Source: Prochlorococcus marinus str. MIT 0918 (lineage in GTDB: Bacteria > Cyanobacteriota > Cyanobacteriia > PCC-6307 > Cyanobiaceae). From it: 64,000 bases of DNA. Numbering within the stretch: the stretch's first letter is position 1; each line of letters begins with the position of its first letter. Positions 1 through 64,000 of the stretch are shown here, piece after piece. The notes beneath the pieces are model-generated. The model had not been told where the DNA came from. It saw only the letters and a program-made list of their open reading frames with translations, and did not search any database. The DNA lies in assembly GCF_027359415.1 (NCBI RefSeq), contig NZ_CP114780.1, positions 558,001 to 622,000 on the forward strand. The letters are read 5' to 3'. The position numbers and the translations under genes were made by a program.

Positions 1-652
1 GTCGATCATGAATTGGAACAATAAGACGATTCCTAAAACGATCATAAAAACCATCTTTCCCTTTCCGCGGAACAATAAGACCAACTGCAATTAGTAAATC
101 AGTGGAAATATTCTCAACATCAACCATATATCTCAAAAGTCCATCCCATCTATTAGGAGCAAAACCAAGTTCAAATCCATCAATTGTTCCTTTACTCAAG
201 CGACGATCTTTTTGCAAATATTCCAACGCTTGAGATCCTGTTGAATGATGTAATTGATTACAAAACCAACCTTTTGTAAGCGAAAGAATTTTAAAAAGCT
301 TTTCTCTTCTTGAAAGATCTTGACGTAAACGTTCCTGCTGAGCGCCTTCTAAAGTTTCAATTGGAAGTTGGTATTTTCTCGCCAAATCAAGAACAACTTC
401 AACAAAGCTCTGCTTATTAAGTTCCATAAGGAACTTAATAGAATTACCTCCAGCACCACAAGAAAAACAATAATAAATCTGCTTCGCAGGAGAAACCGTC
501 ATGGAAGGCCTGCTGTCATCATGAAAAGGACAAATCCCAACGAATTCTTTACCTTTTTTCTTTAAAACAACATGTTCTCCTACGACATCTACAATATCAG
601 CTCTTTCCTTAACAGAATCTAAAGTACGTTGATGGAGTCGTAGGTTTCTCAT
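1..652 (-). CDS. dnaG: DNA primase DnaG, N-terminal part (cut by window edge)
   Basis: This is the first ~217 residues of the replicative primase, which makes RNA primers on the lagging strand. The N-terminal CHC2 zinc finger is visible: CPFH near residue 41 and CFSC about 20 residues later. The start of the TOPRIM-flanking primase core follows (FELGFAPNRWDGLLRYM). The chosen start is the ATG at 652, giving MRNLRLHQRTLDSVKERADI, which matches the family start. The frame is open to base 1, so the remainder lies outside the window. A 130-nt gap separates it from the divergent transporter gene. Confidence 0.95.
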   Translation of the reverse strand, partial: MRNLRLHQRTLDSVKERADIVDVVGEHVVLKKKGKEFVGICPFHDDSRPSMTVSPAKQIYYCFSCGAGGNSIKFLMELNKQSFVEVVLDLARKYQLPIETLEGAQQERLRQDLSRREKLFKILSLTKGWFCNQLHHSTGSQALEYLQKDRRLSKGTIDGFELGFAPNRWDGLLRYMVDVENISTDLLIAVGLIVPRKGKDGFYDRFRNRLIVPIHDR

Positions 653-782
653 TATGCAATTATGAAGTACATACAGTAATGGATTTAAATAGGATTGAGA
701 ACTTTATTTAAATGTGCGCAAAAGACATCTAAGCAATTAAATCAAATAATTCTCGCACTAAAAATAAAATCCTTATAGCCTT

Positions 783-1673
783 ATGAACCTACAAATAAGT
801 AAAGAGAATCAAAAAATTAACACTCATGGTGTTTTTACTTTAATAGGAAGTGCTCTTGCCTTCAGCCTGATGACAGTTTGCATCAAGCAACTCAACGGGA
901 GAATCCCTGTTGCAGAGCTAATCTTCTTCAGGTCTTTATTCAGCATAATAACTACAAGATTAATGATGATAAAGGATGATATAAATCCTTGGGGGGCAAA
1001 TAAAAAATTACTTATATCTAGAGGGTTGATAGGAACAGCTGCATTATTTTGTGTTTTTAAAGCGGTCGAATCACTATCACTTGCAGCAGCAACAATAATT
1101 CAATATACATATCCAGTATTTTCTGCAATATTAGCTTGGCCATTTCTAGGAGAAAAAATAAGGAGTAAAATCATATTTGCGATAATTCTTGGTTGGATAG
1201 GTATACAAGTTGTAGTTCACCCACTTTGGACAAGTCCTTCATCCCAGAATCTTACCTTCTTGCCAATAGGTATTGCTTTAGGTGGCGCATTCCTTACTGC
1301 GCTTGCATATGTAACAGTGCGTAAGTTATCAAAATCCGAGCATCCTTTAGTAATTGTTTTTTATTTTCCATTAATTTCAATCCCAGTAACTTTGCCATTC
1401 TTATTTCAGCAAGGAGTTATTCCACAAGGGGATGAATGGATATGGATTTTAGGAATAGGTGTTTTTACTCAGCTGGGGCAATTATTGATTACACAAGGTC
1501 TTTCTCTCTTGCCTGCTGGACATGCAGGGTCGATAAATTATTCTCAAGTTTTTTTCGCCTCACTCTGGGGTACCATATTTTTCTCAGAGCCTGTAACACT
1601 TTATTTAGTTATAGGAGCTGCATGTATTCTCTTGGCAACATTAATATCTTTAAGCGATTTACCAAATTTCTAA
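783..1673 (+). CDS. DMT-superfamily (EamA) transporter
   Basis: A 296-residue inner-membrane protein with about ten hydrophobic segments arranged as two EamA repeats. The first covers roughly residues 15-145 and contains VAELIFFRSLFS and TIIQYTYPVFSAILAW. The second covers 160-290 and contains GHAGSINYSQVFFASLWG. The family exports or imports small metabolites, and the substrate cannot be deduced from sequence. It is divergent from dnaG and is followed after 27 nt by a small exported protein. Length is normal for the family and the ATG start places the first span well. Confidence 0.9.
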   Translation: MNLQISKENQKINTHGVFTLIGSALAFSLMTVCIKQLNGRIPVAELIFFRSLFSIITTRLMMIKDDINPWGANKKLLISRGLIGTAALFCVFKAVESLSLAAATIIQYTYPVFSAILAWPFLGEKIRSKIIFAIILGWIGIQVVVHPLWTSPSSQNLTFLPIGIALGGAFLTALAYVTVRKLSKSEHPLVIVFYFPLISIPVTLPFLFQQGVIPQGDEWIWILGIGVFTQLGQLLITQGLSLLPAGHAGSINYSQVFFASLWGTIFFSEPVTLYLVIGAACILLATLISLSDLPNF

Positions 1674-1700
1674 TAAGATAAAACAAAGGTAATCGACGCT

Positions 1701-2087
1701 ATGAAATTTTTACTGGCACTAGCTTGTTCTCTAAGTTTCTGCTCAACTGCACTTGCAAATGAATCTCAAGCAGGATTCTCTAGGTCTAGAACATGTACAA
1801 GGAATGAATATAGAGAGCAATATTTTCCTGGAACAGAAAAATCTCCTGGCTATGTAAAAAGTTGGAATGAGACAGTAGAAGTACCATGCAAAGGTTCATC
1901 AGCAAACTACAAAGGTGCGATACCTCAAGATGTTGACAATAATGACTGTAAAGAAGGCTCACTGATAGGAGGATTGCTCGGAGCAGGGCTAACTATGTCT
2001 GGCACACGAGGTAAAGACAGATGGTGGGCCGTCCCAGCAGGAGGAGCAGCAGGTGCAATGATTGGATGTTCGATTGATGGAGGTTAA
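1701..2087 (+). CDS. Exported glycine-zipper protein, unknown function
   Basis: A 128-residue protein with a classic signal peptide (MKFLLALACSLSFCSTALAN; cleavage likely after ALA or LAN). The C-terminal third is a glycine-zipper-like segment (GSLIGGLLGAGL, then AVPAGGAAGAMIGC), a pattern seen in 17-kDa-antigen/Rick_17kDa-like envelope proteins. Four cysteines lie in the mature part. It sits between the transporter and ruvA on the same strand with gaps of 27 and 19 nt, so co-transcription is plausible. Function unknown; envelope location is inferred. Confidence 0.75.
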   Translation: MKFLLALACSLSFCSTALANESQAGFSRSRTCTRNEYREQYFPGTEKSPGYVKSWNETVEVPCKGSSANYKGAIPQDVDNNDCKEGSLIGGLLGAGLTMSGTRGKDRWWAVPAGGAAGAMIGCSIDGG

Positions 2088-2106
2088 TTTGATATAAAAA
2101 CCGCTT

Positions 2107-2784
2107 ATGATTAGCTGGCTAAAGGGAGAAACAATTGAGCACTGGAGGCATGGAGCTCGGGTAGGAGTAATACTTAATTGTTCCGGTATTGGTTATGAAA
2201 TTCAACTTTTAAGTAGAAATCTTAAATTACTTAATGGTTCAAATATATTGACTCTATGGATTCATCATGTACAACGTGAAGATGGGTCAACTCTAATTGG
2301 ATTTATTGACAGAGCTGATAGGGATGTTTTTAGGAAATTAATAAGTGTAAGTGGAGTAGGAACTCAACTTGCAATAGCACTTCTTGAAGCCAACCATGCC
2401 AAAAAATTAGTCTTAGCAATTGTACAAAAAGACAGTGCTCACCTTACAAAATCTCCAGGAGTAGGCAAACGCACTGCAGAAAGACTTATAATCGAACTTA
2501 ACAATAAACTCTCTGAATTTATAAAAGATGAAGTTGATCTACAACAGAAAAGTTGCTCTAGTTTAGATGAGGATATAAATAGTGAAATTATAGATGAAGT
2601 AAAAAGTGCTTTATTAAATATAGATTATAAAGACTCGGAAATTGAAACAGCACTAAAATCATTATCGATTAAATTAAGATCCACTAAATCAGGAAAAGAA
2701 AAAAAAGTGACTAAACCAAAAAGCCTTGATTTCGAGACCCTTCTCAAAGAAACTCTTGTTCTAATAAATAAAGAGACTGGATAG
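2107..2784 (+). CDS. ruvA: Holliday junction branch migration protein RuvA
   Basis: A 225-residue DNA-binding subunit of the RuvAB branch-migration complex. It has an N-terminal OB-fold (residues ~1-65, starting MISWLKGE), a central helix-hairpin-helix region with ISVSGVGTQLAIALL and SPGVGKRTAERLIIEL, and a C-terminal three-helix domain (~150-225) that contacts RuvB. The linker before domain III is Lys/Ser-rich. It is placed 66 nt before rpsO, a neighbourhood also seen in other marine picocyanobacteria. No RuvB or RuvC is in the window. Confidence 0.95.
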   Translation: MISWLKGETIEHWRHGARVGVILNCSGIGYEIQLLSRNLKLLNGSNILTLWIHHVQREDGSTLIGFIDRADRDVFRKLISVSGVGTQLAIALLEANHAKKLVLAIVQKDSAHLTKSPGVGKRTAERLIIELNNKLSEFIKDEVDLQQKSCSSLDEDINSEIIDEVKSALLNIDYKDSEIETALKSLSIKLRSTKSGKEKKVTKPKSLDFETLLKETLVLINKETG

Positions 2785-2850
2785 AAAGGTGGTCAAGGAG
2801 TTAGATTAGGTAATTATTTAGCATTTCAACAGTAAATCCTCCTTACAAAC

Positions 2851-3120
2851 ATGGCGCTCAATACTCAAGCAAAGCAAGAAATCATCAACAAACACCAAAC
2901 TCACGGGACTGATACAGGCTCTGCTGAGGTACAGGTGGCAATGTTAAGCGAAAGGATCACTCAACTCAGCAAACACCTTCAAAGCAATCTCCATGATTTT
3001 TCTTCTAGGCAAGGATTACTAAAAATGATTGGCCAAAGGAAAAGACTTCTTAGTTATGTAAAAAGCAAAAGTTTAAATCGATACAATGCTCTCGTTAGCA
3101 AACTTGGTCTTCGAGGCTAA
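2851..3120 (+). CDS. rpsO: 30S ribosomal protein S15
   Basis: An 89-residue protein with the full S15 pattern: the [19 protein letters not shown] segment that binds the 16S rRNA central domain, then LTQHL-like [20 protein letters not shown] and the basic C-terminus RKRLLSYVK. Length is exactly typical. The ATG at 2851 gives [11 protein letters not shown]. The 66-nt leader could hold an autoregulatory structure, as in other bacteria, but none is obvious. Confidence 0.98.
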
Positions 3121-3156
3121 TAGGCTGACTAAATTAAAAAACCTCATAAAAACAAC

Positions 3157-3543
3157 ATGACAGAAAAATATACTAAAAAAAAGAATGTAAGTTCATCCAA
3201 TATTGCCCCTAAGCGTGTACGCAAATCATCTATACCTAAAGAAGTCGCCAACAGAATGGCAAGGAGAATAGCCTTTACTACAGGTATACCTACTTTTTTA
3301 GGCATGGGGGTATTTATATTAAGTTATTGGTTAATTATCAAAGGGATAACAGATGTTCCTCCATCAATAACCCTAACAAGCTCAGCAATCTTTTTTTTAA
3401 CAGGTCTATTTGGATTAAGCTATGGAATTCTTTCCGCAAGTTGGGAAGAAGCATCAGGGAGCTTATTAGGTTTCGAAAATATTCGACCAAATATTAAAAA
3501 GATGCGTAGTGCATTTAAACCTGTAAATCCTTCAAATGAATAG
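3157..3543 (+). CDS. PAM68-like (DUF3464) photosystem II assembly factor
   Basis: A 128-residue protein with a basic hydrophilic N-terminus (residues 1-45) and two transmembrane helices (about 48-72 and 78-102), followed by GILSASWEEASGSLLGFEN. This is the hallmark of the PAM68/DUF3464 family. In plants and cyanobacteria PAM68 helps assemble CP47 into photosystem II; here the role is inherited from the family. It lies 36 nt after rpsO on the same strand and converges on dnaE with only 6 nt between them. Confidence 0.85.
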   Translation: MTEKYTKKKNVSSSNIAPKRVRKSSIPKEVANRMARRIAFTTGIPTFLGMGVFILSYWLIIKGITDVPPSITLTSSAIFFLTGLFGLSYGILSASWEEASGSLLGFENIRPNIKKMRSAFKPVNPSNE

Positions 3544-3549
3544 AAAAGT

Positions 3550-6500
3550 TTAATTAACCAAGCTTTTACTACAAGTTGCATTAAAGGATATTTGATTCAA
3601 GGACTCAATTAAAGCATTAGGGTCTTTCACACAAAACTGATGGCCTAAGCGAATATATTTGTTCTTTTTATAATCTTTAATTACAGCAACAACAGGAACT
3701 TTAACTCCAAGCTCATCCTTTGAAGGGCGATGTTTATATATACATTCTCTCAGACGATGTAGGTATTCAATATTACCAACCTGCTCAGGTAATAAATCTA
3801 TTAATACAAATCTCATTTCATCTATTGAACGACAGTCATCAACGATTAATTGAACTTTTTCATCTCTTCTATCAACTCCCCCCCAAAGAAGTAATCGAGC
3901 TTCAGTTAACAAATGATCGGAGAGCCTCATATAACTCTTTGGGAAAACCACAGCTTCACAAGAACCTGTTAAATCTTCTAGCTGTAAAATAGCCATTCGA
4001 TCACCTTTTCTAGTATTAACCACTCGCATATCTGTAATCATTACAATTACACTTACTTTTGATTTATCTTTTTGCTCATCCAAATCAATTAAACCAATCG
4101 GAGCAATAAGTTTGGCTGGTGAAGAGAGTTGTTTAAGAGGATGATCAGACAAATAAAAACCAAGTAATTCTTTCTCTAGTCTTAGCTTTTCAGTTGGAGA
4201 ATAATCACTAACTAAAGCTCCTTTTGGGGGACAAACAGCCTCAGGTTGACCTGATTGATTCGAAGAGCCAATTGATAAATCAAAAAGATTACCTTGTCCG
4301 CTTAAACGATCCCGAGCACGGGAAGAGGCCCAATCAATAATTAAATCTAAATCTTTAATCAACTGTGCACGATTTGATTCTTGATTAAATGAATCAAGTG
4401 CTCCACAGTGAATTAATGCTTCGAGGGATCTCCTATTTAAAATATTAATAGGTATTCGATCACATAAATCTGCTAAAGAAAGAAAAGGACCTTTATCTTC
4501 TCTTGAATTAATTAATTGTCTAATAGCACCCTCTCCAAGATTTCTTATAGCTGTTAGTCCAAAAAGGATGTGATTGTTTTTAGGAGTAAAATCTATACCA
4601 GATGAATTAACATCTGGAGGTTTAACTTCTATCCCCATAGAATTACAGTTAGCGATATATCGTTGGACCTTATCGCTTGAGCCAGCATTAACTGACAACA
4701 ATGCCGCCATATAGGCAACGGGATAATGCGCTTTTAAATAAGCAGTTTGATAAGTAACTGCTCCATAAGCAGTAGAATGACTCTTATTAAAACAATACTC
4801 GGCAAAAAGAACCATCTGGTCAAACAAATTATTAGCTATCGAAGAATCAACTCCGTTTTTACTTGCTCCTTCAATGAAAAAAGTTCGGTGTTTTTGCATT
4901 TCAGCAACCTTCTTTTTTCCCATAGCTCGTCTCAACAGATCTGCCTGTCCTAAGGAATAACCAGCCAGATCTTGAGCTATTTTCATAATTTGCTCTTGGT
5001 AAATCATGATCCCATAAGTCTCTTCAAGTATTGGTGCTAAAGACGGATGTGGAAAATCAATTGATTCTCGACCATGCTTACGATTTATAAATTTAGGTAT
5101 AAGCCCTGCATCAAGTGGACCTGGTCGATATAAAGCTAAAATTGACGATATGTCATCCAATGATGATGGTTTTAAGTCTCTAACTATCTGACGCATTCCA
5201 CTAGATTCAAGCTGAAAAATACCTTCTAAATCTCCTCTTGATAACAAGTCAAAAGTTTCTTTATCTTCCATAACTAATTCATCTAGGTTAACTTCATCTC
5301 CTATAGACTCTTCGACAAGACTTACTGTCCTATCTAGCATAGTTAAATTCTTTAATCCAAGAAAGTCCATTTTTAAAAGTCCAAGAGATTCTATATCTTC
5401 CATAAAATATTGTGTAATTATTTGCCCATCATTATTCCTCTGAAGTGGTACTAAATTATCTAATGGATCAGATGCTATAACCACTCCTGCAGCATGAACT
5501 CCAAAAGTCTTATTTGTCCCTTCAATACGCATAGCTAAATCAACCCATTTTTTTACTAAAGGGTCTTTTTGATATTTATCTCTAAATTCAGTATTTGGTG
5601 AATCTTTTTTTATCATTGCAGAAAGCTTTGCAGGCTTTCCACGAACTACAGGTATCAACTTAGCAAGTCTATCTGCTTCTCCATAAGGAATATCCATAAC
5701 CCTTGCAACATCCTTCAAAACAGCCTTAGAAGTCATTCTGTTAAATGTGATAATTTGAGCTACTTTGTCCTCTCCATAACGTTGTGTGACGTAGTCAATT
5801 ACTTCACTACGTCTTTCTATGCAAAAATCAGTGTCTATATCAGGCATAGACTTCCTTTCGGGATTCAAAAACCTCTCAAATAGAAGCCCATTCTTTACAG
5901 GGTCAATATTTGTAATCGCTAGTGAATAAGCCACCAATGATCCTGCTGCCGAACCTCTCCCTGGTCCTACAGGTATAGATTGTTCTCTAGCAAATCTTAT
6001 ATAATCCCAAACAACAAGAAAATATGTAGGGAATCCCATTTGCTCGATAATTTTCAGTTCATTGAATAATCTTTGTGTGTAATCTTCTCCCACTAAATCG
6101 ATATTTTTTAAATTCAGTCTTTCTAGTAATCCCTGCTGAGCAACTTCTGACAAATATTCAATGGAAGTTCTACTACCTGGTATGGGGAAAGTAGGCATTT
6201 TATAATCACCAAGAATTGAATACTCCTCAATTTTATCGGCTATAATCTTAGTATTAGCTACGGCTTTTGCAACTATCTTTTCATCTAGATGATCAAGATA
6301 CAATTTCTTCATATCAGCTTCAGACTTCAAATATTCTGTTCCTGTATAACGTAATCTCTTTTCATCTGAAATTAATTTACCAGTTAGTACGCAAAGCAAT
6401 GCATCATGTGCTTCTACATCATTTTCGCTCAAATAATGTGCATCATTTGTTGCTATTAATTCTATATTTAACTCTTTAGATAGTTGTGACATCGCAACAT

Positions 6501-7065
6501 TAACTATTCTATCTTCCATTGCTCCATGGTCTTGTATTTCAAGATAAAAATCATTCTCAAAAGTTTGTTTATACCAACTTGCAACCTCTCTTGCCACATC
6601 AAAACGTCCGCGTAAAATAGCCTGAGGGATTTCACCTCCAAGACATGCTGTAGAAATAATCAAACCTTCTTTATATTTCATAAGCAATTCCTTATCTATA
6701 CATGCTCGCGCAAAAATCCCTCGCCCTCTCATTCCTTGAAGATGGCTAATTGTTGTTAATTTGACTAAATTTCTATATCCAACAGCATTTTTGGCAAGAA
6801 CTACAAGATGATACCGCTTTTCTTTTTTCTGATGTGGGTTGGATATTGAACCATTAATCACATACATTTCATTCCCAATAATTGGCTTGATTCCTTCTTT
6901 CTTACATAATTTCAAAAGCTCTATAGCCCCATACATAACGCCATGATCAGTAAGAGCTAAGGCGGGGAAGCCAAGCTCTTTTGCTCGTGAAACCATCAAT
7001 GGCAGCTGGCTAGCACCATCTAAAAGGCTGTAATCGCTGTGATTATGTAATGGTACAAATGCCAT
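3550..7065 (-). CDS. dnaE: DNA polymerase III alpha subunit
   Basis: The 1171-residue replicative polymerase. An N-terminal PHP domain begins [14 protein letters not shown]. The C-family polymerase core includes [17 protein letters not shown] and the catalytic PDIDTDF near residues 409-415. It is followed by tandem HhH, OB-fold ([20 protein letters not shown]) and C-terminal regions. Length is normal. It is one uninterrupted frame, unlike many freshwater cyanobacteria where dnaE is split by a trans-splicing intein. It is followed downstream (convergent) by the PAM68 gene and preceded by gatA on the same strand after 72 nt. Confidence 0.98.
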
Positions 7066-7137
7066 TACTCTATTCTACTAAGACACTAAATATACAGCCT
7101 CTTTATTCACACATAACGCTACATATAGTGCAAGATA

Positions 7138-8601
7138 TTAAGAAGGTATTAAATTTGTGGCTGGTGCAGAACCCATTACATGAGCAGTTTGCTCATATTG
7201 ATGTGCTACTTGCAATAAACGGGGTTCTTCAAGAACATTTGATATTAGTTGAAGACCAATAGGCAATCCCTTTTTATCAAACCCACAAGGAAGACTTATA
7301 GCTGGGAGCCCAGCTAAATTAGCTGGAATAGTCAATAGATCTGAAAGATACATTGACAAAGGGTCATTCTCATGTGCCCCTGCAGCAAAAGCAGTAGTAG
7401 GAGCCGTAGGGGTTAAAAGAATATCAACATTTTGAAAAGCATTATCAAAATCACGTCTTATTAAAGTCCTCACCTGTTGTGCTTTTTTGTAATAAGCATC
7501 TACATACCCTGCAGACAATGCATAAGTGCCTATCAAAATTCTTCTTTGAACCTCGCTGCCAAAACCTTTAGCTCTACTAAAAGAAGTCATAGAAGACAGA
7601 CAATCTTCATTGTCCGCTCTAAAACCATATTTCACTCCATCGTATCTAGCCAAATTTGCTGAGGCTTCTGAGGGTGCAATTACATAATAAGTAGCTATTC
7701 CATCAATAAAACGAGGACATGAAACCTCTATTACCTCTGCTCCAAGAGATTCAAGGTGAGCAGCAGCTTTTAAAACCGATTCCTTCACTTCTAAATCAAG
7801 TCCTTTCTGGTTAAAACATTCTTTAATCAGTCCAACACGAAAACCTGATATAGAGGCAGACAAATGCTCTGTAAAGTCAGGGACTGGAACATCTAAACAT
7901 GTTGAATCTTTAGGATCTTTTCCTGCTATAACCTGTAAAAGTTCTGCAGAGTCTGCAACATTATTAGCGAAAGGGCCGATCTGATCTAATGAACTCGCAA
8001 ATGCTACCAAACCCCATCTACTAACCCTACCGTAAGTAGGCTTTAGTCCTACAACACCACAAAAAGAAGCAGGCTGCCGTATCGAGCCTCCAGTATCAGA
8101 TCCCAAAGAAGCTACGCACAAACCCGATGCAACAGCAGCGGCGCTGCCTCCTGAACTCCCACCTGGGACTCTCGTAGTATCCCAAGGGTTAAAAGTTGCT
8201 CCAAAAGTCGAGGTCTCTGTAGAACTTCCCATCGCAAACTCATCTAAATTTGTTTTTCCTATTAATATTGCTCCTGACTTCCAAAGTCTTTCGGTTGCTG
8301 TAGATTCATATGGTGGTATAAATCCTTCTAATATTCGACTTGAACATGTAGTCGGTATACCTCTAGTACATAGATTATCTTTAATGGCTATAGGAATACC
8401 TGCTAAAGGAGGTAACTCTTTACCAGCAGCTCTAGCTTCATCTATTTGAGAAGCTAATTTCCGCGCTCTTTCATGGTGTAAATACAAAAAAGAATGAATA
8501 GTACCGTCGAGTTTTTCTATTCTAGAAATTTTTTTCTCTACAAGTTCAAGAGAAGACACTTCTCCCTTGATCAATCTTTCTCGCCATTTAGCTATGGTCA
8601 T
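7138..8601 (-). CDS. gatA: Aspartyl/glutamyl-tRNA amidotransferase subunit A
   Basis: A 487-residue amidase subunit of GatCAB. It releases ammonia from glutamine to convert Glu-tRNA(Gln), and Asp-tRNA(Asn), to the amidated forms. The Ser-cisSer-Lys amidase triad is visible: the Lys in [10 protein letters not shown] and the serines in the signature [30 protein letters not shown] follows. Length and start ([17 protein letters not shown]) fit the family. gatB and gatC are not in the window, as is usual in cyanobacteria where the subunits are scattered. Confidence 0.97.
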
Positions 8602-8661
8602 TATTTAATCCGAAATACTTAATATATGAAACTATCTTATCTAAACAAAGAGAAGATAAAT

Positions 8662-8892
8662 TCAAAAAGTTAAAGGTTCAACTCTTCTACAGCGAACATA
8701 GCTGTGATTGATAGACCCTATTCCTTCGCCAGACAAATCATTTAAAAATAATTTCATCTTGGCTTTTAGACTTCTCTTGGTTAAGAAAGGTCCAAACCAA
8801 TAAGTGGTAGCAGGATTATTAGTTTCGATTCGAGCCCACCAGGCCAAACCAAAACTATTACCTATGCTTCGAAATGCCCTAATTGGGCCCAT
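8662..8892 (-). CDS. DUF1816 domain protein
   Basis: A 76-residue cyanobacterial protein recognisable as DUF1816 by SFGLAWWARIETNNPATTYW and GPFLTKRSLKAKM followed by a DL..E motif. Members are small soluble proteins of unknown function, some compared with phycobilisome linker-like CpcD folds; that link is weak. It sits alone between gatA and rlmB on the minus strand with its own upstream gap of about 150 nt to rlmB, so it may have its own promoter. Confidence 0.8.
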   Translation of the reverse strand: MGPIRAFRSIGNSFGLAWWARIETNNPATTYWFGPFLTKRSLKAKMKLFLNDLSGEGIGSINHSYVRCRRVEPLTF

Positions 8893-9025
8893 AATTTATA
8901 AAAGATCTTTTCTTATGTTACTACTTTGATATAAAAAATCTAATGATAAATTTAGTTTTTTTTTATATAAATGATCAATCAAGCATTTTTCAACTTTAAA
9001 ATATAACGTTGTCTTTATAATTTAA

Positions 9026-9042
9026 GGTTGTTCATAGCAACC
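9026..9042 (-). terminator. Short hairpin after rlmB
   Basis: A six-base-pair inverted repeat (ggttgt / gcaacc, one G-U pair) with a five-base loop lies directly after the rlmB stop codon. On the minus strand it is followed by only a weak T-rich stretch, so it is a possible but poor intrinsic terminator. Confidence 0.3.
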
Positions 9043-9044
9043 CT

Positions 9045-10283
9045 CTAATAGTCTTTTAAAGGTTTTGTTGTCAATTTTGCTCTTAGCAACTTAGGAGATG
9101 GAGCCTGACCTGAAAGGTCTTTCATCCATCCTTGACGAGCAATCTCATACATAAATACTGATGTTGCTACTGAAGCATTCAAACTAGATGTCACCCCTCT
9201 TAAAGGAATTCTTACAAGTTCATCACAATATTTTCTTGTAAGAAGAGAAAGACCTTTATCTTCAGACCCTATTACAAGAACTAATGGGCCATCAAACGAA
9301 ATTTCATTAACAGTTTTATCACCATCTCCTGCCAAACCAATAGCTGTATATCCAATTCTCTTCAATTCTTCAATAGCTCTATTCAAATTAACTACTCTTG
9401 CAACCGGTAAATGTTCTAATGCACCTGCAGCTACTTTTGCTACAGATCCTGTCAATCCTGCACTTCGTCTTTGAGGAAGAATAATTCCATGAGCTCCTAA
9501 AGCTTCTGAAGATCTAACTATTGCACCTAAATTATGAGGATCCGTAAGACCATCAAGAGCTATCAAAACAGGAGGTTCGTCTAAAGAACTACACCCTTCT
9601 ATCAAAGCCTTTAAGTCAAAAGTCTCAGATGCTGCTGTTTGAAGAGCAATGCCTTGATGAACACCACCACTAGTCAAATGAGCCAATCTTGCCCAAGAAA
9701 CTTCTTCAACTAGAACACCTAAAGATTTGGCATCTTTTAAAAGTTGAAAAAAACGAGGTGAGCTTCTAATCTCACCAGTACACCAAATTCTATGAATAGG
9801 CCTACCAGACTCAAGAATTGACTGAATTACATGCCTACCCCAAAAAATATCATTTGACTCATTGTGAAAAACAGTCTTTTCTTCTTCTCGCTCATGATTT
9901 TGATTTTTATTGATAAATCCTTCTTTTTGGTGTTTTTGAAAAATAGGTTTTCTTCGTCTATCAAAATATTTTACCTCTTCGGAATTATTAGAAAATCTGT
10001 CTGTATTTCTTTTTGATTGTACGCGGCCCCATTCTCTTGTAGGACTAGAGAAGCTCTGATTAGAAGTTGATTTATTTTTCTTATTCCTTAAGTCTCTTTT
10101 TTGATTTTCATTATCAACAAAATTTTCGCTAAAAGCTCTTGAAGCTTTTCTATAAGTTTTTCCTTGTGACTGATCTTTATTGGTTTCTTGCCAACTCATT
10201 GAAGAAGGGTTGCCACGATATTTCCTACCTTCTATTGAAGAAGATCGAGATGTTTTTCTGCCCCGGCGATCTTTAAAGCTCAT
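9045..10283 (-). CDS. rlmB: TrmH-family 23S rRNA 2'-O-methyltransferase with long basic N-terminal extension
   Basis: A 412-residue SPOUT methyltransferase. The C-terminal ~250 residues carry the substrate-binding domain and the knot motifs DPHNLGAIVRSSEALGAHG, LVIGSEDKGLS and IPLRGVTSSLNASVATSVFM. These are typical of RlmB, which methylates a guanosine of 23S rRNA. The first ~140 residues are an Arg/Lys/Ser/Asn-rich, low-complexity tail absent from enteric RlmB (~245 residues). The start codon overlaps the mrnC stop (TAATG), indicating coupling in a STAS-mrnC-rlmB operon. The exact rRNA target is inferred from the family. Confidence 0.88.
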   Translation of the reverse strand: MSFKDRRGRKTSRSSSIEGRKYRGNPSSMSWQETNKDQSQGKTYRKASRAFSENFVDNENQKRDLRNKKNKSTSNQSFSSPTREWGRVQSKRNTDRFSNNSEEVKYFDRRRKPIFQKHQKEGFINKNQNHEREEEKTVFHNESNDIFWGRHVIQSILESGRPIHRIWCTGEIRSSPRFFQLLKDAKSLGVLVEEVSWARLAHLTSGGVHQGIALQTAASETFDLKALIEGCSSLDEPPVLIALDGLTDPHNLGAIVRSSEALGAHGIILPQRRSAGLTGSVAKVAAGALEHLPVARVVNLNRAIEELKRIGYTAIGLAGDGDKTVNEISFDGPLVLVIGSEDKGLSLLTRKYCDELVRIPLRGVTSSLNASVATSVFMYEIARQGWMKDLSGQAPSPKLLRAKLTTKPLKDY

Positions 10284-10699
10284 TATTTTAATAAAGGTTT
10301 ATCAGATTGAATTGCATCTAATTGATCCAATAATTGTGCAAGGCGAATTGGGTTTTTTAAAAACAACCATCCGATTAGAGTTTCGAATCCAGTTGCCTTT
10401 CCATAAATAGCAATATTTATCTTACGAGAGCCACGACAAACTCGATTGCGTCCTCGTTTAACAAAATTTCTTTCAATTTCAGTTAAATGAATCTCTAAAG
10501 ATGAAAGGGCTTCTGCTTGTGCTTCCGCCTTAACCTTAGTCACAACTAAATCATGAAGATCTTTTGCTCTAGCTGGTTTCTGACATAGGCGAAGTCTTTG
10601 ATGCATCTCCCAAACGGCATCTCCTAACCAAGCTAATTGAATAGGTCCTAGATCATCAGGAGAACCTGATGGTTGTAAAGATCGAATCCAATTAGTCAA
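10283..10699 (-). CDS. mrnC: Mini-ribonuclease III
   Basis: A 138-residue RNase III-like nuclease without a dsRNA-binding domain. Mini-III matures 23S rRNA in Gram-positives and cyanobacteria. Key motifs are LAWLGDAVWEMHQRLRL (metal-binding Asp and Glu), KRGRNRVCRGSRKIN and ATGFETLIGWLFL (second acidic cluster). It overlaps the upstream STAS gene by 4 nt and the downstream rlmB by 1 nt. This links rRNA processing with rRNA methylation in one transcript. Confidence 0.93.
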   Translation of the reverse strand: MTNWIRSLQPSGSPDDLGPIQLAWLGDAVWEMHQRLRLCQKPARAKDLHDLVVTKVKAEAQAEALSSLEIHLTEIERNFVKRGRNRVCRGSRKINIAIYGKATGFETLIGWLFLKNPIRLAQLLDQLDAIQSDKPLLK

Positions 10700-11043
10700 G
10701 CCGCAACTTGGCTAAGAGCCTTACTTAAGTCTGATGACAAATGAAGATAATCTTCTAGACGAACAAGTTTTATTGTTTGAACAACTCTTGCATTACCAAC
10801 AACACCAAGAGATTTCTTAGCCTTCTTACAAGTTTTAGCAAAATGAACAATAACTCCTAATCCAGAAGAATCTATAAAATCAATTTTTGTTAAATCCAAG
10901 ACAACGGGCAATTTATTTGCGGTGAACTTTTCATTAACAAAATTTGTAAATTGCTTCTCTGAATAAGCATCTAGCTGTCCAGTGAAATAAAAAACCAAAC
11001 AGCCTTTCTTTTTCTCAGACCCACCCCGCAAAGAAACGGTCAA
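10696..11043 (-). CDS. STAS-domain anti-sigma factor antagonist-like protein
   Basis: A 115-residue single STAS domain. The conserved loop KIDFIDSSGLGVIVHF holds the serine (59 or 60) phosphorylated by anti-sigma kinases in SpoIIAA/RsbV relatives. This suggests partner-switch signalling, but no kinase or phosphatase partner is encoded nearby. It is the first gene of the STAS-mrnC-rlmB operon (4-nt overlap with mrnC). The reason for its pairing with rRNA enzymes is not clear. Confidence 0.85.
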   Translation of the reverse strand: MTVSLRGGSEKKKGCLVFYFTGQLDAYSEKQFTNFVNEKFTANKLPVVLDLTKIDFIDSSGLGVIVHFAKTCKKAKKSLGVVGNARVVQTIKLVRLEDYLHLSSDLSKALSQVAA

Positions 11044-11126
11044 TCGTTGTAAATCGTTTATGGGACCAATCCTCCCTAATGCTTCTCAAAAGAAGTGTAG
11101 TTATCAATGAGCAAGTCAACCACGAT

Positions 11127-12272
11127 TCAACGTCGTTCTGACATTACTTCAGCAAAACGTGCAAAATGATAATCTGCATCATGAGGCCCTGGACTGGCTT
11201 CTGGGTGATATTGAATCCCGAAAACAGGTCTGTTACACATTGCTATGCCTGCTACTGTCCCATCATTAAGATTTAAATGAGTAATATCTACATTGTTTGA
11301 ATTTAATGATTCTGCTTCAAGAGCAAAGCCATGATTTTGGCTAGTAATTTCAACACGGCCACTTATGCCACATGGATGATTTAAACCTCTATGTCCATAG
11401 GTCAATTTAAAAGTTTTACCACCTAGAGCCAAACCTAAGATTTGATGGCCTAGACATATGCCAAACATAGGTAAATCTCTTTCTTCAATTAATCTTTTAG
11501 CTAAATCAATTCCTTCCTTAACAGCAGCTGGATCACCAGGTCCATTTGAAAAGAAGATTCCTTCTGGTTCTAAATCCAATACATCTTTATAGCCTGCATT
11601 CGAAGGCAGCACAACAACTTCACAGCCATGTGCTACAAGCCGGTTCAAAATTGATCGTTTAATCCCAAAATCAATAGCTACAACCTTAAAAGGAATTTGT
11701 GGTTCCAATTTCAATCTTTTATCAAATTCTGGAATAGCAGTTGTGTCCCATTTGTAAAACTTTGTCGTAGTAACTTTTTCAGCTAAATTAAGTCCCTTCA
11801 TGATAGGAGCAGCTTGAATTCTTTCTAACAAACTAGACAAAGAAACTTCTTTCAATTCAGAGCAAATAAGAGCATTCATAGTTCCAGAGCTTCTTAAATG
11901 CCTTACAAGTTCTCTTGTGTCAACACCATATATGCCAACAACATTCTCTTCTTTAAGCCATTTTTCAAAAGTGATATTTGCACGCCAATTACTAGGTGTT
12001 CGAGCAAAGTTTCTTACGATAACACCTTTTGCATATGGGGAATCAGATTCATTATCTTCAGAATTCACTCCAGTATTACCTAGTTCAGGGTATGTAAATG
12101 TTATTAATTGCCCAAAATAACTTGGATCAGTTAAAACCTCTTGATATCCGGTTATGCCAGTATTAAATACTATTTCACCTATTACAGTACCTTTACTTCC
12201 AAAAGACTTTCCTTTTATTAAAGTGCCATCAGATAAAAGCAAAATTGCATCGTCTTTCTCAAAAGTAGTCAT
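11127..12272 (-). CDS. carA: Carbamoyl-phosphate synthase small (glutaminase) subunit
   Basis: A 381-residue subunit that hydrolyses glutamine and feeds ammonia to CarB for pyrimidine and arginine synthesis. The N-terminal CPSase domain carries [20 protein letters not shown]. The class I glutamine amidotransferase domain has the nucleophile in [16 protein letters not shown] and the His/Glu pair in [15 protein letters not shown]. Length is typical. It lies downstream of trpD on the same strand with a 39-nt gap. carB is not in the window. Confidence 0.97.
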
Positions 12273-12311
12273 ATTAAAATAATAATAAAAAACTTGTCAT
12301 TCTAAAAATAT

Positions 12312-13337
12312 TTATTCTAAAAATCCTTTTAACTCATTAAATTTTTCCCAAGGCCTACCAGATTCCATAGATTCTAAAGCTATTTTCACTCCCTTACTTA
12401 TATCAATCTCAACTCCTGAAGCCCATAAAACCAAAGAAGTGTTAAGGGCTACTACATCCTTTTGAGCTTGGGTGCCTTCACCTTGCAAAACAGTTTGAAG
12501 AATCTCTTTATTTGTTATCAATGAGCCACCTTTAAGCTCATCATTTGATACAGGTTTAAGCCCTAATTCTTTGATATTAATCACTTTGGAATTTATATGG
12601 CCATTTTCAAGAAATCTAAAATCATTACTGCCTTCGAGAGATGCTTCATCCAAACCTCCTCCTCCATGAACAACTACGGCTCTTTTTAGGCCAAGGTTTT
12701 TCATTGCGACTACCATTGGGTCTAGCAATTCTTGTTTCGCGACACCTAACACTTGCGCTTTAGGACGAAATGGATTTACTAACGGTCCAAGCAGATTAAA
12801 AATAGTTCTTATTCCTAGGCTTTTTCTTAATGGAGCCAAATTAACTAAAGAAGAATGCCAAACAGGTGCAAATAAAAATGTAATATTTGTCTTTTCAATA
12901 GCATTAGCAACTAATTCAAGAGGCGCATTTAAATTTATCCCAAGTTCTTCAAGAACATCTGCAGAACCAACCTTTCCACTTGCACTTCGGTTTCCATGCT
13001 TAGCAATAGTTACTCCACAAGCAGCAGAAACAAATGCCACTGCTGTTGAGATGTTAAAAGTATCTGCTCCATCCCCCCCTGTACCACATGTATCTACCAA
13101 AAACGATTCAGAAAGATTCAAAGAATATTCACATGCGTCTCTAAGAACTTCAGCCATAGTAGAAAGCTCTAGACCTGAAACAGGCTTAGCTCTTAAAGCA
13201 GTTAAAAAAGCTCCTGTTTGTACAGGTAAAAGTTCTTCCTTGAGCCAGGCATTCATAAGAGTTTTGGCTTCCAATGAATTCAGTTCTTCAGCTGATAAAA
13301 CCTTTTCAAGTAGTTTTGGCCAAGAGACAGTCGACAT
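12312..13337 (-). CDS. trpD: Anthranilate phosphoribosyltransferase
   Basis: A 341-residue enzyme of tryptophan synthesis that transfers phosphoribose from PRPP to anthranilate. The PRPP-binding signature [18 protein letters not shown] and the [21 protein letters not shown] segment are complete, as is the magnesium-site region [16 protein letters not shown]. Length is normal. It stands apart from other trp genes, as is common in cyanobacteria. Confidence 0.97.
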
Positions 13338-13459
13338 AAAATACGCTCAAAGAAAAGTCAGGTGCTATGCACTCTGGGCCAAATCATAGAGATATTTCTA
13401 ACTCTTACCTGAAAAATTTTTATAAAAGAGTTTAAGAGAAAGAAATTATCCAATTAAAA

Positions 13460-13765
13460 TCAACTTGAAGAATTATCTGATGTATCAAAACTTGACCCTA
13501 GATTCTCATCTGCATAATTAGAAGGTCTATACCCTTTTGACCAAATATCTCTTGTTTTAGAATTAAGTGTCTCCTGAGTCATTCCCCAAGATTTTAAAAT
13601 TTTAGCTATATCCAATTGAATATCCTTGGCTCCAGGGAAGCCCTCATATCTCATTAACAACCTAGCAATGTTAAGCAAGTCTTCGTCTTCTGGCATGTCT
13701 TTAGATATCAATCTGTTTAGGTGTTCACGATCTACTATGTACAGTGGATGGTTCTGTCCTTCCAT
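13460..13765 (-). CDS. DUF3288 family protein
   Basis: A 101-residue soluble cyanobacterial protein. The family pattern is NHPLYIVDREHLNRLI, LARLLMRYEGFPGAKDIQ-like spacing, and SWGMTQETLNSKTRDIW. Function is unknown. The last ~20 residues are Ser/Asp/Asn-rich and look disordered. It is divergent from the ABC exporter (82-nt gap), so the two may share a promoter region. Confidence 0.8.
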   Translation of the reverse strand: MEGQNHPLYIVDREHLNRLISKDMPEDEDLLNIARLLMRYEGFPGAKDIQLDIAKILKSWGMTQETLNSKTRDIWSKGYRPSNYADENLGSSFDTSDNSSS

Positions 13766-13847
13766 TAAGCAAAAGCCTTACTTAAGAAAACTAATATATC
13801 AACTTTCATCCTTACCGATATAGATTAATTATTAGAGTTTTCAAATC

Positions 13848-15590
13848 ATGGCAGTTTTTAGGATTGATCTAATAAAAAGATATTTAAGGCCTCATAAAAA
13901 CACTTTGATATTGGGAGGAGTGAGCCTAATAATTGTAAATATACTAAGCGTAGCAATACCTTTTGAAGTTCGTCGCATCATAGATGCCTTAAAAGAAGGA
14001 TTTTCCTTTAACGATGTACTAAGCAAATCAGCATGGATAATTATCCTTGCAACAGTTATGGGTTTAGTTCGACTTTTGTCTAGGCAACTGGTATTCGGAG
14101 TTGGTAGGCAAGTAGAAGTAAATCTAAGACAAAGACTTTTCGATCATATGCTCATACAAGATCCAGGATGGGTCCAAGGTATAGGAAGTGGAGAGGTTAT
14201 TACCAGAGCAACCAGTGACATAGAAAACATTAGGAGACTGCTTGGCTTCGCAATATTGAGTCTTACCAATACCTTCCTTGCCTATGCATTCACAATTCCA
14301 GCAATGCTAGCAATTAACCCTTTTTTAACTGTTGTTTCCATATCTCTTTATCCAATAATGCTAGGAACTGTTAGGCTTTTTGGAGGCAGAATGGTCAAAC
14401 AACGCAAGCGACAACAAGAAGCACTATCAAGTCTCAGCGAATTAATTCAAGAAGATCTTTCAGGAATAAGTGCTATAAAAATTTATGGTCAAGAGGTTGC
14501 CGAAGAAAAAGCATTCTCAAGTTTAAATAATAATTATAAAAATGCAGCAATAAATTTAGCTAGAACAGCCAGTACACTATTCCCACTTTTGCAGGGAATT
14601 TCTTCAATATCATTACTTTTAATTCTTGCTTTAGGGAGCAGTTTTATTGAGAAAGGCTCTCTTACGATTGGAGGCCTAATCGCACTAATATTATATGTAG
14701 AAAGATTAGTATTCCCAACTGCTCTATTAGGCTTTACTCTAAATACTTTTCAATTAGGTCAGGTTAGCCTAGAGCGTGTAGAAGAATTACTTAATAACGA
14801 ACCTCTTATTAAAGATAACATTAATAATAGCCCTTTAAATAAACCAATCAAAGGAAAGTTAAAAGCCAAAAATCTTTCCGTTAGGTATGAAGATAATGGT
14901 AAAAATATTATAAAGGATATAAATTTTTCAATTAATCCAGGAGAGTTAGTTGCAATAGTAGGCCCAGTTGGTTGCGGAAAAACAACTCTTGCCAGAGCTT
15001 TATGCAGAATGGTAAATATAAAAAGAAACCAATTATTCTTAGACGGTAATGATATTCTTGATCTTAAGCTAGAGGATCTTCGAAAGAACATTGCTTTGGT
15101 ACCACAAGAAGGATATTTATTTACAGACTCATTAGCAAATAATATTAGATATGGTGATCCATATGCATCAATAAAAGAGATTCAGGAATCATCTCAGCAA
15201 GCACATCTTGATGAAGATATAAAAGGTTTCCCTGATGGGTTTGAAACCCTTGTTGGAGAAAGAGGAATAACTCTAAGTGGAGGCCAACGACAAAGGACAG
15301 CCTTAAGCAGGGCTTTATTAATTAGCTCACCAATAATTGTTCTTGATGATGCACTTGCTAGTGTTGATAATAAAACTGCAGCAGCAATACTTTCTTCAAT
15401 TAGGCAACAAGAAAATAGAACTATTTTAATGATAAGTCATCAACTTTCAGCAGCTGCAGCATGTGATCGTATTATTGTTTTAAATGAAGGAGAACTTGTT
15501 CAAGAAGGTACTCATACAGATTTGATCAATAAGAATGGTGTATACAAACAACTTTGGGAAAGAGAGAGAGCAGTTGAACAACTAGATTGA
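13848..15590 (+). CDS. ABC exporter half-transporter (fused membrane and ATPase domains)
   Basis: A 580-residue type IV ABC half-transporter that would work as a dimer. The membrane domain has six helices (residues ~15-300). The nucleotide-binding domain (~335-570) has Walker A GPVGCGKTT, signature LSGGQRQRTALSRAL, Walker B IIVLDDALASVD and the H-loop MISHQ. It resembles the MdlB/MsbA group exporting lipids, peptides or drugs; the substrate is unknown. No partner half is adjacent, so a homodimer is likely. Confidence 0.93.
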   Translation: MAVFRIDLIKRYLRPHKNTLILGGVSLIIVNILSVAIPFEVRRIIDALKEGFSFNDVLSKSAWIIILATVMGLVRLLSRQLVFGVGRQVEVNLRQRLFDHMLIQDPGWVQGIGSGEVITRATSDIENIRRLLGFAILSLTNTFLAYAFTIPAMLAINPFLTVVSISLYPIMLGTVRLFGGRMVKQRKRQQEALSSLSELIQEDLSGISAIKIYGQEVAEEKAFSSLNNNYKNAAINLARTASTLFPLLQGISSISLLLILALGSSFIEKGSLTIGGLIALILYVERLVFPTALLGFTLNTFQLGQVSLERVEELLNNEPLIKDNINNSPLNKPIKGKLKAKNLSVRYEDNGKNIIKDINFSINPGELVAIVGPVGCGKTTLARALCRMVNIKRNQLFLDGNDILDLKLEDLRKNIALVPQEGYLFTDSLANNIRYGDPYASIKEIQESSQQAHLDEDIKGFPDGFETLVGERGITLSGGQRQRTALSRALLISSPIIVLDDALASVDNKTAAAILSSIRQQENRTILMISHQLSAAAACDRIIVLNEGELVQEGTHTDLINKNGVYKQLWERERAVEQLD

Positions 15591-15683
15591 GATAAATAAA
15601 ACATCTTCTTAAAAAGATTCACAAAGAAGGATCTGAAATAAAAACCCATTTAACCTATCAAGTAAAACAAACGCAAACATTAA

Positions 15684-15956
15684 ATGACTACTCCTATACC
15701 TACCTCCTATACCCTGAAATGCGACCTAACATTTGGAGATATTTATCTTCAAATACTTGCTTGGATGGCGGTTATTTTCGTAAGTTTAGCCGGTGGATTA
15801 GGCTTGATGGGGTCTTCCAGACCAATATTTGCTCTTATTGGAGTTGGCTTAATTCTAGTACTAAGCCTCCCATTCTTATTATTTGCTTTTGTTACTACTT
15901 TATTAAATCATATTAAATTGATACCTAAATCAATTACCCAAGTCGATCAATCTTAA
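15684..15956 (+). CDS. Small two-span membrane protein, unknown function
   Basis: A 90-residue protein with two hydrophobic helices (about 23-45 and 48-73) and short soluble ends. The first helix ends GGLGLMGSS and the second is rich in Leu/Val. It is not recognised as a named family, though such proteins are conserved among picocyanobacteria. It ends one base before the msrA start, so the two are almost certainly co-transcribed. Confidence 0.65.
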   Translation: MTTPIPTSYTLKCDLTFGDIYLQILAWMAVIFVSLAGGLGLMGSSRPIFALIGVGLILVLSLPFLLFAFVTTLLNHIKLIPKSITQVDQS

Positions 15957-15957
15957 A

Positions 15958-16671
15958 ATGTTCAAAAATTGGCTAACTAAAGAAAAAGAAAATTCTTACT
16001 ATCCTGAAGGGGTAAAACATTTTGTATTAGGAAACAATATCAATTACAAACCCAGTAATAAGCAAAGTGAAATATATTTTGGATGTGGATGTTTTTGGGG
16101 AGCTGAGAAAGGGTTTTGGAAATTACCTGGTGTAATAACAACCGCTGTTGGATATGCAGGTGGGGATAATGAGAATCCTACTTATAGACAAGTTTGCTCA
16201 GGAAATACTAATCATGCTGAAGTAGTAAGAGTTGTTTGGGAAAAGTCTGAAATTGATATCAGTGATTTACTTAAAATGTTCTGGGAATGTCATGATCCCA
16301 CTCAAGGGAATAGACAAGGAAACGACTGTGGGAGTCAATATCGTTCAGCAATATTTACTAATAACAAAGAACATCTTGAAATAGCTTTTAAAAGCCTTAA
16401 TGCATATCAAAATCTTTTAACTCAGGAAAAATTTGGATCAATAACAACTGAAGTTAGTAGCAATCAAACTTTCTACTTTGCTGAAGAATATCATCAGCAA
16501 TACCTTGCGAAACCAGGCAGTAGGCCATATTGCTCAGCAATGCCAACAAATATTTCTTTACAGAATTTTCCTGGATCAGATTATAAGCTAAGTACTAGTA
16601 TTTGGGAAAATTTTAATTGGGAAGAAAATCATTGTGTCCTCAGAAGCAGCAATGATCCAATAAAAAAATGA
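15958..16671 (+). CDS. msrA: Peptide methionine sulfoxide reductase A
   Basis: A 237-residue repair enzyme that reduces methionine-S-sulfoxide in proteins. The catalytic cysteine (residue 45) is in FGCGCFWGAEKGFW. GVITTAVGYAGG, the FWECHDPTQGNRQGNDCGSQ segment and the C-terminal YCSAMPTN are also diagnostic. It is slightly longer than the usual ~210 residues because of an N-terminal leader and a C-terminal tail. Its stop overlaps the start of a tiny membrane protein. Confidence 0.95.
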   Translation: MFKNWLTKEKENSYYPEGVKHFVLGNNINYKPSNKQSEIYFGCGCFWGAEKGFWKLPGVITTAVGYAGGDNENPTYRQVCSGNTNHAEVVRVVWEKSEIDISDLLKMFWECHDPTQGNRQGNDCGSQYRSAIFTNNKEHLEIAFKSLNAYQNLLTQEKFGSITTEVSSNQTFYFAEEYHQQYLAKPGSRPYCSAMPTNISLQNFPGSDYKLSTSIWENFNWEENHCVLRSSNDPIKK

Positions 16672-16835
16672 ATGAAAACCTAGATGATAAGACAATAATA
16701 ACAATAATAATTTGTACTATACTACTTGTATTTATTTTAGTTTTTAGCTTTAGTCGTCCCAAGAATAAATTAGAACCATCTATTCAATGGAAGGATAATG
16801 CACCAACAGAATATATTGAATCAATTAGATCTTGA
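16668..16835 (+). CDS. Tiny single-span membrane protein
   Basis: A 55-residue reading frame starting ATGA-style inside the msrA stop (4-nt overlap). It has a strongly hydrophobic helix (residues ~9-28, Ile/Leu/Val-rich), then a charged tail ending ESIRS. The overlap strongly supports translation. No family recognised. Confidence 0.6.
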   Translation: MNENLDDKTIITIIICTILLVFILVFSFSRPKNKLEPSIQWKDNAPTEYIESIRS

Positions 16836-16895
16836 GCTTTTTAATAAATCAAAAAACTATTACTTATTTAAGATCAATACAAGTACTATAATAAA

Positions 16896-17255
16896 GTGAT
16901 TAAAAGGATAGAAATTAAAAAAAATAATTCACTTAAGCCTCCTTCAAAAGCGATAGTAAGACTTTATAGTTTAATTGCTATTTTACTAGTTTTAATACCT
17001 GAATGGCTTGCTGAACTAACTCTTCTTATAAAAGATTCTAATAATAATTTAGATATACCAAAAGCAAATGAAATCTGGGAGACACAAGCAGATCTTAAAC
17101 TATCTACAATGAACATTAGGCAGTTAAGAGAACTTGCTGTTTCATTGAAAATTCACGGCTATTCAGGAGAAGACCGAAATTCATTATCAAGGCGACTTCT
17201 AAATAAATTAAAAAGCAAATCAAAAAGAATCTGCAAATTTCAAAAATTCTTATGA
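16896..17255 (+). CDS. Membrane-anchored protein with Rho-N/SAP-like helix-extended-helix motif
   Basis: A 119-residue protein starting with GTG. Residues ~24-45 form one transmembrane helix. The C-terminal part (STMNIRQLRELAVSLKIHGY then NSLSRRLLNKLKS) has the Leu-Arg-x-Leu-Ala pattern of Rho-N/SAP-like domains that bind nucleic acid. The function is not known. It lies just before tRNA-Pro. The start is uncertain because no ATG is available upstream. Confidence 0.6.
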   Translation: MIKRIEIKKNNSLKPPSKAIVRLYSLIAILLVLIPEWLAELTLLIKDSNNNLDIPKANEIWETQADLKLSTMNIRQLRELAVSLKIHGYSGEDRNSLSRRLLNKLKSKSKRICKFQKFL

Positions 17256-17283
17256 ATAGCCAAGATGCTATAACTTTAAATTA

Positions 17284-17357
17284 CGGGACGTGGCGCAGTT
17301 TGGTAGCGCACCACTTTGGGGTAGTGGGGGTCGTGGGTTCAAATCCCGCCGTTCCGA
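17284..17357 (+). tRNA. tRNA-Pro (anticodon GGG)
   Basis: A complete cloverleaf. The acceptor stem pairs cgggacg with cgttccg (one G-U), with discriminator A. The D arm contains gcgcagtttggtagcgc. The anticodon stem ccact/agtgg closes the loop ttggggt, giving anticodon GGG. The T arm has gtgggttcaaatcccgc. CCA is not encoded. GGG reads CCC and CCU codons. Confidence 0.96.
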
Positions 17358-17471
17358 TTTGATCAACAAAAAAACATTAATGCCTTTTAGAAGTTGTTCC
17401 TATAAACTAAAACAAATTCATTTCAACCTAAAATGAACTAGTGTTTTAATTATTCAACAATAATTTTTAAA

Positions 17472-17855
17472 TTGAAAAGCATAAGTTTTCTTCTAATCAA
17501 ATCAACTGATTTTCTTAGGAAATTGACCTATATTTTTTTTGCATTATTTATATTGTTTGTAATATCCTTATTTACACCCTCAGCACAAGCTAATACATTC
17601 AAAGAGTTTGAAATAAATATGAATAATTGGAATGAAAAGATTAAAATAGCAAGTGATTATCTAGATAAAGCAGAACAATCACTTAAAGAAGGTGATGAAA
17701 TACAAGGGTGTATCAAACAACGCAAAGCAGCTGAATATGGAATTGATGCAACTAACTCACTGATAAAAGCTTTTCAAGAAAGAGATCCAAATTACGATAT
17801 GTCTGACATAGAAACTGGCCTAGCAAAATGGAAAGAGCTTAGGGATTTTTGTTAA
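17472..17855 (+). CDS. Exported four-helix-like small protein, unknown function
   Basis: A 127-residue protein with a long N-terminal hydrophobic signal (residues ~18-38) ending in PSAQA, then a helical charged mature part with heptad-like stretches. Three cysteines are seen, one at the C-terminus. The start is TTG; the only in-frame ATGs lie in the mature part, so the non-ATG start is required to keep the signal peptide. Thylakoid lumen or periplasm is inferred. Confidence 0.6.
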   Translation: MKSISFLLIKSTDFLRKLTYIFFALFILFVISLFTPSAQANTFKEFEINMNNWNEKIKIASDYLDKAEQSLKEGDEIQGCIKQRKAAEYGIDATNSLIKAFQERDPNYDMSDIETGLAKWKELRDFC

Positions 17856-18051
17856 CCCTACCTAATCAAATTCCTGTTTGAATTATTTATTTAGCATCAA
17901 AATACCTACCGGGAAGCAATAAAAAACCTAATATTACGTATCAAAATATACATCATAATGTAACAGACATTTCAAAAAGTGCATACGTCGCTACAGCAAA
18001 TCCCAGTCATGAAAGTCATAATAGGGAAGTCCAAGTGTGAGGATTCCACAA

Positions 18052-19425
18052 ATGAAGCTTTTCCAGCAATTGCTGGTAGCTCCTGCTGCTCTGGGTCTAT
18101 TGGCTCCTTTAGCTGCTAATGCAGCTGAAGTCAACATCAATGATGTTGCCAATTATGCGACTACAGGTGCAGAGGTAACTACTGCTCAATACTCCGATGT
18201 TGTTCCTGGAGATTGGGCTTATACAGCTCTTCAAAATCTAAGTGAGAGCTATGGCTGTGTAGACAATGCCTACACACAAAATCTTAAGAGTGGTCAGGCT
18301 CTAACTCGTTATGAGGCTGCTGCACTTATTAATGCATGTTTAGAAGGCGGTTTAGCTTCTGCTGACGTTGATTCTGATGCAGTTCGTCTTTCCAATGAGT
18401 TTGGCACTGAAATGGCCATCCTTAAAGGACGTGTTGATGGACTTGAGTACAAAGTTAAGGAACTTAGTGCTGGACAGTTCTCTTCTACAACCAAAATGTC
18501 TGGAGGAGCTGTATTCACAACTGGTTTCGTTGATGGACCTAGCTCCAAAGATGATAACAAGCTAGCAACTGAGTACAACTTCACTGTTGACCTTAATACC
18601 AGCTTCAATGGTAGAGATGGTCTTTATGCACAGGTAGTACAAGGTAACCAATCTGAACTTGTACTTGAAAGTTCAGAGACAGATAGTACTCTAACTGTTG
18701 GTTCACTTTACTACTCATTCCCAGTAGGCGATTTCCAAGTAACAGCTGGTCCTCTAGTTGACCAAGATGATGTTATTTCAGCAAGCACTTCTATCTATTC
18801 TGAGAACTTCAGATTAGACACAATGCGTTTTAGTGCTGCAGGTACTGAGACTGGTCCTGGTGTTGCTGTTGCTTACGCTAATGACAGTGGTTTCAACGGT
18901 TCAGTAAGCTACGTTGCTCAAGATGGTGAGAATGGTACTAAAGGTATGTTCTCCAGAGAAGGAGATGACGTACTGACTGCATCACTTGGTTATGATGCAG
19001 ACAACTTCGGTGGTGGAATTCTTTATAAGAATGCCGATAACAATGGTGACACCAATGGTGAAAAGACATTCGGTGTAGGTGCATACTTTGCTCCTGAGAA
19101 TCTACCTACTATTAGTGTTGCTTATGACACTAAGGATCCAGAAACAGTTAGTACAACAACTAACCCAACTGGTAAGAATTCATCCGCTCTTACGATCGGA
19201 TTGGATTATGAGGTAGGTCCTGGTACTGCAAGCCTTGCTTGGCAGAGCTTCGAAGATGCTTCTATTTCATCTTATAAGACCCAAACCCTTTCTAACTACG
19301 AACTTTACTACTCATATCCTGTATCCGATGGTATCGATGTACAGGGTGGTTTGTTCTATGAAGAAGGCAACGGTCGTCAAGCTGACACAGTTGGCTATAT
19401 AGTTGAAACATTCTTTAGCTTCTAA
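18052..19425 (+). CDS. SLH-domain porin (SomA-like outer-membrane channel)
   Basis: A major cyanobacterial porin of 457 residues. A signal peptide (starting MKLFQQLLVAPAALG and ending AANA) is followed by an SLH domain with YSDVVPGDWAYTALQNLSE and LTRYEAAALINAC, which anchors the barrel to peptidoglycan. A short coiled coil follows (EMAILKGRVDGLEYKVKEL), then a beta-barrel ending with aromatic VETFFSF. I prefer the ATG at 18052 over the in-frame GTG at 18037 because it begins the signal peptide. Codon use is richer in C-ending codons than in neighbours, as expected for an abundant protein. A strong terminator follows. Confidence 0.92.
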   Translation: MKLFQQLLVAPAALGLLAPLAANAAEVNINDVANYATTGAEVTTAQYSDVVPGDWAYTALQNLSESYGCVDNAYTQNLKSGQALTRYEAAALINACLEGGLASADVDSDAVRLSNEFGTEMAILKGRVDGLEYKVKELSAGQFSSTTKMSGGAVFTTGFVDGPSSKDDNKLATEYNFTVDLNTSFNGRDGLYAQVVQGNQSELVLESSETDSTLTVGSLYYSFPVGDFQVTAGPLVDQDDVISASTSIYSENFRLDTMRFSAAGTETGPGVAVAYANDSGFNGSVSYVAQDGENGTKGMFSREGDDVLTASLGYDADNFGGGILYKNADNNGDTNGEKTFGVGAYFAPENLPTISVAYDTKDPETVSTTTNPTGKNSSALTIGLDYEVGPGTASLAWQSFEDASISSYKTQTLSNYELYYSYPVSDGIDVQGGLFYEEGNGRQADTVGYIVETFFSF

Positions 19426-19460
19426 ATTAGTAAGCTACTTAGATAACTTCAATTACTATA

Positions 19461-19492
19461 AAAGGCTCTCACCTAATGTGAGAGCCTTTTTC
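19461..19492 (+). terminator. Intrinsic terminator of the porin gene
   Basis: A perfect stem aaaggctctcac / gtgagagccttt with a five-base loop followed by a T run, 36 nt after the porin stop codon. One of the clearest terminators in the window. Confidence 0.92.
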
Positions 19493-19602
19493 ATGTTGAT
19501 TTCTAATTTTCTGAGAACATTTGATCTTTTTGTTTAATAATAATTAAATATATATAAAAGAATTATATGTTTAAAGGTAATACTCGAATAAAAAGTTAAA
19601 AC

Positions 19603-19779
19603 CTAATTTTCATTTTCCTCATCAGAAAGTAAAGTTGAACGAATCAAACTAAAAGAGCTTATACCTACAGCGATGAAAATAAATACACTTATGCCAATAA
19701 GAATGGAAACTGTTGTAGTTGACAATTCAATCTCTCCAAAAGCTATTGAAAGAAAATAAGAATATGGTAATTCAATCAT
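19603..19779 (-). CDS. Tiny single-span membrane protein next to uppP
   Basis: A 58-residue frame beginning MIELPYSYFLSIAFGEIEL, with a hydrophobic helix (residues ~23-43) and an acidic tail ending DEENEN. It starts 6 nt after the uppP stop on the same strand, so it is probably co-transcribed. Not recognised. Confidence 0.6.
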   Translation of the reverse strand: MIELPYSYFLSIAFGEIELSTTTVSILIGISVFIFIAVGISSFSLIRSTLLSDEENEN

Positions 19780-19785
19780 TTGTTT

Positions 19786-20661
19786 TTAGAGAGCCTCATT
19801 AATGTAATACCAAGCTAATAAAAAAGTTCCAAATAACAATCGATAAGTGATAAAAATCATCATATTATTTTTTTGTAAAAATCTCATCAGAAAACCAATC
19901 GATAAATATGAAGTAAAAGCAGAAGAACATATACCAATTAACAACGGAGTTACACCTACTAAATTAGGTTCATAAATAGCTCCTTTTAATTCAACTAATC
20001 CTGCAAGCGTAATAGCTGGCAAGCCTAAAAGGAAAGAAAATCTTGCTGCAGATTCTCTTTCTAATCCAGTAATTAAAGCAGTAGTAATGGTAATACCTGA
20101 TCTTGACACACCTGGGATTAAGGCTAAAACCTGCGCACATCCAATAAAAAAACCATCTATTTTAGAAACCTTATCTATAGTTTTTATTTTATCGCTAAAT
20201 AACTCTGCCAAAAATAATAAAATCGCCATAAGAATGGAAACTATTGCGACAGATGGAATAGTTCTTAGAACTGAATTTTCATAATTGCTCCAAAATAATT
20301 TAACTAAACCTCCTACAAAAATAATTGGCAAGCTACCAATTAAAATAGAAGAGAATAAATTAGTCCTTCGATTATTCCACGATTTCTGTAGAATTAATCT
20401 TGAAAAACCATTCTTAAGATCAACAATATCACTCCAGAAATAAGTAATCAAAGCAATAATACTTCCTAATTGAAGCGATGCAGAAATAGAAACTCCTGGG
20501 TCTTCCCAACCTAATAAAGCAGGGAAAATCATAAGATGAGCAGTACTACTTATCGGTATAAACTCAGTTATGCCCTGAATAATTCCTAAAAAAAAACTTT
20601 TCCAACATTCTTGAAAAAAAGTGTTAGAAGCATTTATTGTAAAAAAGATAAATGAGCTCAT
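19786..20661 (-). CDS. uppP: Undecaprenyl-diphosphatase
   Basis: An integral membrane phosphatase that recycles undecaprenyl pyrophosphate for peptidoglycan and polysaccharide synthesis. Diagnostic motifs are GIIQGITEFIPISSTAHL (contains the catalytic Glu-rich segment) and IPGVSRSGITITTALITG, with LGLPAITLAG. About eight membrane helices. I chose the ATG at 20661; an upstream in-frame ATG at 20721 would add 20 hydrophobic residues not usual in the family. It is divergent from a small exported protein. Confidence 0.93.
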   Translation of the reverse strand: MSSFIFFTINASNTFFQECWKSFFLGIIQGITEFIPISSTAHLMIFPALLGWEDPGVSISASLQLGSIIALITYFWSDIVDLKNGFSRLILQKSWNNRRTNLFSSILIGSLPIIFVGGLVKLFWSNYENSVLRTIPSVAIVSILMAILLFLAELFSDKIKTIDKVSKIDGFFIGCAQVLALIPGVSRSGITITTALITGLERESAARFSFLLGLPAITLAGLVELKGAIYEPNLVGVTPLLIGICSSAFTSYLSIGFLMRFLQKNNMMIFITYRLLFGTFLLAWYYINEAL

Positions 20662-20749
20662 ATATAAATTAATTAAAAGATTACTTATAATCACTGTAAT
20701 CTGAAAAGCTATAAAAACCATATATAGCTCCCTTGTAAATTCCCAACCT

Positions 20750-21025
20750 ATGAAAAAAGCATATATATCATTTGCAATTTCAATTGCTTCCTTATTGATT
20801 TCTCCTCTACAGGCAGAAGCAAGTTATTGGCTAATAATAGGAAGCTATCGTCAAGGTCCAGGATCAAGACCTGAAGTTAGTGGTATTACAAGTCCCTCAC
20901 TATATGCAATCCCAATGGAATCAATGGAATTATGTGAAAAAGCAGGGACGAAAATTACAGAAGAAATTTACAAGCCTGTTTGGCAATTTGATAATAAGTG
21001 GTCATGCATTAAGAGTGCCAAGTAA
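20750..21025 (+). CDS. Small exported protein, unknown function
   Basis: A 91-residue protein with a clear signal peptide (residues 1-24, ending LQAEA) and a mature part with two cysteines (CEKAG and WSCIK) that could form a disulfide. SYWLIIGSYRQGPGSRPEVSG resembles a short recurrent motif in picocyanobacterial orphan secreted proteins. Probably periplasmic. No named family. Confidence 0.6.
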   Translation: MKKAYISFAISIASLLISPLQAEASYWLIIGSYRQGPGSRPEVSGITSPSLYAIPMESMELCEKAGTKITEEIYKPVWQFDNKWSCIKSAK

Positions 21026-21074
21026 AAATATCTAATCGTTAGGTTGAATTGTTGGTAATAATAATCAAATTTAA

Positions 21075-21272
21075 TTAGCGCTTAACATCATGCGCACATC
21101 CATCTCCATTATATTTATCACTATTGTAATACCCATTTCTTGTACCAAAATAAGCAGTAGCAATAACAAAAGGGATTGATATCCAAATTAAAAAGCTTGA
21201 TAACACCTTGAAAATTTTAGTCTTTTTCAAATATAGGGTAAATCCAAAAGGTTTTAAACCTAATATGATCAA
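21075..21272 (-). CDS. Small single-span membrane protein
   Basis: A 65-residue frame with one helix (residues ~24-42) and a polar tail containing NSDKYNGDGCAHDVKR. It begins 7 nt after the stop of the GIY-YIG-like gene upstream on the same strand, so the two probably form an operon. No function can be assigned. Confidence 0.45.
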   Translation of the reverse strand: MIILGLKPFGFTLYLKKTKIFKVLSSFLIWISIPFVIATAYFGTRNGYYNSDKYNGDGCAHDVKR

Positions 21273-21279
21273 GAAGAAA

Positions 21280-21663
21280 TTAAATTAACAAGAAATTTTT
21301 AAAAATTGGATTAACCGCAAAAACTATTATTAAGCCAGATAGCAAAAGCCAAAAGAAAAGTAAAGTAAGTACAAAAGTTGACCCTCTAAAGATAGGCTTG
21401 AAGAAACTATTATTACTCTCGTTTTTCAATATAAGTTGACATTCTAGAACTTGTGATTTAGATAAACGAAAATATTCTGACCCTGGAAGGCGCACATCAG
21501 AGTATTGGAATTGCAACTTCTTGGTTATGGATTCGAATTCCTTTGTCTTTAAATGCGCCGAAAGGATTCCTGGCCTATAAAATTCTTCCGACTTATTTAA
21601 ATTAGTGCTACAACCAATATTATACAAATCTCCATTGCGAATTAAATATACATATCCTTCCAT
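21280..21663 (-). CDS. GIY-YIG/T5orf172-like domain fused to membrane helices
   Basis: A 127-residue protein. Residues 1-80 match the T5orf172/Mug113 branch of the GIY-YIG fold: the strand YVYLIRNGDLYNIGCSTNL, then a central charged helix, then LPGSEYFRLSKSQ with the family's acidic residue. The catalytic Arg of true nucleases is not clearly present. Residues ~90-122 are two hydrophobic helices, an odd addition for a DNA enzyme. A distant relative of the domain appears at 34.8 kb. Function unknown. Confidence 0.6.
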   Translation of the reverse strand: MEGYVYLIRNGDLYNIGCSTNLNKSEEFYRPGILSAHLKTKEFESITKKLQFQYSDVRLPGSEYFRLSKSQVLECQLILKNESNNSFFKPIFRGSTFVLTLLFFWLLLSGLIIVFAVNPIFKNFLLI

Positions 21664-21809
21664 AAAAACTAATATAAGAATTCTAATTATGGAGTAAAAA
21701 ATAGAATATACTGAAAATATTGAAAATACTTATAGAAACCTAGAAAAACCTTCACTTTTCTATGAAATTCAATTATTAAAATAGGATATTTAAACAAATC
21801 TTCTAATGA

Positions 21810-22037
21810 TCATGCTGCAATAGGAAGATCTTTATTAAGGGTGTCTATCCTAAGACGTTGTTCTAGTTTAGGTCCATAAAGCTCATCACCCCAAATTTCA
21901 ACTTTAGATTCTTGAGGAGCTAAGAAAAGAAAAACTTCCTTAGGAAATATAACTCTTTCTAAAAAGAAATTCTGTGGTCCTATACATCTAAGGACAATCA
22001 TAGATTTTCCTTCATTACAATAAGAAAATTGAGTCAT
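21810..22037 (-). CDS. DUF1830 family protein
   Basis: A 75-residue soluble cyanobacterial protein. The family core is visible as VLRCIGPQNFFLERVIFPKE then LFLAPQESKVEIW. Function unknown. It is on the same strand as, and 112 nt downstream of, the glycerate kinase gene, and may be separately transcribed. Confidence 0.75.
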   Translation of the reverse strand: MTQFSYCNEGKSMIVLRCIGPQNFFLERVIFPKEVFLFLAPQESKVEIWGDELYGPKLEQRLRIDTLNKDLPIAA

Positions 22038-22148
22038 AGCCTAATGATTCTCTAATTATTAGAACACCTTTGAACAATTCATACTGTATAAAAAATAACT
22101 AAAACTAATTATAGAAAGAGATAGGAACTTTAAACAGAAAAAGGTTCA

Positions 22149-23162
22149 TTATAATTTCTTTGTTTCTATGTTAATTATTTCTCTTAATTGATTAACCTCC
22201 ACAACAACATCACAATCAATCTCCATTAAAGAAAACTGAGGTATAGAAGCTTGAATCATCCGTAAAAAAGAAGTTAAAACCTCTCCTTGGAGCCCAGATC
22301 CTCTAGTTAATAACATCTGTTGTTCTTGCTGAACTTTCCATTGACATGTTGAAGAAAAATCAATGGTTTTTATATGCCACAATTTAGAAATTCTTTTCCA
22401 TATTCCTAAATACATAGAAAGAGACTTTTGTATTTTTTTCCTATAAATTAATTCATCCTCAGTTAGTGGTGGCGTTAAAACCTGATTCATTTTGCTTTGA
22501 CTTAAAGAATAATCAATTGGATAACAACCTAAGAACCATCCTTCTAAAACTAAAAGGTCTGGATAGGCTCTATGCCAACCAGACCTATCTCCATAACCAT
22601 TTCTCAACGCTTTATCAAATTTTGGAGCATTAAGCTCGCCAGTTTTAAGCCAATGATCAATTGATTGATCTAGAAGCTTAATTGAATGACTACCAGGAAA
22701 CCCTCGAGGAACACCCCAAGGATTACCTTGCATAGCCAAATCCAATTCTGAACCTGTTAGATAAAAGTCATCTAAAGAAATAACTTTTACCGACATATTC
22801 AACTCTTTCGCTGAAGCTTCCAACCATCTTCCAAAGGTAGTTTTACCACAACCAGGTAATGCTGATAATCCCAAAACATACCTTCTTTCAGGATTATCTA
22901 AACACTTACTAATCTCTGTAAGAAATGGGAGACCCAAACCCCAAATCCAATCTAATTTAGTTCCCTTGGCCCAATAGGAAGATGCTAACTTTTCACCATT
23001 TTTATATGACCAATAATCAACCCATTCAGAAAAATCCCATTCTAATTTATTTAATAAAGATTCAAACTTTTCAATTGAGAATAAAATCTCAGCATGGATA
23101 GGATCACCAAATGGAGGTTTAATTATTTTCTTACTTTTTTGTTTAGAAGAGACATTAATCAT
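22149..23162 (-). CDS. D-glycerate 3-kinase
   Basis: A 337-residue P-loop kinase of the GLYK type, which phosphorylates D-glycerate to 3-phosphoglycerate (last step of photorespiration). Walker A is GLSALPGCGKTT (residues ~98-109), followed by KVISLDDFYL and GNPWGVPRGFPGSHS, then LLVLEGWFLGC. It is 5 nt after the phosphatase stop. Here it is the last gene of the glucosylglycerate operon, so besides photorespiration it would capture glycerate released by the phosphorylase. That coupling is inference. Confidence 0.88.
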   Translation of the reverse strand: MINVSSKQKSKKIIKPPFGDPIHAEILFSIEKFESLLNKLEWDFSEWVDYWSYKNGEKLASSYWAKGTKLDWIWGLGLPFLTEISKCLDNPERRYVLGLSALPGCGKTTFGRWLEASAKELNMSVKVISLDDFYLTGSELDLAMQGNPWGVPRGFPGSHSIKLLDQSIDHWLKTGELNAPKFDKALRNGYGDRSGWHRAYPDLLVLEGWFLGCYPIDYSLSQSKMNQVLTPPLTEDELIYRKKIQKSLSMYLGIWKRISKLWHIKTIDFSSTCQWKVQQEQQMLLTRGSGLQGEVLTSFLRMIQASIPQFSLMEIDCDVVVEVNQLREIINIETKKL

Positions 23163-23167
23163 AATTG

Positions 23168-23971
23168 TTATATATGGCTATTGATCAAATTCTTTATTGA
23201 CATAGCCCATCCTTCTGAATGAGGGGCTGGCGCTATAATCAAATCTTGATTCTTAATATTATCAACTAAAGTCTTATTAGGTCCACTAACTCCTGGAACA
23301 ACGACAGCTTTATCTGCTATTTCTAACAAAGGTAAATCATTAGGAGAATCTCCTAAAGCTATTATTTTCGCATCAGTTTGATTAAGGTATTTTTTTAATT
23401 TAACTACTGCCTTACCTTTATCACTATTCTCATCTAAAAGATGACTCATTCTATTTCCTTGATAGATTTTACAGCCATATTTCCCAGCAATACTATTCAC
23501 ATTAAGCCTATCCTCATCAGTTGGATTAAGAAAAGGAACGCTCCATTCTCTTGCCAAAGCAAGTTTTATTGAATTACCTTTCAAACCAGTTAGAAGCTCA
23601 ATATCTTCATAAGATAAATCATTAAGCCCCTTTAATTTAACACCAATTTCTAATGAAATATTTTCTAATATTGCCTTTAAGTCTTTATAACTTCGTCCTA
23701 AAATTAATTCCCACTCTTTAGTATCTAATTCACTATTTCCATATACTGCACCACCATTTTCTACAATAAAAGGATCATGTAGATCTATATCTTTGCGCAA
23801 TAATCTAACCTCAGAAGCAGTTTTACTTGTACATGGAATTATTGGTATTTTCAGTTCTTGTAACCATCTAATTGTAGGTATCGCAGGAGTTAAATCATAA
23901 TCATGATCCATCAATGTTCCATCAATATCAGTGACTATCCACCATTTATCACGTTTGGTATTTAATGTCAT
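23168..23971 (-). CDS. Glucosyl-3-phosphoglycerate (or mannosyl-) phosphatase, HAD family
   Basis: A 267-residue HAD-IIB phosphatase of the MPGP family. Motif I is VTDIDGTLMDHDYD (nucleophile Asp15, acid/base Asp17), the substrate-recognition segment is PFIVENGGAVY, and motif IV is IIALGDSPNDLPLL. It would dephosphorylate glucosyl-3-phosphoglycerate to glucosylglycerate, a compatible solute known from picocyanobacteria. I chose ATG 23971, which overlaps the upstream stop as ATGA; a longer start at 23989 exists. Specificity is inferred from the adjacent gpgS. Confidence 0.85.
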   Translation of the reverse strand: MTLNTKRDKWWIVTDIDGTLMDHDYDLTPAIPTIRWLQELKIPIIPCTSKTASEVRLLRKDIDLHDPFIVENGGAVYGNSELDTKEWELILGRSYKDLKAILENISLEIGVKLKGLNDLSYEDIELLTGLKGNSIKLALAREWSVPFLNPTDEDRLNVNSIAGKYGCKIYQGNRMSHLLDENSDKGKAVVKLKKYLNQTDAKIIALGDSPNDLPLLEIADKAVVVPGVSGPNKTLVDNIKNQDLIIAPAPHSEGWAMSIKNLINSHI

Positions 23972-25710
23972 TTTTTTTGAGTTAACCAATGAACAGCATA
24001 AGGGTTTAATTCTATTCGATTGTCAAAATAAACTTTATTATTTAAACAATCACACCAAGCAGAAGGAAATTTTGTAAGGAGCACATCCGCAAAAGAAAAA
24101 CTTAGCTTTTTATTAGTCATATTATGTAGAACCCACACACGATAGTCTTCTATACCCCGTGAAAAAAGTACAACGTCACTACGTTTCTTACTATATAAAA
24201 TCATAGGCTCATCTGGATGAAAAGCTTTTAAACGACTTCTAACTGTCATTGCTTGGTTTAAAGCTAAAAGATTTTTACTAGCATTAGAATTAATATCTTT
24301 CAATGCATGTTCTAATGATTTAAAATCAAATCTTTCTCTATTAAGATCTCGTCTTTCACCAGATTTATCAAAAGCAAATATATCATTTTCAGATGCCATG
24401 ATTGCTTGTAAATAAAATGCAGGAACACCTTTCAAAGCCATAACAAAAAGTTGACTTAATAGAAATCTTTTGGATTGAAAAAGATTTCTATTTATTCCTG
24501 TATCAGCCATTGCACTCCACCAACTTATATTCAATTCATACGGCTTATCTTCTCCATTAGACATTCTTCTATGACTAATAAGTCCACCACGTTTTTCACA
24601 TGCAATTAACAAGTTATGTAGTCTATATGGCTCCATCAAGCCTTCTAAAGCCCTAAGGCCAATTCCATCATGAGAAGCAGTAAAGTTTAAAAAACCTGTT
24701 TTATCAGGAAGAGTAGGCCATGAGTCTAACCATTTATTAACTAAATCAGCCTTGTTAGTAATCAAGGCTTCAAGTAACAAAGGCGGCAAAGGGAAATTAT
24801 ATGCAAGTTGTGCTTCATCACCAGAAATAAGGTATGAAACATTCTCTTTCTCGGGAACATTTGTTTCTGTTATAAGGACCCCTGATTCACAAAGTTCTTT
24901 AAGTAATATTCTTAAAACCTTTACTAAATCATGAGCTTGCTTCATATTCAAACAAGTTGTTGAAGGCTCTTTCCATATAAAACCTATTGCATCTAATCGA
25001 ATCCATCGAATACCGTTCCTTAAGTATTTAATTATTAAAGTTAAAAATTCTAATATTAAGAGAGGTTCATTCCAATTAACATCAACTTGATCTGGACCAA
25101 ATGTTGTCCATACGTCTTTTCTTCCTTGATTAGTTATAATACTTGTAAACAAAGAAGTATTTCTTGCTCTAATAACATTTCCCCAATCATCCTTAATAGA
25201 AGGCGACAAAATATATTTAATTCCTGGATTACTAGACATTTTAAATTGATGTACCCATGGATGAGAAGCAGAAACATGATTCAAAACCAAATCTGCCATA
25301 ATTAAGTTATTTTCAGAAAGATTATTAATATCATCCCAATCACCAAACCGTGGTTCTACTTTTTCATAACTTGATACTGCAAACCCACCATCGCTAGTTG
25401 AACATAAAAAAGGTAAAATATGAATTATAGATGCAAGTTTACCTAGATGATTATCAATTAATCTTTTTAATGGTGATAAAGTAGATTTACTATTTGAATA
25501 AACTCCATCAGCATACGTAATTAAAACAGCTGTAGAAGAATCCCATACAGAAGCCTGCTTTTGATTGTGATTAAAATCAATATCCTTGTTTTCTTCCAAA
25601 ATCTGCAACAATTGCGACCACATATAATTAAAGTCTTCTGGAGAATGATCCTTGTAGATTGTTTTCAGCAAGCCACGTAGAGTTTCTAATTGCGCACCAG
25701 CACCTGTCAC
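23968..25710 (-). CDS. GH13 sucrose-phosphorylase-like enzyme, probably glucosylglycerate phosphorylase
   Basis: A 580-residue GH13 enzyme of the sucrose phosphorylase subfamily. Catalytic residues are visible: nucleophile Asp240 in IRWIRLDAIGFIWKE, acid/base Glu282 in LITETNVPEKE, and the transition-state Asp in FTASHDGIGLRALEG. Annotations of such genes say sucrose phosphorylase. Because it is coupled to the phosphatase (4-nt overlap), to a glycerate kinase, and divergent from gpgS, I infer phosphorolysis of glucosylglycerate to glucose-1-phosphate and D-glycerate. Sucrose remains an alternative substrate. Confidence 0.85.
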   Translation of the reverse strand: MTGAGAQLETLRGLLKTIYKDHSPEDFNYMWSQLLQILEENKDIDFNHNQKQASVWDSSTAVLITYADGVYSNSKSTLSPLKRLIDNHLGKLASIIHILPFLCSTSDGGFAVSSYEKVEPRFGDWDDINNLSENNLIMADLVLNHVSASHPWVHQFKMSSNPGIKYILSPSIKDDWGNVIRARNTSLFTSIITNQGRKDVWTTFGPDQVDVNWNEPLLILEFLTLIIKYLRNGIRWIRLDAIGFIWKEPSTTCLNMKQAHDLVKVLRILLKELCESGVLITETNVPEKENVSYLISGDEAQLAYNFPLPPLLLEALITNKADLVNKWLDSWPTLPDKTGFLNFTASHDGIGLRALEGLMEPYRLHNLLIACEKRGGLISHRRMSNGEDKPYELNISWWSAMADTGINRNLFQSKRFLLSQLFVMALKGVPAFYLQAIMASENDIFAFDKSGERRDLNRERFDFKSLEHALKDINSNASKNLLALNQAMTVRSRLKAFHPDEPMILYSKKRSDVVLFSRGIEDYRVWVLHNMTNKKLSFSFADVLLTKFPSAWCDCLNNKVYFDNRIELNPYAVHWLTQKK

Positions 25711-25779
25711 TGCGTATTCACCAATACTCTGTACAGGATCATCGTAAACACTCTTTCATTCAGTTGCTCTTATTACCGA
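25711..25779. promoter_or_regulatory. Divergent promoter region of the glucosylglycerate locus
   Basis: Only 69 nt separate the start of the phosphorylase operon from the start of gpgS, so promoters for synthesis and breakdown genes must lie here or overlap the coding starts. No clear -10/-35 pair or operator could be singled out. A salt- or nitrogen-responsive control is plausible but not visible. Confidence 0.5.
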
Positions 25780-26979
25780 ATGGACTTTCAACAGGGATTA
25801 ATCACAACAATTCATCAATATGGAGTTACTGAAGATTCTCTTGATCTATTAAGGCAAGGTTTAAGAAGAAAACCAACGGCTCTTTTAATCCCTTGCCTAT
25901 TTGAAGAATTCAAAAGGCCAGCTTTGTCTCTTACAAAAAATGTATTGCAAAAATTGGAAGGGTTGAACGAATTAATTATTGCTTTATCTGCCAAATCTGC
26001 TAATGAGGTTTCAGAAGCCAAAAGATTTTTCTCTGACATGCCTTTTCCTGTCCACGTTCAATGGACTAATGGGCCTGCTGTAATAGAGCTTCTTAAAAGT
26101 CAAGAAAAGAATGGGCTTGATTTATTAGGAACACCAGGCAAAGGATGGGCTGTTTGGCAAGGCATTGGTATCGCCACAAGGAAATCTGAGGTGGTAGGGC
26201 TTTTTGATGCAGACATAAAAACATTCGGCCTTTCTTACCCTGTAAGAATGTTGCAGCCATTACTAGATCCATCTAATGGGATCTCATATGTAAAAGCTTT
26301 TTATAGTCGTTTATCACAACAGACAAATGCATTACAAGGACGCGCAACAAGGTTATTTGTTGGCCCTTTACTGACATCCCTTGAACAAATTTATGGTCAA
26401 GGTCCTTTCCTCAAATACCTACAGGCTTTTAGATATCCTTTAGCAGGAGAGTTTGCATTTACAAAAGACCTAGGCATGAATTTAAGAATTCCTTGTGACT
26501 GGGGATTAGAAATCGGATTGTTATCTGAGGTTTATAGAAATGTAAGGATATCCAGAATCGCGCAAGTTGATCTTGGGGTTTTTGATCACAAACATAAAGA
26601 AATTGGGAAAAGTCAAAAAGAAGGCCTTCAGAAAATGTGTACGGAAATTTTATCTAGTGTCTTAAGAGGGTTAATGGAACATCAAGCTGAAACATTAACG
26701 GATTCTCAATTATCAACTTTAGAAGTTTTATATAAAAGAGTAGGTCAAGATAGAGTTAAACAATTTGGATTAGACTCCGCAGTAAATAATATTCCTTATG
26801 ATAGGCATGAAGAAGAATTGTCAGTTCAAAAATTCACAAAGCTCCTAAGACCTTCAATTATACAATTTCTTAAATCACCTGTTACTCAACAGCTGCCTTG
26901 CTGGGCTAGAGTACTATCATGCGAAAGCAACATGCAAGATGATCTAGTCAATGCAGGCTTAGACTTAAGTCTCCTATAG
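25780..26979 (+). CDS. gpgS: Glucosyl-3-phosphoglycerate synthase
   Basis: A 399-residue GT81-type glycosyltransferase that joins NDP-glucose to 3-phosphoglycerate. The metal-binding DAD is in VVGLFDADIKTFG (residues 143-145), with LGTPGKGWAVWQGIG before and FRYPLAGEFAF and IPCDWGLEIGLLSEVYRN after. The ATG at 25780 gives MDFQQGLITT, the usual family start; an in-frame ATG 90 nt upstream would run into the divergent gene. With the phosphatase it makes glucosylglycerate. Confidence 0.92.
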   Translation: MDFQQGLITTIHQYGVTEDSLDLLRQGLRRKPTALLIPCLFEEFKRPALSLTKNVLQKLEGLNELIIALSAKSANEVSEAKRFFSDMPFPVHVQWTNGPAVIELLKSQEKNGLDLLGTPGKGWAVWQGIGIATRKSEVVGLFDADIKTFGLSYPVRMLQPLLDPSNGISYVKAFYSRLSQQTNALQGRATRLFVGPLLTSLEQIYGQGPFLKYLQAFRYPLAGEFAFTKDLGMNLRIPCDWGLEIGLLSEVYRNVRISRIAQVDLGVFDHKHKEIGKSQKEGLQKMCTEILSSVLRGLMEHQAETLTDSQLSTLEVLYKRVGQDRVKQFGLDSAVNNIPYDRHEEELSVQKFTKLLRPSIIQFLKSPVTQQLPCWARVLSCESNMQDDLVNAGLDLSLL

Positions 26980-27238
26980 TTTTCTATATAAATAAATCCA
27001 ACTCTTTTTAAACTAAAAATGCATACAAAATTTTAAATTATAAGATCAAATTAAGATCAAAATATGTTTCTCTATAAAATTATAGATTTTTTTAAATGAT
27101 ATTTTCGTTTAATTAATGATATTTTCCAAAAAATATTTCTATAGTCAACCGCATCTATATAGATATAAGCTCTTGACATTAGCTATCGTATTCCTATTCT
27201 TCGTAAGAATATTGTTGCTAGTTAATTTTAAATAAACT

Positions 27239-27409
27239 ATGAAAGAAATTCTTAATCTTATAGACTTCTTTGAGCATTTTGACCATGGGGATCCCTATAT
27301 GAGAGCAGCCATTTCAGAGCTTCAAGACAACATGCCCAAAGAGCTTCTAGACAAAAGATCAGACTGGTTCATAACATGGTCACAGGCCACTAAAAGAGTA
27401 AAAACATAA
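27239..27409 (+). CDS. Small acidic/amphipathic protein, unknown
   Basis: A 56-residue frame beginning MKEILNLIDFFEHFDHGDPY and ending TKRVKT. It looks helical and soluble. It is the first of a series of tiny genes in the accessory region and shows normal codon choice. Not recognised. Confidence 0.5.
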   Translation: MKEILNLIDFFEHFDHGDPYMRAAISELQDNMPKELLDKRSDWFITWSQATKRVKT

Positions 27410-27476
27410 CAATGTAAGTAAAAAGACACGTCCTAAGATGCTTTTGATGTATTAATAACACTGTTTACTAAAAGCC

Positions 27477-27626
27477 ATGTTTCCTTTAACTTTTGCTGGC
27501 CTACTCACCACCCCAGCCCCATCTGCTGCATATCTTGGTATTGCTGCAATAGCACTATTTGCAGTAATGGCAGTCTTAGTAGGTCCTGATTATGACCAAC
27601 AAAACATTCCTGCTAAAAAGGACTAA
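27477..27626 (+). CDS. Tiny single-span membrane protein
   Basis: A 49-residue frame with Pro/Ala-rich start (FAGLLTTPAPSAA), one helix (~18-36) and a short polar tail (GPDYDQQNIPAKKD). The size and layout resemble small photosystem or NDH accessory subunits, but I cannot name a family. A strong terminator follows 32 nt after the stop, supporting expression. Confidence 0.6.
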   Translation: MFPLTFAGLLTTPAPSAAYLGIAAIALFAVMAVLVGPDYDQQNIPAKKD

Positions 27627-27658
27627 AGTTTTACATCCTTTAGCTTTAAGGAATAATA

Positions 27659-27691
27659 GGGGTTAGGCAAATGCCAACCCCCTTTTTTTTT
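27659..27691 (+). terminator. Intrinsic terminator
   Basis: Stem ggggtt(a)ggc / gccaacccc around loop aaat, followed by a run of nine or more T. Ends the transcript of the 49-residue membrane protein. Confidence 0.9.
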
Positions 27692-27913
27692 GTGCTCAAA
27701 TCGTATAATTCAAAAAATAGCCATCCATTGATCCTGCAAGAAAGAATAATTCTCAAAGTACACAGAAAACTCAATACCTTTCTTTCTTTAAATAATTTCA
27801 AAGTAAATAATTCTATTCTTATTAAAAAATGGGCTTCTTTCCTATCATTCGCCCTCTTGTATAAGAGAAATAATATCTAATGACTAATTGAAAGAAGGTT
27901 ACTCCATCCTTAA

Positions 27914-28120
27914 TCAATCACCACCACCATTACAACTCCAAACCTTATCTGGAAGTCCTTCAAAAGCAATGGTCCTATCAATGCACTCATTTTGGATTTT
28001 TGCCCATTCAGCTATAGGAAGAAAAGACCTAAGAGAAATTGCTATAGATCCAAGACTGATAGAACTTAATAAAGCCAAAGCTAGAAAAGCATTTGACTGA
28101 TTTATTGCGGGGATTTTCAT
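27914..28120 (-). CDS. Small exported or anchored protein with C-terminal WSCNGGGD
   Basis: A 68-residue frame with an N-terminal hydrophobic helix (residues ~11-29), a helical stretch with one cysteine, and the C-terminus KVWSCNGGGD. Signal-anchor plus a conserved-looking Cys/Gly tail suggests a real periplasmic peptide. The overlapping plus-strand frame has a TTG start and no such organisation and was rejected. Confidence 0.55.
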   Translation of the reverse strand: MKIPAINQSNAFLALALLSSISLGSIAISLRSFLPIAEWAKIQNECIDRTIAFEGLPDKVWSCNGGGD

Positions 28121-28273
28121 AAAAAAAGATTAATCTACTTATGTTATATAACAATAGTTTGATTACTTAAAAGAAACAACTTTTCTAAACCAATATTCAA
28201 ATGAAATAATCAACTTTAACTAGTGCCTAGAGAAAGAGATTTTCATGTCAGCAAATCTAAATTATGTTTATAA

Positions 28274-28488
28274 ATAACTACACAAGTAAAAATAATACGT
28301 ATAAAAGATAAGAAAGTTACCAATCAAATAGCAATAACGAAAACAAGGTCCTACCATTCTGCAGTCTATTATGAATATTCTAAAAATAGACTAAAAAACC
28401 AAATGCTTCTAAACAAGCCAATAGTTATGACTACGATGGAGAACCTAAATTAAGATATCCAATAGAATCAAACTGTGGCAATAGATAG
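28274..28488 (+). pseudogene. Decayed or frameshifted small gene
   Basis: Two overlapping open frames read as one protein-like sequence if one base is added in the A6 run at 28393-28398. Before the run the frame reads SYHSAVYYEYSKNRLK; after it the neighbouring frame reads NSYDYDGEPKLRYPIESNCG, ending at the stop at 28486-28488. No ATG/GTG/TTG start is found upstream in frame, so either the gene is dead or more than one lesion is present. A sequencing error in the A run is also possible. Confidence 0.35.
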
Positions 28489-28830
28489 TTTAAAGGCAGT
28501 AGAGATAGAGGTGGAAATAAATAAGTTAAAACTGAGTTTCTAATAAGATTCTTGAGTTAGTTTAAGTAGGCTTGTATGTATATATTAGCAAAAATAGAGG
28601 TTTTAGAGTATATATTTTTATTTTTTATACTTTAAATAATAGGAATAGTTAAAGAGTTTATTAGCTGCTAACAATTACACCAATTAGTTAGAACTAGAGC
28701 TCTTGGATGAGTTGAAATTAGGACAGCTCGAATTTCTGACTTTTAATGACAAATAGATTACACCTATAATAAATAAAGCTATATAATAATGGTTATTATA
28801 TAATAATATAAGGAAGCCCCACAAGACATC
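28489..28830. other. AT-rich spacer without supported genes
   Basis: About 340 nt with only frames shorter than 20 codons. Several A/T runs and no convincing hairpin. It may hold a promoter for the 55-residue membrane protein that follows. Confidence 0.5.
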
Positions 28831-28998
28831 ATGGAAAATCTTGGCCAAGTAGATCTAGGCAGTAAAATACTTTCAATAGTTATTTTTATTGGTTTTACTG
28901 CCTTTATAGTCCTGATTTTACGCTTGGTGCTAACTGGAATTAATTTAATTGCAAGAATTCTTCGATCAAAAATTAATCCCTCTAATCAAAATAAATAG
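28831..28998 (+). CDS. Tiny single-span membrane protein
   Basis: A 55-residue frame (MENLGQVDLGSKILSIVIFI...) with a long hydrophobic helix (residues ~12-36) and a basic tail. The segment aaggaa lies 19 nt upstream of the ATG. No family recognised. Confidence 0.55.
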   Translation: MENLGQVDLGSKILSIVIFIGFTAFIVLILRLVLTGINLIARILRSKINPSNQNK

Positions 28999-29120
28999 AT
29001 ATTATCTAATAATATTATAAAAATATAATTGATTAAAATTGGTTTCAATAAAAGATATTTTAAAAGTGATGAGCAAAATAAGAAAATCTATCCTTGACTA
29101 AAAGCTTTTACTAACGTAGG

Positions 29121-29513
29121 ATTCTGAAAATTTTTTCCTATAAGATCATAAATAAAGAAAATTCACTAAAAGCAGTTGGATCCAAGGTCAATATAGACCT
29201 TGCTAAGATTAAAGATCCTATACCTTCTGAACTTTTAAATGATATAGCTTCAGATCCCTACGGAGAAATTGTGGACTATAAAATTACTGATGGAACTGAC
29301 ATAGGAGTTATATTAAAATTAAAAACTGGTCAAAAAATATGGTTATTCAAAGAGGAAGTAAAAGGTTTTGATAATGAACTAAGCATAAAAAAAGAACAAT
29401 TATATTCAACAACAAATAAAAGAAGAGCTATTCCGAATAAAGAAATATCCTACATATTTAATCCTATAAATTTTTTAAACTGGTTAATTAGTTCACTTGA
29501 AAATGTTATTTAA
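29121..29513 (+). CDS. DUF2862 domain protein with no canonical start codon
   Basis: The DUF2862 core is clear: KAVGSKVNIDLAKIKDPIP, then GEIVDYKITDGTDIGVILKL and KIWLFKEEV. The first usual start codon in frame (GTG at 29271) would delete half of this domain. The frame is open from 29115, where only ATT (29121), CTG (29124), ATC or ATA are available. I place the start provisionally at 29121. Either a rare start codon is used or the 5' end has decayed. DUF2862 proteins are small cyanobacterial proteins of unknown role; the C-terminus here has an extra hydrophobic stretch. Confidence 0.5.
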   Translation: MLKIFSYKIINKENSLKAVGSKVNIDLAKIKDPIPSELLNDIASDPYGEIVDYKITDGTDIGVILKLKTGQKIWLFKEEVKGFDNELSIKKEQLYSTTNKRRAIPNKEISYIFNPINFLNWLISSLENVI

Positions 29514-29547
29514 ATAAATTTTATAGATTCATATACAAAGAGCAATT

Positions 29548-30081
29548 TTACTTTTGCTGTATTTTCTCTGAACCACCTGATCTTGACAGTCTAGCCAACT
29601 GATACATACGTTCGTGTATAGTCATCGAATCATATGAGTGTTTTGAAGATGAATAAAACCAAGAATCATCTGGATATAAATTTAGATTTTCTCTAAGGCC
29701 AAGATCTAATGTTGTAAATGCAAGAATATTCCATTGTCCTAATGGTTTTCTAAAGCCTATCTCTATTAATAGTTTTCCATCTTTAACAGGTGGCTTAGTA
29801 AAAAGCTCATTTATTTTCTTATTTACTTCTATTTCCTTCATAATGCAAGTTGAATTGTTTTTAGATTTTCCACTTGTTATATCAAACATCCGAAGACATA
29901 AGCAATATATAGATTTTTCATGTATTTGATGTTTATCAAAATCACTCAACGTCCAATTAAATTTGACAAGATTATTAGTCAAAAATCTACTAGAAATATA
30001 TGAATTTCTCTGAACAATTTTATTAAGTATTCGATTCCTAACTTCTTTTAGTTTTCTCTTAATCCGAAAGGAAAAGTTCAT
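29548..30081 (-). CDS. DUF4912-like protein
   Basis: A 177-residue protein. A basic amphipathic N-terminus (residues 1-40) precedes a domain with KFNWTLSDFDKHQIH, LCLRMFDIT, then LLIEIGFRKPLGQWNILAFT, the pattern of DUF4912 (a ligand-binding-like beta domain). A C-terminal tail carries SRSGGSEKIQQK. The DUF4912 call is by pattern memory and moderate. It converges with the DUF2862 gene with a 34-nt gap. Confidence 0.55.
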   Translation of the reverse strand: MNFSFRIKRKLKEVRNRILNKIVQRNSYISSRFLTNNLVKFNWTLSDFDKHQIHEKSIYCLCLRMFDITSGKSKNNSTCIMKEIEVNKKINELFTKPPVKDGKLLIEIGFRKPLGQWNILAFTTLDLGLRENLNLYPDDSWFYSSSKHSYDSMTIHERMYQLARLSRSGGSEKIQQK

Positions 30082-30371
30082 GAAGAAATTTAAGAATTTT
30101 AGATATTTTTACACTACAGAATACTTTTACCATCAATGCAAAGGTTTTTTTAATCTAAACCATTTCCTTTTCCTGACAAAGGTATAGTTCTTTTGTGAGG
30201 AGCAATAGCAATCTAAAATCAGATAATTTCCAGAATACGGTACTCTATAAATATCAAAAAGTTCAATTCATAAAAGAAGCTATAGTTAAGTTGTTATTAT
30301 TTTTACTTTTAAAATTCTTAAAATCTTATAATATTATGAAGAAGGTTTTATTAGCAAACGGATAGAATTCA

Positions 30372-30872
30372 GTGTTTTTTTTTACATCTCTTTTAAAAAG
30401 ACGTCCTAAAGTAATTTCTATAACTAAGTATGATAGAAACCCAACATCTAACCAAATAGAATATTTAACTGACAAAATTAGACTCCTAGAGCAAGAAATC
30501 AAAAAAACAACAAAAGATCTATTTGAAGCTCAAATTGTAAGATTTCGTTCAAATTTTTCTAAGAAGAATAATATTTTTGATACCCTACAAAACAAAATTG
30601 TCGAATCAAATGCAATTCAATCTGCAAATTGGCATCAACAAAAACTTTTAGAACTTAATAATGAATACAGGGATATTCAATATAAATTGGATCATTTAAC
30701 AGGAAACTTCTGGAAAAGAAGATTCCAAAAGTGGCTGAGATTTGCTTCTTTAGTTGCTATCTTAACTAGTTTGATCATAATTTTCATATTAGGATTAGTT
30801 GCAGCGATTTATTTATTACCTATTTTTGCAATGTTAATTTTCATTATTGTTCTTATAAAAAAATATAATTAA
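30372..30872 (+). CDS. Coiled-coil protein with C-terminal membrane hairpin
   Basis: A 166-residue protein with a GTG start. Residues ~25-115 are charged and heptad-like (EYLTDKIRLLEQEIKKTTKD). Two hydrophobic helices follow (residues ~122-145 and ~147-162), ending in a short basic tail. The architecture suggests a membrane-tethered spacer or scaffold; no family recognised. The region from 30082 to the start shows no other gene. Confidence 0.55.
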   Translation: MFFFTSLLKRRPKVISITKYDRNPTSNQIEYLTDKIRLLEQEIKKTTKDLFEAQIVRFRSNFSKKNNIFDTLQNKIVESNAIQSANWHQQKLLELNNEYRDIQYKLDHLTGNFWKRRFQKWLRFASLVAILTSLIIIFILGLVAAIYLLPIFAMLIFIIVLIKKYN

Positions 30873-30952
30873 TAAGGTTTAAATCAAAAAAAGCTCAATA
30901 TTTATAATCCTTAAAGCAATTAAAAACAAAGACTTATGAAATATTTCAATGG

Positions 30953-31126
30953 TTAAAGTGGTTTCCCTGAAATAAACTGGTGAACAGCTGGAACACTTCT
31001 ATATAGCAAATAGATAATTATCACAAGAAGGTTTCCTCCTACGACAAGAGCTCCTGTAATGAAATTCTGACTAGAAGAAGTGTAATCCCACTTGGGTTCA
31101 TTATTAGGAGGTTCTGAATTAGTCAT
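30953..31126 (-). CDS. Tiny single-span membrane protein
   Basis: A 57-residue frame. The polar N-terminus MTNSEPPNNEPKWDYTSSS is followed by a helix (residues ~24-42) and RSVPAVHQFISGKPL. This N-out polar, single-helix plan resembles small photosynthetic accessory subunits, but none is recognised. Confidence 0.6.
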   Translation of the reverse strand: MTNSEPPNNEPKWDYTSSSQNFITGALVVGGNLLVIIIYLLYRSVPAVHQFISGKPL

Positions 31127-31656
31127 TTTTTTTATCTAATGCAATAGAAATAGCATTTTTTGACGGAAAAAGCTAAGAGGTTTGTTATTTCAACAAAATC
31201 TGCCATTTTAGCTTTATTTCTTAGCAGACTAGCAAAAGACTATCTAGCAAGGTGAATTGCTATAAATTCCATATGATCTAGATTGATTTCTAAAGTCCAT
31301 AGCATTAGAAAAGTCTTAAAGTAAAAAGGACAAACTTTACTTTAAATAAAATGTGAATTAAAAATATATTACCTCTTCTTGGCTTTAATCATTAGTAAAG
31401 TTTAATTTAATAATAAGAGCAAATAAAACCTATCGCTCATCTTTAAAAGGTTTATGGATAGTTTATTTATATGTATATCTCTCAGTCCTAATCAACTATT
31501 AAATTCGAAGCTAATCTAATACTATTTCTACCTATTAAAAACCTAATAATTAAAGTTCAACCTCCAACTAATATCAAAGAATCCTTAAATGGTGTTACTA
31601 ACCACTTGAAAAAAAATGATTCCACGGGATCTTTAAGAAAATCAATCAAGTTCTAA
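31127..31656. other. 530-nt AT-rich gap
   Basis: Only frames below ~22 codons on either strand. Contains long A/T tracts and no good terminator. It probably holds the promoter of the repeat protein gene that follows. Confidence 0.5.
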
Positions 31657-32376
31657 ATGCTTGTTTTTTTTCTCTTTATACTTTTTCTCATTGGTTTAGG
31701 CACATTAATCCTATATACCAATAAAAGTGCAAAAGCCCAAGAAATTAAAACGGTGTTAAGTCAGATAGGTAAAGACTTTAAGAATTTATATTCAAGCTTT
31801 CAAAAATTATTTAGCTTACTCAGTGAACTCTTACCAAATGAAGATAATAATTCCTCAAATGCTGCAGAAGAAATCAAATCCTCTACAGAAGCATTACTCT
31901 CAGAACTGACAAACAATTCTTCTGAACAATCAAGCCAGGAAACTCCTCAATCCCTTAACCAAGAAGTTTTAGATGTCGCAATTGATTCTTCTGAACAATC
32001 AAGCCAGGAAACTCCTCAATCCCTTAACCAAGAAGTTTTAGATGTCGCAACTGATTCTTCTGAACAATTAAGCCAGGAAACTCCTCAATCCCTCAACGAA
32101 GAAGTTTTAGATGTCGCAACTGATTCTTCTGAACAATCAAGCCAGGAGACTCCTCAATCCCTTAACGAAGAAGTTTTAGATGTCACAACTGATTCCTCTG
32201 AACAATCAAGCCAGGAAACTCCTCAATCCCTTAACGAAGAAGTTTTAGATGTCACAACTGATTCCTCTGAACAATCAAGCCAGGAAACTCCTCAATCCCT
32301 TAACGAAGAAGTTTTAGATGTCACAACTGATTCTTCTGAAAATCATCAAGACGAATCTATAAAAGATTCACGTTGA
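31657..32376 (+). CDS. Membrane-anchored protein with six 23-residue tandem repeats
   Basis: A 239-residue protein: an N-terminal transmembrane anchor (residues 1-20), a helical region (~25-60) and residues 87-224 made of six copies of a 23-residue acidic repeat (SSEQSSQETPQSLN then EEVLDVAT/VTT). The repeats are nearly identical at DNA level, so expansion was recent or they are kept by gene conversion. The repeat region looks disordered and acidic. A possible stalk or surface-exposed linker; unknown function. The frame continues open for 52 codons past the stop. Confidence 0.7.
   Translation: MLVFFLFILFLIGLGTLILYTNKSAKAQEIKTVLSQIGKDFKNLYSSFQKLFSLLSELLPNEDNNSSNAAEEIKSSTEALLSELTNNSSEQSSQETPQSLNQEVLDVAIDSSEQSSQETPQSLNQEVLDVATDSSEQLSQETPQSLNEEVLDVATDSSEQSSQETPQSLNEEVLDVTTDSSEQSSQETPQSLNEEVLDVTTDSSEQSSQETPQSLNEEVLDVTTDSSENHQDESIKDSR
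31915..32328 (+). repeat. Six tandem 69-bp repeats
   Basis: Six in-frame copies of a 69-bp unit beginning around (g/a)attcttctgaacaatcaa. Copies 4-6 share VTT endings and the last two are almost identical, while copies 1-2 keep a Gln where later copies have Glu. This suggests growth by duplication at the 3' end. Copy number may vary between strains. Confidence 0.95.
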
Positions 32377-32542
32377 AATTTAAGATCTTTTAGTTACATA
32401 AAACCTAAAGTAATAAAACTATTTAGGGGCTTAATCATTGCTATTAGAGCATTGTTACCTTTTGGAAAAGTTAATGTTTTCAAAACAAATGAATCTAATT
32501 CTCAATTGAATGTAAGTTGTTATTCACTAAATTAGGTAATCT

Positions 32543-32782
32543 ATGTTCAAGAATATTCTAATGGTAAGTTTAGGTCTTTTTTGTGGCTTGTGGGCCTCAT
32601 GGCCAGGAATTACTAAAAATCAAAGTTGGATTTGTGCTAAAAATCTAATAATAGATTCTCGAGAACAAAAAACTCCAATAAGAGCTATTTTAGCGGTTCC
32701 ACCCAAATACTTCTTAGGTCGGAAAAGTTATAAAGGAATACTAGGTAGAACAAGGATTCTAGGGGATGCTTGTTTCAGATAA
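32543..32782 (+). CDS. Small exported protein, unknown
   Basis: A 79-residue protein with a hydrophobic N-terminus that could be a signal or anchor (MFKNILMVSLGLFCGLWASW) and a basic mature part with PPKYFLGRKSYKG and a C-terminal CFR. It starts 7 nt after the stop of the extension frame that follows the repeat gene. Not recognised. Confidence 0.45.
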   Translation: MFKNILMVSLGLFCGLWASWPGITKNQSWICAKNLIIDSREQKTPIRAILAVPPKYFLGRKSYKGILGRTRILGDACFR

Positions 32783-32959
32783 AATAAAATAGAGTTATTT
32801 ATTAATCGCTAAGACTAAAACTCTTATTATTATTTAAATCTTAGTAATTTAATAATATTATGATTCAACTAACAGAGTACCTTATCAAAATTTTAAATAT
32901 TAAATAAACCCTCTAAAAACTATGGATGAAATCCAAAAGGAAGACTTTCAAGGGAAAAA

Positions 32960-33055
32960 ATGTTTATAAACTTACGGGCAATTTTCATTAGAACTTCTTT
33001 ACGTGTACTAGTATTTATACTCAATGATTTCCCTGAGAAGGGAAATAATCTTTAA
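32960..33055 (+). CDS. Possible micro-protein (31 residues)
   Basis: A short frame with a hydrophobic centre (IRTSLRVLVFILN) and the end FPEKGNNL. The preceding agggaaaaa could be a weak ribosome site. Weak candidate. Confidence 0.25.
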   Translation: MFINLRAIFIRTSLRVLVFILNDFPEKGNNL

Positions 33056-33083
33056 TAAGATCAGTAAATGAACTTTCTAAAAG

Positions 33084-33248
33084 ATGTTAAAGAAACAATT
33101 ATCTTTAAAGAAAAATCCAGCCAAAATTAAAGCTAGATATTCATCAGATGATCGCTGGGCAAAAGCAGCTTTAGAATCGTCAATAAATTATTGCCTTAAA
33201 GCCTCTTCCTACCCTTCATGTCCTGTTTCTATTCAGTCTAATCTTTAA
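33084..33248 (+). CDS. Small basic soluble protein
   Basis: A 54-residue frame with basic N-terminus (MLKKQLSLKKNPAKIKARYS), the segment SSDDRWAKAALESSINY and two cysteines. Sense-codon choice looks like that of neighbours. Not recognised. Confidence 0.5.
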   Translation: MLKKQLSLKKNPAKIKARYSSDDRWAKAALESSINYCLKASSYPSCPVSIQSNL

Positions 33249-33290
33249 CTTACATATAGAAAGATTAAACTTATGCATTAATCAAGCAGA

Positions 33291-33440
33291 TTATTTAGCA
33301 GTAGGCAAATCCTTAACTGTCATAACCTCCATTAATTTATTCCAGCTTTTTGGAAATCTCCAGCGAAAAAAGAATCCGGCATATACTAAATATGCACATC
33401 CTTCAACTGGATGCTGAATCAATTGCAAAAAACGAGTCAT
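33291..33440 (-). CDS. Small protein with hydrophobic/aromatic centre
   Basis: A 49-residue frame beginning MTRFLQLIQHPVEGCAYLVY, with an aromatic stretch GFFFRWRFPKSWNK. It converges on the 54-residue gene with a 42-nt gap. No family recognised. Confidence 0.5.
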   Translation of the reverse strand: MTRFLQLIQHPVEGCAYLVYAGFFFRWRFPKSWNKLMEVMTVKDLPTAK

Positions 33441-33665
33441 ATGTATTTTTTTAATTTAAATTAAAGCTAGAAGCTTGAAATTGAAAGAAAAGTTTTACAA
33501 GAAAAGATTCTACAAATTTTTGAAATCCAATCAATAACTATTTTAGCTATTAACTTTTAGCACTAAATTATTTATAGGTATATATTTTGAATCTGTGCTA
33601 ATAAAGTTGATAAGTATATTCTCTAACGTTTTTATCGATATGCATTTTAATAAGGCTATATCACT

Positions 33666-34652
33666 TTAAGGAGAAATGTTTTTAACAGCCGCACGTGCTT
33701 TGGAAAGAATCTCACCATTTAAAGGAACAAACCCTAAAGCAGGAGCCTTCCCTTGAGTATTGTCACTTAATAAGTAGTTAAGCATGGTCTTAATAGCATC
33801 TGCTTTCTCCCTATTACCTCTTTCATATGCAAGTATCCACGTCAAAGTAGCAATAGGATAAGCACCTCTAACACTTGGGTTTGGATTCTGTCCTGCTAAA
33901 TTTTGATCTAATTCAATCCCATTCAATGCTTTAGCACCTGAGTTTGCATCAGGCTTAAGGAATTCACCTGAAAGGTTTTGCAAAGCAGCTGCTTTAACGA
34001 CTCCTTTAATATAAGACTGATTAACATATCCAATAGCCCCAGTTGTATTGCGAATAACACCCGCTACTCCTGCATTACCTTTACCTCCAATACCAATAGG
34101 CCAAGCTACTGATTTCCCTGTTCCTAACGTCCAAGTTTTGGAAAATGCCTGCATTGAATTCGTAAAAGCCTTAGTTGTTCCAGATCCATCTGAACGATGT
34201 ACCCAAGTCAATTTACCTGCAGGACAACCTACTTGACTCCAATTTGTAATTTCACCAATAGCAATACGAACAGCTTGCTCTTGTGTAAGCATAAGGTCGC
34301 AATCGTAGTTGTAACCAAAGGCAATAGTCCCTCCTACCATAGGAATTTGAACTAGGCCACGATCTACTTTTGCTATATCTTTTGCTTTCATTGGATCATC
34401 AGATGCTCCAAAGTTAACCGTTTGATCAATAAAAGCTTTACGGCCAGATCCAGAACCAACCGCCTGGTAATTAACTCTAGGGCCACCTTCTTTTGCTAAA
34501 TCAGAAAACCAACGAGTATAAATTGAAGCTGGGAAAGTCGCTCCTGCGCCGCTTAAACGAACATTTGAATTACTAGAGGAACCACAAGCAGTAATAACAC
34601 TACTCAAAAGAAAAGCAGAAGAAAATAAAAAAAAGTTCCTAACAATAATCAT
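33666..34652 (-). CDS. pstS: Phosphate ABC transporter substrate-binding lipoprotein
   Basis: A 328-residue periplasmic phosphate-binding protein. The lipobox VITAC puts the lipidated cysteine at residue 23. The phosphate loops LSGAGATFPASIYTRW, VGSGSGRKAF, VHRSDGSGTT and the segment GATFP are typical of PstS. It binds phosphate for the PstCAB permease. No pst, pho or other phosphate gene is adjacent, so it is a stand-alone copy in an accessory region. A Pho box could not be identified with confidence in the 145-nt upstream region. Confidence 0.95.
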   Translation of the reverse strand: MIIVRNFFLFSSAFLLSSVITACGSSSNSNVRLSGAGATFPASIYTRWFSDLAKEGGPRVNYQAVGSGSGRKAFIDQTVNFGASDDPMKAKDIAKVDRGLVQIPMVGGTIAFGYNYDCDLMLTQEQAVRIAIGEITNWSQVGCPAGKLTWVHRSDGSGTTKAFTNSMQAFSKTWTLGTGKSVAWPIGIGGKGNAGVAGVIRNTTGAIGYVNQSYIKGVVKAAALQNLSGEFLKPDANSGAKALNGIELDQNLAGQNPNPSVRGAYPIATLTWILAYERGNREKADAIKTMLNYLLSDNTQGKAPALGFVPLNGEILSKARAAVKNISP

Positions 34653-34797
34653 TGAAACTTTGGTATAACACCTTCACCATATCTCAATATAGATCTATCA
34701 ATAAAAGATTAACAATTAAAACATTTTATTAATACTTCCAACTCATTATAAAGCAATAGAGTTACCTAACACAATAGACATTTAAAATAAAATAAAT

Positions 34798-35310
34798 ATG
34801 AACCAATCTATTTATCTTTATTTAGTCAATGGGGAAAGAACAGGAGAAGGGTTCTGGAAAATTGGTGCAACAAAGAATGTAGATCCATTAAAATCAGACA
34901 AAAATTTCCTCGAGTGTTATCGCAAGGAACTAATTGGTGAAGATGCTGCCAAAGAAATTTTAATGGCTATTCAATTAAATATTGATACCTTAATAAATTC
35001 ATGTTTGAATGATGGATATGAAATTCCAATTCCTTCTGAAGGCATATCGTATGATTTACCACTTTCTGTTATTGAAGAGATTTTTGAGTTTTGGTTAAAC
35101 TTATATAAAGACCCTATATTATTTAAAAAAGTAGTTAAGCTTCTTAAGCTTAAAAAAAATATTGACTTTACAAATCCGACTATAGTTAAAGGAATAAAAG
35201 GAATCACAGCAGAATGGATAAAAAAACTCGAGCTGCTTAATAAATATAGACCTCCATCGGCTACTAAATCCTCTTCAAAAGATCCAATGTGGGTAGAGAA
35301 TCAAGAATAA
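34798..35310 (+). CDS. GIY-YIG/T5orf172-like protein with helical C-terminus
   Basis: A 170-residue protein. It starts with YLYLVNGERTGEGFWKIGAT, the first strands of a T5orf172-type GIY-YIG fold, with the usual Lys-Ile-Gly-x-Thr motif and the helix AKEILMAIQ. The catalytic glutamate is not obvious. The C-terminal part is helical and basic (FKKVVKLLKLKKNIDF). It is divergent from pstS. This is the second member of this fold class in the window. Confidence 0.55.
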   Translation: MNQSIYLYLVNGERTGEGFWKIGATKNVDPLKSDKNFLECYRKELIGEDAAKEILMAIQLNIDTLINSCLNDGYEIPIPSEGISYDLPLSVIEEIFEFWLNLYKDPILFKKVVKLLKLKKNIDFTNPTIVKGIKGITAEWIKKLELLNKYRPPSATKSSSKDPMWVENQE

Positions 35311-35357
35311 TAAATAGATTCTTAATTCAATTATAAATAATTAAATTGAACAGAATT

Positions 35358-35546
35358 TTAAGAGAACCATATTCCACCATTTTTTATAGCATCCAAAAAA
35401 TTTTGATTTTGTTTAATTTGATCATTATTAAGACCTGCTGTCTCATTTAAATGGTCCATTGGTTCTTTCACGGATTTATGTAAAGACTTAGTAGGCCATA
35501 ATCTCAAAAGTAAAGATTTTGTTCTTACTCTCGCAAAAGCATCCAT
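35358..35546 (-). CDS. Small soluble protein, unknown
   Basis: A 62-residue frame: basic start MDAFARVRTKSLLLRLWPTK, helical middle (LNETAGLNNDQIKQNQNF) and end GGIWFS. The ordered amphipathic pattern suggests a real gene. Not recognised. Confidence 0.5.
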   Translation of the reverse strand: MDAFARVRTKSLLLRLWPTKSLHKSVKEPMDHLNETAGLNNDQIKQNQNFLDAIKNGGIWFS

Positions 35547-35843
35547 ATCTCAAATCCATATTACTTATCTAAGTAATAGCTAAATATTTAAATCAACTAC
35601 TATTTCGTAATGTTTCCTTCCGAATCACTCAAGAAAGTTAGTCAATCGAAACAAATCACATTCCAAATTCTTATATAAATGCTTATTTATTTATTGGACC
35701 AGTCAAGTTCTTGCTGGTTAGGTATTTATCACTAATATTCTTATTACCGCATAATAATAACTAAAGAGTTATTCAAATCTGTAATTGAAGCTTCCTCGAG
35801 GAGGGGAGATGAAGGCTTGAAGAATTGTTGATGTAAATATGAG

Positions 35844-36056
35844 CTAAAGTTTTATTTTAGACTCTAATAGGCAAGAGGGTAATACATATAATGCTTTCCG
35901 AGAATTCCACATACATTCAAATCTAGTCTCTGCACATCCATTTTTGTCACCAGCTATGCATTGTTTGGCATACAGCTTTAACCCATCGCTCAATAGAATT
36001 CCAATCACAACGGCTGTGATTATTTGCAAAAAGCTCAAATATTTTCTAATTGCCAT
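35844..36056 (-). CDS. Small anchored protein with four cysteines
   Basis: A 70-residue frame with one hydrophobic helix (residues ~8-24) and a Cys-rich outside part (QCIAGDKNGCAETRFECMW and LPSCLL) that could form two disulfides. Periplasmic side is inferred. The 297 nt upstream of 35844 hold no gene. Confidence 0.5.
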   Translation of the reverse strand: MAIRKYLSFLQIITAVVIGILLSDGLKLYAKQCIAGDKNGCAETRFECMWNSRKALYVLPSCLLESKIKL

Positions 36057-36241
36057 AGAAATTAATGCAATAATATCTATAAATTATTTTAAGAGATTAA
36101 AAAAAAACAGCCCAATTAAACAATAGCCTTAACTCTAAGAAACTCAATTTTTTAAGTTTAAAAATATTTGCAGCTGAATCAAGCATTATAAATTAGGGAA
36201 TAATCTCAGTCGGCTCTTTTAATTTTCTAATCGTTAGGTAA

Positions 36242-36592
36242 TCACATCACATGACATAAATGTTCAACAACCCCTCCACTAGGAAGTCGTTCGAGAAGTC
36301 GAGGGTTGTCTTTATACAAACCATTCTCATTATCCTGATAACTCCACAACCACTTTTTATCAGTAAAACTTATTTCGCCAACATTAAATGTAACTGGAAG
36401 CATCAGCTTTATATCACGCCAATCAAGAACAACAAAAGCTCCTTCATCAATATTCTCAAGGTCATTCGTAATAGAGAAGTCTCCATTTAAATTATTTCTG
36501 ATAGTGGCCTTGAGTTGATCACCATCGCAAATGAAATTGGAAGAAGGAGTGATGATAATAAAAAAGCTAAGCAATAAAGATACTAGCCACAT
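36242..36592 (-). CDS. Exported protein of about 100 mature residues
   Basis: A 116-residue protein with a signal peptide (WLVSLLLSFFIIITPSSNF) followed by CDGDQLKATIRNN and a compact mixed-structure mature domain with FVVLDWRDIKLMLPVTFNVG and a final HLCHVM. Two cysteines may pair. The pattern suggests a small beta-rich secreted protein. Not recognised. Confidence 0.65.
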   Translation of the reverse strand: MWLVSLLLSFFIIITPSSNFICDGDQLKATIRNNLNGDFSITNDLENIDEGAFVVLDWRDIKLMLPVTFNVGEISFTDKKWLWSYQDNENGLYKDNPRLLERLPSGGVVEHLCHVM

Positions 36593-36821
36593 AATATATG
36601 GATCTCAAATGTTAAAGACAAAATAATTGTATTCTGATATCTCTAAAAGAAAAAGCAGGTGGAAGCTTAATAATATAAAAATAGCCGCAAGTTCTATTTC
36701 TTGAATAAATTATGGTCATTAACGACTATAAGTCTTGACTTATCAAGAAAGGGTAACTTTATAAATGTTTAACTTGAACTTTAAAGTACAAACACTAAAA
36801 TAAAATAAAATTTCCAGGTAA

Positions 36822-36998
36822 ATGGAAAAAAAAATTAGACATTCAAAATATCCTAGCAACCTCTTCAACCCAAATCATCAAGGGTTAACTACATATGACC
36901 TGACATACGTAACCGCGAAGACTAATAGAAGAAAAAATGAAGAGCTTCAATTGAGTATCAATAAGAACAAAACACGTAAAGGTTTTCTATATGAATAA
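36822..36998 (+). CDS. Small basic soluble protein
   Basis: A 58-residue frame, lysine/asparagine-rich, with SNLFNPNHQGLTTYDLTYV and a C-terminal RKGFLYE. Continuous open frame in very AT-rich DNA with a small-protein composition. Weakly supported and not recognised. Confidence 0.4.
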   Translation: MEKKIRHSKYPSNLFNPNHQGLTTYDLTYVTAKTNRRKNEELQLSINKNKTRKGFLYE

Positions 36999-37348
36999 CA
37001 CATAGGCCTAAAAGCAAGATAGGCATTAGAGACAAGCTTGAATAACTGTGAATATGTCACTCACTAATTATATGCATCATCTGAAATAAATTTTAACAGC
37101 CTAATTACATCTAATTGAAGTAGGCAATAAGAGATCACAAATTATCAATTCTGAACATTATTAAGCTACTCCAAAGAATATGTGGAACAGTTAACGAATA
37201 AATGACATAGATGTGTGAGCAAGAAGATATAGCAATTGATCCATAATCAAAAGTACTTACTCTTACATAAATATCTACCAGTAATTAGAGAGTTGTTGAA
37301 GCGACTTTCTTTTTTTATGGTAGATATAAATTAGGTGCCTTCCTCTCA
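36999..37348. other. 350-nt AT-rich spacer upstream of the basic protein gene
   Basis: Contains no frame longer than ~15 codons. No clear hairpin seen. It should include the promoter for the gene at 37349. Confidence 0.5.
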
Positions 37349-37834
37349 ATGTCTCAATTTACAATCAAGCTAAGCGCTAAGGCAGATGCCTTAATCGCTC
37401 AACTTCAAAAAGAAATCTTCAATCGTAGGCGTAAGAAAATCACAGCTGCAGGCGTAGTCGAATCCTTAGTAGAAAGCGGTGCAAAGTCTCAATCTGACAA
37501 GCGATATGCTTCATCTTGGATGAACTTAATTAAGGATATTGAAAAGGCCGCTAAAGTATCTGAGGTCCATGGAAATAAACCCGCAAATCTTAGTTCTGAT
37601 GAGTGGGCTATGGTCTTAAGCCATCGCACACGCAAAGGCACGAAAACAACTAAACCATCTGCAAATAAGGCTCCCAAAGCAAAAGCAAAAGCAAAAGCAA
37701 AAGCAAAAACAACTAAAGCCGTAGCAAATAAAAGCTCTGTTGCTAAACAAGCTACAGATACGACTGCAGTAAAGCCAAGAAAAGCGAGAAGAGCCAGAAA
37801 ATCACCTACTAAAACAACAGAAAAAAATACTTAA
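37349..37834 (+). CDS. Basic DNA-binding-like protein with histone-H1-like tail
   Basis: A 161-residue protein. The N-terminus (QFTIKLSAKADALIAQLQ, then KKITAAGVVESLVESGAK) has the spacing of a ribbon-helix-helix strand plus two helices. The last ~65 residues are Lys/Ala-rich with a KAKAKAKAKAK run and a KPRKARRARKSP end, like the tails of histone H1 and bacterial nucleoid proteins. A role in DNA compaction or regulation is inferred; a non-DNA partner cannot be excluded. A hairpin follows the stop. Confidence 0.7.
   Translation: MSQFTIKLSAKADALIAQLQKEIFNRRRKKITAAGVVESLVESGAKSQSDKRYASSWMNLIKDIEKAAKVSEVHGNKPANLSSDEWAMVLSHRTRKGTKTTKPSANKAPKAKAKAKAKAKTTKAVANKSSVAKQATDTTAVKPRKARRARKSPTKTTEKNT
37676..37709 (+). 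repeat. Short tandem repeat (gcaaaa)n coding KA repeats
   Basis: About five copies of a six-base unit aaagca/gcaaaa inside the basic-tail gene. The period is a multiple of three, so copy-number slippage would change tail length without a frameshift. Confidence 0.9.
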
Positions 37835-37843
37835 AGGCCATTA

Positions 37844-37888
37844 AATCCAAGGCTATAGAACTAATTAACGAATCTATAGCTTTGGATT
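37844..37888 (+). terminator. Long hairpin after the basic protein gene
   Basis: A 15-bp stem (aatccaaggctatag / ctatagctttggatt, one G-U) with a 15-base loop, starting 10 nt past the stop codon. There is no T run after it, so it may be a transcript-end stabiliser or processing site rather than a Rho-independent terminator. Confidence 0.6.
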
Positions 37889-38034
37889 AACTCAAGAATA
37901 ACTTTTAAAGCCAACTCAAATATAGTCAATTACTGATTCATGTATTCTAAACAGGTATTCAACAACAAAAAAAATGATTGTTAAACTCTAAGCTCAATTA
38001 AAATAAATATACTACTTACATCGTTAAAAAGTAA

Positions 38035-38622
38035 TTAAGCAAGGAAAAGTATTAATCCAATAATAAAACCTGTTAGGTGACCTGAGAAGCTTATGTTAGG
38101 CAGGAGAGACCAAAGGAAACCTATTAATATTAAAATACGCATTGATCTGAAAACATTAAAGTCACTAAGCAAGTCAATATTTATTCCTAGAAAATATTTT
38201 TTACCATAAATGGAGGACAAGAAAATAAATGCATATACAGCATAAATAATTCCACTAAAACCTATTAATACAGAGTGGCTATTATGCAATACATATGTAT
38301 CAAAAAGCCATTGAAAGAATGAATGCAAAGGAATTATTAACAAAACGAGCAAGAGGAACAAATAATTAAATTTAAGAGATAATTGCTTAAAGAAATATCT
38401 AGCAACTACTATTCCAAAAGTATTAGCAAGAAGATGTCCAAAGTTTCCATGAACAAAATGTGAAGTAAATGATCTATATATCTGATAAGGTAAGGCCCCA
38501 GAAATATAAGCTAAATCAATCTTATTAATGACCTTTAATAAATCTGTTGATATAAAAAAAGCTAAAATTGTAAGGAAAGGGATGGCATATTGCCAGTCAT
38601 CTCTATAAATCTTAATAGTCAC
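38035..38622 (-). CDS. Rhomboid-family intramembrane serine protease
   Basis: A 195-residue protein with about six membrane helices. It has the rhomboid landmarks: SHFVHGNFGHLLANTFG (HxxxN..H..N box, residues ~55-70), the nucleophile Ser123 in LIGFSGIIYA, and His182 in SFSGHLTGFIIG, giving the Ser-His dyad. It would cleave single-span membrane proteins, of which several are encoded around it; substrates are not known. The stop is 10 nt downstream of the gpx start direction, so coupling with gpx is likely. Confidence 0.85.
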   Translation of the reverse strand: MTIKIYRDDWQYAIPFLTILAFFISTDLLKVINKIDLAYISGALPYQIYRSFTSHFVHGNFGHLLANTFGIVVARYFFKQLSLKFNYLFLLLVLLIIPLHSFFQWLFDTYVLHNSHSVLIGFSGIIYAVYAFIFLSSIYGKKYFLGINIDLLSDFNVFRSMRILILIGFLWSLLPNISFSGHLTGFIIGLILFLA

Positions 38623-38631
38623 ATTATCTTG

Positions 38632-39111
38632 CTAGGAATCTAAAGCCATTTCAATAGCTGCTATAAGCTCTTCATTATTGGGACTAATATTTGGCTGAAA
38701 TCTTGCAATAACATTGGAATCTTTGCCTATTAAAAACTTTTCAAAATTCCAACTTACATCTCCTTGCGGATCTGACTTATTTAAAGTTATATAAGGCTCT
38801 GTTGTATTTCCTTTAGCATGAACTTTGTTAAAAATCTCAAAATCGACCCCATATTTTGTTGAACAAAATTCTTTTATTTCAGGAATAGTTCCTGGTTCCT
38901 GCTCTCCAAAATCATTACAGGGGAATCCTAATACAGCAAAACCTCTATCCTTATATTTATTATGAAGAGACTGCAAGTCTGCATACTGAGGTGTATTACC
39001 ACAAAGACTAGCTACATTAACTATTAAAAGTACTTTTCCAGAGTAGAAGCCTAGTTTTCTCTTCTCACCATCTGAAGCCTCGACTAAAGTGTCACTTACG
39101 TTTACTAACAT
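38632..39111 (-). CDS. Glutathione peroxidase-like thiol peroxidase
   Basis: A 159-residue thiol peroxidase. Peroxidatic Cys37 is in NVASLCGNTPQYADLQSL, followed by AVLGFPCNDFGEQEPG (Cys65 in the place of the second box) and the SWNFEKFLIG tryptophan motif. It lacks selenocysteine. I chose the ATG at 39111, since the start at 39129 adds six residues outside the family. The rhomboid gene follows after 9 nt. Confidence 0.92.
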   Translation of the reverse strand: MLVNVSDTLVEASDGEKRKLGFYSGKVLLIVNVASLCGNTPQYADLQSLHNKYKDRGFAVLGFPCNDFGEQEPGTIPEIKEFCSTKYGVDFEIFNKVHAKGNTTEPYITLNKSDPQGDVSWNFEKFLIGKDSNVIARFQPNISPNNEELIAAIEMALDS

Positions 39112-39385
39112 AGTTAGATATAGGAACACTTACAACATAACAGCTCAAAAGAGTACTTAGAACAAAATTTAGGTAAAGTTTAAACATAAATGTAAAAAAT
39201 CTTATAAAAATAGTAAGAGTTGATTTTTATTAGCTTGAAAAAAGACTCTGCAACATGCTATACGAGATTATAAAGGGTAAATAAATATTAGAATTATTAA
39301 TAATTCGCAAGAAAATTAATTAGCAACCAGAAAAATCAAAGAGAGACTTTTCTAAACCTATATTTTGAACGTAATATGAAAACTG

Positions 39386-39547
39386 TTGGAAGCACAATCA
39401 CAAATAGAAAGAAAATATACATCTACTAAAGAATCACTATTAGGTAATAGTTCAATAAGATTTTTTTGGGAAAGGTTCATTACCATATGGGTGTTATCAT
39501 TGACAATAACTGGAATAATTATGGAAACATTATTTGTGAGCCCATAA
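39386..39547 (+). CDS. Possible TTG-start small membrane protein
   Basis: A 53-residue frame with a hydrophobic centre (FFWERFITIWVLSLTITGII), preceded only by a TTG (or CTG) start; the only in-frame ATG is near the C-terminus. It vaguely recalls a high-light-inducible helix but lacks the usual N-G-R motif. Weak candidate in an otherwise gene-free stretch from 39130 to 39786. Confidence 0.3.
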   Translation: MEAQSQIERKYTSTKESLLGNSSIRFFWERFITIWVLSLTITGIIMETLFVSP

Positions 39548-39786
39548 GTGGAAAAAATCTCTTTTCATAATAAAAGATACAATCATTATAACTACTAGTA
39601 TAAATTCAATAAGTATAAGGTACTAAGGTTAGGTTGTGAAGAAAGTAAAGGATTAATTCTGCATAAAGTATAAATAAAAAAATATCGTAACTATGACTAA
39701 GTGGTTAGAAATTAGTCACATGAAAACAAAAGCTATGTACAAAGATATCAATTCGACTAAAATAAATAAAGAACTCGTAACTGAGA

Positions 39787-40662
39787 ATGAAAAAACAGAA
39801 AAACATAAAAGAAAATCTATTGATTATGATTACACTAGGTTTGTTTTTGCCCTCTTTAGGTTCCTCAATATATAACCAATATCTCTGGAATAGGTTTGAA
39901 GAAGAAAAGTTAGTAATTTTTAGGCCTTGGGTGGAGGATGGCTATCCTCATATACCTCATGATCCTAATAATGATATTGATACTATTGAAGATTTTGTAA
40001 GAAAATCAGAAGAAAAAATAATTAGAATTAAGGATCCTGGCTTAATAGCAAAAACAATTACAGAGCTAGTATCACTTCAGTATAAGCATAGGCATTTAGA
40101 GTATAGATGTTCTTATAATTGGATTGGTTGTTTATTTAGTAAAACTAAAATACCTAAATTAAATGAAGCTCTTTATGTAATAAGACCACGTCATATAGCC
40201 AAAGCACAACATTCTTTTTGTAGTCAACAAGCAATTATTATACAATCAATTTTAAAAGGATTAAATATAAATTATGCAACAATAAGAGTTGTCTGGGATG
40301 ATGTGAATCTTGTAAGGCGTGGGCATTTCTTTACAATAGCTTTTATAGGAGGGGGTAGCTATCTAATGGATTCTGACCTCATGCCAAATATAACCTGGTC
40401 AGGTAATTTCGCGAATAATTTGCTTACAGAGTCTAAAACAGAGACCACTTTTAAAGCTATGTATTCTAAGATAATTAATGAGTCAGACTTACCTAATAAT
40501 ACATATATAACTGCATCAATTAATAATTTTAATTCTTACCCTGCTTCCAAAGGTCTTATGATGCAAAGAATAATTGAACATAGCTCATGGTATGGTTGGA
40601 TTTACTTATTAATCATTTTACTTAGTCAAAGAATACAAATTAACTTATTTAAAAGAAAATAG
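39787..40662 (+). CDS. Transglutaminase-like cysteine protein with membrane anchors
   Basis: A 291-residue protein. The papain/transglutaminase-type triad is visible: Cys145 in QHSFCSQQAIIIQSIL, His180 in RGHFFTIAFIGGG and Asp195 or Asp197 in YLMDSDL. There is an N-terminal membrane anchor (residues ~11-30) and a C-terminal one (~270-284). Proteins of this kind cross-link, hydrolyse or amidate peptides outside the cytoplasm. It lies 174 nt upstream of the DUF4956 operon on the same strand. Activity is inferred; the fold could be an inactive relative. Confidence 0.65.
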   Translation: MKKQKNIKENLLIMITLGLFLPSLGSSIYNQYLWNRFEEEKLVIFRPWVEDGYPHIPHDPNNDIDTIEDFVRKSEEKIIRIKDPGLIAKTITELVSLQYKHRHLEYRCSYNWIGCLFSKTKIPKLNEALYVIRPRHIAKAQHSFCSQQAIIIQSILKGLNINYATIRVVWDDVNLVRRGHFFTIAFIGGGSYLMDSDLMPNITWSGNFANNLLTESKTETTFKAMYSKIINESDLPNNTYITASINNFNSYPASKGLMMQRIIEHSSWYGWIYLLIILLSQRIQINLFKRK

Positions 40663-40836
40663 TCCATAATAATTGTCAAACGACTATTAATTATAATTAT
40701 AAAATATTATTTGAATTCTATAATTTTATTATTATTTGACACAAAGAATGTTAAATATTTTTTTTAAATTTAACTTTATAATATAAAATTCTACCGACAT
40801 GCTATAATCAAATCATTTGATCACCTTTAATAGGTA

Positions 40837-41532
40837 ATGAATGAGCTCCAAGAAAACATTAACTTAGCAAGTAATTCAATTAGCTTAGGTTATATAGATG
40901 GTTTAAAGATATTGCTTTTAGCATTTGTTGCTGGACATTTACTCCGTTTAATTTATAAAAAATACTCGACAACATTTTCCTCTAAGAATAGCTTTGGTAA
41001 TACCATACTTATAGTAACTATAAGCGTCGCTGCACTTATTGCTGTTGTTAAGTCGTCGTTAGCTTTATCACTTGGTCTAGTAGGTGCCTTATCTGTAGTA
41101 AGATTTAGAACAGCAGTTAAAGAGCCTTATAACCTAGCATTTTTACTGTTATCCGTATGTATAGGAATTGCTATAGGAGCTTCTCAATTCGTCTTCGCTA
41201 TGATGACTTTTGCAGTATCAGCTATATGCATCTTTCTTCTATATAACTTATCATCGGCTAAAGGTAATCGTTCAAATGATAAAACAATTGATTTAGACAC
41301 TATTATAGTAAGATTACCTCCAAATTCTGATGTAGAAGCAATTTATAAAACAATAGAATTAAACTCACTTTATTACTCAATACAATCATTTGATCAAACA
41401 AATGGTGAGGATATAACCGCAACATTTAAAATAAAGTTTAGAGATTTAAATGGATTTAATTCTTTAAGGAAATCAATAATGAGTAATAATGAAAAAGCTA
41501 GTCTAACCTTTTTAAACTCTCCATCCTATTGA
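40837..41532 (+). CDS. DUF4956 membrane protein
   Basis: A 231-residue protein with about four membrane helices (residues ~20-40, 50-75, 82-100, 112-140) and a soluble C-terminal domain. The family marker is LGLVGALSVVRFRTAVKEP followed by LAFLLLSVCIGIAIGA. DUF4956 proteins are often found beside VTC-type polyphosphate polymerase and CotH genes, exactly as here. It is the first gene of a tightly coupled operon (4-nt gap to CotH). Role unknown. Confidence 0.85.
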   Translation: MNELQENINLASNSISLGYIDGLKILLLAFVAGHLLRLIYKKYSTTFSSKNSFGNTILIVTISVAALIAVVKSSLALSLGLVGALSVVRFRTAVKEPYNLAFLLLSVCIGIAIGASQFVFAMMTFAVSAICIFLLYNLSSAKGNRSNDKTIDLDTIIVRLPPNSDVEAIYKTIELNSLYYSIQSFDQTNGEDITATFKIKFRDLNGFNSLRKSIMSNNEKASLTFLNSPSY

Positions 41533-41536
41533 TTGC

Positions 41537-44191
41537 ATGAGAAGAATTTTAAGCAATAAAAATAAACTAAAAATTAGTATTAGAAATAGATTTACTAATA
41601 ATATTTTTCAGTCTGCGAAGAATATTTCTCTTGTAATAATATCTATAGAGATTATTCTTTTAGGATCAATTGTTACACAAGAGCCATCGAGAACATCAAT
41701 GGTATTGATGAATAAAATAAAAGATAGAATAAAGGAAAGGATATTATGGCAATTTGATACTTTTTATCCTAGTGACTATTTTAATTATTTAAAAGAATTA
41801 GGAGCATCTATAATACCAATCAATAATGTATTGCCAAGAGCTGACCTTAATCTTAAATACAAATCAATGTTAGCTCTTGATTGTCATAGGAAAACTTCAA
41901 ATATAATAAGAACAGCAGATACAAAATTAATATGTCCAAAGAAAGAATGGCAAGAAGGAGATTTAATAATTAATAAAATTAACTATCCAATAAAGTTAAG
42001 GGCAAAGGGAGACAGGCAAATACATAGGCAAAGTTTCAAGAAGATGAGTTTTAAAGTAGATATAAAGGGAGAAAAGAGATATTTAGGGATGGAAGAGTTC
42101 TCTATGCAAATGCCTATAATAAGGAATTATACAATGGAGATATTTGCATCTAGACTACTTCGTGAATTAAACATAAGTAGTCCTAGGCATAGATATATTA
42201 GGCTATTTATAAATGGAGAATATATTGGAATAAGACATTTAGAAGAAGCATTTTCTAGGGAGCTAGTTGAATCATCTAAAAGGAGATATGGTCCTATATT
42301 TTCATTAGAAGAAAACACATCAATAATATTCGAAGAAAGTCGCTTTGATCTTCACGATTCAAACTATTGGAATAAGAGCGATCTAGAACTTGTGCAAAAA
42401 GTACGAGCTATACTAGAAGAATCTAAAGTTAACCAGGATGTAATTAATAAATACTTTGATCTTGATTTATGGGCAAAATATTTTGCTACTCTTGACGCTC
42501 TTAATTTATTTCACGGAACATATCCTAAAAGTGTAAAATTCTATTTCAACCCTATAACTGGACTAATAGAACCAATATTTTATGATGGTCATATGTATTC
42601 AGGAAGAGGTTTTGATAACTTTAATTTTTACCAATTAATAAACAAAAACAATAATAATCTTGTTTATTGTGGAGATTTTTGTGGAAGAAATAGATTGTTT
42701 TTCAAAAGATTCTTTGGCGATAATAAAAACCCTAATGTAAACTTCTATGAGAGATATATTAAAGAATTAAATCAAATATCATCATTAAGTACGGTAGAGA
42801 ATATTATGACTCCAATATGGAGTAATTTATCAAAAGAGAGAGGATACCTATATAAAAACTTCTGGAAAATAGATCGCCAGGAAAAGGCTGGGATAATGCC
42901 TCATATAGCTCCCTGGGCTGTTGTTAAAGAAAGGCTTAAAAGCATTCGCAATAAAATATACAAGGCAAAAACAGAAAGACCTCTTATAGGAATTGATAAT
43001 AATAAAAATAAAATCATGCTTCTTAATCAATATTCTGAGGTTCCTCAATTATTAAATATATACTGCAATAATGATAAATCTAATTCAATTCTATTGATTA
43101 AAGGAGTTAAGAACTACTATAATATAAATAGTCTAGCTTCATGTGGATTATCAAATGCCTATTACAGTCTAAATGGTGAAAGCAGAAAATCTAAGATAAA
43201 ACTTATCAGTTCATATACAATTAATTTAAATATAAATGAAAACCTATCTAATATTAATTTAATATCAAATAATAGACAAGATTATATCTTTAGTAAAAGA
43301 CTAACTAGATTTACGGAAAATACTTATTTAACTAATAAAGATATTACCTTCGAAAAGTCTGCTGGAATATGCCTAGAACCAAATGTAAATTTATACATAA
43401 AAGATTCTAATGTAATATTCAATGGGAATAAACTGGAACCAAATATAATAACTCGATGCAAAACCAATCAAATAAATAACAATAAATCTGGTTCAGTTGT
43501 TATTCAAGATAGCATTATTAATGGTGGAGAGTTACATATAAGTTACCTAAGTGAACCGAATTTAGAAATGAAGACTCTATATGGATCAATTAATTTTATT
43601 GAATCAAGACTTAAACTTAAGGATCTCAAGGTATTTAACTCTAATTCAGAAGATTCTGTTAATTTCATAAATTCTAATATAGATATAGAAAATATTACAG
43701 TTGAAGATGCAAAATCTGATGCCATAGATTCAGACTATTCTACATTTAAAATAGGTAAAATAATATGCAATAGAATTGGCAATGATTGTCTGGACCTCTC
43801 ATTCTCTAAAGGTTATGTAAAGAATCTAATCGCAAATGCAATAGGAGATAAAGCACTAAGCATAGGAGAAAGCTCAAATATTTCTCTAGAAGATGTTGAA
43901 GTTAAAACTAGTGAAATTGGTATAGTTAGTAAAGATTCATCAAGTTTAGAAATAAAGAATTATAAATATACAGGGGTTAAGTTGCCTATTGCTGCATATA
44001 TCAAAAAAGCAGAGTTTTCCTCACCAAGTATTGAAGTAGAACGAATCAATCCATATAATAAGATTGATTGGTTATTTTCAGCAGATACAAATTTGATAAT
44101 AGAAGGTGTTAAGCAGAACTCTAAAATATCATCACAAAGTATTGAAGATAGGCTATATGGTTCTGAGTATGGAATAAAAACAAAGCGGTAA
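41537..44191 (+). CDS. CotH-like kinase fused to a C-terminal beta-helix
   Basis: An 884-residue protein. After one N-terminal membrane anchor (residues ~25-50), a CotH-type domain covers ~95-480. It has LRAKGDRQIHRQSFKKMSFK, YLGMEEFSMQMPIIRNY, RYIRLFINGEYIGIRHLEE and the metal-site region EPIFYDGH (Asp350). CotH proteins are atypical protein kinases of the spore coat and many envelopes. The last ~280 residues look like a right-handed beta-helix (SDAIDSD, GNDCLDLS, GDKALSIGESS turns). The metal site reads DGH rather than the usual D-x-D. The stop overlaps the VTC start by one base. Confidence 0.8.
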   Translation: MRRILSNKNKLKISIRNRFTNNIFQSAKNISLVIISIEIILLGSIVTQEPSRTSMVLMNKIKDRIKERILWQFDTFYPSDYFNYLKELGASIIPINNVLPRADLNLKYKSMLALDCHRKTSNIIRTADTKLICPKKEWQEGDLIINKINYPIKLRAKGDRQIHRQSFKKMSFKVDIKGEKRYLGMEEFSMQMPIIRNYTMEIFASRLLRELNISSPRHRYIRLFINGEYIGIRHLEEAFSRELVESSKRRYGPIFSLEENTSIIFEESRFDLHDSNYWNKSDLELVQKVRAILEESKVNQDVINKYFDLDLWAKYFATLDALNLFHGTYPKSVKFYFNPITGLIEPIFYDGHMYSGRGFDNFNFYQLINKNNNNLVYCGDFCGRNRLFFKRFFGDNKNPNVNFYERYIKELNQISSLSTVENIMTPIWSNLSKERGYLYKNFWKIDRQEKAGIMPHIAPWAVVKERLKSIRNKIYKAKTERPLIGIDNNKNKIMLLNQYSEVPQLLNIYCNNDKSNSILLIKGVKNYYNINSLASCGLSNAYYSLNGESRKSKIKLISSYTINLNINENLSNINLISNNRQDYIFSKRLTRFTENTYLTNKDITFEKSAGICLEPNVNLYIKDSNVIFNGNKLEPNIITRCKTNQINNNKSGSVVIQDSIINGGELHISYLSEPNLEMKTLYGSINFIESRLKLKDLKVFNSNSEDSVNFINSNIDIENITVEDAKSDAIDSDYSTFKIGKIICNRIGNDCLDLSFSKGYVKNLIANAIGDKALSIGESSNISLEDVEVKTSEIGIVSKDSSSLEIKNYKYTGVKLPIAAYIKKAEFSSPSIEVERINPYNKIDWLFSADTNLIIEGVKQNSKISSQSIEDRLYGSEYGIKTKR

Positions 44192-44850
44192 TGCGATACG
44201 AACGAAAATTCTCTATAAATAATACATCTCTAAGGCATTTAGATTACTTTATGATCTCAAGAGGTTTTACACAGCATTACCCTGATAGAGTTATATCTAG
44301 CTTTTATTATGATACTCTATCGTTTGATTTATTTAATCAATCAGAAGATGGAATATCAAAAAGAAACAAATATAGGATTAGATACTATAATTATAATTTT
44401 AAAAGCTTAAAATACGAAAACAAAAAGAAGATTTCTGATTCCGGATCTAAGCTTACATTAGATCAGACATTTATTCAAAAATATAACTGCTATGATGTAT
44501 ATTTTAATAAGCCATTCAAACAACTTAATAATATTGTAATTCCAGAATGTCTTCACATTAAATACTTTCCTAAAAGTTATATTGAATACAAAAGATCATA
44601 TTATCTTTCATCTGATTATAAGTTAAGAATTACACTAGACCATCAAATATATTTCGGTGCAATACAAACCAAATCAAAAAAGGTTATAGTTTCTAGAAGA
44701 GTTGGCAATCCAACAGACGTACTGGAAATTAAATATGATAATTTTTATGAGCCTGAAGAAAATTTCATCAATGAACTTTCAACAAACTTCAACATGATCT
44801 TAAGTAGGCATTCTAAGTACTGCAATTCAATTAACCTTTTATATAATTAA
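44191..44850 (+). CDS. VTC-domain polyphosphate polymerase-like protein
   Basis: A 219-residue VTC domain, a triphosphate tunnel fold. Basic and acidic tunnel residues appear in MRYERKFSI, SSFYYDT, KYRIRYYNY, KYENKKK, YIEYKRSYYLSSDYKLRITL and VLEIKYDN. Yeast Vtc4 uses this domain to make polyphosphate from ATP; bacterial stand-alone VTC domains occur with DUF4956 and CotH. Membrane attachment would be through DUF4956. Polyphosphate synthesis here is inference; other nucleotide or triphosphate substrates are possible. Start overlaps the CotH stop (TAATG). Confidence 0.82.
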   Translation: MRYERKFSINNTSLRHLDYFMISRGFTQHYPDRVISSFYYDTLSFDLFNQSEDGISKRNKYRIRYYNYNFKSLKYENKKKISDSGSKLTLDQTFIQKYNCYDVYFNKPFKQLNNIVIPECLHIKYFPKSYIEYKRSYYLSSDYKLRITLDHQIYFGAIQTKSKKVIVSRRVGNPTDVLEIKYDNFYEPEENFINELSTNFNMILSRHSKYCNSINLLYN

Positions 44851-44860
44851 ATTTTAGGTA

Positions 44861-46336
44861 ATGAGTTTCAATAGCCCTGCTTATGTTGTTTTTCTAACTA
44901 TTATAATATTAATATATCTACTTGTAAAAAAAGAACAACGTTTACTATTCCTTTTAGGCGTTAGTTATCTATTTTATAGTCTAATATCTTTAAAGTTTGT
45001 ATTAATTTTATTTCTTATTACTGTAATTAGCTATGTAATAGGTCAATTAATTGAAAACTCCCATGGCAAAAAGAAATTAATCTACATTAATACAGGGATT
45101 AGTTTCATATTATTATCACTAGTTAGCTTAAAATACTTAAATTTTCTATCCTCAGGAATCAACTTAATAACTGGTAATAATTCAAATAGCATTGTTTTCT
45201 TTGAAATGGCAGGTATATCTTTTATTTCTTTTCATATTATATCCTATCTTTTAGATATTTATTATGAAACAAGCCCCTCAGAAAAATCCTTTATAAAATT
45301 CTCTACATACATCTCATTTTTTCCTAAGCTATTACAAGGTCCAATAGAAAGGGCTGATAACTTTATACCTCAATTAAATAATCTTAAAAAAATAGAGATT
45401 AATAATATAGAAAAAGGTAGCTTTATTATTTTATGGGGACTATTTCTTAAAACAGTAGTGGCTGATAGAATATCTATGTATATTAATCCTGTATATCAAG
45501 ACCCAACAAATGCTTCAGGAGTAGCTACTATAATTGCTATTTTAGCCTATACCTTACAAATATATTTTGATTTTGCAGGTTATACAAAAATTGCTATTGG
45601 CTCAGCTCAACTTTTTGGTATAACAATTTTAGAAAACTTTAACAATCCATTAGTAGCTGTTTCTTGTACAGACTTTTGGAGAAGATGGCATATATCATTA
45701 TCTTCTTTCTTACGTGATTACTTATTCTTACCTTTAAGTCATCAATTTAGGCATAAAGAAAAACTAGGTTTAGTATTAGCAACATTAATTACTTTTATAC
45801 TAGCTGGATTATGGCATGGCCCTTCTATTACTTTTATTTTATTTGGAACATTTCATGGTATATGGCTCTCTCTAGAAATTATCTTTAGAAAGAATAAAAT
45901 TTTTAATAAGTTAACTATAAATTTACCAATAATTAATAAAATAAGGTTATATTTAATGAGGCTATTAACTTATTTAGGTATTAGCTTGTCATTCATTTTC
46001 TTTAGGTCTGAGAATTTAAATATAGTTTTTAGTATTTTTAATAATCTATATATAGGTTTACGGCAGCTAATATCTTCAACGAATACTTCCCTTAATGATA
46101 TGATCAGTATATTTATAAGTTCAGAATCAAAAGAATATCCATGGTTTACTGTTTTGATTAACACATTAATACTTTTAATTAGTTTTTTTATAATATATTT
46201 AGCAAGAAAATACTCGCTTGGTTCTAAACTACAACATACCAAAAGAATAAATTCCTATATCTGTGCCCAACTGCTAATCTTAACTATAATAAGTTTTGGT
46301 ATTGTTTCATCTCCCTCCTTTGTATACGTGTTCTAG
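44861..46336 (+). CDS. MBOAT O-acyltransferase (AlgI/DltB-like)
   Basis: A 491-residue membrane protein with about ten helices. The MBOAT signature is FWRRWHISLSSFLRDYLF and LAGLWHGPSITFILFGTFHG, whose first histidine (near residue 318) is the proposed active site. AlgI and DltB use such enzymes to pass acyl groups across the membrane to alginate or teichoic acid. It follows the VTC gene after 10 nt and overlaps the SGNH gene by one base, the arrangement expected for a polymer O-acetylation pair. Confidence 0.93.
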   Translation: MSFNSPAYVVFLTIIILIYLLVKKEQRLLFLLGVSYLFYSLISLKFVLILFLITVISYVIGQLIENSHGKKKLIYINTGISFILLSLVSLKYLNFLSSGINLITGNNSNSIVFFEMAGISFISFHIISYLLDIYYETSPSEKSFIKFSTYISFFPKLLQGPIERADNFIPQLNNLKKIEINNIEKGSFIILWGLFLKTVVADRISMYINPVYQDPTNASGVATIIAILAYTLQIYFDFAGYTKIAIGSAQLFGITILENFNNPLVAVSCTDFWRRWHISLSSFLRDYLFLPLSHQFRHKEKLGLVLATLITFILAGLWHGPSITFILFGTFHGIWLSLEIIFRKNKIFNKLTINLPIINKIRLYLMRLLTYLGISLSFIFFRSENLNIVFSIFNNLYIGLRQLISSTNTSLNDMISIFISSESKEYPWFTVLINTLILLISFFIIYLARKYSLGSKLQHTKRINSYICAQLLILTIISFGIVSSPSFVYVF

Positions 46337-47253
46337 TGTTTTTAAACTCAATTAAAAGAATTTGCCTATTCTCTTTTATTCCAGTCGGTTTTCTAATTTC
46401 TAGTGAAGTAATTCTAAGGGTTGGAGAGTCTGATATGAATAAAAGGACAAGAGAGATATATGAGGAGATTTTCAGAAATAATCCTAAAAGAGATTATCTT
46501 ATACTAGGAAGTTCAGATTCACTATGTTCAATAGCTCCTTCAAAAGTTAATCCTAAATTAAATATTTTTAATTTATCAATAGACGGCACTAGTCCATCTT
46601 ATAATGAAGAACTTTATAATAAATATCTTTTAAACAAAGTTCTTGCAGATAATTTGATTTATGGAATAAGTCCAGCTTCATTCATTCATAGAGAGAGAAA
46701 AATCGCAATTGATGAAAGATTTGTTGGCTATCGTGGTAATTATTTAAAAAATACTATAGGTTTTATAAGCAGACTTAGAATACTGAATGTTCGTTCAATT
46801 TTAGAGAAAGTAATAGCATCAAGTAAAAGGATTAACAGTCAAAATATATCTGGGCCAGATTTTAGTAAATATGACAATGGTTATTTGCCATGTAGTACTA
46901 AGGGAGATTTTTTATATAAGTTAAATAATGACATTCCAGAGATTAATCACGATGAAAAAGAATCCTTAAGGAGATTATTAATAAAGGTGAAATCTAATGG
47001 ATACAAAACAATTATTTTAAGTCTGCCTACACCCTATAATTATTATAAAAAAGAAGATTTAGATCATTTCCATAATGACCTGATGTCTCTAGCTAATGAT
47101 GTTGGGGCAATTCTGGTTAGAGGAGATAATATTCACAAGAAATTCTTACAAGATAAGGAAAACTTTTCAGATAATGTTCACCAAACAGAAAAAGGTTCTT
47201 TTTCATTCTCTAAAATCTTAAATAAATTACTAAAAGAAAATAGTGTAAATTAA
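46336..47253 (+). CDS. SGNH-hydrolase-like partner of the acyltransferase
   Basis: A 305-residue protein with a GTG start overlapping the MBOAT stop. It has an N-terminal signal-anchor (~8-25), then an SGNH fold: block I LILGSSDSLCSIAP (Ser near 60), IFNLSIDGTSPSYNEELY, and the C-terminal catalytic pair in SDNVHQTEKG (Asp279, His282). It resembles AlgJ/AlgX/DltD, which finish transfer of acetyl groups to extracytoplasmic polymers. The same operon therefore has both membrane and periplasmic halves of an O-acylation system. Confidence 0.75.
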   Translation: MFLNSIKRICLFSFIPVGFLISSEVILRVGESDMNKRTREIYEEIFRNNPKRDYLILGSSDSLCSIAPSKVNPKLNIFNLSIDGTSPSYNEELYNKYLLNKVLADNLIYGISPASFIHRERKIAIDERFVGYRGNYLKNTIGFISRLRILNVRSILEKVIASSKRINSQNISGPDFSKYDNGYLPCSTKGDFLYKLNNDIPEINHDEKESLRRLLIKVKSNGYKTIILSLPTPYNYYKKEDLDHFHNDLMSLANDVGAILVRGDNIHKKFLQDKENFSDNVHQTEKGSFSFSKILNKLLKENSVN

Positions 47254-47278
47254 ACATATAATTAAGATTAAGATTCCT

Positions 47279-47416
47279 TTAAAAAGAAGTAGAGTCAAAG
47301 AAACCTTTAGATGATAAGAACCAAATTATAAATAAAACCGGCCCTAAAGAAAATATTAGTAAGAGAATCTTCTGAGCTCCTGTACTAATTTCATTTTGTC
47401 TTTTTAATTGACCCAT
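47279..47416 (-). CDS. Tiny single-span membrane protein
   Basis: A 45-residue frame (MGQLKRQNEISTGAQKILLL...) with a helix (residues ~16-35) and end FFDSTSF. It converges on the SGNH gene. A 24-nt gap separates it from the DUF2939 gene upstream on the same strand. Not recognised. Confidence 0.5.
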   Translation of the reverse strand: MGQLKRQNEISTGAQKILLLIFSLGPVLFIIWFLSSKGFFDSTSF

Positions 47417-47440
47417 AAAATTAAAGAAATCCTAAATATA

Positions 47441-48049
47441 TTATTTTACCTCATTCTTTATTTGCATCGGCAAATCAATTCGATGTAACTTCCAAGTTGT
47501 AATTTTAGACCTTTTCCAAAAAGCAACTATAGGTTCACTATAATTTGGCATCTTACTACTTAAAATAAATGTATTTACTGAATTATAATGCAAATTAATT
47601 TTAGGCTCATTATTTTTTTTCTGATCGTTATCTGAAACAGGAGTACTTATTCCTTCTTGGTTAATAGTCGAAATTTTACCCTTGGTTAATAACAGTTCTA
47701 ATCCGGAAGGAGTAATTGTGGCTTCTACTGTTGCATCAACAATTTTTTCGAGAATTGGATTAATAAAAAGCATACTAAGTTCACCTAAGGCTGATCCAGA
47801 GACTTGTTTCTGAGCTCCTGATATAGCCTTCTGAAGAAGTTGATCTTTTAAACTTCTCCTTACTGAAATAAAATCAATATATTTGCTAGCTTTGTTCGAA
47901 TCTTTTGCTTCAATAGCAGATTTAAAACCCAAAATTGAGAAGTAAGGAGTTAAATAAATATAAGTTATAAGCATTAAACATAAAGATGCAGCATAAGAAT
48001 AAATTTTTTTCTTTCTTAAAAAGTTAACATTCATAGGAACCTTCTCCAA
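47441..48049 (-). CDS. DUF2939 family protein
   Basis: A 202-residue protein with an N-terminal membrane anchor (residues ~18-36) and the DUF2939 pattern: TPYFSILGFKSAIEAKD, YIDFISVRRSLKDQLL and a C-terminal WKRSKITTWKLHRIDLP. DUF2939 proteins are periplasmic and of unknown function. An internal ATG (residue 6) could be the actual start. The 270 nt upstream hold no gene. Confidence 0.75.
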   Translation of the reverse strand: MEKVPMNVNFLRKKKIYSYAASLCLMLITYIYLTPYFSILGFKSAIEAKDSNKASKYIDFISVRRSLKDQLLQKAISGAQKQVSGSALGELSMLFINPILEKIVDATVEATITPSGLELLLTKGKISTINQEGISTPVSDNDQKKNNEPKINLHYNSVNTFILSSKMPNYSEPIVAFWKRSKITTWKLHRIDLPMQIKNEVK

Positions 48050-48319
48050 ACGAGATATACTGTTGATTAACTAAATCAATAGCTTGTTTAAAATAATATC
48101 ATCATTTTTAACAAAAATTTTACGCTGCCATTAAAAATATTAAACCAAAAAACCTTAATATATTGGATAATTGAAACTCACAGATATTCTTATAAAAGAA
48201 ATTTTCTATAAGTTTTATTTACTTAAGAAGGTAAAGCTTATTTAAAATATATAATCTAGTGATGTAATATACTGAAGTTAAAATCTATAGGATAATTAAT
48301 ATCAGAAACTATTATTATG

Positions 48320-48553
48320 TTATTTCTTATTAGAAGAATTACCATTAGAAAAAGGTTTGGTCTCTTTTATATATTGTGATAAAGAACGTGTCAAACGATC
48401 TCTTAAAAACCTATTATTTTTAAATACGGTGTTCTTTATAGGATACAAAAATTGATTGAGTTTGCTTTTAATTCCATCATCTAAGACATTACTAATTAGT
48501 AACCAGGCATACCAGGTACTTATACACAATAAAACAACTCCTATAAAAAACAT
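48320..48553 (-). CDS. Small single-span membrane protein
   Basis: A 77-residue frame with an N-terminal helix (FIGVVLLCISTWYAWLLI) and a basic cytoplasm-like tail ending NGNSSNKK. Not recognised, but a clean frame with a plausible topology. Confidence 0.5.
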   Translation of the reverse strand: MFFIGVVLLCISTWYAWLLISNVLDDGIKSKLNQFLYPIKNTVFKNNRFLRDRLTRSLSQYIKETKPFSNGNSSNKK

Positions 48554-48792
48554 AGTTGTTAAAGGTTAATGAATCTAACTTGCTTTAATTAAGTATAACC
48601 TAATAAATGAATATTGATAGCTATTTGAGGTTTCTTAGTGAAGTAGGGTGAAAATCCTAATATGGACAAGTTGCCTAGTTTTATCATTATTAGCTTGTTT
48701 AAAAGTTTTAGGCTGAAATAATATCAACCTCATCTCACATCTATTTTCAATAGGAGCTCAAATAAGAAATCAAAGGTGCTACCTCGATTAAT

Positions 48793-49017
48793 TTACAAAT
48801 CATTTGCTTCCTTAAATAATGCGTCTTTCTCGTAAGACAAAGTTTCTAGTTTTTTTAGCTCTACTGGGTCAAAATGTTTTATAAGAGTCTGAGTGAAAGA
48901 GAATATTTCCTCATCAGGAATCCCGTTATCCCTCAATTCTGCAAGTACACTTGAAATAATCTGGTAGGCATCATTCATTAATTCAACTTGATGGTCACTA
49001 GCGAGAAACTTGTTCAT
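48793..49017 (-). CDS. Small acidic helical protein
   Basis: A 74-residue soluble frame. It has ordered helical segments (DAYQIISSVLAELRDNGIPD, EEIFSFTQTLIKHFDP, ELKKLETL) and normal codon choice. Size and composition fit a conserved picocyanobacterial hypothetical protein. Confidence 0.55.
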   Translation of the reverse strand: MNKFLASDHQVELMNDAYQIISSVLAELRDNGIPDEEIFSFTQTLIKHFDPVELKKLETLSYEKDALFKEANDL

Positions 49018-49890
49018 TTTAATTCTTGCACTTCAAACAATATAGAAGTCATTTGATACAAGAAGTAGTTGAGTCATTTAATCCGCACTTAAATAACTAA
49101 GATTCAAGGGTAAAAAACGAGATTTTTAAACCTAAATATATCTAAGGTTTTATCTTTAAAACATTTTTCTCGTCTCTTCTTTGAGTTATAACCTCACATT
49201 TTCAAGTCTACTATTTAAGCTTAGAGACGTATGAAGGACTAATCTCTTTTGTTAATTGATAATATGGCTTGAGACCAGACTGAAGTAAGCTTACTGTTTT
49301 AAATATGCTTAATTAATCGATTCTAATCCTGCATATCTCTTCTTATCCAAAAAGCACTATTGGAATCAGTTGTAATTGAGAACCTTTAAACTGAACTTTT
49401 AAAGAAATACGCTAACTTTAAGAAATGTCTAACAAATACAGCGTTTCTCCACTAAATTGTCTACTTTTGTATGTTCTAGCTGCTGCGTTGGTCGTTCCGA
49501 GAAAAGAACTAATAATTTGCTTACTAAAATAACTGATCAAGCAATGCATTGATTTAGAAACTTTACATAGCCATAAAAGTAAAGTGCATTAATGGCAAAC
49601 ATAATCTCTTAACATTAACAAATCTGAAGAGAAGTTTATCCTGTAGAAAAAATTTCTAAAAAATTAGATCTTTAGTTAATTAAAAGAACGTCAGAGGGTT
49701 ATTATGACTGAAAGATAAAATTATCAAATTTTCAACCATAAGCATGATGAAACAGTAGAAATACTTATAAAAAACTAAGAATAAAAGAATATTCCTGTTT
49801 TTTTTATTACTTTAAATTAAGAGTCATAAAAAAGTCTAAAAGCATCCATTATTCATCTAATACTTCGATTATTTATAAATCAGAATACAT
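49018..49890. other. Long AT-rich gap with one doubtful micro-frame
   Basis: About 870 nt without a supported gene apart from a 35-residue frame at 49425-49532. Several stop-rich A/T stretches and no strong terminator are seen. A small RNA could lie here but no known sRNA motif was recognised. Confidence 0.45.
49425..49532 (+). CDS. Possible micro-protein (35 residues)
   Basis: Frame MSNKYSVSPLNCLLLYVLAA... with a hydrophobic centre and end ICLLK. It lies in a gene-poor gap and is only weakly supported. Confidence 0.25.
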   Translation: MSNKYSVSPLNCLLLYVLAAALVVPRKELIICLLK

Positions 49891-50124
49891 ATGAAGTCCA
49901 TGAATTATTCACTCAAACTTCTTTTATACGTCGCTGGCTGGATTATTGCATGGTATCTCTTCAGTTCAATAATAAATTCTGGCTTAATTATTACTCATGT
50001 ATATCTAGCAGGAAGTAAAGGCATGGCAATTACCTTTTTTATTACAGGAATAGTTTCAATAGCTGGAGGTTACTCTTTATACAATGAAACTTTCTCAACT
50101 GAGATTAATAATAAATCTAATTAA
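49891..50124 (+). CDS. Small two-span membrane protein
   Basis: A 77-residue frame with two helices (residues ~9-30 and ~42-64: AITFFITGIVSIAGGYSLY) and a short polar end. Not recognised. No neighbour on the same transcript. Confidence 0.5.
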   Translation: MKSMNYSLKLLLYVAGWIIAWYLFSSIINSGLIITHVYLAGSKGMAITFFITGIVSIAGGYSLYNETFSTEINNKSN

Positions 50125-50410
50125 AAATGGCCTCGAGAATGCCAAGTTTTAGACATTTATCTCTATATACCTCATATATCAATAACATCTAAAAAATAAT
50201 TTCTATATTGATAGGCCTAATTACTCCATAACAAATACCAAGGTATAAACACCAGAGTTAAAACACTCCAGCGTAAAGACTGATTTACAGACTTAAGTTT
50301 TCTACGCTAAAGAAAAGGTAGGCCTTTCATTAAAAGAACAAGCCCTAGCTAATGCAATCACTATTGAGCCTAGAGATAGCTCAATTCAATTGAACTCAGG
50401 AGGTTTTGCA

Positions 50411-50614
50411 ATGGACAATGATCAATTTGATTACAAAGAGAGTCATGCAGGCTATAGAGTACGAAAAAGATTAGAAATCCATAGAAGAATAACTATTTTA
50501 AAACATAAACGAATTTGTATAGAACGTGAATTAAAAGCAATAGATAACGCTTTAAAATCACTTGCTCATCAAATAGAAAGAGACTCAGCATATGAAAGTC
50601 TTTCAGTATATTGA
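50411..50614 (+). CDS. Small highly charged helical protein
   Basis: A 67-residue soluble protein, helical and basic (ESHAGYRVRKRLEIHRRI, ILKHKRICIERELKAIDNAL). The start is the ATG at 50411, preceded by a strong Shine-Dalgarno aggagg at 50399-50404; the longer TTG start at 50390 was rejected. Such a strong ribosome site is unusual in this genome and suggests a well-translated protein. Function unknown. Confidence 0.6.
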   Translation: MDNDQFDYKESHAGYRVRKRLEIHRRITILKHKRICIERELKAIDNALKSLAHQIERDSAYESLSVY

Positions 50615-50633
50615 AAGAAAATTCAACCAAGCC

Positions 50634-51182
50634 TCAATCTAAGCCTATAATTTGACATTTAAGTACAGCCAAGGCTTCATTAGGTAGTTTGAGAAAAGAA
50701 TCCAAAATCCAATTATTTGTTCTTTCAATCATTGCTATACCTACAAGTGTAGTTTGTTTATCTTTTTGAAGGACCTGACCAGAAACGTCAAACAAGCGAC
50801 TTTTCACTCTTCGAGTTCCCAGAATTGTATTGATAATTAAATTAGGAAATTTAATTAAACGACAAATACTAAACTCGAAGCTTGCGTTAAAATCAAATAT
50901 CACTTCACCTGTTTGAAAATCTATAGTTCCTTCAAGCTTATTCATAAACATCTTTATCTGTAGCCCTGGGGGGAGAGGCATTCCTAAAAACTTGGTGGTC
51001 TTCGAATTAAGTGGTGGAATAGAAAATGTCTCTGAATCAAATTTATAATGTAGATTATTTTTAGTATTTGACGAAAGCAAGTTAGCCTCTCCTCCCCCCC
51101 CACGAGCGTCATATAGAAATATTGGATATGAACCTATAGCTAATTGGCATTCTGTTTGACTTTTTAATAGAATTGATTTCAT
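50634..51182 (-). CDS. Conserved cyanobacterial-type protein, unknown function
   Basis: A 182-residue soluble protein. Notable parts are YDARGGGGEANLL, the beta-rich KLEGTIDFQTGEVIFDFNASFEFSI (quoted in part) and WILDSFLKLPNEALAVLKC. The predicted mix of strands and short helices suggests a lipocalin- or START-like ligand fold, but I cannot name a family. It converges on the small helical protein. Confidence 0.6.
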   Translation of the reverse strand: MKSILLKSQTECQLAIGSYPIFLYDARGGGGEANLLSSNTKNNLHYKFDSETFSIPPLNSKTTKFLGMPLPPGLQIKMFMNKLEGTIDFQTGEVIFDFNASFEFSICRLIKFPNLIINTILGTRRVKSRLFDVSGQVLQKDKQTTLVGIAMIERTNNWILDSFLKLPNEALAVLKCQIIGLD

Positions 51183-51337
51183 TACTAACTGGCGTTGTAT
51201 TTTCTATAGTTAATAAGATTTAAGGCCTTACAGTTAAATCTAACTAAAAATTTTAAAGTAATGTTTAAATCGCAAACCTTTTCTTTTAAGTTGGTGCTTT
51301 TTTAAATTATCAAGTAATTATAAATATACCTTATTTA

Positions 51338-52057
51338 TTAAATCGCAGCCTTCGCCATTGACTTACCAGCTGCTACATAAGGGCTAATTACTACACTTGC
51401 TCCTGCTAATTTCAACTTACTTGAAGCCTCCTCACTTTCAGCTCTCACAATAATTCGACAGTTTGGGTTAATCCCTTTTGCACTAAGCAAAACATAAAGG
51501 TTAGAGGCATCTGTTGGTAGAACTACAACAAGGCTTCGGCAATTAGATATACCAGCAGACAATAAAGTTTCATCAAGGGTTGCATCTGCTTGCAAAACCA
51601 CAAGCCCATTTTTTTCTGCTTTATCCTTGCTTAATGAATCTATTTCAACAATTAATGTTGGGATGCTATCAGAAAGGAGTTGATTTGCAATTTCTTGACC
51701 TATGCGGCCATATCCGCAAATAATAACGTGATTTTCCATTCTTCTTAGCATGCGGCGAAATCTTAGCGCCTTCATTCTGAAAAAGTATCCTGACTCTCTA
51801 AGAGCAACAAAACGTTGAAGAGTTAATTGAATAACAACAACTCCACCACCAATTATTAACAATGTAATTATTCGTCCTGCTTCACTAAGTGGCTCTACTT
51901 CTCCAAACCCTATTGTAGTGATGGTAATGAGAACCATCCAAAGGCAATCACTCCAATCCCAACCTTCGGTAACTCGATATCCAATTGCTCCTAAGAGGAA
52001 CACAAGTCCTATTAATAAAATTGGTAATAACCATGGTTTTAGAAAATCTTTAATCAT
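51338..52057 (-). CDS. Two-span potassium channel with RCK/TrkA-N domain
   Basis: A 239-residue channel. Two membrane helices flank a pore loop TITTIGFGEVEPLSEAG (selectivity filter TIGFGE). A cytoplasmic RCK domain follows, with the Rossmann motif VIICGYGRIGQEIANQ and the segment IVRAESEEASSKLKLAGA. It lacks the second, C-terminal regulatory RCK_C domain, so gating may differ from typical KefC or Kch proteins. Ion selectivity is inferred from the GFG filter. Confidence 0.85.
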   Translation of the reverse strand: MIKDFLKPWLLPILLIGLVFLLGAIGYRVTEGWDWSDCLWMVLITITTIGFGEVEPLSEAGRIITLLIIGGGVVVIQLTLQRFVALRESGYFFRMKALRFRRMLRRMENHVIICGYGRIGQEIANQLLSDSIPTLIVEIDSLSKDKAEKNGLVVLQADATLDETLLSAGISNCRSLVVVLPTDASNLYVLLSAKGINPNCRIIVRAESEEASSKLKLAGASVVISPYVAAGKSMAKAAI

Positions 52058-52335
52058 TAGATCTTCAGAAATTATTTACAAGAGATGGATTCATTTATAT
52101 AAGAATAATAATCTGAGTTACCTTTAAAAAACATGAGCATTATTTATTAATGTTATTTTGAGTAGCTCTATTTGAAGCAACTTTGAAACTAACTAGGATT
52201 TATAAGTAAAAGCTTTAAATCTCTTTATGGTAAAGTTTTAGAGCATTTAGCTGATTGATTAGAAAATTAAATATCTAAACTATGATGGTGGAATATATTT
52301 TTAGTCAATGCTTCCGTGATTTTTATTCAAAATAT

Positions 52336-52488
52336 TCAATCCTTAGGAATAAAAGCTTCTTCTGAAGAAAGTTTGTTATTAGCCTTATTAGCCTTACGAA
52401 TAATCTTTTGAGCTTCTTCTCTAGAAAGGCAATTTTCTGCCTTTGCTTGAAGTTTTAAAAGTTTTGAGTGTTGCTTAGCTGGATTCAT
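52336..52488 (-). CDS. Small basic helical protein
   Basis: A 50-residue frame: MNPAKQHSKLLKLQAKAENC, then SREEAQKIIRKANKANNK and an acidic end. Regular helix-forming pattern; looks real. No family recognised. The 280 nt upstream to the channel gene contain no other frame. Confidence 0.5.
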   Translation of the reverse strand: MNPAKQHSKLLKLQAKAENCLSREEAQKIIRKANKANNKLSSEEAFIPKD

Positions 52489-52566
52489 TGAATGGATTTT
52501 TGAATATGTATGTTGAAGCTTATTTAAAACATCTTCTAAGGTCTGATCGACTTAATTCGTTTTATT

Positions 52567-52695
52567 ATGATGTTTAAAAAAAATTATATCAAAATTTTTA
52601 CTACTGTCACTATCCTGAGTGACAGTTTGTTATTGGGACAATTCGTTTCTTTATATCCCAACCAGAATCTCACTTTTTTTAATCCTTCAAGCTAA
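52567..52695 (+). CDS. Possible 42-residue exported peptide
   Basis: Frame with a basic start MMFKKNYIKIF, a hydrophobic stretch and no obvious mature domain. A perfect 9-bp inverted repeat lies inside the frame, which weakens the case for coding. Confidence 0.25.
   Translation: MMFKKNYIKIFTTVTILSDSLLLGQFVSLYPNQNLTFFNPSS
52603..52626. repeat. Perfect inverted repeat (9-bp stem, 6-base loop)
   Basis: actgtcact / agtgacagt around atcctg. It could be an RNA hairpin or a protein-binding palindrome; it overlaps a doubtful small frame. Confidence 0.85.
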
Positions 52696-53198
52696 CATCA
52701 TAGAGACTTAAAAATAAAACAGTATTTTGAAGGGAGTTGGAAATCCGTTTAAGAGTTAAGTTAGGCATCATTTCAATACTTTATAAGAAAGCTATTAAAC
52801 TTGTAATAAAACCATCTTCCAAGCTGAGATTCAATTGCTAGTCTGCTAGTTCCAAATCTTCAAAAGCTTTTATATGAAAAGAGTTATTATTTTTTAGATA
52901 TATCAACTTTTCATGATGGGCAAATACTCCCTTAGAGCATCCTACCTTAAGTCAGTTAGGGCTCTAGAATGCTAAGTTTTAATTAAAAACGTCATTGCAA
53001 GTATACAATTAAACGCTTATAGCAGATAGGGGGACGTCTATTCAGATCTTTATTGGGAAAAGAGAATAAAGCTAGATCAATTTCTTAAGAAAATTTAAAT
53101 AGAAAAATATATCAAATCACATTCACCATAAATAACAACTATCATTAAGATAAAAATGCAATTTTATTACTTTAAGTAATTTTCATCTCTATGAATTC
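52696..53198. other. 500-nt gap before the peroxiredoxin gene
   Basis: Holds no frame I can support. The stretch includes AT-rich runs and the likely promoter of the peroxiredoxin gene. Confidence 0.45.
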
Positions 53199-53654
53199 AT
53201 GGCTTTAAAAATAGGTGACGAAATACCCGATTTCTCATTACTTGACCAATCGGGACAGTGTAGAAGTAAAAAAGATTTCAAAGGGAAGCCTTTAATACTT
53301 TTTTTCTATCCTAAAGACGACACTCCTGGATGCACTGTTGAGGCTTGTGGCTTTCGTGATAAGTATGATTTGTTTAAAATCCTTGGAGCTAGAGTCTGTG
53401 GTATTAGCAATGGGAATGAAGAAAGTCATTTAAAATTCGCTTTAAAAAATAAACTTCAATACCCTTTACTTTGTGATAAAGATAATATACTAAGAAAGTT
53501 ATTTGGTGTACCTAAATTCCTAGGATTATTAGATGGAAGAGTAACTTATGTTATAGACTCTAAAGGAATAATTCGTCATATTTTTGAAGATCTTATTAAC
53601 GGTCCTGCTCATATCAAAGAAGCTATAAGTGTCTTAAAAGACTTTCAAAATTAA
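53199..53654 (+). CDS. Peroxiredoxin (PrxQ/Bcp type)
   Basis: A 151-residue thiol peroxidase. The peroxidatic Cys45 and resolving Cys50 are in PKDDTPGCTVEACGFRD, typical of atypical two-Cys PrxQ. GISNGNEESHLKFALKNKLQ and VTYVIDSKGIIRHIF complete the thioredoxin fold. It removes hydrogen and organic peroxides, with electrons from thioredoxin. Length normal. Confidence 0.95.
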   Translation: MALKIGDEIPDFSLLDQSGQCRSKKDFKGKPLILFFYPKDDTPGCTVEACGFRDKYDLFKILGARVCGISNGNEESHLKFALKNKLQYPLLCDKDNILRKLFGVPKFLGLLDGRVTYVIDSKGIIRHIFEDLINGPAHIKEAISVLKDFQN

Positions 53655-53892
53655 ACATTATAATTTTACTATATTCATTAGTTAATTTGAATATAGTAAA
53701 TATTTAGAATAAACTTTTCTCAACGTCGTTAGACTCCCATTGAAAACTCAATAATGTATTAAAAAATTTTTATTATTCTGCCTAAAAGGACTCAATTTAT
53801 ATTTACTATCCAAACGATTTTAACTACAAATTATTGTTTTTAAAGAAAGTTGACCTTATATTTAATTAATATCTTGAATATTTCAACTCGCA

Positions 53893-54891
53893 ATGGAAGC
53901 ACTATGTTCTCTTGATGATAAAAACATCCTGGTAACAGGTGGTGCTGGTTTTATAGGAAGTCACCTTATAGATTTAATTGTCAAGCAAGAAAATCCAAAG
54001 AAAGTAGTAGTAGCATCAAATTTTTTTCTTGGCAGGTTAGCGAATTTATCAGAAGCAAAAGAATCATTTCCAGATTTAATCATTGAAAGGTGTGATGTTG
54101 GTGATTTCGAAGAAATTAATGAGGTGATATTGAATCACTCTATAGATATTGTTTTTAATTTAGCCACCATACCTCTTATTTCATCCTTAACAAAACCCGA
54201 GTGGTCACTAAAGAAAAATTTAGACATGACGATTAATATTTGTAAGCTATTACGCGAAGAAAAGTTTGCATCTCTAATCCAATATTCATCCTCAGAAGCA
54301 TTAGGAACTGTTAGGAAACTTCCAATGGGAAATGATCACCCTAGTTTCCCAGAAACTCCATATGCTGCTTCAAAATTAGCCACAGATCACATAGCACTTT
54401 CTTATTTCAACACCTTTGGGTGTGATGTTGCTGTAATAAGACCATTTAATCAATACGGTCCGAGACAAAATGCACATAAATTTGCAGCGTTAATACCAAT
54501 ATTAATTAAGAAAATGCGCAAAGATGAAGATATATTTATTTCTGGCGATGGCCTTCAAACAAGAGATTTTATCTTTGTAAAAGATACAGTTAAAGCAACA
54601 TTAGAATTATTTAAACATCCTCAAACCCGAGGTAAAATAATTCATATTGGCAGTGGGAAAGAAATAAGTGTTTTGTCAGTTGTTAAAAAAGTTGCTTCAT
54701 TAATGAATTACACAAAAGAGTTTAAGTTTATCGAAAAGAGAAAAGGAGATGTTAGAAGACATTGTGCTGATATTAGTGAAGCTAATCAACTTATTAATTG
54801 GACACCTCAAACTAATTTCAATGAAGGCATAAAAGAGACTGTTGAATGGTATAAATCACATCCAGAGGCTTTTCAAGCAAGCATTTTATAA
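53893..54891 (+). CDS. Extended SDR, nucleotide-sugar epimerase/dehydratase-like
   Basis: A 332-residue NAD-dependent extended SDR. Cofactor site VTGGAGFIGSHLIDLI, catalytic YAASK, a YSSSEALG loop and RPFNQYGPRQNAHKFAALIP for the sugar pocket. It is close to UDP-sugar 4-epimerase, GDP-mannose dehydratase and uronate decarboxylase relatives; the substrate cannot be decided. It may feed polysaccharide for the envelope operon at 40-47 kb, but this is speculation. It is not part of an operon. Confidence 0.85.
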   Translation: MEALCSLDDKNILVTGGAGFIGSHLIDLIVKQENPKKVVVASNFFLGRLANLSEAKESFPDLIIERCDVGDFEEINEVILNHSIDIVFNLATIPLISSLTKPEWSLKKNLDMTINICKLLREEKFASLIQYSSSEALGTVRKLPMGNDHPSFPETPYAASKLATDHIALSYFNTFGCDVAVIRPFNQYGPRQNAHKFAALIPILIKKMRKDEDIFISGDGLQTRDFIFVKDTVKATLELFKHPQTRGKIIHIGSGKEISVLSVVKKVASLMNYTKEFKFIEKRKGDVRRHCADISEANQLINWTPQTNFNEGIKETVEWYKSHPEAFQASIL

Positions 54892-55308
54892 ACTTAATTA
54901 TTTATTAATTGCATTTAAAATTAGGCTGCAAATGAAGGTAAAAAGTAAAATCTGGGAAAAAAATTCCATAAAAGATTATCTTTTAAACCAACTGGTTAAA
55001 TATTAACTAGGATCCGCATTACATTTAGCTCTATATAAAATTTCAATCTAGTTTCTAGGGCATACCTAAATTAGGTCAGTTAGACAAATATTAGAACAGT
55101 ATGGAAAAAATAGTAATCTATTTATCATCGTTAGTAATTCCAATATTTATTTCTGGTTGTTTTTTAAGCTCTTCATTGATTTTTTAGAGGAAGCAAATTA
55201 TTAAAAAAATTCATACTAACACATATTTTAAACCGCTAGCTAGAAATATGTCCTTATAATGAGTCTTAGATTTTATCTATTAATGAAATACAGACACACT
55301 GAACTAAG
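54892..55308. other. Gap with a doubtful 28-residue lipobox-like frame
   Basis: About 415 nt without a secure gene. A frame at 55101-55187 (ATG to TAG) contains VIPIFISGC, which looks like a lipobox, but is only 28 codons long. Low support. Confidence 0.3.
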
Positions 55309-55995
55309 CTAAAGTTTATAGCGGATACCAACAGAAAAAATGGTTCTTTTAATAGGTTGAGTAGTCCATCCATTAATAACTGTCTCTTCTAAATTTCTGT
55401 ATGTAACTTCACCAAAGGTTTCTATTTTTTTGTTAAAAGGATAAGAGATTCCACCTTTAAATTGATAAGCCAAACCTGAAGACAAATCTTCTTTACCACG
55501 ACAGGCACAATTAGTATCCATAAGTGAAATTCCCAACCCAGCTCCAATGTATGGTGTCATTTTAGTAAATTCTATGTTTCCAAAAAAGTAGCTGCTATTT
55601 ATAAATAAGGAATGAATTGATGCATATGAGACAAGAGGAGTCGCCGAATTTTCAGTGTTTATATGAATTGAATCTAATTGATAGGATAATTCGCTCCTGA
55701 GATAATCATTGTATTTATATCCAATACCCATCTCTCCAGAAAAGCCACTAGTTATATCATCTTTATACCTCCTTCCTGAAGAATGCTGATAAACATAAGT
55801 GTCTTCCGATGGGAAAAGAACGCCTGAGCTAAACGTTAAATAGAACCCATGATCCTCTACTTCAATCATCTCAACATATCCATCTCCCTTTCTAATCTTG
55901 AACTCGACCTCTTCGGAAAGCACTTCAGAAGCTGAATTGAATAAAAGAGATCCTGCAACTATTGCTCCTTTGATTAACTTAAAAAGCATTTTCAT
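55309..55995 (-). CDS. Outer-membrane beta-barrel protein (OmpA-like/porin family)
   Basis: A 228-residue exported beta-barrel. A signal peptide (residues ~1-27, LFKLIKGAIVAGSLLFNSAS) precedes alternating strands such as GFYLTFSSGVLFP, GFSGEMGIGYKYNDYLRSEL, MTPYIGAGLGISLMD and the terminal FSVGIRYKL with a hydrophobic final residue. It resembles OmpW/Opa-type small barrels. The substrate or role is unknown. The upstream region carries four CTAG-initiated 9-bp repeats. Confidence 0.8.
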   Translation of the reverse strand: MKMLFKLIKGAIVAGSLLFNSASEVLSEEVEFKIRKGDGYVEMIEVEDHGFYLTFSSGVLFPSEDTYVYQHSSGRRYKDDITSGFSGEMGIGYKYNDYLRSELSYQLDSIHINTENSATPLVSYASIHSLFINSSYFFGNIEFTKMTPYIGAGLGISLMDTNCACRGKEDLSSGLAYQFKGGISYPFNKKIETFGEVTYRNLEETVINGWTTQPIKRTIFSVGIRYKL

Positions 55996-56033
55996 AAAAG
56001 CGATTCCTAGAACAAGGGGGTGTATAGATAATA

Positions 56034-56069
56034 CTAGATTAGCTAGATCGTCTAGCCAGTCTAGGTGTT
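56034..56069 (-). repeat. Four tandem 9-bp iterons (CTAGnnnnn)
   Basis: CTAG occurs at 56034, 56043, 56052 and 56061, exactly every nine bases, with a fifth at 56007. The array lies 39-74 nt upstream of the outer-membrane protein start. It could be a repeated operator or a protein-binding array. CTAG is usually rare in bacterial DNA. Confidence 0.7.
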
Positions 56070-56244
56070 TTAATGAGAACCGAGAAGTTGCTTGAAATGA
56101 TGAAAGGGTAATAGCAAGCGCAACTAATTAAAAGTATCTAAACAACAGTGAAAAACTTCGCGATAAGAAGATTAAAATAATTTAAAATTAAAATGCTTAA
56201 AATATAAGAATAAGCCTAGGTTCCTTCTAAAGAAATGATATTGA

Positions 56245-57336
56245 TCAAACATTAAATAAGAACTCCATTACATCTCCTTCTTGAACTATATATTCCTTAC
56301 CTTCGCTACGTATCCATCCCTTACTTTTAGCCTCAGACAGAGAACCTGCTTCAATCAATTTTTGATAATTAATAGTTTGAGCTCGAATAAATCCTTTCTC
56401 GAAATCTGTATGAATGACTCCTGCAGCCTGAGGAGCTGTCATGCCTAATTTAATTGTCCAAGCTTTAGTTTCTTTCTCTCCAGTAGTGAAGTATGTTCTT
56501 AATCCTAAAAGATCATAAGAAACTCTTATTAAGCTTTGCAATCCTGCTTCTTTAACTCCTAAAGCATGAAGATAATCCAATCTTTCTTCATCTCCTAAGT
56601 CTATCAATTCAGCTTCTACTTGAGCTGAAATTCTTACGCTCTTAGCTTGTTCTTTCGATGCTAGTTTAAAAACATTTTCTGAATTAACATTGCCTGAACA
56701 AAGTTCATCTTCACTTAAATTTGATGCATAGATTATTGGCTTAAAAGTAAGCAAGCCCAGAGGCTTGATTATATTAATTTCTTCTTGGTTAAAGGAAATA
56801 TTTCTTACCAAACCTCCGCTCTCAAGTTCCGTCTTAATTCTTTCTAATAAAGAGTGTTCAAACTGGCTATCTTTACTATTAAGTATTTGTTTCTTCAGTC
56901 TTGCCATTCGTTTGTCAATTTGACTTAGATCTGACAAACCAAGTTCTAAATTTATAACCTCTATATCTCTTATAGGATCAACAGATCCTGAAACATGAAC
57001 AACATTCTCATCTTCAAAACAACGCACAACATGAACGATTGCATCAACTTCACGAATATTTGCTAAAAACTTATTTCCCAAACCTTCTCCTTGACTTGCT
57101 CCTTTAACTAAACCAGCAATATCGACAAATTCAATTCGTGTTGGAATTAAATCTTTACTATTACTCAGCGCCCCGAGCAAATTCAAACGGTCATCTGGAA
57201 CTGAGACAATTCCCACGTTTGGTTCAATTGTACAAAAAGGGAAATTAGCTGCTTGTGCTTGCGCATTTGCAATAAGGGCGTTAAATAAAGTGGACTTTCC
57301 AACGTTAGGAAGCCCTACTATTCCGACTTTAAGCAT
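56245..57336 (-). CDS. ychF: Redox-regulated ribosome-binding ATPase YchF
   Basis: A 363-residue Obg-family P-loop protein (ATPase). G1 is GIVGLPNVGKSTLFNAL; the G2/G3 region is RIEFVDIAGLVKGASQGEGLGNKFLANI (quoted in two parts in the chain: RIEFVDIAGLV and GLGNKFLANI). The coiled-coil insertion (~130-190) and C-terminal TGS domain (TFFTTGEKETKAWTIK-like, LGMTAPQAAG and IVQEGDVMEFLFNV) are present. It binds ribosomes and responds to oxidative state. Length normal. Confidence 0.97.
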   Translation of the reverse strand: MLKVGIVGLPNVGKSTLFNALIANAQAQAANFPFCTIEPNVGIVSVPDDRLNLLGALSNSKDLIPTRIEFVDIAGLVKGASQGEGLGNKFLANIREVDAIVHVVRCFEDENVVHVSGSVDPIRDIEVINLELGLSDLSQIDKRMARLKKQILNSKDSQFEHSLLERIKTELESGGLVRNISFNQEEINIIKPLGLLTFKPIIYASNLSEDELCSGNVNSENVFKLASKEQAKSVRISAQVEAELIDLGDEERLDYLHALGVKEAGLQSLIRVSYDLLGLRTYFTTGEKETKAWTIKLGMTAPQAAGVIHTDFEKGFIRAQTINYQKLIEAGSLSEAKSKGWIRSEGKEYIVQEGDVMEFLFNV

Positions 57337-57460
57337 CAGGAAAAATCTAAAAGCAACGTTCGAGGGGTTAATCTGATCAAACTAATCACTCTAGGCTATT
57401 TAACCAGCTTAAGAGAAAAACCTAAATCTTCATACCAAAAATTAATTACTTTCAAAATCA

Positions 57461-58525
57461 ATGAAAGGTCTAAGTAAAAAAAAGGTAATCAATCTTTTCT
57501 CATTTTTAATAGTGATAATTCTTGCCAATGTTATTTTCAAGGCAGGACCAGGTCAAAAACAAAAAAAAGATTTGTCAAGCTTTACAGTTATAGCTGAAGA
57601 GGGAAAATTACCTTCAGTGATTAACTCAAGTGGAGAATTGCAAGCTCAAAAAAGTTTAAATGTAAACCCTTCACGCCAAGGAATAATTGAGGATATTTAT
57701 GTCAAAGAAGGTGATGAAGTCAACAAAGGTCAACTAATTGCCAAAATAGAAGACCGTGATTTCAAATTCCGGTTTGATGAAATGGAAGCAGACTTTCAAA
57801 ACAAAGAAGCTTCTTTTGAGCGTCGAAAAGAATTGTTTCTTCAGGGGGGTATTAGCAAAGAAACCTATGATGGTTTCATGAAAGATTTTTTAATAAGCAA
57901 AGCCAAACTGAATCAAATCAAAATAGAAGGAGAAGAATTGTTTATAAAAGCACCACTCAAAGGAATAATAACCTCACGTTATGCTGAGCCTGGAACTTTT
58001 GTATCGCCTAATTCTCGCAATTCAAATAATGAAAGTTCAGTACAAAGTGCGGTTGTGGAAATTTCTCAGGGCATAGAAGTAATTTCAAAAGTACCTGAAA
58101 GTGATATTGGCCGCATACAAATTGGCCAAAAAGGCAGTGTTCGAGTTGAGGCTTTTCCTGATGAACGCTTTAGTGCATTTGTTAGTGATATAGCCCCTAG
58201 AGCAATAAGAAATAATAATGTAACGTCATTTGAAGTAGCCTTATCTATTATTAATCCTCCAAAAAAGCTTCGTATAGGAATGACTGTTGATATCGAGTTT
58301 AAAGTTTCACAATCTGCCTTAAGTACTATTGTCCCAACTGTCTCAATAGTGACAAAGGATGGAGAACCAGGTTTATTAATAGTCGGAGAAAATAAAGAGC
58401 CCGTTTTCCAGAAAGTTGATCTGGGCTCAAGTAGCGGAAACAAAACAGCAATTATTAAAGGAATTAATCCAGGAGATAAAATCTTTATTGATATTCCACC
58501 TTGGTCTAAAAAGAAAAGAAATTAA
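57461..58525 (+). CDS. HlyD/RND-type periplasmic adaptor (membrane fusion) protein
   Basis: A 354-residue adaptor with an N-terminal membrane anchor (residues ~8-26), lipoyl halves VNPSRQGIIEDIYVKEGDEV and LFIKAPLKGIITSRYAEPGT, a coiled-coil hairpin between (FQNKEASFERRKELFL), and a C-terminal beta-barrel and distal region. It would link an inner-membrane pump to an outer-membrane channel. No pump gene lies next to it, so its partner is elsewhere. It is upstream of polA by 32 nt on the same strand. Confidence 0.88.
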   Translation: MKGLSKKKVINLFSFLIVIILANVIFKAGPGQKQKKDLSSFTVIAEEGKLPSVINSSGELQAQKSLNVNPSRQGIIEDIYVKEGDEVNKGQLIAKIEDRDFKFRFDEMEADFQNKEASFERRKELFLQGGISKETYDGFMKDFLISKAKLNQIKIEGEELFIKAPLKGIITSRYAEPGTFVSPNSRNSNNESSVQSAVVEISQGIEVISKVPESDIGRIQIGQKGSVRVEAFPDERFSAFVSDIAPRAIRNNNVTSFEVALSIINPPKKLRIGMTVDIEFKVSQSALSTIVPTVSIVTKDGEPGLLIVGENKEPVFQKVDLGSSSGNKTAIIKGINPGDKIFIDIPPWSKKKRN

Positions 58526-58557
58526 TTCAGATGCAATAACAATGGACTGACTTAGCT

Positions 58558-61518
58558 ATGTCTAAAGAGAACATAAAACCTACCTTGTTACTTGTTGATG
58601 GGCATTCACTTGCTTTTCGAAGTTTTTACGCATTCAGCAAAGGCCAAGAAGGTGGTTTAAGTACAAAAGAAGGCATACCTACAAGCGTCACATATGGCTT
58701 TCTAAAAAGTCTTTTAGATAACTGTAAATCTCTTAGCCCTCAAGGTATAACAATTGCATTCGATACTGCCCAACCAACATTTCGTCATCAAATAGATCCA
58801 AATTACAAAGCAAATAGAGATGTTGCTCCTGAAATATTCTTCCAAGACCTAGCACAACTTCAAACAATCCTAAAAGAAACTCTCAATCTTCAAATACTTA
58901 CAGCTCCTGGTTATGAAGCAGATGACGTTCTTGGTACACTAGCCAATAGGGCAGCAGATAATGGTTGGCAAGTAAGAATACTTTCTGGGGATAGGGATCT
59001 GTTTCAACTTGTTGATGATTCTAGAGATATAGCCGTTTTATATATGGGAGGAGGACCCTACGCTAAGAGTGGAAGCCCTTTGCTTATCAATGAAGATGGG
59101 GTAATAGCTAAACTAGGTGTAATACCTAAAGATGTAATAGACTTAAAGGCTTTAACCGGTGACAGTTCAGATAATATTCCTGGCATTAAAGGAGTTGGAC
59201 CAAAAACAGCTATCAATTTACTTAAAGAGAATAAAAATCTAAACGGAATATATAAGTCTCTATATCTCTTGGAAAAGGAAGGAATAAAATCTTCCCATGG
59301 TGTTATTAAAGGTGCATTAAAAACAAAACTGAAAGAAGGTAAAGAAAATGCTTATCTTTCTCAGAAGCTAGCAGAAATAATTGTAGATGTTCCAATTAAG
59401 AAAGACATAGCCTTTGAACTGAATTATATTAACAATAATAAACTAAATGAAGCACTATTAAAGTTAGAACTCTTTAGTCTTGTTCGTCAGATTCCAATAT
59501 TTTCAGCAGCCTTTTCCCAAGGTGGTTTCAATGCAAATAAAGATTCTATAAATAACGAAAATATTGAAATTAATAAAGCTGATAAGCCACTAAAACAAAC
59601 ATCTGCTCTAACAAATCACAATCAACTTCCTAATATTCAGCCTCAAGTAATTTTGTCACTATTTGAACTTCAAAGTCTTGTAAACAAATTAATGCAATGC
59701 ACACTTGAAAGCACTCCGGTCGCCATTGACACAGAAACAACAAGTTTAAACCCATTTAAAGCAGAGCTGGTTGGAATTGGTTTTTGCTGGGGAGATGCTT
59801 TAGATGACATTGCATATATTCCGTTAAAACACAACTCTTTAGAGTCATCACAAATCGGAAAAGAAAACAAACAATTACCCCTACTAGATGTAATAACAAC
59901 TCTTACCCCGTGGCTATCAAGTTCTAAACACCCCAAAGTTCTTCAAAATGCAAAATACGATCGTCTTATCTTTCTTCATCATGGTATCCCATTAGAAGGA
60001 GTAGCACTTGATACTCTTCTTGCAGACTATCTTTGCAATTCAACGAACAAACATAGTTTAGATGAAATCTCAAAAAGAGAATTTGGGATTACGCCAACTA
60101 GCTATAACGATCTGGTTCAAAAAAATCAAACTTTTAAAGACGTTGATATTCAAACAGCAAGCCTTTATTGCGGCATGGATGTATATCTCACTAGAAAGCT
60201 TTCTTTTCAATTACAAGTCCAATTAAAAAATATGGGTCGAGATCTAATTAATCTCTTAGAGAAAGTTGAACAACCACTTGAACCAATACTTGCCGATATG
60301 GAAGCAAGAGGAATCTGTATAGATATCCCATACTTAAAAAAGTTATCTAATGAACTCAATACAACATTAATAACTTTAGAAAAACAATCCTATAAAATCG
60401 CAGATACTGAATTTAATTTAAATTCCCCAAAACAATTGGGTCAAATACTTTTTGAAAGATTAGCTCTTGACAAAAGAAAATCTCGTAAAACAAAAACAGG
60501 TTGGAGCACAAATGCAAATGTCTTAGAGAAACTAGAACAAGATCATCCATTAGTTCCTCTATTAATAGAACATCGAACAATTAGCAAACTACTGAGCACA
60601 TATGTAGATGCTCTCCCACAACTTGTTGAAGCAGACACCGGGAGAGTTCATACAGATTTCAACCAGGCTGTAACAGCAACAGGCCGATTAAGCAGTAGCA
60701 ATCCAAATTTACAAAACATTCCAATCAGAACTGAATTTAGCAAGAGAATAAGAAAAGCTTTTCTTCCTCAAGAAAGCTGGAAGTTATTAAGCGCTGATTA
60801 CTCACAAATAGAATTGCGTATTTTAGCCCATCTTTCGGGGGAAGAAATTTTACAAGAAGCTTATAAAAAGGGGAATGATGTGCATACTTTAACTGCAAAA
60901 ATCCTCTTAGGAAAAGATTCCATAAACTCAGACGAGCGACGTCTAGGGAAAACAATCAATTTTGGTGTGATATATGGAATGGGACCCCAACGTTTTGCAA
61001 GGTCTACAGGTGTTTCTCAAGCTGACGCAAAAGATTTTCTTAAGCGATTCAAAGAAAGATATGCAAAAGTCTTTTCCTTTCTTGAGCTTCAAGAAAGACT
61101 TGCTCTAAGCAAAGGCTATGTCGAAACACTGTTAGGAAGGCGGCGATACTTTCAATTTGAAAAAGATGGACTGGGCAGACTTCTAGGAGAAAACCCAATG
61201 GACATAGACCTTAATCATGCAAGACGTGCAGGCATGGAAGCTCAACAACTACGTGCTGCAGCCAATGCACCAATTCAAGGTTCTAGTGCAGATATCATTA
61301 AAATCGCAATGGTAAAACTAGCCACACAGATCAAAGAGTCACACTTGTCTGCGAACCTACTATTACAAGTTCATGATGAATTAGTTTTAGAGTTAGATCC
61401 ATCAGTAGAAAAGGAAGTAGAAAAACTAGTGATTAGTACAATGGAAAATGCAGTTCAACTTAGTGTCCCTTTAGTTGTTCAAACAGCTTTTGGAGAGAAC
61501 TGGATGGACGCTAAGTAA
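58558..61518 (+). CDS. polA: DNA polymerase I
   Basis: A 986-residue enzyme with three domains. The 5'-nuclease (1-~310) has [12 protein letters not shown] and [13 protein letters not shown]. The 3'-5' exonuclease (~375-560) keeps its acidic residues: [20 protein letters not shown] and YCGMD. The polymerase (~585-986) has motif [18 protein letters not shown], motif [17 protein letters not shown] and motif [13 protein letters not shown]. So proofreading is intact. It fills gaps in repair and removes Okazaki primers. Confidence 0.97.
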
Positions 61519-61573
61519 TAAAATAAAGCCAACAAATTATACTGATCCATTCTCAAAACCTCTTAATAAACAA

Positions 61574-63073
61574 GTGTCCCTAAGGTTAACCAACACTCTC
61601 ACAAGACAAACAGAAGAATTCACTCCATTGAAAGAAGGGGAAGTAAGTATTTACTGCTGTGGTGTCACAGTTTATGATTTATGTCATTTAGGCCATGCAA
61701 GGAGCTATATAGCTTGGGATGTTTTGAGGAGATTTCTTCTTTCAAAAGGATATAAAGTGACTTTTGTTCAAAACTTTACGGATATTGATGACAAAATTTT
61801 GGCTAAAGCAGCCAAAGAGAACTCTACAATGCAACAAGTTAGCGAAAAAAATATTACTGAATTTTATTTAGATATGGACGCTCTTGGCATATTGCGTCCT
61901 GATCGAATGCCTAGAGCTACAAAGTGTATTGATGGGATTTGTTCAATGATTAAAGAATTAGAAAAGAAGGGTGCGGCATATTCAGTTGATGGTGATGTCT
62001 ACTTCTCTGTTATGAAGTATTCAGAGTATGGAAAACTAAGTAGACGTGACCTATCAAAACAACAACTAAATGCAGATGGTCGTATCACAATCAAAGAAGA
62101 AACTCGTAAGGAGCACTCTTTTGATTTTGCACTTTGGAAAAGTGCAAAAAAAGATGAACCAAGCTTTCCTTCTCCCTGGGGCCAAGGGAGGCCTGGCTGG
62201 CATATAGAGTGCTCTGCAATGGTTCTTAAAGAGTTAGGAGAAACAATTGATATTCATTTAGGAGGTGCTGATCTAATCTTTCCACATCATGAAAATGAAA
62301 TTGCTCAATCTGAAAAGGCTACTGGTAAAAAATTAGCAAGGTATTGGCTACATAATGGGATGGTTAATGTTGAAGGGCAAAAAATGAGTAAGTCACTTGG
62401 AAACTTTACAACAATCAGAGCTTTACTTGAGCAAGGGGTTTCTCCTATGACATTAAGGTTTTTTGTTTTACAAGCACATTACCGAAAACCTCTAGATTTT
62501 ACGGTAACAGCTCTTGACGCTGCATCAGCAGGATGGAAAGGACTTAATAAAGCTCTTTCAATAGGCCAGGCAAGTTATCAAACACTTAATTGGCCAAAGC
62601 CTGAGATGAATTTGCAAACGAATAGGCTTCACAAATCTGATCAGTTAAAAGAGGGGTTTATTGAATATAAACAACGATTTATAGATGCATTAAATGATGA
62701 CATCAATACATCTGTAGCTCTTGCTATCCTTTTTGAACTTGCCAAGCCATTGAGGTCATTAGCTAATGAAATTGACCATGAAATCTTCACGTCAATTTCT
62801 AATTTAGAAAAGAGTGAGTTATATTCAAGATGGTCACTTCTCGTAGAATTAGCAAATATTCTAGGTCTCAAAGCTGAGTTGCCTAAGAAAGAAACCTCTA
62901 ATCAAAGTAATGCATTAACTAAGGAGGAAATTCAAGCCGCAATTAAAGCACGTACAGAAGCTAAACTTTCCAAGAATTTTATTAGAGCAGATAAGATAAG
63001 GGAAGGGTTAAAAGCTAAAGGGGTTGAATTAACCGATAAGCCTGGTGGAATAACAGACTGGATTCAAACCTAG
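61574..63073 (+). CDS. cysS: Cysteinyl-tRNA synthetase
   Basis: A 499-residue class Ia synthetase. HIGH-type motif is [13 protein letters not shown], the zinc site cysteine is in [11 protein letters not shown], and KMSKSLGNF is the KMSKS loop. The start is the GTG at 61574 ([12 protein letters not shown]), which is the family start; an open extension back to 61475 overlaps polA and is not used. Gap to polA is 55 nt. C-terminal tRNA-binding helices ([20 protein letters not shown]) are complete. Confidence 0.96.
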
Positions 63074-63158
63074 ACTAATTTTAATTATTTCCCAGATCGT
63101 GAACTTTCCTTCCAGAACTTAACTTCAGGTGAGAGACTATTAAAAACTATTTAACATT

Positions 63159-64000
63159 GTGAAAGCCATAAGCGTGCTGGGTTCAACTGGTTCTATTGGC
63201 ACCCAAACCCTTGAAATAGCCCAGGAATTCCCAGAAGAATTCACCGTAGTTGCTTTAACAGCAGGGAAGAATCTTGATTTACTCATAGAGCAAATTAAGC
63301 AACACGAACCAGAATTAGTCGCACTCGCAGATGAAATTCATTTACCTGAACTTAAAGAACGTTTAGAGATATTACCTCCTAAAGACAAACCAAAGAATCT
63401 TCCCCAATTAGTTGCAGGTAATGAAGGGTTACAAACAGCAGCTGCATGGAGCAATTCCGATCTTGTCGTGACTGGCATTGTTGGCTGTGCTGGTCTTCTC
63501 CCAACTCTAGCTGCAATCAAAGCAGGGAAAGACATAGCTCTTGCCAATAAAGAAACTTTAATAGCAGCAGGCCCAGTTGTTCTGCCTGAATTAAAGCGTA
63601 GTGGAAGTAGACTCCTTCCTGCAGATTCTGAGCATTCAGCAATATTTCAATGTCTACAAGGAACACCATGGGCTGAGAATGCTCGCCTATCAACAGGTAT
63701 CCCAACACCTGGATTAAGAAACATTCAATTAACTGCTTCTGGTGGTGCCTTTCGTGATTGGGGCGCAGAGGATTTAAAAAATGCCACTGTAAAAGATGCT
63801 ACTAGCCATCCCAATTGGAGCATGGGCAAAAAAATAACAGTGGATTCAGCAACCTTAATGAATAAAGGTCTAGAAGTAATTGAAGCCCATTATTTATTTG
63901 GTCTTGATTACGACAACATAGAAATAGTCGTTCACCCTCAAAGTATTATTCATTCAATGATTGAATTAGCAGATTCTTCAGTTTTAGCTCAAATGGGCTG
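63159..64000 (+). CDS. dxr: 1-deoxy-D-xylulose 5-phosphate reductoisomerase (cut by window edge)
   Basis: The first ~280 residues of the MEP-pathway enzyme that converts DXP to MEP. GTG start at 63159 gives [20 protein letters not shown] with the NADPH-binding loop. [24 protein letters not shown] and [10 protein letters not shown], then [19 protein letters not shown], are complete. Frame is open to base 64000. 85 nt downstream of cysS. Confidence 0.97.

Follow-up and report, generated by a model that had tools for sequence, protein, structure and literature searches.

What could a picocyanobacterium with a tiny genome do with a costly set of envelope genes? The question is raised by six consecutive genes of Prochlorococcus marinus str. 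MIT 0918, found in a 64,000-nucleotide stretch of its genome (the whole stretch analysed, hereafter the window). According to the initial annotation, their products would together phosphorylate, polymerise, acylate and cross-link something outside the membrane. The analysis supports this interpretation in part: a modifying role outside the cytoplasm is plausible, and phosphorylation and cross-linking are not supported. The reading that we favour, to which we give a probability of roughly 0.4, is an acquired islet for envelope-polymer modification composed of two modules, in which cytosolic polyphosphate synthesis is coupled through DUF4956 to a secreted CotH-beta-helix protein.

Organization and strain specificity of the locus

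An open reading frame check of the window confirms six ORFs between positions 39787 and 47253, all on the forward strand. They are listed here with a neighbouring remnant.

39787..40662, + strand: transglutaminase-like ORF; hydrophobic ends, Cys145 and downstream His and Asp (sequence reading)
40837..41532, + strand: DUF4956 membrane protein (Pfam)
41537..44191, + strand: CotH-like/beta-helix protein (Pfam, structure model)
44191..44850, + strand: VTC-type polyphosphate polymerase domain protein, 219 aa (Pfam)
44861..46336, + strand: MBOAT O-acyltransferase of the DltB/AlgI kind (Pfam, GLWHG motif)
46336..47253, + strand: predicted SGNH-like acyl-transfer partner (GSSDS at 58, DNVH at 279)
39407..39565, + strand: eroded 3' gene remnant on the left side of the block (congener comparison)

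The last five genes are tightly coupled, as originally proposed: a 4 nt gap lies between the end of DUF4956 (41532) and the first base of CotH (41537), CotH and VTC overlap in TAATG (−1 nt), 10 nt separate VTC from MBOAT, and MBOAT and SGNH overlap in TAGTG (−1 nt). The transglutaminase-like ORF lies 174 nt upstream of this operon and is uncoupled from it. A scan of 14 flanking proteins shows one NDP-sugar epimerase/dehydratase (53893-54891, 6.6 kb downstream), no glycosyltransferase above cut-off and no polysaccharide synthesis cluster beside the locus.

The block, which takes in the transglutaminase-like gene, is strain-specific and not a kept core locus. It is missing from the same place in five congeneric genomes, fetched from the 11 other genomes having the anchor, and the remnant at its left side corresponds to a gene about 200 aa long in three congeners. 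The block may have been acquired by this strain rather than lost elsewhere. The five-gene order was seen in none of the other 100 genomes of the family, many of them incomplete, and what recurs elsewhere is the DUF4956-CotH-VTC trio. The supposed oddity of such a locus in a tiny genome is weakened both by this strain specificity and by the presence of the trio in SAR11 assemblies of about 1 Mb, which are possibly partial.

Two other readings were considered and rejected. PADLOC models match none of the six proteins, which argues against an anti-phage defence system or defence island. Among viral contigs a single relative of DUF4956 came up, 38% identical to it across about 110 residues, and none of the transglutaminase-like protein, which argues against a viral origin.

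A trio shared by many phyla

The core of the window block is the DUF4956-CotH-VTC trio, a known but little-studied association. The recurrence of this neighbourhood, which the initial annotation had noted for other bacteria, is borne out by trios in other picocyanobacteria, SAR11, Bacteroidota, Chloroflexota and Clostridia. The strain itself carries a second trio, divergent from the first and lacking MBOAT. In control searches that register presence and not adjacency, all three families are also found in Corynebacterium glutamicum and Methanosarcina acetivorans. The window locus offers a concrete, testable setting for a trio spread over many phyla (for the archaeon, in presence alone).

The association is far from chance. 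Among 292 cyanobacterial genomes, VTC is present in all 10 that have DUF4956, and Pfam CotH in 10 of the 11 that have VTC; the genomes are related, so the p-values of the corresponding Fisher tests are merely indicative. A set of GTDB loci, the best 80 of at least 588, contains DUF4956 by construction and tells how often VTC and CotH accompany it, not the reverse. GTDB loci in which DUF4956 is flanked by 6 kb or more in either direction (n=41) hold VTC and CotH in 29 cases, VTC only in seven, CotH only in five and neither in none; with 3.5 kb flanks (n=47) the figures are 31, nine, six and one. HMMs for DUF4956, VTC, CotH and MBOAT, built by iteration on these same loci with the window proteins as starting point, detect all three trio families in 54 of 99 loci scanned, many of the others being cut by contig ends; the named records are mostly MAGs. 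The three proteins also co-diverge, with distance correlations of 0.75 to 0.88 over 42 loci that were reached in 0 of 2,000 permutations. Co-divergence is likewise expected of genes that are simply inherited together.

Several trios adjoin genes for sugar-nucleotide enzymes, glycosyltransferases or ligases. Of the additional neighbours, a calcineurin-like phosphoesterase is met most often, at 18 of the 99 loci scanned, with a hydrophobic N-terminus in 17 of 19 such proteins. Secreted phosphoesterases nearby, together with trios in picocyanobacterial and SAR11 genomes, for which a large extracellular or periplasmic phosphate buffer is described in the available text of two reports (PMC4525184, PMC7250820), would suit an extracytoplasmic phosphate store in bacteria of the phosphate-limited ocean, with VTC and DUF4956 depositing periplasmic polyphosphate and the CotH-beta-helix protein holding it on a surface glycan. 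We regard this as very improbable: matches to the window CotH, in just 7 of 101 family genomes, are too sparse for a general buffer, and there are trios in Clostridia that by record title come from gut and rumen, where a phosphate-poor ocean explains nothing.

VTC and DUF4956

The VTC protein (Pfam E 2.3e-23, 83.5 bits versus a cut-off of 23) has no membrane segment, and by a crude hydropathy measure neither does any of 71 VTCs. It shares with the eukaryotic VTC complex (Vtc4) the VTC domain and a set of conserved residues that includes the ATP-binding Arg pair. Arg62 and Arg64, counterparts of the essential R264/R266 of yeast Vtc4, are kept in 34/34 and 33/34 relatives (one X), and K6, E76, K78, R135, R146, E179 and K209, from the wider list of Vtc4 catalytic residues, in 33-34 of 34. 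The catalytic residues are intact. Since the genome contains a PPK match as well, polyphosphate production alone would not require VTC. Unlike the eukaryotic complex, the 219-residue window protein has neither an SPX nor a fused membrane domain, and by analogy the separate DUF4956 protein may supply the membrane part that eukaryotic VTC has fused. In their available text, PMC10657179 and PMC7332688 treat VTC in eukaryotes only.

Within the trio, DUF4956 (PF16316; E 1.1e-13, 51.8 bits versus 30.6) alone is a multi-span membrane protein. Its model shows helices at residues 19-43, 50-71, 74-90, 97-114 and 118-143, followed by a ferredoxin/ACT-like domain (about 149-231). It has an invariant VGALS..RFR motif, whose RFR is the same in 44/44 aligned sequences, and 81/81 DUF4956 HMM matches carry an R-x-R in which the middle residue is F, Y, L or W. 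Similarity to MgtC is weak (E 0.034). The fold searches, an effective test of the C-terminal domain only, found no solved match for the membrane part; the absence of eukaryotic VTC membrane domains from their lists, which are comparisons of the C-terminal domain, excludes nothing. The idea that DUF4956 might be a channel is founded on topology and the basic motif.

A CotH fold with an altered active site

The CotH protein (Pfam E 5.6e-10, 39.7 bits versus 23.8) carries an N-terminal hydrophobic anchor, and a hydrophobic N-terminus is seen in 71 of 77 complete CotH ORFs by a crude hydropathy measure. When CotH and VTC were each searched as single sequences against solved structures, no useful match emerged. 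Residues 98-504 of the CotH structure model match Bacillus cereus CotH (5jd9; Z 27.3, 325 aligned, r.m.s.d. 3.3). The window protein has the overall fold and DFG-like Asp of the Bacillus spore-coat kinase (5jd9/5jda) in common, and differs from it by the N-terminal anchor, an added beta-helix and a His in place of the catalytic Asp.

Indeed, His326 aligns with the catalytic Asp of D-class CotH proteins, D228 in B. subtilis, whose change inactivates the enzyme according to the available text of PMC7821199. Among 32 long CotHs, hand-picked from the best 80 of at least 588 loci, this place holds His in 30, Glu in one and Trp in one; Asp is found at 326 or 327 in none, at column 325 in two and at column 329 in six. 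This alignment omits truncated CotHs and some long ones, including three (L098, L127, L128) without a clear Asp or His at the place and two (L108, L136) with an Asp nearby, and these class counts exclude a regex typing that was incomplete. The metal-binding Asp (D251 in B. subtilis) is kept as Asp350 (D in 26/32, E in 6/32), and Ser332 stands where 24/32 have Asn. The only other Pfam CotH match in the genome, that of the second copy, has Lys at the catalytic place. Clostridial, Chloroflexota and other loci hold D-class CotH, with the catalytic Asp in 12/12 aligned sequences picked for having the D motif.

A canonical secreted protein kinase, phosphorylating envelope proteins or glycans in the manner of Bacillus CotH or Fam20C from exported polyphosphate or scarce ATP, would account for the 5jd9 fold match, the retained Asp350 and the D-class members of the family. 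We nevertheless consider such a system unlikely, given the prevailing His with no Asp at the next residue, and Ser332 against the usual Asn. Some operons (L064, L083, L092) moreover contain CotHs of both the D and the His class, so their roles probably differ. The claim that the locus phosphorylates is thus unsupported and, because His replaces the catalytic Asp, the label 'kinase' appears doubtful from the alignment. The refuting conditions set by the initial annotation give a split outcome: genes of the trio do occur together elsewhere, the complete order of five was seen in none of the other family genomes, and of the two active sites VTC keeps its catalytic residues and CotH is atypical.

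The predicted C-terminal beta-helix is upheld by the structure model, which shows a right-handed helix at about 578-866 with conserved Asp/Lys positions. It matches the alginate epimerase AlgG (Z 23.9, 285 aligned, r.m.s.d. 3.5), and polysaccharide lyases also match. Likeness to the AlgG fold by itself shows no function. The catalytic motif of mannuronan C5-epimerases (AlgG/AlgE) is DPHD; it is absent from the window protein and from all 32 aligned, the likeness being one of fold alone. We favour the description 'glycan-modifying', which the model suggests. These features point to a family of CotH proteins in which the active site is altered and a beta-helix of polysaccharide type is conserved.

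The twisted-stalk sfz cluster is not clearly the same system: Sfz6 has a CotH domain, but the terms 'VTC', 'DUF' and 'polyphosphate' are absent from the main text of PMC8250860. In the available text of PMC13131479 the sole match to 'CotH' is an author's name.

Relation to pel loci

The closest described setting is that of Gram-positive pel loci, where, as here, CotH, VTC (PPP) and DUF4956 families are adjacent (Streptococcus intermedius SIR_1592-1594; PMC7112168, PMC12345266). A 2025 paper states in its available text that the trio was not found outside pel loci (PMC12345266). PelG, however, has no match in 52 assemblies selected because they carry the trio (the genomes of 41 of the 80 loci plus 11 others; G041 shows CotH-VTC only, at a contig end). 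Among the 52 is the genome of this strain, which is 99.99% complete; many of the other 51 are incomplete MAGs. Trios without PelG widen the view of the trio as confined to pel loci. The S. intermedius membrane protein is described as having four TM segments and an intracellular ACT domain, and its CotH, described as secreted, has FN3 (PMC7112168, PMC12345266), whereas the window CotH is His-type with a beta-helix; MBOAT-SGNH after the trio is a further difference from the pel accessory genes.

Read together, the two papers suggest that SIR_1592, an MgtC/ACT membrane gene, encodes a DUF4956 protein. According to the available text of PMC12345266, deletion of SIR_1592 raised Pel and deletion of CotH lowered it, both deletions reduced aggregation by >50% in sputum medium, and no reduced aggregation is reported for the VTC deletion; a heading states that Pel production does not require these genes. 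The opposite effects on Pel, the ACT/ferredoxin-like domain and weak MgtC similarity of DUF4956, and a CotH that looks like a pseudokinase would fit a phosphate-sensing regulator, in which DUF4956 and VTC form a cytosolic sensor tuning an external polymer-binding pseudokinase, with no phosphate export. This explanation deserves some weight but is rather unlikely: conservation of the VTC catalytic residues suggests turnover, and the commonest extra neighbour of the trio is a mostly secreted phosphoesterase.

The putative acyl-transfer pair and the transglutaminase-like gene

The MBOAT-SGNH pair is a module added to the trio, joined to it in the window as the gene spacing above shows. MBOAT (Pfam E 1.4e-22, 80.9 bits versus 27) has the GLWHG motif with His319 and scores below the NCBIfam DltB equivalog cut-off (173.4 versus 375 bits). 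The putative SGNH-like assignment draws on the GSSDS and DNVH motifs and on the pairing in G001; the protein matches no Pfam SGNH model, its only Pfam match being a sub-threshold DUF1574 (0.0097). The pair occurs without the trio in genome G001, where the SGNH counterpart (41% identity) has the D..H motif and lacks the GSSDS form. Alginate AlgI, AlgJ/AlgX and AlgG and DltB/DltD offer parallels to an MBOAT with a putative SGNH-like partner and to the AlgG-like beta-helix fold; the window differs in its DltB score, the missing DPHD and the lack of any alginate synthesis gene among the flanking proteins scanned.

MBOAT relatives lie near trios in four of the other 98 loci scanned (L063, L074, L092, L095), all Bacteroidota, a count that may miss relatives of MBOAT and SGNH given the origin of the HMMs. 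In L063, MBOAT follows VTC by 10 nt and precedes an AlgX-like gene; such genes are found by Pfam in L063 and L074 and by clustering in L095. The four loci represent perhaps one or two events, so a target shared by both modules is a guess. A mobile trio that came by accident to lie beside an acyl-transfer pair and a transglutaminase-like gene to which it has no functional tie would explain the five-gene order being confined to this strain within the family genomes searched, the free-standing pair in G001 and the second trio without MBOAT. The 10 and −1 nt gaps and the separate association of Bacteroidota trios with MBOAT in four loci and with AlgX-like genes in three make such an accident improbable.

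Membership of the transglutaminase-like gene is doubtful. Its only match is a sub-threshold DUF553 (0.015; 15.2 versus 20.5 bits), a weak support for its identity; no relative turned up in a search of the other 100 family genomes, nor near the trio at the other 98 scanned loci, where the HMMs may miss them. Cross-linking is therefore not supported.

A possible mechanism

In the two-module reading that we favour, DUF4956-CotH-VTC would link the chemistry of phosphate polymers inside the cell with the exterior. VTC, a soluble protein, would convert ATP to polyphosphate in the cytosol; DUF4956 would dock VTC and pass the polyphosphate, or its energy, over the inner membrane. The beta-helix of the anchored extracytoplasmic CotH protein would bind a surface polysaccharide on which the protein acts, its CotH-fold domain serving as phosphate acceptor/transferase or as sensor. 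MBOAT-SGNH may acylate the same polymer, by analogy with AlgI/AlgJ/AlgX or DltB/DltD. Export through DUF4956 and a glycan target are the conjectural steps, and one target for both modules is a guess. Several points count against this reading: no polysaccharide synthesis cluster was seen beside the locus, the VTC and Pel results in S. intermedius give it no backing, and the CotH active site is changed.

A more specific and rather improbable version has VTC polyphosphate, threaded through DUF4956, as the phosphate donor outside for a CotH-like enzyme, with the His maybe forming phosphohistidine and the beta-helix holding the glycan substrate. Polyphosphate as donor or product outside would explain how kinase-like enzymes manage without ATP once secreted. 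B. subtilis CotH acts inside the mother cell, whose cytosol contains ATP, and the B. subtilis control genome contains CotH with no VTC or DUF4956 match, whereas the window CotH is partnered with both, a hint consistent with an external polyphosphate donor.

Locus organization

The locus is best read as an acquired islet for envelope-polymer modification, in which a widespread phosphate-linked trio of genes (DUF4956, CotH and VTC) is joined to an acyl-transfer pair (MBOAT and SGNH-like). All six ORFs of the initial annotation were recovered at their positions and its four intergenic gaps proved correct on recheck; its six-gene grouping holds for the five tightly spaced genes but is doubtful for the transglutaminase-like ORF, which lies apart, 174 nt upstream. 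The DUF4956, CotH, VTC and MBOAT proteins exceed Pfam cut-offs, whereas the SGNH-like and transglutaminase-like proteins gave no Pfam match above cut-off, and the transglutaminase-like gene did not recur in the other loci scanned or in the family genomes searched.

Features of the locus and its left side
39787–47253 (+): transglutaminase-like, DUF4956, CotH, VTC, MBOAT and SGNH-like ORFs, in this order (the block)
39407–39565: eroded remnant, on the left side of the block, of a gene ~200 aa long in the congeneric stretches L177, L179 and L181
33666–34652: PBP_like_2-family periplasmic substrate-binding protein, possibly of phosphate-binding type, ~5 kb upstream of the block

Comparison with congeneric genomes

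Synteny was assessed in five congeneric stretches, out of 11 other genomes matching the left anchor. This anchor, a glutathione peroxidase gene, was found in all five, together with at least one right anchor that varied between stretches (TrkA/ion-channel, AhpC-like, YchF, HlyD or the 50634–51182 gene), and the six genes were seen at the syntenic place in none of the five. Anchor-to-anchor lengths differ among the relatives, which shows that the stretch as a whole is variable. The GC content of the block is 27.7%, against 33.4% for the remainder of the window. We infer that the block was acquired, as opposed to lost from all relatives.

Distances from the peroxidase gene in congeneric stretches and in the window
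L178: to TrkA, 3.4 kb (window, 12.2 kb)
L179: to the 50634 gene, 4.0 kb (window, 11.5 kb)
L177: to YchF, 4.2 kb (window, 17.1 kb)
L181: to YchF, 2.8 kb (window, 17.1 kb)

Distribution of the trio

The trio is the core of the locus, and its three proteins co-diverge over 42 loci. Among 292 cyanobacterial genomes, CotH occurs in 12, VTC in 11 and DUF4956 in 10; with the window CotH as query, 7 of 101 family genomes matched. Full trios are found in G010, G078, G056 (whose CotH, missed by Pfam, was recovered by sequence search) and G345, and twice each in G040 and the window's own genome, with a rearranged set in G031 and CotH–VTC at a contig end in G041. CotH stands without the other two in G220 and G239 (below cut-off in the latter), and DUF4956 is missing from the fragmented assembly G132. 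The second own-genome trio (L015:7570–11607; G000:C1 ~327.6–331.6 kb) belongs to a different lineage from that of the window, is without MBOAT and SGNH, and has Lys rather than His at the CotH catalytic position. It is followed on the opposite strand by a metallophosphoesterase-domain gene.

In the set of 14 control genomes, all three families occur, by presence alone, in C. glutamicum and M. acetivorans, whereas Bacteroides ihuae holds VTC and DUF4956, and B. subtilis CotH alone. In a DUF4956-seeded set of 80 GTDB loci from many phyla (the best 80 of at least 588, many ending at contig ends), VTC and CotH both lie within 10 kb in 45, CotH only in 15, VTC only in 14 and neither in 6; among those of the best 80 in which DUF4956 is flanked by 6 kb or more on each side, the figures are 29/41 for both and 0/41 for neither.

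No account of the trio's function was found in the open-licence literature on these families. The trio has been described beside Gram-positive pel genes (PMC7112168). According to a study of S. intermedius (PMC12345266), deletion of the CotH gene or SIR_1592 alters Pel amount and reduces aggregation, and all four accessory mutants still produce Pel; in their own analyses the authors found this arrangement only within the Pel locus. PelG had no match in 52 assemblies chosen for the trio, many of them incomplete, though not the window's own genome, and matched one of the 14 control genomes, Thermotoga maritima.

VTC and DUF4956

VTC keeps its catalytic residues, whereas the window CotH has His in place of the catalytic Asp. 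Eukaryotic VTC structures are matched by a profile of nine picocyanobacterial VTCs at E values from 1.5e-8 to 0.01. R62 and R64, which align with yeast R264/R266, reported as essential for synthesis (PMC8749416), are kept together with K6, E76, K78, R135, R146, E179 and K209 in 33–34 of 34 VTCs. None of 71 VTCs has a membrane segment. Since the genome also contains a PPK match, VTC would be a second polyphosphate enzyme, which suggests that its polyphosphate serves a dedicated use. In the DUF4956 model (pLDDT 84), a ferredoxin/ACT-like domain comes after the membrane helices, and the VGALS and RFR motifs are invariant in all 44 aligned sequences. Because it is the sole multi-span member between a soluble polymerase and a secreted protein, DUF4956 may have a role in passage across the membrane.

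CotH active site and beta-helix

The window CotH model (pLDDT 76.7, pTM 0.76) shares its fold with B. cereus CotH, which residues 98–504 match with a Z of 27.3, and residues ~578–866 form a right-handed beta-helix whose top match is AlgG (Z 23.9), followed by AlgE modules, tailspikes and polysaccharide lyases. A spacing of 23 residues between the two motif Asp is shared by B. cereus CotH (5jd9) and by D228–D251 of B. subtilis CotH, where changes at either residue are reported to inactivate (PMC7821199). Both are kept in the 12 aligned D-class CotHs, a set chosen for this motif. By profile, the first aligns to His326 of the window protein. In the 32 aligned CotHs of the long beta-helix class this column reads His 30 times, with one Glu and one Trp; the residue after it is Asp in 0 of 32, nearby Asp occurs at columns 325 (2/32) and 329 (6/32), and the second motif position carries Asp in 26 sequences and Glu in the other 6.

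This near-invariant His could be taken to replace Asp in an extracytoplasmic phosphotransfer fed by polyphosphate, a reading that we consider unlikely. Conservation in the beta-helix is no lower than in the CotH part (mean fraction of the commonest residue, 0.447 versus 0.394), and the conserved Asp/Lys positions of the beta-helix (706, 728, 731, 733, 750, 753, 771, 772, 799, 800, 823 and 824), which recur at roughly one set per coil, likely form a binding or catalytic groove. Given the AlgG-like beta-helix, these residues and the replaced first Asp, the window CotH fits the description of a polysaccharide-acting protein built on an altered kinase scaffold better than that of an established kinase. 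The initial interpretation is partly right: an extracytoplasmic modification locus joining the trio to an acyl-transfer pair is plausible, but phosphorylation as such and cross-linking are not supported.

Neighbours of trios elsewhere

The commonest extra neighbour is a calcineurin-like phosphoesterase, mostly secreted, present in 18 of 99 loci scanned, 16 of which have all three trio families. Four other loci, all from Bacteroidota, have an MBOAT relative near the trio, and three of the four also have an AlgX-family neighbour (two by Pfam, one by clustering); the MBOAT–SGNH pair occurs without the trio in the picocyanobacterial genome G001, with 53% and 41% identity to the window proteins. 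Sugar-nucleotide, glycosyltransferase or ligase genes adjoin several trios; the flanking proteins scanned at the window locus include only one of this type.

Tight operons in L064, L083 and L092 combine a D-class CotH with a Wzy_C protein resembling O-antigen ligase (by Pfam in L064, by clustering in the others), a His-class beta-helix CotH (accompanied by MBOAT in L092) and a phosphoesterase. A family typed as inorganic pyrophosphatase from its L059 member lies near the trios of L058, L059, L065, L071 and L099, immediately after VTC in L071. Families that the L116 members type as histidine kinases and response regulators recur next to clostridial trios (L109, L114, L116, L124, L125 and L126).
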